Virus record (IMG/VR): IMGVR_UViG_3300047185_000060
Location: 1 to 29,721 of that record
Direction: 5' to 3' (one strand)
Source: a virus
Length of the DNA stretch: 29,721 bases
The notes below the pieces were generated by a model, which saw nothing but the letters and a program-made list of their open reading frames with translations, did no database searches and was not told the DNA's origin. Of this stretch, positions 1 through 29,721 are shown piece by piece. Position numbers and translations under genes: made by a program. Position 1 is the stretch's first letter. Every line of letters starts with the position of its first letter.

Positions 1-138
1 GCCACTGGCAGCAATGTTCTTTTGTTGTTCACCGACCATCATCATTCCAACTTCCTTCAATGGCTTTCCAATATTACTTGCCCTGGCAAGCATTTCGCCG
101 AGAGTTTTGTTTAATATTGAATAATCAGTTCCACCCAT
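1..138 (-). CDS. gpG-like virion morphogenesis / tail completion protein, N-terminal part
   Basis: Only the first 46 codons are inside the window. The peptide begins MGGTDYSILNKTLGEMLARA and continues through KPLKEVGMMMVGEQQKN, which resembles the start of Mu gpG (phage virion morphogenesis family): an amphipathic helix followed by a conserved segment where the protein is predicted to become competent for joining head and tail. It follows a membrane-protein gene that ends at 140, so the two are almost contiguous and co-transcribed. In Mu, G follows F directly; here F is about 27 kb away on the opposite strand. The assignment rests on a short N-terminus and on position after gp36. Confidence 0.6.
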   Translation of the reverse strand, partial: MGGTDYSILNKTLGEMLARASNIGKPLKEVGMMMVGEQQKNIAASG

Positions 139-139
139 T

Positions 140-652
140 TTATATTACAAATGATAAATAGACAACAAGTCCGAGTGACACAGCGACGCAAACTACAAAT
201 CTCCACGCCTTCACGTCTTTGCCCGCAGCAATAATCATCAGCCAATTCGTAATTGTAATCGGTCCGATCTTTCTCGGCCGTGATAACCAATAAAGACTCT
301 TTGGCAATCGCACACCCAGTATTACTACCGATTCTCGATCTTTCCAATAACTTTCAGGCAAGATTATTTTCTTCGCGCAAACATAAAAAAGAAAATCTTC
401 CAATCCAGCGAAATGCAAGATTACGATGCATAGAATTGTTACAAGCAAAGACAGATTAAAACCGATGAAGCCGATACCAGTTAGAATGATATAAAGATAC
501 CATAACGCAAACTGGCTAATAGATGCTGCATCCGACGCCTTTTCATTGTATCCGCCTTTTTCCCAATAGATGAGTTCCGACTTTGCCATTTTGTAACAAT
601 CGTAAATCGCAATGATAACGAATTGCAGAATTATAAATGGAATGTTAATCAT
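140..652 (-). CDS. Multi-pass membrane protein in structural operon
   Basis: 170 residues with about four hydrophobic segments (roughly residues 3-18, 48-66, 68-86 and 150-169), separated by a charged loop around residues 90-130. I do not recognise a family. It starts in a 4-base ATGA overlap with the end of gp36, and gpG follows two bases after its stop, so it is translationally coupled in the late operon. A membrane protein between gp36 and gpG has no counterpart in Mu. It could be a holin or superinfection-exclusion protein, but nothing in the sequence decides this. Confidence 0.6.
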   Translation of the reverse strand: MINIPFIILQFVIIAIYDCYKMAKSELIYWEKGGYNEKASDAASISQFALWYLYIILTGIGFIGFNLSLLVTILCIVILHFAGLEDFLFYVCAKKIILPESYWKDRESVVILGVRLPKSLYWLSRPRKIGPITITNWLMIIAAGKDVKAWRFVVCVAVSLGLVVYLSFVI

Positions 653-1107
653 AAAGAATCCAGACTATCCTTTCCAAATATCCGGTCGTTCGCATTGAAC
701 GATCCGCCGGTTGTTTTTGGATTCGATGTCGGCTCGATCGCGCCGTCAATACTGGCAGTTCCTTTTGCCACGTCCTTTAAAAATGCAATGCCATCCTCAA
801 ACCACTTACGCACATTTTCAGGTATCCCAATTGATGCTCTTCTATCGAACAAATTGAATGCAGCAAATTTACGAGACAAATCTTTCACCCGATTAGGAAC
901 GGGAGAAAATGGAATCGTATATCTTTTTCTGCAATAACTATCTATCAATGAATCCCCACCTGCGATTGCTTCTTCTATTATTGTCTGATCGACATCGTCT
1001 TCCCCTGCATCCGCTTCCTCGGTTGTAAGCTGTATCAATTGCTCAATCGAAATTGTACTTGGTGCAATATCGCCGTCATCGGCGCCGTTTTGTATGCAGT
1101 ATCCCAT
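649..1107 (-). CDS. gp36-like head-completion protein (DUF1320)
   Basis: 152 residues of the DUF1320 type. The family signature is visible: an N-terminal YCIQ... ISIEQLIQLT segment, an acidic stretch, then IIEEAIAGGDSLIDSYCRKRYTIP around residues 44-67 and a helix RVKDLSRKFAAFNLFDRR. In Mu-like phages gp36 follows the capsid gene and is believed to act at the head-tail connector. Here too it follows the capsid gene, but a tRNA gene lies between them, and the start codon is only ten bases beyond the tRNA 3' end, with no clear Shine-Dalgarno. Translation may therefore depend on tRNA processing or coupling. Confidence 0.85.
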   Translation of the reverse strand: MGYCIQNGADDGDIAPSTISIEQLIQLTTEEADAGEDDVDQTIIEEAIAGGDSLIDSYCRKRYTIPFSPVPNRVKDLSRKFAAFNLFDRRASIGIPENVRKWFEDGIAFLKDVAKGTASIDGAIEPTSNPKTTGGSFNANDRIFGKDSLDSL

Positions 1108-1116
1108 AAGACTTTG

Positions 1117-1189
1117 AGCGGAAGGCAGGATTCGAACCTGCGACCAACAACCTGGAAGGATGCTACTCTACCAACTGAGTTACTTCCGC
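1117..1189 (-). tRNA. tRNA-Gly (anticodon UCC)
   Basis: 73 nt fold into a full cloverleaf on the minus strand. The acceptor stem GCGGAAG pairs with CTTCCGC, the D stem ACTC with GAGT, and the T stem GCAGG with CCTGC around the loop TTCGAAT. The anticodon loop CTTCCAG gives UCC, reading GGA and probably GGN. The anticodon stem is imperfect: it has a G-U and a U-U mismatch. The discriminator is U, and CCA is not encoded (CAA follows). It lies inside the late structural operon between capsid and gp36. Confidence 0.9.
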
Positions 1190-1195
1190 AAAACC

Positions 1196-1285
1196 GTCCC
1201 AGGGAGTGCTACGGCTCCCCGGGACAAGAAGGAGGTTCCTGCGTTGATTCTCTGAGGAGGAGTTTCACCACAGGAACTACCTGAT
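1196..1285 (-). repeat. Two adjacent stable hairpins between capsid and tRNA
   Basis: Hairpin one spans 1196-1225: an 11-bp stem, GTCCC-G-GGGAG against CTCCC-T-GGGAC, fully paired as RNA on the minus strand through one G-U. Hairpin two pairs GTTCCTG at 1235-1241 with CAGGAAC at 1271-1277 around a 29-nt loop. On the minus strand hairpin one is followed by GGTTTT and then directly by the tRNA. The tail is too weak for a clear terminator, so an RNA-processing signal or an interspersed palindromic repeat is at least as likely. Confidence 0.5.
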
Positions 1286-2326
1286 TTAAGAATTATTAAC
1301 CTTAACTGAATATGGCCACAACCCGAATGTAGCTGCAAATCTCGCTTCATTCGAATATCGATATTCTGCTCGATTGAATACGACATCGTTAGTCGCTTGA
1401 TCCAATGCAACCAGGTGTGGTTCTTCGCGCATTTGTAATGCATAAGGTTTAATCACGCCACCGACAAAATCGGCATACCAGTCAATCGTGTCTGCCAGGT
1501 TATTATCGACAATATATTCGAATGCGCCCTTCAGAGTATTATCCCCGCCGGAAATCAAAGTTGCATTCACTAAATTTTCAAACACACCTTCGAGATCGGG
1601 AGGTATAACACAAATTATCGACAGTTTCCCGGCTTGCCGGATAAATGGTTTGCCCTGATCCGTTTTGAATTTTCGGAATGCCGCGCGAACTTTAAGAAAG
1701 TCCGTGGTGATATTTGCAATTGCTACGCCCGCCCCGGTAATCAGATTGCTTTGAGCACCGCTCTTACCTGCGACATGGTTTGCTGCATAAAAATATTTGC
1801 CATCATAACACAATATAGAAGTACCAGCGACACGAAGATCAGAAAGTAATTGATCTTGTTTAATAGTTCCTTCCTGAGCGAGTTGCTGGACTAAGATATT
1901 ATATTTGCCCAAACGATCATCTTCAATATCATCGCGCTTGACACCGATCGTGGATTCCCACTTTTTATTCGGTACATTGAATCCATAACCGAGAACATCT
2001 TTCACAAATTTATCGCCAAGCCATTCTCGCATCGATGGTGTATCACCAAGCCACTGATAGTCTTCACTCGCGCCACCGGATAAAACTTTCATTGCATATT
2101 TCGGCCAGATCGGAGGCATAGCTTGAAGTGCCTCGTTGAAGATGGCGTTGAAGCTTTTCTGCATGCTTACGAGTGTTCCCGGGCTTGCAATAACTCCACC
2201 GGCCAACAGGCCGATACCTAATAGAATCCCTATTCCTACTGTGCCGGAATTATTTTGCCCGGCAGATGCAAACGCTGGAAGCGCAACGATCGCTATCAGC
2301 ACAACTGCTAAAAGTATTCGTTTCAT
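1286..2326 (-). CDS. Major capsid protein, Mu gpT-like, with hydrophobic N-terminal leader
   Basis: 346 residues. From about residue 55 (MQKSFNAIFNEAL) onward it matches the Mu gpT-like major head subunit. The diagnostic stretch is WESTIGVKRDDIEDDRLGKY near residues 123-142, and a YAANHVAG motif follows later. Ahead of this domain lie about 54 extra residues: a signal-peptide-like segment (residues 1-22, ending ASA before GQ) and a second hydrophobic stretch (about 29-47). The upstream start is well supported, since GGAGG sits six bases before it and the internal ATG at residue 55 has no ribosome site. It builds the shell with the gene upstream. The leader may be removed by the phage protease or may target assembly to the membrane. 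Confidence 0.85.
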   Translation of the reverse strand: MKRILLAVVLIAIVALPAFASAGQNNSGTVGIGILLGIGLLAGGVIASPGTLVSMQKSFNAIFNEALQAMPPIWPKYAMKVLSGGASEDYQWLGDTPSMREWLGDKFVKDVLGYGFNVPNKKWESTIGVKRDDIEDDRLGKYNILVQQLAQEGTIKQDQLLSDLRVAGTSILCYDGKYFYAANHVAGKSGAQSNLITGAGVAIANITTDFLKVRAAFRKFKTDQGKPFIRQAGKLSIICVIPPDLEGVFENLVNATLISGGDNTLKGAFEYIVDNNLADTIDWYADFVGGVIKPYALQMREEPHLVALDQATNDVVFNRAEYRYSNEARFAATFGLWPYSVKVNNS

Positions 2327-2374
2327 ATTTTCCTCCGATAAAAAGTGATCAATTGTTTAATTCTCGTTTTCAAT

Positions 2375-2404
2375 CGTAGGGGCGCATTGTTATGCGCCCC
2401 TGGA
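2375..2404. repeat. Short palindromic repeat, GGGGCGCA/TGCGCCCC family, copy 1
   Basis: An 8-bp perfect stem with a 6-nt loop, flanked by CGTA on one side and TGGA on the other. A second copy with the same flanks is at 13937-13964. It sits in the gap between the decoration and capsid genes. No U-tract follows on either strand, so it is probably a REP-like interspersed repeat rather than a terminator. Confidence 0.75.
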
Positions 2405-2416
2405 ATAATTATCCGA

Positions 2417-3358
2417 CTATGTTGCAATCAATATTGTTACCTTAGCGGTTGCCGTATTATCTGTGTTAGCTCCGCCGACCGTGATACTTATTACATTGTT
2501 TTCTGCCACAACGTTTAATGCACTTGGAGCACAATAATCGACATCGCCTACTGCACTACCGGCTTGAGTGATAGTTATCGCACCGTCCGTAATAGCTGTG
2601 GCGCCAATCTTCCCGGTTAATGTTGCGTCGCCAGCTGCTAGTGCATGAACCTCTAGCACTGATTTGATTTTTGTGATTGTTCCAGCGACAGGAGAAACAA
2701 CGCGATATACTTTTGCGTCGGCTGCTACGAGATCAGCAATATTTAATTCGAGTGCAACGAGATTGGCTCCAAGATTTTGTCTTGAGGTCTGTGCATTCGC
2801 AACATCGCTCAGATTGTTAGTGGCTACCAGATCGCCGTCATTACTAATCGTGTTTTTGAATTCGACCCAAACACCTTCAGTATCGACGTCTCGGATATAA
2901 CCAGCGACTGAACGACCTCCACCAACTGTTTTCGCAATAGTGCAATCGTCAACTAGATAGCAAGCATCGCCAATTTGAGCTTTCGTGATCTCGTCTCCGC
3001 CTGCAGAATTATCATAGCAGAACGTGCCTTCCTCAACTTCGACGTAAATATCACCGCTTGAGCCGAGTGTATTGTCAGCTTGTGCTCGTGCACGTCCGAC
3101 AGCTATTAATCCGGTTCCTGTAATTGCCGGTTTCGCCCAACCGCTGGAATCGAGCACGACAATCGCGCCGTCGTAGATTTTTACTCCGGTGAGTACCGGA
3201 TAGGAATAAAGTTTCGATTCACGGGTTGGCGTGTCACGATCTGCAGCTAACGCCATCATCGCAAATGGGAACACACCGGTTCCGGTTACCTTTTTAATCA
3301 GGAAAATAATAGCAAATGCCATTATCCCAATTAGTATCAAATTCAATTGTGGACTCAT
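2417..3358 (-). CDS. Capsid decoration-type protein (DUF2190-like) with N-terminal membrane segment
   Basis: 313 residues. Residues 5-22 are a hydrophobic helix, and a second apolar stretch ends in ALA just before ADRDTPTR near residue 39. The middle (about 45-170) has the small beta-rich pattern of DUF2190-like head decoration proteins (TGVKIYDGAIVVLDSSGWAK, then IAVGRA and VWVEF). The C-terminal half begins with NLSDVANAQTSRQNLGAN, a motif typical of tail-fibre proteins, followed by a Gly/Thr/Ala-rich beta domain. AGGAG lies seven bases before the start, supporting the long form. It lies directly between the protease/scaffold and capsid genes, the place of a head accessory protein. Confidence 0.65.
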   Translation of the reverse strand: MSPQLNLILIGIMAFAIIFLIKKVTGTGVFPFAMMALAADRDTPTRESKLYSYPVLTGVKIYDGAIVVLDSSGWAKPAITGTGLIAVGRARAQADNTLGSSGDIYVEVEEGTFCYDNSAGGDEITKAQIGDACYLVDDCTIAKTVGGGRSVAGYIRDVDTEGVWVEFKNTISNDGDLVATNNLSDVANAQTSRQNLGANLVALELNIADLVAADAKVYRVVSPVAGTITKIKSVLEVHALAAGDATLTGKIGATAITDGAITITQAGSAVGDVDYCAPSALNVVAENNVISITVGGANTDNTATAKVTILIAT

Positions 3359-3398
3359 GATAAACTCCTTTTAAATTGTGATTGAATTATATTCATTA

Positions 3399-3440
3399 CC
3401 CTTTTCTCCCTCTCATTTTAGAGGGGGAGATTCAAAAGGG
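3399..3440. repeat. Imperfect palindrome CCCTTTT...AAAAGGG
   Basis: The outer arms CCCTTTT (3399-3405) and AAAAGGG (3434-3440) enclose a second pair, CTCCCTCT against AGAGGGGGAG. It fills the gap between the scaffold and decoration genes. It is similar in kind (C-rich arm, short loop, GGGGGAGA arm) to the palindrome inside the transposase gene at 10516-10559. Confidence 0.6.
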
Positions 3441-3446
3441 ATTAAT

Positions 3447-4067
3447 TTACTTTTTGCTATGCTTCTCCAGTTGGTCAATCGGTACACCTAATTTCTCTGC
3501 CATCGCTTTGTCTTCGTCGGTAATACCTTTCGCTCCAATGTCACCGCTGTCTGGCAACTTACCTGTCGGAGCAATTTTCGGCTGTTTTTCCCAGTACACA
3601 TTGAATGCAGTCATATCTTTCGCAGCGAATTGTTTCTGCGATTCCATCCATGCGGCATCGCTCTTTTGCACCGGCAGAATCTTTCCGTCGGTAAATGCTT
3701 TGGCCAGGATGTTGTCGAACTCGCGCGTGAATTTCTCTGTCTTTAGAGTTGTAAGTTCTTCTTTCGCTGCGACGAGTTCTGTCTGCGCAGCTTTGGCGGT
3801 GAGATAAGTTGCCTTCGCTTCTTCGATCGTTCCGGTATCCTTCGCGCAGATCTCTTTTACAAGATCCGCTTTGGCAGCGATCTCGGTTTTGATGTTGGCG
3901 AAGAATGCCATCAAATCCTTCGCTGTGACGGTAGTGGCTTCTGCAGTTGAGCCGATCGCTTCTTTTACCTGTCCGACGAGTTTGTTGAGTTCGGCAAGTA
4001 TATCCTCGGCCGTTGCCGTTGTTGCCAGGTTGAGAAAATATCTCAACCGATCTATAAGATCATTCAT
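3447..4067 (-). CDS. Likely internal-start scaffold protein (gpZ-like)
   Basis: Within the protease gene, the ATG of codon 275 starts MNDLIDRLRYFLNLATTATA, exactly where the protease domain ends. GGAAAGGAT lies about seven bases before it, a plausible ribosome site. The product would be 206 residues, largely helical and charged, with repeats of Lys/Glu-rich heptads, as in capsid scaffolds. Mu produces gpZ from gene I in this way. This is inference from motif position and the ribosome site. Confidence 0.5.
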   Translation of the reverse strand: MNDLIDRLRYFLNLATTATAEDILAELNKLVGQVKEAIGSTAEATTVTAKDLMAFFANIKTEIAAKADLVKEICAKDTGTIEEAKATYLTAKAAQTELVAAKEELTTLKTEKFTREFDNILAKAFTDGKILPVQKSDAAWMESQKQFAAKDMTAFNVYWEKQPKIAPTGKLPDSGDIGAKGITDEDKAMAEKLGVPIDQLEKHSKK

Positions 4068-4889
4068 AGTTGTATCCTTTCCTTTTATGGTTTGTGAAAA
4101 ATGTTTTGCTACTATTGGATTCAATTCGTCGATAAGTGGTTCATTGGTAAGAGCTGCATGTTTCAAGATACATGGTTCGATCTTGCCGGTCTCTTTATCC
4201 AGACCCTTCAATGCAAAAACCGGTGAGACATATCGATATTCAAAATTCTTTATCATTTGAGCTGCATGATCGGTCCAACGGGTAACCGTTGCGCGTGCAA
4301 CCCTGATACCATCCCTTGTAATGGCATTCAAGTCACTGAACCATCCGGCCGCCGGTGCCTGTCCTTCGCCAAGCGTTTGATGTTCATAATCGATAACAAC
4401 ATCACGATTCGGGTGCCGTTCACGTCTTGCTTTGAATTGCGATACAGCTGCATCTACATCCGCAGCTGTCACCTCTATCTCATATAGTTCGCCTTTATTA
4501 TTCTTTTTATAATACTTGCCTTCGGCAAGCACATCGATCTCGGACGGGACATTACTTCCGGAAATATCAACACCATTGCATATAAGTAAATCGCTGCCGT
4601 CAGAATCTAATCCTATCACTATTCCCTTGGCCGCTGTCTGTTTTTCTTCCTTCGCCGCTTCAAAGCTTATATAATCGACTTTATTATCCTTCAGCCATTT
4701 CTTCGCTTCATCTGCAGTGAATTTTGTCTTATCAAATCGGTACGCCTGGGTAACCATCGAATCGTCACCATCTTTAAGTTTACCTATGATGATTTCGATC
4801 CCATCGGTAATTGTCTTATTGCGAAAACTATCCGATTTAAATTCGGATGGTTCTTTTATTCTTGCACTATGGAAGTTCGGATAAGGCAT
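3447..4889 (-). CDS. gpI-like prohead protease / scaffold, with extra N-terminal domain
   Basis: 480 residues. Residues about 1-75 form a small domain ending FTADEAKKWLKDNKVDYISF, which resembles the substrate-binding domain seen in XkdF-like phage proteins. Residues about 100-265 match Mu protein I: a DYEHQT motif, APAAGWFSDL, EYRYVSPVFALKG and HAALTNEPLIDELNPIVAKH. The rest (275-480) is a charged, coiled-coil-rich scaffold. In Mu, I encodes the head-maturation protease and an internal start gives scaffold Z. The gene precedes the decoration and capsid genes, as expected for head assembly. The N-terminal domain is longer than in Mu. Confidence 0.85.
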   Translation of the reverse strand: MPYPNFHSARIKEPSEFKSDSFRNKTITDGIEIIIGKLKDGDDSMVTQAYRFDKTKFTADEAKKWLKDNKVDYISFEAAKEEKQTAAKGIVIGLDSDGSDLLICNGVDISGSNVPSEIDVLAEGKYYKKNNKGELYEIEVTAADVDAAVSQFKARRERHPNRDVVIDYEHQTLGEGQAPAAGWFSDLNAITRDGIRVARATVTRWTDHAAQMIKNFEYRYVSPVFALKGLDKETGKIEPCILKHAALTNEPLIDELNPIVAKHFSQTIKGKDTTMNDLIDRLRYFLNLATTATAEDILAELNKLVGQVKEAIGSTAEATTVTAKDLMAFFANIKTEIAAKADLVKEICAKDTGTIEEAKATYLTAKAAQTELVAAKEELTTLKTEKFTREFDNILAKAFTDGKILPVQKSDAAWMESQKQFAAKDMTAFNVYWEKQPKIAPTGKLPDSGDIGAKGITDEDKAMAEKLGVPIDQLEKHSKK

Positions 4890-4894
4890 GTTTC

Positions 4895-5215
4895 CTATCC
4901 TACAAAATTCTGATTCTTCATTTCTTTCGTTTCCCGTTCTACTCTTAATTTTTCATTATTAATCATTGCCTCAAACTTCCATTGCATTATTTTTTGCACG
5001 TCCTTATCCATCAAAACTCTTTGCATCACTGCCTGCACAATATGCTCAACTATAATATCACGCAGTTCCTTGATTCGAAATGCAACATTGACTGTCAACG
5101 CTATGAGCACGATTGCCGAGATTAAATATATCTTCAGCAAATCTTCCAGCCATGGCGTAAGGAATACGCCTAATGACATTGCCGCGTTGGCGAAGATATA
5201 AACTGCGCGATTCAT
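4895..5215 (-). CDS. Small membrane protein, holin-like candidate
   Basis: 106 residues: two hydrophobic segments (about 5-21 and 28-46) joined by a short acidic turn, then a long basic/acidic helix to the C-terminus. This topology, next to the lysin, suits a holin or an inner-membrane spanin component, but I recognise no family motif. It overlaps the preceding coiled-coil gene by 4 bases and ends five bases before the protease/scaffold gene. Confidence 0.6.
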   Translation of the reverse strand: MNRAVYIFANAAMSLGVFLTPWLEDLLKIYLISAIVLIALTVNVAFRIKELRDIIVEHIVQAVMQRVLMDKDVQKIMQWKFEAMINNEKLRVERETKEMKNQNFVG

Positions 5216-5478
5216 CCACCGATTGCTCCAAGCTCCTGTTCTAAATTTTTTATTTCAAGGATGATCTTTTTCAACTCTTTCATCTTCTTTGTAATAGTAT
5301 TGACATTTACCTGCAGGCGGTCCGGCATGATGCTTTCTATATATTTGAGATCCATATCCAACGGCTCGAACTGGAAAAGAATTCCTTTTGCTGCCGTATC
5401 GATTTCGATTCTGAGCGTATTTAATCGCTGTTTATATTCCTCAAGCCGCCCAAGCATTGTCGTTCTATTGGTAATCAT
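5212..5478 (-). CDS. Small coiled-coil protein of unknown function
   Basis: 88 residues, almost wholly helical. Two coiled-coil stretches (about 8-30 and 60-84, with leucine/isoleucine heptads) flank a central segment FQFEPLDMDLKYIESIMPD. There is no membrane segment or signal peptide. It lies between lysin and the holin-like gene and overlaps the latter by ATGA, so it is likely part of the lysis group or a small virion factor. Function cannot be assigned from sequence. Confidence 0.6.
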   Translation of the reverse strand: MITNRTTMLGRLEEYKQRLNTLRIEIDTAAKGILFQFEPLDMDLKYIESIMPDRLQVNVNTITKKMKELKKIILEIKNLEQELGAIGG

Positions 5479-5497
5479 GTTTCCTTCCCCTCATAAT

Positions 5498-6163
5498 TCA
5501 ATTCAGTTTGTATCGTCGCATAAGCGTCACAAGTTTAAGTCCATATTCAGGATCCAGTGCGTACGTCTTGGCTATTGACCGCGCAAATTTCTCTGGAGAA
5601 TTCACATGCTTGAATGCGTCTCGATACAGCGGTGAACCCGCTATGTATTTCCCGTGCACGAGAAAGGACTCCGCTATATTTTGATACCGCGAGAACCGTG
5701 TTCGCTTCGGAATCCATTTTCCATTCACCAATATTTTGTCCATTCTCACTACATACCGGGGATGTTGTAGATATTTTTTTGTCGCTGCGTAGGAATGGCC
5801 AAAATAATTTTCCGCTCCGAGTGAACATAATCCCCATTTGCTTTCTAATATCCATTGACTTATGACCACGCTTTCTGGAACTTTATAAAGGGAATCAACG
5901 ATGTGAGCCAAAACGCGGACCGTGTCCGGGATCTTCCCCAGCTGAAATATTCTGGATTTGTTTCGACCTCCGAGATATGCTGCCAAAACTCCGCCAGAGT
6001 CCGGGGAAATCGTCCATTCCAATACCACATCATCGAGGATTTCTTTTGAATCGTCTTTTGAAATTTGCTCAGGAGGATAATTATACCAGTAGATAAGTAG
6101 GATTGCGCCGAGCGCAAAGCCGATAACCATACCAGCTGTGAGCCATCTGATTTTTGATCGCAT
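5498..6163 (-). CDS. Membrane-anchored endolysin, glucosaminidase (FlgJ-like) family
   Basis: 221 residues. Residues 7-27 are an uncleaved-looking hydrophobic segment, as in signal-anchor endolysins. The catalytic domain (about 80-221) has the glucosaminidase signature: ISQWILESKWG, with E107 as the likely general acid, then ENYFG at 118-122 and a C-terminal YAAxxxY-type helix region. It would cleave the glycan strand of peptidoglycan at the end of the lytic cycle. The start has CGGAG eleven bases upstream. The preceding HNH-AP2 reading frame runs about 300 bases into this gene in another frame. Confidence 0.85.
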   Translation of the reverse strand: MRSKIRWLTAGMVIGFALGAILLIYWYNYPPEQISKDDSKEILDDVVLEWTISPDSGGVLAAYLGGRNKSRIFQLGKIPDTVRVLAHIVDSLYKVPESVVISQWILESKWGLCSLGAENYFGHSYAATKKYLQHPRYVVRMDKILVNGKWIPKRTRFSRYQNIAESFLVHGKYIAGSPLYRDAFKHVNSPEKFARSIAKTYALDPEYGLKLVTLMRRYKLN

Positions 6164-6678
6164 GAAGTTATCTCCGGGATAGTTTGAGAATCGGGGAAAT
6201 TGAGTCTTGCAAATTTGCCAAAATGTTTTGTTGCAGCATCATCATATGCGCGAGCCGCTTCTTCCATAGAACCATAACATCCAAGATGAATTGTTTTACC
6301 ATTTATTCCGATGTCGGCGCGCCAATAATCTCTATCTTTATATATTCCTTTCAATCCGGTTTTATTCGCAATGCCTATTCTTTTATTAAATGCCAATTCT
6401 TGATGAGTTGCGAAAAGGAGATTTTCACGCCGATTGTCCAAAGTATTACCATTCCTATATCCTATCTGGAAATCTTTTTGATTGGGCAAAAGAAACTGAG
6501 ATAAGTATTGTGTCCTTTGTTTTTTAATTTTAGAATCATATATATGTCTTACCGCCTTCCAATCTTGACGCCAGATCGTTCTATCTTTCACTGCGTTCCA
6601 TTTATATTGATTTACTGCCGGATAGTCTTCGTCATCGATTAGAGCAACTTTCCCTTGTGTCAACGGAATTTCTTGCAA
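5860..6678 (-). CDS. Degenerate HNH endonuclease with AP2 DNA-binding domain, read-through 3' end
   Basis: The first 90 residues follow the phage HNH-homing pattern (EIPLTQGKVALIDDEDY, then NGNTLDNRRENL). However, the usual catalytic His pair is replaced: GY stands where DH is expected, and the upstream MHR-type motif is LSQ. Residues about 108-165 form an AP2 domain (GLKGIYKDRDYWRADIGING...AARAYDDAA...ARLNF). The domain ends near 6190, but no stop follows, and the frame runs about 300 bases into the lysin in another frame. TTG at 6678 is preferred because GGAG precedes it by six bases. The in-frame ATG at 6690 touches a terminator U-tract and has no ribosome site. Probably an inactivated homing nuclease or DNA-binding remnant. 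Confidence 0.65.
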   Translation of the reverse strand: MQEIPLTQGKVALIDDEDYPAVNQYKWNAVKDRTIWRQDWKAVRHIYDSKIKKQRTQYLSQFLLPNQKDFQIGYRNGNTLDNRRENLLFATHQELAFNKRIGIANKTGLKGIYKDRDYWRADIGINGKTIHLGCYGSMEEAARAYDDAATKHFGKFARLNFPDSQTIPEITSCDQKSDGSQLVWLSALRSAQSYLSTGIIILLSKFQKTIQKKSSMMWYWNGRFPRTLAEFWQHISEVETNPEYFSWGRSRTRSAFWLTSLIPFIKFQKAWS

Positions 6679-6690
6679 CCTCTTCTCCAT

Positions 6691-6741
6691 AAAATAAAAA
6701 ACGCCTCGCCCGCCCAGGTATTACCTGAACGAACGAGGCGT
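6691..6741 (-). terminator. Rho-independent terminator before left late operon
   Basis: On the minus strand an 8-bp stem ACGCCTCG/CGAGGCGT (6701-6708 with 6734-6741) encloses a second small stem around CAGGTA/TACCTG. It is followed by TTTTTTATTTT. It lies exactly between the accessory genes and the first late gene, whose start is within about 15 bases of the U-tract. Confidence 0.85.
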
Positions 6742-6785
6742 CTTGTGATGGACTTACCTCTATTTACATTTTATTTATACTTCAA
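6742..6785 (-). promoter_or_regulatory. Left late leader motif (shared with right arm)
   Basis: The minus-strand sequence begins TTGAAGTATAAATA, continues ..TG....TAG.. and ends TCCATCACAAG directly against the terminator stem. The right arm has the same order at 19959-20000 (TTGAAATAGAAATA ... TCCGATCACAAG), also directly against its terminator. Two copies in matching places argue for a functional late promoter or antitermination element. Which of the two it is cannot be decided from sequence. Confidence 0.65.
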
Positions 6786-6874
6786 TTACTTAAGGGCTTG
6801 TGCCCTAATTCTACTTGCTAATCTATTGATTCGGCAATTAAAAGTCAAATGGTTATTTTTTGCCGATCTCCTTC

Positions 6875-7306
6875 TCAAGAGCCTTTAATCTTATTCTCCA
6901 ATTCATCTATCCTTTCTAATAACCAACCCAGGCAAGAAAATGGTAAATCGTCAATTTGCTCACCGGTTCTAAAGCTTCGTTCCGCTTCAACAATTTCCTT
7001 GGCTGCAGAAATGCATAATGGATGTAAGTCTTTTGCATCTGCAATGGAAAGCTGATGAGTGGACTTATTGCCTATTTCAACAAAGCAAACACGCTGCCAC
7101 CATAGGCTTACTCGTTGGAATTTATTTTTCAATTCATCATTGGTCAAAATCTGATCGTCTACCATTCCAAATCCAAGTAAATGAAGAGCTGAATCCCGAA
7201 GTTCCTTTTGTTGTCTATATTCTTCATAATGTTCCTTGCATCGCCCTCCCAGATGTGGTTCATTGAGGCAATCATCAATTATGCAAGTTTTATTTCTTTC
7301 TTTCAT
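6875..7306 (-). CDS. Unknown protein with small N-terminal Cys/His cluster
   Basis: 143 residues. The N-terminus has C-I-I-D-D-C, then GGRCKEH, which could bind a metal ion (CxxxxC...CxxH). The remainder is helical, ending with a coiled-coil-like LERIDELENKIKG. No family recognised. It is the last gene of the accessory group behind the repressor and is followed by a terminator, so it is probably expressed from lysogeny or constitutively with its neighbours. Base composition is AT-rich relative to the phage core genes. Confidence 0.55.
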   Translation of the reverse strand: MKERNKTCIIDDCLNEPHLGGRCKEHYEEYRQQKELRDSALHLLGFGMVDDQILTNDELKNKFQRVSLWWQRVCFVEIGNKSTHQLSIADAKDLHPLCISAAKEIVEAERSFRTGEQIDDLPFSCLGWLLERIDELENKIKGS

Positions 7307-7310
7307 CTAC

Positions 7311-7562
7311 TTATTCTGTGAATTTTGAACCAATTAAATCCTTCATGGTATTACAGCAAGTATTAAAAGTAATCTTCATATTCTCGAAATCTTTCCCTTC
7401 TACAGTAAAATGGGCACTTGTTTTATGGACAGGGCATTTAATGGATTTCACCTTTTCTTCTAATGCTTCTCTCAAATTATATAGGACAAATCCGCGAGTT
7501 GCATCTTCATAGTTGCCAGCTTCTATCTTTTTGCCTGCAATTAAAAAATCTATCTTTAACAT
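7311..7562 (-). CDS. Small unknown protein
   Basis: 83 residues beginning MLKIDFLIAGKKIEAGNYED, with conserved-looking Cys at three positions (IKCPVHKTSAHF and NTCCNTM). AAGGAGGAAAAATG gives a strong ribosome site. It lies five bases before the next gene start in the same direction. There is no membrane segment. Sequence and place suggest an accessory (moron) gene, but no function can be assigned. Confidence 0.55.
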   Translation of the reverse strand: MLKIDFLIAGKKIEAGNYEDATRGFVLYNLREALEEKVKSIKCPVHKTSAHFTVEGKDFENMKITFNTCCNTMKDLIGSKFTE

Positions 7563-7579
7563 TTTTCCTCCTTGAATAT

Positions 7580-8092
7580 TTATATGTTTAATTCTTCGGA
7601 TTTTATAACTAATTTATCCCGCCACTTAGGCATATGCATTCCAAAAAGTCTTCCTTGAAATGATTCAAATTTCTTAATTGTTATAACGCGATTATCTCCT
7701 AATGCTGCGCCACCTTCTACACTCGATATATCTCTTATAAGATCATGTAATAATTCGATGGTGATTGAATCTTCAATTAAACTGCTTAGTAAATAAATTT
7801 TTTTAATAAGTTCTGAATTCTTACGTGCTTTTACACCAGGAAAAAGCTCAACCCCAAAATATCCAGCGTTTATCTTGACGATGCTATCAGCTAATTCATA
7901 CACTTCTGCAATTATAATTCTTTCTTTTTCGTTACATGTTCTTCTTTCCCTCATGTACTCAATACCAGCTAATTCTTCAGTGATATGCGCTAACGCTTTT
8001 GTATGCTTAGCAAGTAAGTAAGTTACCCCGACGAGCACTATTGTGGCAAAAGCTTGTACGGCAATTGAAGCAATCATAATGATTTCAGACAT
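7580..8092 (-). CDS. Membrane-anchored protein of unknown function
   Basis: 170 residues. One N-terminal transmembrane helix (about 5-27) is followed by a cytoplasmic-type helical domain with many charged residues (ITEELAGIEYMRERRTCNEKERIIIAE). This topology resembles phage-encoded exclusion and sensor proteins, but there is no family motif. GGGGAG precedes the start. It belongs to the AT-rich accessory group next to the repressor. Confidence 0.55.
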   Translation of the reverse strand: MSEIIMIASIAVQAFATIVLVGVTYLLAKHTKALAHITEELAGIEYMRERRTCNEKERIIIAEVYELADSIVKINAGYFGVELFPGVKARKNSELIKKIYLLSSLIEDSITIELLHDLIRDISSVEGGAALGDNRVITIKKFESFQGRLFGMHMPKWRDKLVIKSEELNI

Positions 8093-8128
8093 TATAATAT
8101 TCTCCCCAATGCTTCTTATTTTATTTAT

Positions 8129-8650
8129 CTATTTTTTATTCTTAATTGACAATAATAAATGACTGAACTTACCATTATCAAATGTAAATGATATAAGTGT
8201 CGAATCTTTCTTCCAGTACATTAAATCCATTTTACCGATAATTGGAGAATCAAGAACTTTTGTAGGTTGACCATATGCTCTTTCAATTTCTCGCCGACTT
8301 GCGCCTTTTGTTATTTCAGAATCTATTAACATATATTTAGGTTCAAAGCCCCTTGTCTTGAGAAAATGAAAAATAAAACTTCTTACGATACTATCCGCAT
8401 CAACAATGGCTTCTATGCCGTCATTAGAATAACACCAATAAGAACCTAGAGCCGTGTCTTTATATGTATGTTTTTGTTCAGGATTTCCGAAATGCTTTGC
8501 AAATTGAGATATATGTATTCCTAAACGAAAAAATTGGTTCCCTTCTCTAAAACCAATCGTATCGCCTGTGTAAACAATAAAAGCCGGTTGTGATTGTCCA
8601 AAGAGGAATTGTCCAGTAAATAATAGGGATGCAATTATTGTCGTTCTCAT
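8129..8650 (-). CDS. Secreted protein, possibly BamE/OmlA-like fold (lysogenic conversion candidate)
   Basis: 173 residues with a cleavable signal peptide (MRTTIIASLLFTGQFLFGQS, cleavage near residue 18-21). The mature part contains ITKGASRREIERAYGQPTKV, the G-x-S-x-x-x-(I/V)-x-x-x-x-G-x-P pattern common to SmpA/OmlA (BamE) and similar small beta-alpha outer-membrane-associated domains. A second, weaker repeat of the same logic lies earlier (ISQFAKHFGNPEQKHTY). The start overlaps the repressor stop by 4 bases, so it is co-translated with the repressor and should be made in the lysogen. A role at the envelope, such as exclusion, is inference. Confidence 0.6.
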   Translation of the reverse strand: MRTTIIASLLFTGQFLFGQSQPAFIVYTGDTIGFREGNQFFRLGIHISQFAKHFGNPEQKHTYKDTALGSYWCYSNDGIEAIVDADSIVRSFIFHFLKTRGFEPKYMLIDSEITKGASRREIERAYGQPTKVLDSPIIGKMDLMYWKKDSTLISFTFDNGKFSHLLLSIKNKK

Positions 8651-9081
8651 TTCCTTTCCCTCCTTGATTTTGTGGTTTTGTATTTTACCTTTGGCTCTGC
8701 TGCTTTTAAAACAACTTCACTTATTTGGTTATAGATTGTCAGTCTCCTTTTCACTTCCTCCAATGTGGTAACATTTAATTCATGGAGAAAGTCTATAATC
8801 TTAAAATCTTCATCGTTTAGCTTACGAGCTCTGCCGAAAATGCTTTTATCAAATTTCTTATTTATTTCCTCAATAGTCTCTCCCGTCATAAGCCAGGTTA
8901 AATCACAACCAAGAGCACGGAGTTTTTCTTGAGTTCTATTACCAGGGATCCTATCTCCATTGAGATATAAATTAAGATTCTCTGGGGACATCTCAAGTCT
9001 TCTCGCAAATTCGGCCATAGTTTTAAATCTATTACCAAATTTGCGCAATCTAGCTCCTATTTCCACCTTGATGTTCGTCAT
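8647..9081 (-). CDS. Xre/CI-type phage repressor
   Basis: 144 residues. An N-terminal helix-turn-helix (about 20-47: MAEFARRLEMSPENLNLYLNGDR, then the PGNRTQEKLRALG helix) is followed by a short helical C-terminal part and a very basic tail (KYKTTKSRRERK). No LexA-like S24 protease domain is present, so induction would not be by autocleavage. It is divergently arranged from the early genes, with palindromic operators between. It is the expected lysogeny repressor, playing the role of Mu c, though unlike Mu c in sequence. Confidence 0.85.
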   Translation of the reverse strand: MTNIKVEIGARLRKFGNRFKTMAEFARRLEMSPENLNLYLNGDRIPGNRTQEKLRALGCDLTWLMTGETIEEINKKFDKSIFGRARKLNDEDFKIIDFLHELNVTTLEEVKRRLTIYNQISEVVLKAAEPKVKYKTTKSRRERK

Positions 9082-9102
9082 ATTACAATAGTAAGATTCC
9101 GC

Positions 9103-9131
9103 TTGACTTTTACATTATACAATTGTATAAT
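9103..9131 (+). promoter_or_regulatory. Rightward early promoter
   Basis: TTGACT (9103-9108) and TATAAT (9126-9131) are separated by 17 bp, a near-perfect sigma-70-type promoter pointing at the early operon (first gene 9182). The -10 box lies inside the operator palindrome. Confidence 0.85.
9114..9131. promoter_or_regulatory. Operator, 18-bp perfect palindrome
   Basis: ATTATACAATTGTATAAT is a perfect dyad covering the spacer and -10 box of the early promoter. A half-site ATTATACAAT recurs at 9146-9155, and a degenerate one (ATTACAAT) at 9082-9089. Binding by the adjacent HTH repressor is the natural inference. Confidence 0.8.
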
Positions 9132-9145
9132 ATGCCTGTAGAATT

Positions 9146-9173
9146 ATTATACAATAATAGATAATTATGACAA
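9146..9173 (-). promoter_or_regulatory. Leftward repressor promoter
   Basis: On the minus strand TTGTCA (9173-9168) and TATAAT (9151-9146) are 16 bp apart. The -10 overlaps the second operator half-site, so the repressor could regulate its own synthesis. Transcripts would start near 9140 and carry the repressor and the secreted-protein gene. Confidence 0.7.
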
Positions 9174-9181
9174 GATAAACA

Positions 9182-9373
9182 ATGCGAAAACTGAATTCCA
9201 CAAAAATCAAGATCCTGATGCTTCAAAATGGTATTTCAATTGAAGATTTGATGTCTCATTTTGAGGTGGTCCAGTCTGCTGTCTATCATGGGATCTCTGG
9301 TAAACGCATTAATCTTCATTTTAAAATTCTTTCTTATTTAAAATCATGCAAGGCAAAAAGGAAGGCGGCATAG
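9182..9373 (+). CDS. Small HTH protein, Ner/Cro-like
   Basis: 63 residues. A compact helix-turn-helix (KIKILMLQNGISIEDLMSHF-EVVQSAVYHGISGKR) ends in a basic tail KAKRKAA. It is the first gene of the rightward operon, the place of ner in Mu, and likely represses early or repressor transcription. The ribosome site is weak. The same HTH logic (xSA(V/I)...(N/S)G) recurs in the next two genes and in the N-terminus of the MuB-like protein. Confidence 0.75.
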   Translation: MRKLNSTKIKILMLQNGISIEDLMSHFEVVQSAVYHGISGKRINLHFKILSYLKSCKAKRKAA

Positions 9374-9484
9374 TAAATTGATATTTGAATCGCAGTTGAA
9401 TATCACTCCTAAATCAACTTTAAAGCGCCGTAGATGCGGTTGGCTTAACGCCAACTTCTCAATTTGGACATGAGGAAGCCCTTA

Positions 9485-9820
9485 ATGGACATAATGCAAC
9501 AAATGCATATTACCGCATCCGATCTTGTTAAGCAATCCTCCGTTCCAAAATCAGCTGTTTCTCATTTCTTACACAACCGATATAACAAAGCAGGCAAAAA
9601 TAATTGTAAAGCAATTCGAGAAGCCTGTTACCAAATCGGAATATTACAACGACCTAAATCTCGCAAGCCATCTGAGTGTCGAAATTGCGGAACACAATAT
9701 CCTACCAGAAAAATACAAAATGTTCACGCCACTGTAAATGACCGGGTAGAGGGATTTACAAGCCTGGATATTGGGCAAGTATTTCCCTCCGCCGATCAAA
9801 AGGAGAGTTCCAATGCCTGA
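9485..9820 (+). CDS. Small HTH protein with zinc-finger tail broken by a frame change
   Basis: The start at 9485 (MDIMQQMHITASDL) is chosen because GAGGAA lies seven bases before it. Residues 1-40 are an HTH (VPKSAVSHFLHNRYN). Then follows CRNCGTQYPTRK, the first half of a treble-clef-type zinc finger. In this frame the second half is lost and the peptide runs on to 9820. In the -1 frame it continues as NTKCSRHCK and stops at 9741, restoring CxxC...CxxxC. The change would occur at the A5 run at 9709-9713. Either a -1 slip, a recent indel or a sequence error explains this. Likely a DNA-binding regulator. Confidence 0.6.
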   Translation: MDIMQQMHITASDLVKQSSVPKSAVSHFLHNRYNKAGKNNCKAIREACYQIGILQRPKSRKPSECRNCGTQYPTRKIQNVHATVNDRVEGFTSLDIGQVFPSADQKESSNA

Positions 9821-10067
9821 TATTTCTCATTGTAAAATCTGCGGCTGCCAGGATCCAACAGGTCCGTTACCTGAACATTTATCAGATGTGGAAATGCGTA
9901 TAATCGTACAACGGTTTAATTTTTTGATAAAAGAAATCGCAGATAAAATTTCTGTAAGTAAATCCGCAATTGCAACCTCTTTAAATGGTCACATAAAAAG
10001 TAGACCTACGCACATAAAGTTTGAAAAATATCTATTGAAAATCCTTATAGAGAAAAATCATGAATGA
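9813..10067 (+). CDS. Small zinc-binding HTH protein
   Basis: 84 residues from the ATG at 9813, which has AAAGGAGAG seven bases upstream; an in-frame upstream start at 9771 lacks a ribosome site. The N-terminus has CKICGC, a half zinc ribbon, then an HTH (EIADKISVSKSAIATSLNGHIKS). It overlaps the transposase start by 8 bases and is therefore coupled to it. It is the third of three consecutive small HTH genes, likely early regulators or transposition co-factors. Confidence 0.65.
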   Translation: MPDISHCKICGCQDPTGPLPEHLSDVEMRIIVQRFNFLIKEIADKISVSKSAIATSLNGHIKSRPTHIKFEKYLLKILIEKNHE

Positions 10068-11925
10068 CATTGATCTCCCCATAATACCAATACCCAAGAT
10101 CACCGATGAAATTCTAACGCGCGTGAATGCCTTCACTACATTTCTTTCTGTTACTGAAAATATAGAAGAAGCAAAAAAGGGTCTCGCAGAAAAATCAGGA
10201 CTATCATTACCGACGGTCCACTGGTATTTGATCCGGCTTCGAAAACTTTTTAAACTCCCATCACGCGCTCATCTCTCATCGATTTCTAAACATCCACAAC
10301 TGCAGCATGCGCTCGAGTATCTATTCACGCGCAAGGAGAGAAGTGATAAGGCATCACTTGCAAGCGCAAAGAATCTGTCCGTTATAGTTCCGACAAATGG
10401 TGAATTATTGTCCGTTGAAGATTTCTTAAAGTCACTTTACCCACGCGAAGGAGTCAATGCCGCCAGCTGCTATCGCGTCCTCGCTGCTCGATGCTTGAAA
10501 AGACAAGTTGTAAAAACCCCCACGTCTCCCCCTTCACAAGGGGGAGATATAGATGGGGTCGCAATCCTTGCCGATCTTCCGTCTCAGTCTTCAGTCAATC
10601 GCTTCCTCCGTCAATGGAAGAAGGAATGCTTCGCAGTTCAACGCGCACGCACGCGTAAGCATGATTGGGAAACACAACAGCAAGCGTACGTTACGCGTGA
10701 CGTTACTCAATACCAGCCGGGCGAACTTTGGATCGGCGATCATACGGAACTTGATTTTATTGTTATTAACGAGCAGGGGAAACCTGACCGCCGCTGGATC
10801 TCTGCGTTTATAGATATTCGCACCGGGCTTCTTATCGGCTATCATTTATCCTGGCAGCCAAACTCACAAACGATCGCAGCAGCCTTCCGCAATGGGGTTT
10901 TAAGTAATCAGATAAAAGCATTCACCGGCGAGAAATTCGAGCGAGTCAATATCACGAACATTCCTCAGACCGTAATGATGGATAATGGCAAAGATTATCG
11001 CTCAAAATATACCCAGAGAGTATTCGGAAATATAGACTTTGATGATAACGCACGCATCTCTGTCCAGCGAATCACTAAGCTGCATTACACTCAGCCATAT
11101 CACGGACAATCAAAGGCGCAGATGGAGCGATGGTTCGGTTCTATCCAAACGATGCTTAAATACTTGCCGGGCTTCAAAGGCAATCAATACCAGAAGAAGC
11201 CGGACTCGCTGCAAACAGATCTCAAATCCGGAAACATTCTCACTGTCAAACAATTCGATGCAGCCGTCGCAGTCGCAATCAATAGCTATAATAACCGCGT
11301 TCATCGATCGCTCAAAGGCGAAACGCCTCTGCAGAATTACCTCACGCATCAATCACATCAGCGCAGCATCGATATGCGAGTCTTGGATTTCCTGATGATG
11401 AAAGTACAGGGCCGCCGGATCCGGCGATGCCAGGTCACATTACTGAATAGCGAATATTACAGCGAGCAGCTGATGCCGTTCAATGATCAGCTTGCCGATG
11501 TTTATTACGATCCGAACGATCTTGGCTTCATTTCGATTTACGTCAATGGAGATTTTGCTGCCGTCGCAAGCAATAAGGAAATGATCGGTCAGGATGAACG
11601 CGGCTGGCAAAAATTGCTGCATGAACGTAAGACCGGTGAGAAGAAAATGCGTGAAGAGATTGCAGTATTTCGTCAGGGCATTAGCGATCATGATGCGCGA
11701 ATGATGCTCCTGGAAGGCGAGCTGCTCAATATGAATGTTGTGTCGCATGAGATGCTTAAGCAGAACTCATCATCTATTTCAATTATGACCGGACTTGAAT
11801 CGGCAGCAAAACAAAATCAGGAAGAACTCGACCGTGAAAAGCAAATAGCGGAAGTGCATGAGAAACGGAAGAAAGCTAATAAATCAACACTCTCTCTTGT
11901 GGCTGTGAATGAAAAAATAAAATGA
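10060..11925 (+). CDS. Mu A-type DDE transposase
   Basis: 621 residues. An N-terminal HTH region (about 40-75) is followed by a linker, then the RNase-H-like catalytic core: D227 in LWIGDHTELD, D308 in VMMDNGKDY and E356 in QSKAQMERWFG form the DDE triad. The C-terminal part (about 420-490, RRIRRCQVTLLNSEYYSE) fits the Mu-transposase C-terminal beta-barrel domain. A helical, MuB-contacting type tail follows. It cuts the phage ends and joins them to target DNA. Residues 153-167 are encoded by a palindromic element inserted in frame in the linker. It works with the ATPase gene 17 bases downstream. Confidence 0.95.
   Translation: MNDIDLPIIPIPKITDEILTRVNAFTTFLSVTENIEEAKKGLAEKSGLSLPTVHWYLIRLRKLFKLPSRAHLSSISKHPQLQHALEYLFTRKERSDKASLASAKNLSVIVPTNGELLSVEDFLKSLYPREGVNAASCYRVLAARCLKRQVVKTPTSPPSQGGDIDGVAILADLPSQSSVNRFLRQWKKECFAVQRARTRKHDWETQQQAYVTRDVTQYQPGELWIGDHTELDFIVINEQGKPDRRWISAFIDIRTGLLIGYHLSWQPNSQTIAAAFRNGVLSNQIKAFTGEKFERVNITNIPQTVMMDNGKDYRSKYTQRVFGNIDFDDNARISVQRITKLHYTQPYHGQSKAQMERWFGSIQTMLKYLPGFKGNQYQKKPDSLQTDLKSGNILTVKQFDAAVAVAINSYNNRVHRSLKGETPLQNYLTHQSHQRSIDMRVLDFLMMKVQGRRIRRCQVTLLNSEYYSEQLMPFNDQLADVYYDPNDLGFISIYVNGDFAAVASNKEMIGQDERGWQKLLHERKTGEKKMREEIAVFRQGISDHDARMMLLEGELLNMNVVSHEMLKQNSSSISIMTGLESAAKQNQEELDREKQIAEVHEKRKKANKSTLSLVAVNEKIK
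10516..10559. repeat. Palindromic element inserted in frame in the transposase gene
   Basis: The outer arms ACCCC (10516) and GGGGT (to 10559) enclose a perfect 10-bp stem, TCTCCCCCTT / AAGGGGGAGA, with the 3-nt loop CAC. It encodes TPTSPPSQGGDIDGV in the linker between the N-terminal domain and the catalytic core. Composition is unlike the surrounding gene. Confidence 0.85.
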
Positions 11926-11942
11926 TCCTGAAGGAGGGTTAA

Positions 11943-12887
11943 ATGCAACAAAGCAACCGATTATCACTCGTTGAACAATCTCAAATAACTGAGAGCGTTG
12001 AAGAAATAAAAAAGATTCTTCGCTCGCTTCTTGAAGAAAAGGAAATATCCCTACGCGACATTTCTAAATTCACTGGATTCGCGCCGCCGACAATCTCACA
12101 GGCGCTCAGCGGTCAATATGAAGGCGACATAGCAAAATTAGAGGATGCTCTCGCTCGCTTCTATCGTAACTGGGTGGCAAGTAATCTTATTGTTGAGACC
12201 TCCGTTGTAAAGCAAATACATGGAGTGATGGGGCTTGCATGGAAACGCAAACTGATTTGTCAAATTACAGGACATTTTGGAGCTGGGAAATCTAAGGCGA
12301 GTGCAAGATATGTCGCTCTTAATCCCGACACCTCTGCTTACGTCGAATTAGTCTCAACCACCACACCTACATCATTAATGCATCACATTGCGGAATCTCT
12401 GAATATTGAATCTCAGATGGCCGGTTCTCAAGATGATAAACTTTCAGCAATTGTGCGTGCACTGCAGCGCAAACCGAGACAACTCGTGATTGACGAAGCT
12501 GATAATCTACGCCCTAGAACGCTTGCTATTTTAAAAGATATTCATGGCGGTGAAGAATCCGGACGCTGCTCTATCGTCCTTCTCGGTACCGACAGATTAA
12601 AAATATTATTGAGAGATCCAGTGCTCGGATATTTAAGACGGCGAATAACTCTCCAATGCCATGTCGGCGATATTACATTTGATGAAGCGAAGCTAATAAT
12701 GAATTTTTGGCCGAATAAATTAGATAAGGAAGATCTGAAAGAAGCATGGCAGCGCGCATTGCGTAAATACGGTGTCGCAACGATGGTCGCCATTATGGCT
12801 CGATCGTACGATATGATGCAGTACCATTCTAAAAAATATATAGATGACAAATGCCTTGAAGAAGCTTACGATATGGTATTGGATTGA
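11943..12887 (+). CDS. MuB-like AAA+ ATPase (transposition target selection)
   Basis: 314 residues. An N-terminal HTH (DISKFTGFAPPTISQALSGQ, about 39-58) matches the MuB architecture. The AAA+ core has a Walker A GHFGAGKS (110-117) and a Walker B LVIDEAD (181-187), followed by a sensor region and an RRR-type arginine cluster (YLRRRITLQC). A C-terminal helical domain completes it. It would bind DNA as an ATP filament, deliver target DNA and stimulate the transposase, and confer target immunity. AAGGAGGGTTAA precedes the start; the gene follows the transposase by 17 bases. Confidence 0.93.
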   Translation: MQQSNRLSLVEQSQITESVEEIKKILRSLLEEKEISLRDISKFTGFAPPTISQALSGQYEGDIAKLEDALARFYRNWVASNLIVETSVVKQIHGVMGLAWKRKLICQITGHFGAGKSKASARYVALNPDTSAYVELVSTTTPTSLMHHIAESLNIESQMAGSQDDKLSAIVRALQRKPRQLVIDEADNLRPRTLAILKDIHGGEESGRCSIVLLGTDRLKILLRDPVLGYLRRRITLQCHVGDITFDEAKLIMNFWPNKLDKEDLKEAWQRALRKYGVATMVAIMARSYDMMQYHSKKYIDDKCLEEAYDMVLD

Positions 12888-12896
12888 GGAGGAAAT

Positions 12897-13142
12897 ATGT
12901 CAGACAAATTGATTGCTTTAAAGTATGCAAGGGAATTACATGATAAAAGATTCCATGGGCCTGCTGTCGATCCGAGATGCGATATTTCCTGTTCTTTTTT
13001 AAAAGATGCAAGTGAAATAATATTCAAGGCCATGGAAGATACAAAGAGAAGATGCTCAATGATTGCAGAGACTTATCCTGAAGGTTTTGCACTTGGCTCT
13101 AAGATAGCCGTGAAAATAAGAGAATTGGAAATTGTAAAATGA
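12897..13142 (+). CDS. Small unknown protein
   Basis: 81 residues, mixed charge, with a Cys-containing centre (DPRCDISCSF) and a helical C-terminus. GAGGAAAT precedes the start. It lies between MuB and GemA, overlapping GemA by ATGA, so it belongs to the early operon. No family recognised and no membrane segment. Confidence 0.6.
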   Translation: MSDKLIALKYARELHDKRFHGPAVDPRCDISCSFLKDASEIIFKAMEDTKRRCSMIAETYPEGFALGSKIAVKIRELEIVK

Positions 13143-13597
13143 CACGCAATTCTCTCATACAACGCATCCACACATTGAAGCGCGATCTCTCGCTCGATGA
13201 TGAAATGTACCGGACCATCCTTGAATCCATCGCAGGCAAGCGCAGTTGTAAAGACATCGATGATGAATATTTAAATCTCATTTATCAAACGCTTAATAAT
13301 CAATTCCAAAAGACAGTTCAGACCCGGGTCCGTAAGAATGTGCAGCTCCAAAAGAAGATCTCGAAACTCGGCTTTCTGCTCAATTGGAATTGGAAACGCA
13401 TCTCAGAGTTTTGTTATCAACAAATCAACAAAAAATCAACGCAGAACTGCAGCGCAGCAGAGCTGAATAAAATTATCAACGGCATGGTCGCGATCATCAA
13501 CGATAAGCTGGCAGCCGGCAAAATCGAATTGTCACCCAAAGACCTGCAGGATTTTCTGTATTACACTCAAACCCATAAATCGAAGGAGGCAGCATGA
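13139..13597 (+). CDS. gemA: GemA/gp16-like early protein (DUF1018)
   Basis: 152 residues of the DUF1018 family. The N-terminal signature is clear: IQRIHTLKRDLSLDDEMYRTILESIAGK-RSCKDIDDEYL, with the typical YR.iL....G..S pattern. In Mu, GemA is an early protein reported to change host gene expression and DNA topology. Here it follows MuB closely, as in other Mu-like phages, which supports the family placement. It overlaps its neighbours on both sides by 4 bases. Confidence 0.85.
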   Translation: MTRNSLIQRIHTLKRDLSLDDEMYRTILESIAGKRSCKDIDDEYLNLIYQTLNNQFQKTVQTRVRKNVQLQKKISKLGFLLNWNWKRISEFCYQQINKKSTQNCSAAELNKIINGMVAIINDKLAAGKIELSPKDLQDFLYYTQTHKSKEAA

Positions 13598-13941
13598 TCA
13601 AGGCATTATTTGGTTTAAGTTTCGCATTCGCACTCTGCTATTGGATATATAAACTCCTGGATGCAAAACGGGAACCCGATGAGAATCTCCGCCTCGCAGA
13701 ACTTCGCGAGGAAATCTATCTCTATCCTTTCAATACCGAATTAAAGAGGTTGAATGCTCTCTATGAATCGAGGGGAAGAATATTATATCAGTTGCGAGAT
13801 CTTATTCCGGAGGAGAAAAGACGGCAATTCATCCAGGATAGAATCATTCTTGCCCGCGAGATTGCCCGGCTCACAATAGAAGAAGCCGATATTGTCAGTG
13901 ACTTTGAAATAATCCAACAACCATTCATTCAACAACCGTAG
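13594..13941 (+). CDS. Membrane-anchored coiled-coil protein
   Basis: 115 residues. One N-terminal transmembrane helix (about 2-21) is followed by a long charged helical domain to residue 105. The last residues (IIQQPFIQQP) are encoded next to a palindromic repeat that begins at the stop codon, so the C-terminus may have been altered by its insertion. It starts in a 4-base overlap with gemA. No family recognised. Confidence 0.6.
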   Translation: MIKALFGLSFAFALCYWIYKLLDAKREPDENLRLAELREEIYLYPFNTELKRLNALYESRGRILYQLRDLIPEEKRRQFIQDRIILAREIARLTIEEADIVSDFEIIQQPFIQQP

Positions 13942-13964
13942 GGGCGCATCGCATGCGCCCTGGA
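13937..13964. repeat. Short palindromic repeat, GGGCGCA/TGCGCCC family, copy 2
   Basis: A 7-bp stem, GGGCGCA (13942-13948) with TGCGCCC (13954-13960), with the same CGTAG and CTGGA flanks as the copy at 2375-2404. It overlaps the stop codon of the upstream gene and lies just before the ribosome site of the next. Confidence 0.75.
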
Positions 13965-13973
13965 AAGGAATTT

Positions 13974-14336
13974 ATGAACAATATTTTAAATCAATACGCG
14001 AGGCATTATATCGCAATGAAAGCGCAGGAAAAAATCTGTGCCGATCTCAGTAAACAAGTCATTCGTGAGCTGAGAAAGACCGAAGGCGGCGCCGTTGTCG
14101 ATGGCATCGAGCTGCACATCTCAAATAAAGTCTCGCGCACGTACGCGCCGGACATCCAAGCATGCCTCGATGAACTGAACTTCAAAATCGACGAGCAGAA
14201 AAAGATCGCCGAGGACGCCTGCAAGGTGACACAAAAAACGATTCCGTTCGTGAAAGGATTTATCCCTAAAGCAACGGCGAAGCAAGTGCTCGCGCGCGTG
14301 AGCGATTATGCAAAACATTTCGGTATCAAATCATAG
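13974..14336 (+). CDS. Unknown helical early protein
   Basis: 120 residues from the ATG at 13974, which has GGAAAGGAA four bases before it; the in-frame upstream start at 13953 lies in the palindromic repeat and is unlikely. The protein is helical, with a central segment AVVDGIELHISNKVSRTYAPD and a basic C-terminus. It sits where Mu-like phages often carry Gam or similar DNA-end proteins, but no Gam signature is seen, so I leave it unassigned. A 12-bp palindrome GGGCATATGCCC follows the stop. Confidence 0.6.
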   Translation: MNNILNQYARHYIAMKAQEKICADLSKQVIRELRKTEGGAVVDGIELHISNKVSRTYAPDIQACLDELNFKIDEQKKIAEDACKVTQKTIPFVKGFIPKATAKQVLARVSDYAKHFGIKS

Positions 14337-14361
14337 GGCATATGCCCGGAAGGAGGTTTTT

Positions 14362-14835
14362 ATGTCACCATTTGAACTTGATCTTACGCCAGAGGAACGC
14401 CGCAATCAGATCATCCGTAACTGCGGTGCTAAACCGATCGGTGAGCGACCCCCAGCGGATAGCAGGAACGGAATACTTTCATGGTTCATCGATTCGATAA
14501 CCAAGTCGACTTGCGCAATGCCTATCTCTGAAATCACAGAGATAAAGGTATTAACAAAGCTTGAAGAGAAATGGCGGGAATTCGGATTGACGCTTGTTCC
14601 CGGATTGTTGGAGAACAATAAGGATTTCATCTCGCCGATTGAAACAGCAATAAAATTCATCACACGCGGCCGCAACCTGCCTGTTGAAGTTATTAATGCT
14701 GCAGCACAGGCAGCTGTCCGCGAGATATTATTATTCGATGCATTTCCGGATGATAGTATTTTGGAGAGAAAACATTTTCCAATATCCAACCGTACTGATG
14801 AACGACCAGCTTTCTTAAGAAAAATAATGGACTGA
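14362..14835 (+). CDS. Unknown early protein
   Basis: 157 residues. GAAGGAGG precedes the ATG at 14362, which fixes the start; an upstream in-frame start at 14308 would overlap the preceding gene. Mainly helical, with a hydrophobic stretch PVEVINAAAQAAVREILLFDAF near residues 106-127 and an acidic, aromatic C-terminus. No signal peptide and no recognised family. It is one base before the next gene, so the pair is co-translated. Confidence 0.55.
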   Translation: MSPFELDLTPEERRNQIIRNCGAKPIGERPPADSRNGILSWFIDSITKSTCAMPISEITEIKVLTKLEEKWREFGLTLVPGLLENNKDFISPIETAIKFITRGRNLPVEVINAAAQAAVREILLFDAFPDDSILERKHFPISNRTDERPAFLRKIMD

Positions 14836-14836
14836 T

Positions 14837-15433
14837 ATGCCACATAAACTTAAATACACGGATGAGCAGCTCCTCGATAAAGCACGACAGTTTTACAAGA
14901 AGAATAATCGTGTACCTGGAATGAATGATTTTCCAGGCGGATTAAGCAGAACTATCATCAAACGAATCGGTGATTGGACAACATATCTCAACCGTGCGAT
15001 TGGGAAAAATCCTGCTTATAAATTCTGGCAGAAAGATGATTTGATAAAATTTGCCCGAGAGTTTTGGCAAAATAATAAACGATTCCCGATAAATAATGAA
15101 ATCGCTTTCGAAGGTCGAAATATTAGAAATATCATTCTCAATAGATTCTCTTCAGTGAATGAATGGCTGGAAAAATCGATCGGAACCAGTCCGCGTATTG
15201 AGATTCTCCGGGCGATCGATGAACTCACTCCTCCCGGATGCGATGAAGCAACTCCACGTGAGATACTCGCATATATCCGGAAGAGGATGATGTTTCCTAC
15301 AAATCTTCTTGGTTTCAATTCTGCCAACCTGAGTGAATCCGGATATATCACTGGCGGCCGTTTGGATCGCACTAGCTGGTGGAAACTTACGCCAAAGGGT
15401 AGAGAATTCTTAAAAGGATTTCAAAATGTGTGA
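14837..15433 (+). CDS. DNA-binding protein with two homing-endonuclease-associated repeats
   Basis: 198 residues. Two tandem copies of the repeat seen beside HNH nucleases are visible. Copy 1 (about 7-56) reads DEQLLDKARQFYKKNNRVP...GDWTTYLNRAIG; copy 2 (about 66-116) reads KDDLIKFAREFWQNNKRFP...SSVNEWLEKSIG. A winged-helix-like C-terminus follows (ISGG-like TGGRLDRTSWWKLTPKGREFL). There is no nuclease motif, so it is probably a DNA-binding protein rather than an active homing enzyme. The next gene starts inside its last codons (8-base overlap). Confidence 0.7.
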   Translation: MPHKLKYTDEQLLDKARQFYKKNNRVPGMNDFPGGLSRTIIKRIGDWTTYLNRAIGKNPAYKFWQKDDLIKFAREFWQNNKRFPINNEIAFEGRNIRNIILNRFSSVNEWLEKSIGTSPRIEILRAIDELTPPGCDEATPREILAYIRKRMMFPTNLLGFNSANLSESGYITGGRLDRTSWWKLTPKGREFLKGFQNV

Positions 15434-15641
15434 TGATGATGGACTTGAAATAGTTAGACCCGGAAGAACCTGTCCGGATTCGTTGCATGATTTCGTACCG
15501 ATAATCGAAGGCAATAGAGCTGTTGGAATCATTTGCATAATCTGTGGGCATCATGTCCGCGAGGATGTTGAACCGAAAGGAATTTATCCAAGTGGTCATT
15601 GTATTACAGAAAACGGAAAACTTGAACCAATATCATCTTGA
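15426..15641 (+). CDS. Small Cys/His-rich protein
   Basis: 71 residues. It carries a Cys pair CIICGHH preceded by a CPDSLHDF motif (C15, H20), a possible zinc site. AAAGGATT lies before the ATG, and it overlaps the upstream gene by 8 bases. No family recognised. It is one of several small metal-binding proteins in this early run. Confidence 0.5.
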   Translation: MCDDDGLEIVRPGRTCPDSLHDFVPIIEGNRAVGIICIICGHHVREDVEPKGIYPSGHCITENGKLEPISS

Positions 15642-15651
15642 AGGAGGGTGT

Positions 15652-15885
15652 ATGGGTGGAATTATTTTAAATCAATTTGAATCGCGCAGAAGCATTCGAA
15701 AAGTGGAAAAGCGAGTAGATGGACTTTACCTGCAATGCACAGCTTGCATACGAATGAAACATGAGAAGAAATTTCAAAGAGACATCCGGAGTCTTGTCAA
15801 TCGTGCAAGTCAATGTATAGAATGCCAGGCTAAACATAAACGCCGTAAGGATGCAAGCAGGAGAAATCATCGCATCGCAGCATGA
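15652..15885 (+). CDS. Small zinc-ribbon protein
   Basis: 77 residues from the ATG at 15652, preceded by GAAGGAGGGT, which decides against the longer in-frame start at 15544. CTAC-type CxxC (LQCTACIRMKHEKKF) and a second CIEC near the C-terminus (QCIECQAKHKRRKD) form a four-cysteine zinc ribbon; the tail is strongly basic. DNA or RNA binding is likely. It overlaps the next gene by ATGA. Confidence 0.65.
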   Translation: MGGIILNQFESRRSIRKVEKRVDGLYLQCTACIRMKHEKKFQRDIRSLVNRASQCIECQAKHKRRKDASRRNHRIAA

Positions 15886-16298
15886 CAACTTTTCGCCGAA
15901 ATAATTATCGCGCGGATCATATCCGCCGCTTCGGACAAGCAACCGGAACGCCACTGTTTGATTCTACGCTGGCAACGCATCGCCCAAATGAGGTCGAACA
16001 AACGCGATTTGAAAACGCTCCAAAGGTGATTCAAACTGGCGATGATACGCGGAAACTTTCACATACAATGCTGAAGGCAGACGAGATGAAACTCGGCGAT
16101 ATGCAGCAGCTCGTTCTCGATACATTATATAAAATTGGTCCCGCTACTAATGAAGAAATCGCCCGGCATCTTGGATTGCCAATCAATCATGTTGTTGGCC
16201 GCACATATGAATTAAGACAATTCGGATTAGTTATTTCCGACGGTAAAAGGAAATGCAGCGTTACCGGTAATATCGTTCATGCCTGGAGAGTGAAATGA
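15882..16298 (+). CDS. Winged-helix regulator candidate
   Basis: 138 residues. The first 65 are low in recognisable structure. Residues 72-135 form a winged helix: LVLDTLYKIGPATNEEIARHLGLPINHVVGRTYELRQFGLV with a wing ISDGKRKCSVTGNIVHAW. This resembles MarR/ArsR-type DNA-binding domains. It could be a middle/late activator replacing Mor or C, which I do not find elsewhere in the window; this is inference only. Confidence 0.65.
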   Translation: MTTFRRNNYRADHIRRFGQATGTPLFDSTLATHRPNEVEQTRFENAPKVIQTGDDTRKLSHTMLKADEMKLGDMQQLVLDTLYKIGPATNEEIARHLGLPINHVVGRTYELRQFGLVISDGKRKCSVTGNIVHAWRVK

Positions 16299-16657
16299 AA
16301 ATCATTTCCTTCGCCTGGACAACACCTGCTTTACTTGCTCGACAAAAATCTGTTACGCGCAGGCAGTGGAAACCGGAATATGCTTGCCGCTTCAAGTCTG
16401 GAGATATTTGTCTTGCATACGATAAGCAACCACGTTATGGTGGAAAACCAATTGCTAAAATTCGATTGATCTGTGATCCGTATGAAGAGAATTCGAGAGA
16501 CATCCCCTGGGAGGATTATATCGGAGAAGGGTTTGTATTCTTAACAGAAAAAAAAGTTCTCGTTGATGGTCTTGCACCTTCCGAAGTATGGAAGGCATGG
16601 AAACTGTTTCCGCGAATGCAATGGGTGATAAGATTCGAAATTGTGGAATTATTATGA
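16295..16657 (+). CDS. ASCH/PUA-like domain protein
   Basis: 120 residues. The N-terminus (ISFAWTTPALLARQKSVTRRQW) with GDICLAYDKQPRYGGKPIAKIRL is the pattern of phage ASCH-like proteins, a PUA-related fold thought to bind RNA or modified nucleosides. It overlaps the gene before and the 36-codon gene after by ATGA. Exact ligand unknown. Confidence 0.7.
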   Translation: MKIISFAWTTPALLARQKSVTRRQWKPEYACRFKSGDICLAYDKQPRYGGKPIAKIRLICDPYEENSRDIPWEDYIGEGFVFLTEKKVLVDGLAPSEVWKAWKLFPRMQWVIRFEIVELL

Positions 16658-16764
16658 TAACAAAATATCGTGATTCTGATCTACGAAAAGGCGTAAAGAT
16701 TTCTGTCATCATCTTCTTCGCAATATTATTAATTGAACTTATTATTTACTGGGGGTTTAAATGA
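16654..16764 (+). CDS. 36-residue single-span membrane protein
   Basis: A very short gene: MITKYRDSDLRKGVK, then a hydrophobic helix (about 15-35) ending YWGFK. It starts in the stop codon of the ASCH gene (ATGA) and its own stop overlaps the ATPase start (ATGA), so it is tightly coupled on both sides. Positive residues on the N-terminal side suggest an N-in orientation. This double coupling argues that it is translated. Confidence 0.6.
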   Translation: MITKYRDSDLRKGVKISVIIFFAILLIELIIYWGFK

Positions 16765-18458
16765 AACCTATTTCTATTCATCTTGGCTACGAACTCGAAA
16801 CCGGCAATGCGATAGGAATTCCTCTCTCGCATCTGATTGTTACTGGACTTACACAACTCTCCGGAAAAACAACGACGCTTGAAGCACTCATCACACGCAG
16901 CGATCTGAAAGCAATCGTATTTCGTACCAAGCCAGGTGAGCGCGGCTTTGCAAATGCACAGCGCATTCCGCCTTATTTCAAAGAGCGATCCGATTGGCAA
17001 TATGTCTCTGCACTCCTGGAGGCAACGCTGAAAGAGAAAATGAGATTCGAGCGTTCATGGATAATGACTGCATGCAAAGGCACAAGTTCACTCCTCGATG
17101 TGAAGAGGAATATTGAACAATCCCTCGCCAATCCAAAATTGAATTCTCTAAGCCGCAGCGTCTATACAACGCTCGATGAATATCTCAATCTCATCCTTCC
17201 GCAGATCTCGGTAACAACTTTTAGCAATACGCTGGACCTGCAGCTGGGAGTAAATGTTATGGACCTTGAGCGGCTGCGCGACGAACTACAAAGCCTTGTT
17301 ATCCGGAGCGTGCTTGAAACAACGCTGAAGGAAATGCACGATATTATTGTCGTTATCCCGGAGGCGTGGAAATTTATACCTCAGGAGCGCGGCAATCCAT
17401 GCAAGCAACTCGCGGAGGAATTTATTCGCCAGGGTGCGACAAATCACAATTATCTGTGGATCGATTCACAGGATATGAGTGGTGTCGACAAAACGCCTTT
17501 GAAACAGGTTTCAACCTGGATACTCGGACTTCAATCTGAGCGCAATGAAGTCCGCCATACCCTCGATCAGATGCCTATTCCCAAAAGGATGCGGCCGGCT
17601 GAGGATGAAATTATGACATTGAAGCGTGGACATTTTTACGCTTGCACACCGCAATGGAGCAAGAAAGTATATGTGCAGCCATCCTGGTTAGATGAAGGAA
17701 CGGCAAAGGCGATCGCAACCGGCGAAAAGAGTGTCGATGAAATCCAGAGACCGCTTCAGGCATCTCTGCCTCCATTGCCGTCTTTACCAAAACAAACTCC
17801 GGATGAAAAACTCATCGTACTCGAGCAGGTGCAAAAAGAACTTCAATCGATTCGGAAGGATTTCTTCGGACAGGTTCAGCAGCTCACCGAGTATGTCCGT
17901 AAAGTTGCAGAAAGTATTCCATCTATCCAGCCGACATCGTTAGCGCCCTTAAAAGAAATCGATACCGATCAGATAGCTCTTACAATAATGCAGAAATTGC
18001 CGAACAAGGATATTCTCATTGACGAAGTAATTAAGGCGGTACTTGCAAAGATTCCCAAAGGTATTACCGGCGGAGCTGCCAAATATGAAGTTGCACCGAT
18101 GGCTGCACTACAGAAAAAATTCCTGCAGGAAGCAAAGGAAAGAATCATTGCAATAATTAGTGCGCTTCCTGCCGACCTGAAGAAGCTTCTTTTATTCATC
18201 GAATCACAAGGCAAAGGTATTGAGCACAATCAAGTATGCGAGAGATGCTTTGGATGGAAATCCGTTGGTGAATACAGCACAAAGGTGAAGAATATGCGGC
18301 TCGCCTTGCGCGATGCTGGTTTCGTCCGGGTTGACAGCAAGGCGAGAACATTTCCGATGCTCAGAGATAAAATTATTCAGGAAATAGGATTGCATGGCGC
18401 AACAGATGAAGAGATACAGCAACTCTATGATCATATTATTTCGGAGATGTTGAAGTGA
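16761..18458 (+). CDS. HerA/FtsK-like P-loop ATPase with altered Walker motifs
   Basis: 565 residues. Near the N-terminus GLTQLSGKTTT (29-39) is a P-loop, but the first Gly is one residue farther from GKT than in the usual GxxxxGKT. The Walker-B position reads DIIVVIPEAWKFIP (194-207), with Pro where Asp is usual and Glu201 kept. Downstream LWIDSQDMSGVDK and WILGLQSERNEVR are typical of HerA/VirB4-like ATPases. The middle (about 345-420) is coiled-coil; the C-terminus (about 475-530) is winged-helix-like. A DNA-translocating or DNA-remodelling role in replication or packaging is inference. Not part of the Mu gene set. Confidence 0.65.
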   Translation: MKPISIHLGYELETGNAIGIPLSHLIVTGLTQLSGKTTTLEALITRSDLKAIVFRTKPGERGFANAQRIPPYFKERSDWQYVSALLEATLKEKMRFERSWIMTACKGTSSLLDVKRNIEQSLANPKLNSLSRSVYTTLDEYLNLILPQISVTTFSNTLDLQLGVNVMDLERLRDELQSLVIRSVLETTLKEMHDIIVVIPEAWKFIPQERGNPCKQLAEEFIRQGATNHNYLWIDSQDMSGVDKTPLKQVSTWILGLQSERNEVRHTLDQMPIPKRMRPAEDEIMTLKRGHFYACTPQWSKKVYVQPSWLDEGTAKAIATGEKSVDEIQRPLQASLPPLPSLPKQTPDEKLIVLEQVQKELQSIRKDFFGQVQQLTEYVRKVAESIPSIQPTSLAPLKEIDTDQIALTIMQKLPNKDILIDEVIKAVLAKIPKGITGGAAKYEVAPMAALQKKFLQEAKERIIAIISALPADLKKLLLFIESQGKGIEHNQVCERCFGWKSVGEYSTKVKNMRLALRDAGFVRVDSKARTFPMLRDKIIQEIGLHGATDEEIQQLYDHIISEMLK

Positions 18459-19048
18459 CTCCGGAGATGGATATAGTGCAGGAAGTAATGCTCGTTCACG
18501 CTCAATTTGTGCAATCATATTATCATGCGCGTTGGGTACCAAAGGATGAGAATATAAAAGAGACTCTCAACCTTTTGAAATCACCTCTACCGGGATTCGA
18601 TCCTTATACAAAAAAAGATATGCTCGAGAGATTGCGTGCGTTTCACAAATGCCGCGAGACCTGGCTGGTTAGTTGTAAACATAATTATTCGGTATTTATA
18701 AAACATTTCCATCGGTGGCTACCAGCGGCCCCGGTGACTCCTCAACGGACCGCCTCTGTACCTCCATCAGGGGCGACTCGTCCTTATCGATGCCCTGAAT
18801 GTAACAACGAACTTCCGACACCAGGAGAGATCTGCGAGAAATGTTTTCCACATTGCCCGGAATGCGGTGAACGACATTCTAAATCCGACACTTGTGCAGA
18901 ATTTAAGGAGCGGATGAATAAGCTCAATGCAATATTTCACTCACAATGGAACCGAGGCAAGGGACCCGTAAATCTCACAGGTGAAAAGATATTCGATGAC
19001 AAAAAAGAATTCACAGAAAAAGACGGCAAACTGATGAGGTCGAAATGA
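18455..19048 (+). CDS. Protein with tandem zinc ribbons
   Basis: 197 residues starting with GTG in a 4-base overlap with the ATPase stop; GGAG lies eight bases before. The N-terminal 90 residues are helical. A Pro/Thr-rich linker leads to CPECN...CEKC and CPECGERH...C (about 113-150), two zinc-ribbon units. The C-terminus is charged. Likely a DNA- or protein-binding partner of the ATPase, given the coupling, but no family is recognised. Confidence 0.6.
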   Translation: MTPEMDIVQEVMLVHAQFVQSYYHARWVPKDENIKETLNLLKSPLPGFDPYTKKDMLERLRAFHKCRETWLVSCKHNYSVFIKHFHRWLPAAPVTPQRTASVPPSGATRPYRCPECNNELPTPGEICEKCFPHCPECGERHSKSDTCAEFKERMNKLNAIFHSQWNRGKGPVNLTGEKIFDDKKEFTEKDGKLMRSK

Positions 19049-19111
19049 ATTGTAGATGTCAAGTTGTATGGAAGAATTATCCTAGATGAAAACGATTAGA
19101 GAGGAAAGGCA

Positions 19112-19444
19112 TTGACAACCCAAGAAATCAAAATGTTCGATGATGTTCTGTTCTTTGAGATGCAGCGGAATAAGATCAAGTCTCTCTCCTTTACACAAGC
19201 ATGGAAAGTATGCGCGAAGGCAATGCCAAATTTGTCATTCTATAAGGGGATTGAAATTTTGACACGGCAGTTTACTTATCACTTATTATCGGCAATCGAA
19301 GATCTCGAAGACAAAACCCTTATTGAGGTTACAAGGCGCGGAACTGGAAGATTTGCTAAGATATTACAATTCAAGTTAACCAACCGTGGAAACGAAGAAT
19401 TGTCAAGAATTGTATTTACTCATCAAGAACGAATGGGAGAATGA
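19112..19444 (+). CDS. Unknown early protein with winged-helix-like C-terminus
   Basis: 110 residues from TTG at 19112 with GAGGAAAGG before it (an ATG at 19133 is an alternative). It is helical, with LIEVTRRGTGRFAKILQFKLTNRGNEELSR near residues 70-98, which has the strand-turn-strand plus helix pattern of a winged helix. The preceding 60 bases contain only a 14-codon open frame (19045-19089). No family recognised. Confidence 0.5.
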   Translation: MTTQEIKMFDDVLFFEMQRNKIKSLSFTQAWKVCAKAMPNLSFYKGIEILTRQFTYHLLSAIEDLEDKTLIEVTRRGTGRFAKILQFKLTNRGNEELSRIVFTHQERMGE

Positions 19445-19476
19445 GGTTGATTCTCTATCTGAATCTGAATAAATTG

Positions 19477-19602
19477 CTTTTGTTCAATAGCTGTACCGGC
19501 TCGCCGCTCCGCTATGCGGTAAAGTGCCTGGTTAATATTTACCGGGTAACTTTCCTGCTAACCGTGAGGGGCGGGGCGCGGGTACAGTCGCGTGAACAAA
19601 AG
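19477..19602 (+). ncRNA. Candidate structured RNA or palindromic mobile element
   Basis: A long imperfect hairpin. The outer stem is CTTTTGTTCA / TGAACAAAAG (10 bp; 19477-19486 with 19593-19602). The second is CTGTACC / GGTACAG (19491-19497 with 19581-19587), and the third is CCGCTCC / GGGGCGG (19504-19510 with 19568-19574). The apical stem is CGGTAAA / TTTACCG (19517-19523 with 19538-19544). It is GC-rich relative to neighbours. A 66-codon open frame crosses it, but its peptide is not protein-like. TTG flanks both ends, as a short target duplication might. Confidence 0.55.
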
Positions 19603-19644
19603 TTGCCCGGTTTATGTTCTTTAAATAGTCAGGGGAAATGATGT

Positions 19645-19956
19645 ATGCGCCAAGATGATGTAGAGGAATTAATAACATACCTGCGCCAGGTATCAAAAAC
19701 AAAGGATAATGTCCAGATTATGATCGATTGCAATGAGCATGGATTCCATGCCAATATAATTTCCGGCAAGTTTTTGGATCTCCTTATGCTCTTATGTAAA
19801 ATAACTAAAACAAAAGATCGTTTACATATTGATGTTGATTATAATGCAGGCGAATTTCATTGGAAGGTGCCAGTCAGCAATATGACAGCGGGCGAATTCA
19901 TGCCGCGCCAGCTACGCGAGCATGAAGGCGTTGACTCACAGCATCGAAATCATTAG
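19645..19956 (+). CDS. Unknown protein built of two similar halves
   Basis: 103 residues. Two segments resemble each other: residues 14-41 (LRQVSKTKDNVQIMIDCNEHGFHANI) and 50-75 (LCKITKTKDRLHIDVDYNAGEFHWKV), sharing the S/TKTKD and D...GFH/EFH patterns, which suggests an internal duplication. AGGGGAAAT precedes the ATG. It is the last gene before the late leader. No known family. Confidence 0.55.
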   Translation: MRQDDVEELITYLRQVSKTKDNVQIMIDCNEHGFHANIISGKFLDLLMLLCKITKTKDRLHIDVDYNAGEFHWKVPVSNMTAGEFMPRQLREHEGVDSQHRNH

Positions 19957-19958
19957 AT

Positions 19959-20000
19959 TTGAAATAGAAATATCTTGATTTAGGATCATCCGATCACAAG
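19959..20000 (+). promoter_or_regulatory. Right late leader motif (shared with left arm)
   Basis: TTGAAATAGAAATA, then ..TG....TAG.. and TCCGATCACAAG, matches the minus-strand element at 6785-6742 with only short gaps. Both copies end directly at a terminator stem. It lies between the last early gene and TerS. It could be an activator-dependent late promoter followed by an attenuator, or an RNA antitermination site. Confidence 0.65.
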
Positions 20001-20001
20001 G

Positions 20002-20045
20002 AGTCCCGTAATCGTCGAAAGATGGTTATGGGACTTTTTATTTTT
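20002..20045 (+). terminator. Rho-independent terminator before packaging operon
   Basis: The stem AGTCCCGTAA / TTATGGGACT (20002-20011 with 20026-20035; one G-U) is followed by TTTTTATTTTT. It lies ten bases before the TerS start codon, so packaging genes need a bypass of this terminator or a start site within it. Confidence 0.88.
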
Positions 20046-20054
20046 GAGGCGAGT

Positions 20055-20504
20055 ATGTCACTGAAAATGGAACGCATCGATGCAAAGCGGTTATACCTTG
20101 AAGAAGGATTAACCATAGAAGAGATCGCCAAGCGAATGCCAAACGTATCTATCCAATCTCTCTATCGGTGGAATAAAGAGGAAGGTTGGGACAAGGAGCG
20201 CGAGGAAATATCCCTGACATCGTTCAGTACGCTTAAACGCACACTCCTTCTGATGTCAAAGAAAATGGAAGAGATGGTGAACTCCGGAGAGATCGAGCCG
20301 CAGGTCGCAGATTCTATTGTAAAGCTTTCTAAGGTGGCAGAACGACTCGATAAAAATGTGAACGCGTACGGCAATATTCTTTTGATGGTTGAAGAGCTGA
20401 CGAATTTCCTTGCCGAACGAGACACAGAATTACTCGATAAGCTCCATCCGTTCCTTATAGAATTCGGACAGGAGATGGGCAGAAAATACAGCAAGAAACG
20501 CTGA
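20055..20504 (+). CDS. Terminase small subunit-like protein (HTH)
   Basis: 149 residues from the ATG at 20055 with GAGGCGA before it; the earlier in-frame start at 20022 lies inside the terminator hairpin. An N-terminal HTH (RLYLEEGLTIEEIAKRMPNVSIQSLYRWNKEEGW) is followed by a helical oligomerisation region. This is the pattern of small terminases of Mu-like phages, and TerL follows seven bases later. It would recognise the packaging start on phage DNA. Confidence 0.75.
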   Translation: MSLKMERIDAKRLYLEEGLTIEEIAKRMPNVSIQSLYRWNKEEGWDKEREEISLTSFSTLKRTLLLMSKKMEEMVNSGEIEPQVADSIVKLSKVAERLDKNVNAYGNILLMVEELTNFLAERDTELLDKLHPFLIEFGQEMGRKYSKKR

Positions 20505-20511
20505 GAGAATA

Positions 20512-22167
20512 ATGGCAGACTTCACGCGCAAAGATTACGAGAAACAATATGCTGAGATCATGCAGCGGATTCAGCGTCAGGCGACGCCGTTCCCGAATGA
20601 TACCATTGCAAAGAAACAGGCGCGCATCGAGCGGGCAAAGAAAGACAAATTCTTTTTCGCTGTTACCTATTTTCCACACTACATAGAAGTAAAAGACGAA
20701 TACAAAACCTGCTGGAAGGACCCGGGAGCAGAATATGATTGGGTCAATGCCGGTTTCTCTCCTGATCATAAAAAGTTCTTTGAAATTGCCGATGATCTCG
20801 ACAAGCTAAACATCGTTGCTGGTTTCCGTGAAAGCGCGAAGGATACACTTCTTAGTATCGTCGATGTTATACATAAGATTGTTTTTAAAGAACGATGGTT
20901 CATTGCCATCATTGCGAAGACTGAGATCAAAGCCGAGACAAAGTGTGTTCCAATCAAACTTGAACTGGAAGTAAACGCCCGTCTTATAAATGACTTTGGT
21001 AATCTTCGCGGTCAGGTATCCTGGGAGTATGGCGACTTCGTTACCAACACCGGGATAAAAGTAAAAGGATACGGACGCGAACAGGCATTGCGTGGAGAAA
21101 TGAATTTCGGACACCGGCCTGATCATATTATACTGAACGACATCGATGATCCGACAAAGCCAGACAGTGCCGGTCAGGTAATTAAATTCGTAAATAGCAT
21201 TAAAGAAGACATCCGTTTTGCAGTCAACTCTCCGAAATGGTCTGCTTTGTTCTTATGCAACTACACGATCAAAGGCAACATTGTCGATGAGATGATTATT
21301 GGTAAAAATACAGCGCACTTTGGAAAACATATTTTCCGTGCACTGGTGCCGAATGAACAGGCAACGAAGGAGGAGCGTGAGATTGCAAAGAAGTGTCGCA
21401 GTGCAGGCTTCGCCGACTCAATGAAATCTGCTTGGGAGCACCGGCACCCGACACTTCGTTTATTACAGGAAAAAAAGGATGATGCGGATTCATTCAACAC
21501 TGAGCGTATGATGTATCCTCGAAGTCGAAAGGATCAGAAATTTAAGGACAATTTTTTTAGATACCATACCAGAGAAGAATTGCGGCTCAGAAGATATGTT
21601 TTTTACACATCTGTCGATCCATCTAGTACTGAGGGAAATGATTATAAAGCTGTAATTACTATGGGCATCGCAATAAAGGAAGATGGAACTCTTCACATGC
21701 CTATAGTAAAAGCCGACATTCAACCAGAAGGTATTGATTGGATGTTAGAAGCAAGTTGGAGGCATGAAGAACTGTTCAAACCGATTAAAGTCGTAGTCGA
21801 GGAAAACAGTTATAAAGATTTTGTGAGGCGCGAATATAAACGTTTAATGGCAAAAAAAGGACGTCCACTTCCCTTTTTCCCAATTAACCATAGTCGTCCT
21901 AAAGCAGAACGAATTGAAAGACTTGTTCCTCTTGTCAAAGAGGGCATCATTACGTTTGATAAGGACGATCCGGATCAGGAATTACTCATCCGACAATTCA
22001 AAGCTTTCCCAAACGGTGGAAATGTAAAAGACGGCGGTGTTGGTGATGATGGTCCAGATGCAGCAGCAACGGACGTTGAAGTAGCTGAAGTTTATGCAAA
22101 TGATGGCGCGATAGAATACAAGTCACTAAGCAAACGGACGGCACAATTTAAAAAAGGTACATGGTAA
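20512..22167 (+). CDS. Terminase large subunit (Mu gp28-like)
   Basis: 551 residues. The ATPase half has a divergent P-loop, AGFRESAKDT (103-112), where RES-AK replaces the usual GxGK. The Walker-B-like motif is HIILNDIDDP (205-214). The nuclease half has the acidic triad of RNase-H-type terminases: D369 in VDPSS, E430/E431 in VVVEENSYKD, and D512-D516 in GDDGPDAAATD. It drives DNA into the prohead and makes the headful cuts. The gene overlaps the next by 7 bases. Confidence 0.9.
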   Translation: MADFTRKDYEKQYAEIMQRIQRQATPFPNDTIAKKQARIERAKKDKFFFAVTYFPHYIEVKDEYKTCWKDPGAEYDWVNAGFSPDHKKFFEIADDLDKLNIVAGFRESAKDTLLSIVDVIHKIVFKERWFIAIIAKTEIKAETKCVPIKLELEVNARLINDFGNLRGQVSWEYGDFVTNTGIKVKGYGREQALRGEMNFGHRPDHIILNDIDDPTKPDSAGQVIKFVNSIKEDIRFAVNSPKWSALFLCNYTIKGNIVDEMIIGKNTAHFGKHIFRALVPNEQATKEEREIAKKCRSAGFADSMKSAWEHRHPTLRLLQEKKDDADSFNTERMMYPRSRKDQKFKDNFFRYHTREELRLRRYVFYTSVDPSSTEGNDYKAVITMGIAIKEDGTLHMPIVKADIQPEGIDWMLEASWRHEELFKPIKVVVEENSYKDFVRREYKRLMAKKGRPLPFFPINHSRPKAERIERLVPLVKEGIITFDKDDPDQELLIRQFKAFPNGGNVKDGGVGDDGPDAAATDVEVAEVYANDGAIEYKSLSKRTAQFKKGTW

Positions 22168-22355
22168 TAAATATTCAAGATATACCAACTAAAGAATTGG
22201 AAATGGAATTAGCGAGACGAGGTAAAACAGTATCACCAACGGTATGTTGGAAATGTAAACATTGGACTGCGAGCGTAATGCACTATACTTCATTCGGTGA
22301 GCAGTTGCATTGTCATGGTTGTATGAAAAAATGTGAGGATTGTACTTGTCTATAA
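22161..22355 (+). CDS. Small cysteine-rich protein
   Basis: 64 residues. It contains CWKC (about 29-32), then CHGC and CEDCTC near the C-terminus, a set fit for one or two zinc ions. It overlaps TerL by 7 bases. No family recognised; probably nucleic-acid or protein binding. It opens a small cassette inserted between TerL and portal. Confidence 0.6.
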   Translation: MVINIQDIPTKELEMELARRGKTVSPTVCWKCKHWTASVMHYTSFGEQLHCHGCMKKCEDCTCL

Positions 22356-22633
22356 CTCGTCGACATATTAAAGCTTTTTTCATTGCACTACTTTCATTCA
22401 AATTTCCTGTCTCATGGGGACGGGGAAGAAGGAAGCGGTGTAAATTTGCAGGTTTTAAATCGTTCAAACATCCTCTCTTGTTGAAGTTTCTCGGATTATT
22501 TTTTGACGTTCGCAGATCTATTAATGGCGACGTTGAGATATGGTTCCGCGAACGTGAGAGGGATGCTGTAAACAAACGGCGCATGTTGCGCCGTTTAAAA
22601 CACATCCTATCACAAAACAGGGGTCATGTATGA
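22346..22633 (+). CDS. Small basic protein of unknown function
   Basis: 95 residues, strongly basic, with a hydrophobic N-terminal third (ITRRHIKAFFIALLSFKFPVSW) and a C-terminal R/E-rich helix (EIWFRERERDAVNKRRMLRR). TTG at 22346 has GAGG seven bases before; another TTG at 22340 is too close to it. It overlaps the zinc-binding gene on one side and the methylase on the other (ATGA). The sequence could also be a spurious frame, but it fills a 280-base gap between coupled genes. Confidence 0.5.
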   Translation: MSITRRHIKAFFIALLSFKFPVSWGRGRRKRCKFAGFKSFKHPLLLKFLGLFFDVRRSINGDVEIWFRERERDAVNKRRMLRRLKHILSQNRGHV

Positions 22634-23223
22634 ACAAATTGTTTGCATATCCAGGCGGCAAATGGCCGATACGGCATCTTATCATTTCCGCTTTTCTTAT
22701 ACACACAACTTTTGTAGACGTCTTCGGAGGATCTGCTGCTATTATTATCACAAAAGAAAAATCCGGTGGCGAGGTATTCAATGACAAAAACGAGGAGCTC
22801 GTTAATTTCTTCCGTGTAGTTAAACATCGACCTGCAGAGCTCGCTGAACGATTCCAGGATGTTCATGTTGAATGTTTGGACTTTAAGGAATGCATCAAAA
22901 ATTATGATTCACCTGAAACATTGTTCTATTGCGATCCACCATATCCGGATACGCGCGGTGGAAATACAAATTATAATCTTTTGAGTGAGCAGGATTGGCA
23001 AGATTTATGCGGTATCCTTTCCAACATTCAAGGGAAGTTCCTACTCTCATCGAACGACCATAAGATGGTTAGGAAACTTTTCAAAGGTTTTAACATCAGG
23101 AAAATAGATGTGAGAGTTACACTTCCCAGGAGTAAAAATGCCGGCAACCGCAAAGAATTGTTGATCAGCAATTACAAACTTCCTCCGCTTAGTAATAAGC
23201 GCCGAGAGGAGGTTATAATATGA
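22630..23223 (+). CDS. Dam-like DNA adenine methyltransferase (D12 class), short form
   Basis: 197 residues. The motif AYPGGK near the N-terminus and FVDVFGGSAA (28-37, with D30) form the S-adenosylmethionine site; DPPY at 102-105 is the catalytic motif. It methylates N6 of adenine. It is shorter than the usual about 270 residues, and the target-recognition segment between the motifs is strongly reduced. Likely protects phage DNA from host restriction or alters regulation. It is coupled by ATGA to the next methylase. Confidence 0.88.
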   Translation: MNKLFAYPGGKWPIRHLIISAFLIHTTFVDVFGGSAAIIITKEKSGGEVFNDKNEELVNFFRVVKHRPAELAERFQDVHVECLDFKECIKNYDSPETLFYCDPPYPDTRGGNTNYNLLSEQDWQDLCGILSNIQGKFLLSSNDHKMVRKLFKGFNIRKIDVRVTLPRSKNAGNRKELLISNYKLPPLSNKRREEVII

Positions 23224-24638
23224 AAATCCTTCAAGGACATGTGCTAGATGTATCCCGCCGAGTTTCTGATGGAGTTGCTCAATGCTGTGTTACCTCTCCG
23301 CCCTATTTCGGTCTGCGTAATTATGGAACTCCGCCTCAAATCTGGCGGGGTCTGAAGCCTTTTTGCACTGGCCACCATCGTTGGTTACCTATCTCGATCG
23401 CTGCAGCGAATGGAATAATGTCTTCATCAATGAAGGGTTACACTCTTAATATTCATAGCGCGACAAGAGACCCAAACGAATCAGAATTATGCGAAGTATG
23501 CGGTGCCTGGCGGGGAGAGCTTGGACATGAGCCGACACCTGAAATGTTTGTTGCTCATTTGATACAAGTTTTTCGTGAAATGAAACGAATACTTCGTCCG
23601 GATGGAACGCTCTGGTTAAATCTTGCGGATTCCTATGTCGGCAGTGGTGGACCAACAATATCAATACCAGGTAAACTTTCAAAGGTGCAAAGATGTAACA
23701 AAGGATCATTGCAATGTATGAAGCATCCCCCTGTAGAAAGTTTGAAACCTAAAGACTTGATGGGAATTCCCTGGCGAGTTGCCCTTGCTCTTCAGAGACC
23801 CTGGCGCATTTGTTTGACGTGTGAAAATGAATTCCACGAAAATGACTGGGGAATTATCCGTGACAAACGAGGCGTTCGGCATTTCATTTGTCCGGAATGT
23901 ATAGAGGTTCGTATCAATAGAATCTCCGAGCTTGGTTGGTATTTACGCAGCGACATCATCTGGCATAAACCAAATCCTATGCCTGAAAGTGTTACCGATC
24001 GGCCAACAAAAAGTCACGAATATATTTTTCTTCTCGCTAAGTCGAAACACTATTACTATGATGCCGAGGCTGTGAGAGAACGCTATACTGACGAAATTCA
24101 TTACCGTAAACGGATGATTAGTTTGCATAGTAATAGCCCTTATCATCATGCAAATAGAGTCCGGGATGCAAGACCAATTGCGAGCGGCCGGAATCGGAGA
24201 TCTGTATGGCGGATTACAACGAAAGGATTCAAAGGCGCACACTTCGCTACGTTTCCACCGGATGTGCCGAGGCTATGTATTCAGGCAGGTACTAGCGAAA
24301 AAGGCAACTGTGCGCGTTGTGGCGCGCCCTGGCGCAGAATATTAGGTAATCCAAGACGTATTCAGTGCGGTGGACGAGGTTCAAAGACCGCTGATCATGT
24401 CGGTTTGTCTCCAACATCTGCATTACGCACAAAACAGTTTACCGTTTATGATACAATTGGATGGGAACCGAGTTGCAAATGTAAATCGAAGATTACGAAA
24501 CCTGTTGTCATTGATCCTTTTGTTGGATCCGGTACTACTCTTATGGTAGCGCAACAACTTGGGCGTGATGGAATCGGCTTCGAATTGAATTCAATGTATG
24601 TTCGATCCATAATTCCGAAACGTTTAAAGGAGGCATAA
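23220..24638 (+). CDS. N4-cytosine/N6-adenine DNA methyltransferase, beta class
   Basis: 472 residues. TSPPY (25-29) near the N-terminus and DPFVGSGTT (432-440) near the C-terminus define the beta order (motif IV before motif I). The central part (about 60-150, 195-240, 360-410) has several CxxC pairs (CEVCG, CLTCE, CPEC, CARCG), which suggest zinc-binding inserts in the recognition region. SPPY is typical for m4C and some m6A enzymes; the base cannot be fixed by sequence alone. Overlaps the D12 methylase by 4 bases; no restriction enzyme is next to it. Confidence 0.85.
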   Translation: MKILQGHVLDVSRRVSDGVAQCCVTSPPYFGLRNYGTPPQIWRGLKPFCTGHHRWLPISIAAANGIMSSSMKGYTLNIHSATRDPNESELCEVCGAWRGELGHEPTPEMFVAHLIQVFREMKRILRPDGTLWLNLADSYVGSGGPTISIPGKLSKVQRCNKGSLQCMKHPPVESLKPKDLMGIPWRVALALQRPWRICLTCENEFHENDWGIIRDKRGVRHFICPECIEVRINRISELGWYLRSDIIWHKPNPMPESVTDRPTKSHEYIFLLAKSKHYYYDAEAVRERYTDEIHYRKRMISLHSNSPYHHANRVRDARPIASGRNRRSVWRITTKGFKGAHFATFPPDVPRLCIQAGTSEKGNCARCGAPWRRILGNPRRIQCGGRGSKTADHVGLSPTSALRTKQFTVYDTIGWEPSCKCKSKITKPVVIDPFVGSGTTLMVAQQLGRDGIGFELNSMYVRSIIPKRLKEA

Positions 24639-25259
24639 ATGCAAAACATTCTCAAATATATTGCCATCATTTTCGTTGCCGCTGTAATTTTAATACTTGC
24701 TCTTCGCGGGTGTCCACAAACAACGACTGAGGTAACAGTTGTAACTCCGCCTGATACCAACTTTGCACAGATTGTCAAACGCGATTATCGCCCTAAGTCT
24801 ATCCCTATCTTTGAGAATCCAAAGAAACCTCCTATACGTCTTCCAAAGGATATTAAAGAAAAGGATGTGAAGCGAGCGATCATCGTTACTGGTAAAAATT
24901 GTATGGACACAACAACAATTATCGAGACCAAGGATGGCAATATATTTGTGGATAAACAAGGCGGTAAGGTGGCAACGGTAGAAGAGATAACATACAAACC
25001 GCCGATTTTAGCTTTTGGTTTAACTCCAATTGTAGGTATGACAGTCTCACCATTCGGGAAATTATTATCGCCAATGATAGGTCTGAATTTTATTACCTGG
25101 TATGGACAGGTTCAATTTCCAAATTTATGTATTGATCTACAGGGAGTTTCATCTTTTGCAATGTATCGACTTGATATTTTTAGTTTTGGAGCCGGCTATC
25201 GCTGGAATTATAATACAGGCAATCGACAATTAATCGGAGTTGTAGGAATAAATTTTTGA
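24639..25259 (+). CDS. Membrane-anchored protein with beta-barrel-like C-terminus
   Basis: 206 residues. An N-terminal hydrophobic helix (about 5-22) ends in ALRGC, a weak lipobox-like cysteine. A Pro/Thr-rich periplasmic linker (25-70) follows. The C-terminal 95 residues have alternating apolar strands rich in G, Y, F and end in VVGINF, as in outer-membrane beta-barrel proteins. A spanin or envelope-modifying role would fit a phage of a Gram-negative host, but this is inference. It starts directly at the methylase stop. Confidence 0.55.
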   Translation: MQNILKYIAIIFVAAVILILALRGCPQTTTEVTVVTPPDTNFAQIVKRDYRPKSIPIFENPKKPPIRLPKDIKEKDVKRAIIVTGKNCMDTTTIIETKDGNIFVDKQGGKVATVEEITYKPPILAFGLTPIVGMTVSPFGKLLSPMIGLNFITWYGQVQFPNLCIDLQGVSSFAMYRLDIFSFGAGYRWNYNTGNRQLIGVVGINF

Positions 25260-25266
25260 GGTCATT

Positions 25267-26688
25267 ATGATCAAAGAGTTTATACAGAAATTCACAAAGA
25301 AGGATAAACAGAAATTGACAGATAATATTTCGACTGTCAGTATTTACGATCGTTACTCGACTTATCCATCGAAGGGTCTCACTCCGGAAAAGCTTGCATC
25401 CCTTCTGCGTGAAGCAGATACCGGTGATATATATCGCCAGATGGAATTATTCGAAGAAATGCTGGAGAAAGACGCACACCTACAGGCACTCTTCCAGGCG
25501 CGACGTCTTGCCGTAACAAGACGAGGTTATAATATAATTCCAGCATCCGACAATCCTAAAGATGTAGAAATTGCAGACGATGTTGATAAAATGATAAAGC
25601 GTATTAAGGGATGGAAAAATGCTGTCGCTGATATGCTTGATTGTGTACCTAAAGGTTTTTCTGTCTGTGAGTTGATTTGGGAAAACCATGGAGACAAACT
25701 TGTTGTCACAAAAATTAAGCATATACATCAAAAGAAGTTTCGATTCGGGAAAATATCCGATCCTTTCTCCAACCCGGAAGAATTACGGATGCTTATCGAT
25801 CCACAGCAAATTAATACTTTTCGAGGTATAGTACCGGAAGACGAGTTATCACGCGCCAATACCGATGGTGTTTCAATAGATAATAATCCAGTATTACGCC
25901 GGCGATTCATCGTTACATACTGCAAAGCGAGAAGTGGTAATCCTGAAAGAACATCTCTTTTACGCACCTGCACTTATACCTTTTTGTTTAAGAATTATGA
26001 TGTTAAATGGTGGATTTCATTTGCAGAGCAATTGCTTGGATACCGAATTGGAAAATATGATCCAAACGGCGTTGATGCAGATGGTCAGAAAAAATTATTA
26101 GAAGAAGCTTTACGCGGATTAGCTACAGATTCATCTGCTGTTATTTCAAAAGACTCTGTTATTGAATTTGCCTCTATGACCGAAAGATTTTCCGTCGGAA
26201 GTCTTTATAAAGATCTGAAAGATTATTGTAACGAAGAGGCTTCCAAAGTAGTTCTCGGACACACTGGATCCACAACGGGAACGCCAGGTAAACTAGGCGG
26301 AGAAGATGTTGCAAAGGAAGTTAAACAGGAATTGGTTGAATCTGATGCTCAATCAACTGATGAAACAATAACAGACGATATAGTTCGCTTATACATTGAT
26401 CTTAATAATGGTCCGCAAGAGGAATATCCGTATTATCAGACCGATCTTAGCCAGGCACTCGATTTGTCGAAGGAAGCCGAAATTGATATAAAAATACAAC
26501 AGATGGGTTTCCCATTGACAAAAAAATATGTGAAGGAAAAATACGGCCGGCCGCTTCCGAATCCCAAAGATAAGGAAGATGAAATACTTACCCCTCGAGC
26601 TGCAGCACAGCTAACTTTCTCGGGCCCCGGGTCTATAGCTGCTAAAGACGATCTGGATGGTAAAAAAAAACTCTTGATGGATCGATAA
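25267..26688 (+). CDS. Portal protein, Mu gp29-like (DUF935), truncated by frame change
   Basis: 473 residues. The DUF935 portal pattern is clear: LTPEKLASLLREADTGDIYRQMELFEEMLEKDAHLQALFQARRLAV, then WENHGDKL and the later GHTGSTTGTPGKLGG and ...EEYPYYQTD...KKYVKEKYGRPLP. The frame stops at 26688, soon after an A9 run at 26662-26670. The usual helical portal C-terminus (acidic, ..NAIDDAIPIYQPLIERLSTLL..) continues in the -1 frame and runs on into gpF. The stop therefore cuts off the expected C-terminus unless the ribosome or polymerase slips. Confidence 0.88.
   Translation: MIKEFIQKFTKKDKQKLTDNISTVSIYDRYSTYPSKGLTPEKLASLLREADTGDIYRQMELFEEMLEKDAHLQALFQARRLAVTRRGYNIIPASDNPKDVEIADDVDKMIKRIKGWKNAVADMLDCVPKGFSVCELIWENHGDKLVVTKIKHIHQKKFRFGKISDPFSNPEELRMLIDPQQINTFRGIVPEDELSRANTDGVSIDNNPVLRRRFIVTYCKARSGNPERTSLLRTCTYTFLFKNYDVKWWISFAEQLLGYRIGKYDPNGVDADGQKKLLEEALRGLATDSSAVISKDSVIEFASMTERFSVGSLYKDLKDYCNEEASKVVLGHTGSTTGTPGKLGGEDVAKEVKQELVESDAQSTDETITDDIVRLYIDLNNGPQEEYPYYQTDLSQALDLSKEAEIDIKIQQMGFPLTKKYVKEKYGRPLPNPKDKEDEILTPRAAAQLTFSGPGSIAAKDDLDGKKKLLMDR
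26662..26671 (+). other. Slippery A9 tract, candidate -1 frameshift site
   Basis: GGT AAA AAA AAA CTC: two tandem Lys codons preceded by A make the ideal A-AAA-AAA slip. After a -1 shift translation proceeds ACT CTT GAT GGA and remains open to 27605. Ten A residues in the genome would give the same fusion without slippage, so an assembly miscount is the alternative. Confidence 0.65.
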
Positions 26689-26942
26689 AGGATGCCGACT
26701 ACGAACAGCGCGTCGAAACGGTCACTCAGAACGCCATCGATGATGCTATACCTATCTATCAACCCCTCATTGAACGGCTTTCAACCCTCCTTCGAGGAGT
26801 AGATAATTTCGAATCTGCTAAGAAAGAACTGGACAATTTTGGAGCAGATACAGAATTCTTAAAATCCCTCTCTAACCACATTGTTAATTCACTCGAAACC
26901 TCAGAGGCACTCGGCCGCAGTCTTATTGTAAAAAAAGATAAG
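26664..26942 (+). other. Frame-shifted portal C-terminus, no own start codon
   Basis: This open stretch, in the same frame as gpF, encodes KKTLDGSIKDADYEQRVE and then NAIDDAIPIYQPLIERL...LDNFGADTEFLKSLSNHI...ALGRSLIV. That is the helical C-terminus expected of DUF935 portals. No ATG, GTG or TTG lies in frame between the stop at 26661 and 26943. Confidence 0.7.
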
Positions 26943-27605
26943 GTGTTGAGCGGTGAGAATTATGTCGCAGCAAAAGACTATGGTAAATGGATCGTTTGTG
27001 ATGACGGTCCGGTAACAGTTTCCTTTGATATTATTCCAAAAGAAGCCCGCGATTATATACGTGAAAAGGCTCTTACTATTGCCGGAGTAGAACAGGCAGA
27101 GGTTATACAGGCGGTTAAGGATAAATTAGAAGAGGCAATTAAAAATGGAATAAGTCTTGATAATTTTAAATTACAGATAAATTCTATTTTTGACTCATTC
27201 GGAATTACCAAACTATCATCACGTCATCTCGACACGATATTCCGAACCAATCTTTACAGTGCATATGCTATTGGAAAACTCGCCCAGGTTGATGATATGC
27301 GCGATCGCTTTCCACTGTGGCAGTATTCAGCCATTCATGATAGCCGGACTCGCCTTTCACATCTCGAACTCGATGGTCGTATATTCCGCGTTGGTGAAGG
27401 ACCTATTCCACCGATCGATTACAATTGTCGATGTACAGCTATCTATCTACATATTTCACAAACAACTGGGTTAGAACCTGAAGATTGGCAGGGCGGTTCA
27501 ACTGTTATGCGGTTTGATACTCGCCAATCTTTTGAGGATTGGAAAGTTAATAAGGCATCTGTGATCACACCGGAAATTCAGCAATGGATTAATGACACGC
27601 TTTGA
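26943..27605 (+). CDS. gpF-like head morphogenesis protein (MuF), probably fused to portal
   Basis: 220 residues from GTG at 26943. The gpF family core is clear: FDIIPKEARDYIREKALTIAGVEQ, RHLDTIFRTNLYSAYAIGKL, HDSRTRLSHLELDGRIFRVGEGPIPP-IDYNCRCTA (the N-C-R-C motif). The GTG has no ribosome site, and the frame is open without a start back to the A9 tract, so I expect it to be made mainly as a portal-gpF fusion. In Mu, gpF is a minor head protein needed for head assembly. It is the last gene of the right arm. Confidence 0.82.
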   Translation: MLSGENYVAAKDYGKWIVCDDGPVTVSFDIIPKEARDYIREKALTIAGVEQAEVIQAVKDKLEEAIKNGISLDNFKLQINSIFDSFGITKLSSRHLDTIFRTNLYSAYAIGKLAQVDDMRDRFPLWQYSAIHDSRTRLSHLELDGRIFRVGEGPIPPIDYNCRCTAIYLHISQTTGLEPEDWQGGSTVMRFDTRQSFEDWKVNKASVITPEIQQWINDTL

Positions 27606-27726
27606 CACAATGTCAGATTGATTTTCGTTTAAATCCTCTCAACGTTGCCGATTTCTGATAAAAATTCGCCTTTTGAAATTTTCCTTCGTGTAGGGTTTCC
27701 GCATTTCTGCGCTAAAAATGCTATCG

Positions 27727-27858
27727 ACCATGGTACAAAGTGCATGACAGTTTCCAAAATCTCTCACTTTCTCTCACAATTCTAATTTATCGTGCACATC
27801 GCAAACGCTGTAACTCTTTGAAAAGCCAACACTTGTACTATTAGCCAACCATGGTACA
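27727..27858. repeat. 11-bp direct repeats ACCATGGTACA, 121 bp apart
   Basis: Copies at 27727-27737 and 27848-27858, each containing the palindrome CCATGG. Both lie in the presumed right end of the prophage. They could be transposase-binding sites or flank a small insertion. Confidence 0.6.
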
Positions 27859-27983
27859 TCTTGACTCCCTACATTGGCGGGCAAGTGAGTCTTTGAGTGG
27901 TTGAGTAGATGAGTATCCCGCTAGTCCCGCTAGAAAACAGCGGGATGCAAAAAACGCAAAAGAAGCGGGACGCACAAAGCGCG

Positions 27984-28062
27984 GATGAGTAGTAAGAAAT
28001 TGAGAATAATAGATAAAAAAGGGGGGGCTTGTATGCTTTAAAAAAGTCGAATCGTGATTCGC
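27984..28062. repeat. Host interspersed repeat, copy 1
   Basis: GATGAGTAGTAAGAAATTGA..AATAATAGATAAAAAAGGGGG..CTTGTATGCTT..AAAAAGTCGAATCGTGATTCGC closely matches 29010-29091. It ends in the dyad CGAATC-GT-GATTCG. Its place on both sides of the FISUMP gene shows it belongs to the host. Confidence 0.8.
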
Positions 28063-28206
28063 CACTACTTTTTCTTTTTTACTCGATATCTCAACTTCGG
28101 CTCCTCGACCCAAAAACCAATCCGTCGTTTCGGCAGTTCCGGCGTACGCGATTCCTTTCTGCCATTTTCATTTAATCGAACTGAAAAGTAGTATAGCTCG
28201 ACACAC

Positions 28207-28899
28207 TTAATCTTTCAGACATCGAACTGAGAGTCCATCACCCTTTCTGTTATAGAATTTATAAATAATATCGAAGATAGAACACATGTCCAGACTATAG
28301 GCTTGAAGTGCAGATTCTTCGGTAAAACTCCACCAATAACCATGGGAACTAAGGCATTCGAATTCGCCATTTTTTCGTATACGACGGCCGCCCGGAAGAG
28401 CTGTAAAACCGCTTTCGTTTGTAGCCCCCATATTTTGACTCCAATGTACTGAACCGGTTTCTCTCAATCTGGCACCTGCCGCCTGTCCACCAATATAATT
28501 TACTAGAATTGTCCATTCACTATCTGTGGGTACATGCCAACCCTGCGGGGCTATATTACGACTGTCATGTACAGCATACCAATTATATAACCGCCCATAT
28601 GTATTCACGGTGTGTCTGAAGTCGTTATATTTATTGATATTATTATAGTTACAATAAGCGCCAGTTGTAAGTTTACTCCATACCGTGTCACTCATCACAT
28701 TTGGTATTTCATCTCCATTGCGGTAATGGGTTACTTTTAGGTTTTCCATCATCCATTCTTGTTTACCGATTTTAACCGTTTTATAAACATTGCCGTCAAT
28801 GTCTTTCACAGTTCCTGTCTGAGCATAACAGGTAACGCAATATAAAAAAGTTATTAACAATACAACGGATCTGCCGGGAATAATTGAATTATTTCTCAT
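28207..28899 (-). CDS. Secreted FISUMP-domain protein (host)
   Basis: 230 residues. Signal peptide (about 1-26, ending CYAQ). The domain matches the Fibrobacter succinogenes major paralogous family: TVKDIDGNVYKTVKIGKQEWMMENL, GRLYNWYAV, APQGWHVPTDSEWTILVNYIGG, SGFTALPGGRR, YWWSFTE and a final YN..GLSVRCLKD. Such proteins are extracellular and abundant in FCB-group bacteria, with unknown function. It lies outside the prophage and between two copies of a host repeat. Confidence 0.88.
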   Translation of the reverse strand: MRNNSIIPGRSVVLLITFLYCVTCYAQTGTVKDIDGNVYKTVKIGKQEWMMENLKVTHYRNGDEIPNVMSDTVWSKLTTGAYCNYNNINKYNDFRHTVNTYGRLYNWYAVHDSRNIAPQGWHVPTDSEWTILVNYIGGQAAGARLRETGSVHWSQNMGATNESGFTALPGGRRIRKNGEFECLSSHGYWWSFTEESALQAYSLDMCSIFDIIYKFYNRKGDGLSVRCLKD

Positions 28900-29009
28900 T
28901 GTTTTGGCTTTCTATTTTTTCCACTGATCTGGACTATTTCTTGTGGCGATTTATCACTTGAAAAAATGGTAATGAGTTTTAAAGAAAAAAGCAAAAGAGC
29001 AATGGAGCT

Positions 29010-29091
29010 GATGAGTAGTAAAAAATTGAAAATAATAGATAAAAAGGGGGTAGGTGCTTGTATGCTTAAAAAAAGTCGAATCGTGATTCGC
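29010..29091. repeat. Host interspersed repeat, copy 2
   Basis: The second copy of the element at 27984-28062, with the same order of words and the terminal dyad CGAATCGTGATTCG. Two minus-strand open frames crossing it are read-through of the repeat, not genes. Confidence 0.8.
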
Positions 29092-29119
29092 ACCTGCAAT
29101 GATTAAACGTACATCTGTA

Positions 29120-29140
29120 GCCGAGGTCGTCGACCTCGGC
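29120..29140. repeat. Near-perfect dyad GCCGAGGTCG-T-CGACCTCGGC
   Basis: Two 10-bp arms around a single base, without a U-tract on either strand. It is GC-rich in an AT-rich intergenic region, typical for an interspersed palindromic repeat. Confidence 0.75.
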
Positions 29141-29170
29141 AAATCCATGATGTGTTTCAACGTGACGGAT

Positions 29171-29224
29171 AAAAAATAAAGGGCACGTCCCACCAAACAA
29201 ATGGCGGGTAAACGTGACGTGCCC
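29171..29224 (-). terminator. Terminator after the SemiSWEET gene
   Basis: On the minus strand GGGCACGTC / GACGTGCCC (29224-29216 with 29189-29181) with an inner CCCGCC/GGTGGG stem is followed by TTTATTTTTTA, ten bases after the gene stop. Confidence 0.7.
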
Positions 29225-29233
29225 CTACTTTTA

Positions 29234-29494
29234 TCATCCATAAATGCATTTATAAACGAGAATGGACAGGGCAAGTACAGCAGTGATGCTGTTCATAACT
29301 GCAATAGATAGTGCGCGAATTTTAATTCCATAAATAGCCCAGCCGATAACTCCCGCAATAAAAAGTATATACATCGGGAGAGAAATTGAGGTGGCCGGTA
29401 CGGGTCTCATACTCCACACGGTAAAGACCTGCGGCACGAACGCCGATGTTGTGCATATTCCCGAAAGCAGTCCAAGAATTTCAATCCGTTTCAT
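29234..29494 (-). CDS. SemiSWEET sugar transporter (host)
   Basis: 86 residues from the second in-frame ATG (AAAGG lies seven bases upstream; an alternative ATG is at 29509). Three transmembrane helices (about 5-25, 38-57, 62-81) with the PQ-loop motif SAFVPQVFTVW and SISLPMYILFIAGVIGWAIYG. SemiSWEETs work as dimers and move small sugars along their gradient. Usual family length. It lies in host DNA. Confidence 0.9.
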   Translation of the reverse strand: MKRIEILGLLSGICTTSAFVPQVFTVWSMRPVPATSISLPMYILFIAGVIGWAIYGIKIRALSIAVMNSITAVLALSILVYKCIYG

Positions 29495-29571
29495 TTTCAA
29501 ACCTTTCATAACTACTGCCTCAAAATGTAGCCAAAACGCTTTTCAATCACAATGGTTTAAACCATAATGAG

Positions 29572-29596
29572 ATTCCCAATTGAAGTATTTGGGAAT
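29572..29596. repeat. Small hairpin ATTCCCAA / TTGGGAAT
   Basis: An 8-bp perfect stem in the gene-free end of the window (29510-29721), where I see no gene. A 10-bp palindrome GGTTTAAACC is also nearby (29554-29563). Confidence 0.55.
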
Positions 29597-29721
29597 GACA
29601 TATGTTTTTCTGGATTTTTTTTACTAGCCCGCGAAATCGATGGGAACAGCGTAATTCAACCATTTCATTGACCTTAGAAAAATATGGTAGTAAAACAAGG
29701 CGAACCCGCTCCGACGAGCGG

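Follow-up and report, generated by a model that had tools for sequence, protein, structure and literature searches.

An attenuator-like RNA hairpin at the heads of both late operons in a family of Mu-like phages

In the viral contig analysed here (the window, a stretch of 29,721 bases taken as a whole), each of the two late operons is headed by a cassette of the same build, consisting of a host-type promoter, an RNA hairpin of 24 nt with an intrinsic terminator that overlaps it, and the first late gene. The same cassette was found in ten other phages. Its two copies probably work as attenuators relieved by a factor, for which the small phage protein p19645 is the most likely candidate. One RNA signal opening two outward-facing arms, both pointing away from the early region, would be a simple way for a Mu-like phage whose late operons are split to synchronise its head and packaging genes. 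If this reading is true, an entire group of transposable phages in Bacteroidota/Ignavibacteria and in KSB1-type bacteria times its late genes by RNA attenuation instead of promoter activation, and a very small, portable RNA–protein pair controls termination.

Leaders of the two late operons

The middle of the window carries MuA/MuB-type genes at 10060-11925 and 11943-12887, a GemA gene identified by Pfam match, and a gene for a repressor-like HTH protein. The genes that we take to be MuA, MuB, TerL, portal, and capsid were so labelled from family features and gene order, without a profile search. The left late arm, on the minus strand, runs down from 6690, and the right late arm extends from TerS (about 20055) onwards (Table 1). 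The TerS start given in the table is probably the true one, because the listed ATG at 20022 falls within the terminator. A tRNA-Gly gene (anticodon TCC) lies at 1116-1189 on the minus strand, between the left late operon genes 1286-2326 and 649-1107. Relatives were drawn from viral contigs and from Bacteroidota, Ignavibacteriales, and KSB1 genomes; transposase identity among them was about 47-65%, and 38% for the most distant, G059. Two small middle genes, at 14837-15433 (HNH-repeat-like) and 15882-16298 (winged-helix-like), were found in all 17 of 17 phages.

Table 1. Positions of the leader elements and adjacent genes in the window
Feature	Position	Strand	Remarks
Left late operon, gene 1	5860..6690	-	weak HNH/AP2 matches
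Left intrinsic terminator hairpin and U-tract	6692..6743	-	5' arm is the antiterminator 3' strand
Left antiterminator hairpin	6736..6759	-	P1 6759-6756/6739-6736, extended by 6760/6735
Left antiterminator, inner parts	bulge 6755-6754; P2 6753-6751/6742-6740; loop 6750-6743	-	
Left late promoter, TTGACT-N17-TAGATT	6820..6848	-	predicted start site near 6813
p19645, orphan small protein	19645..19956	+	candidate trans-acting factor; gene directly upstream of TerS leader
Right late promoter, TTGACT-N17-TAGATT	19931..19959	+	predicted start site near 19966
Right antiterminator hairpin	19983..20006	+	P1 19983-19986/20003-20006
Right antiterminator, inner parts	bulge 19987-19988; P2 19989-19991/20000-20002; loop 19992-19999	+	
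Right intrinsic terminator and U-tract	19998..20045	+	overlaps antiterminator
TerS	20055..20504	+	probable true start 20055 (MSLKMERIDAKRLY); homologues begin at same position

An earlier note on this DNA had described similar leaders on both arms, each running into a terminator directly before the first late gene, and this was borne out. The sequence TTGAARTAKAAATA occurs exactly at 6785-6772 on the minus strand and at 19959-19972 on the plus strand, and ATCACAAG adjoins both terminators. When the window was searched with a covariance model trained without it (R2), only the two leader sites were recognised, at 39.6 and 31.4 bits, with the runner-up site at 8.2, indicating that the leader similarity is beyond chance. 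The pairing of the leaders thus stands in substance, but the boundaries of the motif and the mechanism proposed for it needed revision. The promoters sit further upstream than the leader start as first reported. The block TTGAAnTAnAAATA had been regarded as the conserved part; on comparison with relatives, its TTGAA...TAG stretch was not kept, whereas a box of about 24 nt was, including the 5' arm of the terminator. Because its boundaries were wrong, the full motif as first described gave no match in a scan of viral contigs.

A promoter of the form TTGAY-N17-TAnnWT, at exactly 17-nt spacing, was detected in 21 of 27 leaders, as against 0.08 expected from shuffles. Spacings of 12-16 and 18-20 were found in none of the 27 leaders, and those of 21 and 22 in one each. 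The distance between promoter and box varied from about 14 to 100 nt, and that between box and terminator was fixed. It is therefore the terminator, and not the promoter, to which the element is fixed, and this argues against a site of the Q type. Translation-coupled attenuation was set aside, since some leaders leave only about 10 nt from the predicted start to the hairpin, into which a leader peptide cannot fit.

Covariation of the hairpin and its overlap with the terminator

The conserved box, GGGUnAnnCGAUnAyAAGnnGCCC, runs into the base of the terminator (GCCC...GGGC, followed by U residues). It folds into a hairpin whose stems P1 and P2, of 4 and 3 bp, are separated by a 2-nt bulge on the 5' side and capped by the loop GAUnAyAA. 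Covariation was measured in a gap-free alignment of 19 elements with the 8-nt loop. Paired cells made up 94.7% of the total, 20 cells were doubly changed, and two-sided changes were observed for five of the seven pairs. The covariation score was 0.443 versus 0.135 in shuffles, and none of 500 shuffles reached it; after sliding by one column the pairing fell to about 55%, and at one to three columns the score collapsed. The same hairpin was returned by RNAalifold, unprompted. A U.G pair beside the bulge is retained in 18 of the 19 elements. Compensation was apparent between the two arms of the window itself, both in P1 (GGAU/GUCC on the right versus AGGU/GCCU on the left) and in P2 (UCC/GGA and GUC/GAC), and P2 reads CGC/GCG, GGC/GCC, UUC/GAA, ACC/GGU, or UCG/CGA in other phages. 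Lack of pairing at the outer P1 position in 6 of 21 sequences counts against the hairpin model. A linear protein-binding box was dropped as an explanation once the covariation of P1 and P2 emerged. An internal GUUAU/AUAAC hairpin, also considered, was present in few copies and absent from others.

In a minority of elements the loop is 5 nt long and the bulge and stems are unchanged; this class was found on both arms of L008 and on the right arms of L010, G003, and L002, and the left arm of L010 carries a near variant. Two leaders contain additional copies. The left leader of L002 (6810-6960, minus strand) has three tandem copies of antiterminator plus 5' terminator arm with a single 3' arm, for which all three could compete. 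The right leader of L006 (9320-9450, plus strand) has two degenerate boxes, each with a hairpin and without a U-tract, ahead of the intact element. An Rfam search of five phage sources gave no RNA family above gathering score except a tRNA.

The stems on the two arms had been described as unrelated in sequence and the motif as lying outside any repeat. The two arms indeed have different stem sequences; on each arm, however, the box base-pairs with the terminator stem of that arm (left, GAGGU/GCCUC; right, GGAU/GUCC). As the 3' strand of P1 doubles as the 5' arm of the terminator, the two hairpins are mutually exclusive. By computed folding, RNA ending before the 3' terminator arm took the antiterminator fold wholly or largely in most leaders, the right leader of the window being among the weaker cases (three of seven pairs in the truncated fold), and full-length leader RNA took the terminator fold. 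The hairpin alone amounts to about -3 to -9 kcal/mol and the terminator usually to -23 to -44 kcal/mol; the L006 terminator was shortened by the U-tract search, and its energy was unusable.

These properties suggest the following order of events. Each late operon would be driven by an ordinary promoter of the host sigma type, and by default transcription would halt at the intrinsic terminator after about 80-120 nt. The nascent leader would first fold the small hairpin, in which P1 takes the 5' arm of the terminator; alone, however, this hairpin would be too weak, and the terminator would replace it. A phage factor produced during the middle phase, with p19645 the most likely candidate, may bind the bulge and loop and hold the hairpin, so that the polymerase could enter both late arms together. 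Default termination with factor-dependent relief appears to be the simplest reading of the cassette; like it, which way the control runs and which protein is the factor are inferred.

Distribution of the element and the candidate factor

All 11 phages in which both late heads could be read carried the element at each of them (the window, L004, L009, G564, G059, G001, G002, L002, L008, L010, and L040). Two phages depart from this pattern. G470 has a degenerate left copy and a TerS gene without a leader although p19645 is present, which counts against the model; G434 also has TerS without a leader, and its left arm lies beyond the contig. The model R1 predicted the element at the left arm of L040, outside its training set, and P2 is compensated there (GAC/GUC versus ACC/GGU in the near relative G564). 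Over 391 genomes of the same class, R1 gave ten matches, nine of them in already known prophages and the tenth on a contig whose portal is 76% identical to that of the window. A phylum-wide draw of 345 genomes gave matches in prophages only. Among the Bacteroidota genomes searched, the element is confined to this phage family; strict filters were used and few candidates were scored per genome, which leaves room for rare host copies. A gene-independent pattern scan of viral contigs yielded a single contig, L036, which is unrelated and has P1 unpaired, and was set aside as a probable chance match. In the phage of G497 (L067/L073), an element at G497:C32:5101-5132 precedes a lysozyme-like gene facing the portal/MuF genes, and the head of the left arm seems to be located at the right end.

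The p19645 family, of about 55-100 residues, is represented in 16 of 17 phages. No convincing match was found for p19645 in phage records, Pfam, PHROGs, or PDB sequences. Its AlphaFold model, of modest confidence (mean pLDDT 65), consists of a helix and a beta-hairpin, and a fold search of this model against the PDB recognised no RNA-binding fold. The window protein shows an apparent internal duplication of a domain of about 50 residues, which is single in most relatives. The three phages with the 5-nt loop ranked first of 364 trios in the similarity of their p19645 proteins, and the same trio stood at 0.16-0.79 of all trios for 12 other families. As judged from these sequences, the type of p19645 may follow the loop class of the RNA, and with about 0.04 after correction for 13 families and only three phages, this is suggestive only. 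The loop classes were not separated in the p19645 tree, and the right leader and p19645 could move together by recombination because they are adjacent. Of 11 phages, 10 had the same loop type on the left and right arms (permutation p=0.0004), a pattern that a single factor acting on both would be expected to produce and to which common ancestry also contributes. These findings suggest that one phage-made factor frees both late operons at once.

The same attenuator might instead respond to another ligand, for instance a small molecule, an RNA-binding protein of the host, or another phage protein such as p15882 or p14837. Any ligand could fit the bulge and loop, and these two proteins occur in 17 of 17 phages; the loop class, however, is not followed by either of them, and a host regulator is difficult to reconcile with the lack of element copies outside the phage family in the Bacteroidota genomes searched. 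We regard such a ligand as rather unlikely. The earlier note had left the choice between one factor and an RNA that acts by itself, as in phage HK022 put sites. Its proposal of a shared signal for head and packaging operons is supported, and a trans-acting factor is favoured because the element co-varies with p19645. That the RNA acts directly on RNA polymerase without a phage protein is improbable, even though a short structured leader RNA with a highly conserved loop does lie directly after strong promoters at two operons of one phage. The put-like option is less supported: in place of some 70 nt forming two stems there is a single 24-nt hairpin, one strand of which also belongs to its terminator, as in protein-dependent attenuators, and the two loop classes track a phage protein.

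Still less probable is control at initiation, in which a Mor/C-like activator turns on the late promoters in the leaders and the hairpin-terminator merely blocks read-through from upstream. A terminator ahead of the late genes would insulate them, and Mu late promoters require the activator C (PMC4461284). However, the promoters with their fixed 17-nt spacing sit upstream of the terminator, it is the box-terminator and not the promoter-box distance that is constant, no Mor/C match was obtained among 20 window proteins scanned with Pfam, and the covarying alternative hairpin would be left unexplained. It is highly improbable that the terminated leader functions as a small regulatory RNA in its own right: promoter and terminator do bound a distinct transcript of about 80-120 nt on either arm, but sequence conservation does not extend beyond the hairpin and terminator, the conserved base pairs compete with terminator formation, and the element always lies ahead of late genes.

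Comparison with known systems

The antiterminator and terminator hairpins exclude each other, and by this analogy the element would be an attenuator of the BglG/ANTAR type and not a put-like RNA. In the RAT sites of BglG/SacY/LicT, the antiterminator overlaps the foot of an intrinsic terminator at the head of an operon, and the two are mutually exclusive (PMC9981650). The element described here likewise overlaps and excludes its terminator, but it differs from RAT in sequence and shape, serves phage late operons instead of sugar operons, and occurs in two copies on divergent arms. No BglG-family RNA-binding protein was matched by Pfam among the 20 window proteins scanned. The targets of ANTAR proteins (EutV, NasR, AmiR) are short stems with conserved loops that overlap the 5' part of the terminator (PMC3369931). 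An ANTAR site has two 3-bp hairpins with 6-nt loops (A1, G4), whereas the element is a single hairpin that has a bulge and a loop of 8 or 5 nt. It lacks tandem hexaloops; L002 and L006 have repeat copies, yet without hexaloops, and an ANTAR domain was not found in the window proteins scanned. As far as tested, the element fits neither the RNA nor the protein definition of BglG/SacY or ANTAR.

The putRNA of HK022, a molecule of about 70 nt folded into two stem-loops, binds to RNA polymerase and exerts its effect at terminators far downstream (PMC9378689). The present element resembles it as a cis-acting RNA at two phage operons, but is a single 24-nt hairpin fused to its own terminator. As in the lambdoid Q system, a terminator follows a late promoter, and we propose that a phage factor helps the polymerase past it. 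Q depends on a DNA site located between the -35 and -10 elements, together with a pause close to the promoter (PMC6606751), whereas this element is tied to the terminator at a variable distance from the promoter.

Among the open-access papers searched, none described anything comparable to late-gene attenuation in Mu-like phages. With Mu itself, the phage shares the MuA/MuB-type genes, GemA, and the lifestyle, and its leaders would serve the same purpose as late control by C. Mu protein C activates initiation at the late promoters (PMC4461284); unlike Mu, the window gave no C/Mor match among the 20 proteins scanned, a subset of its ORFs. On balance we lean slightly towards the view that a new RNA family and a new family of small RNA-binding proteins together form the late-gene switch of these Mu-like phages, in place of Mu C.
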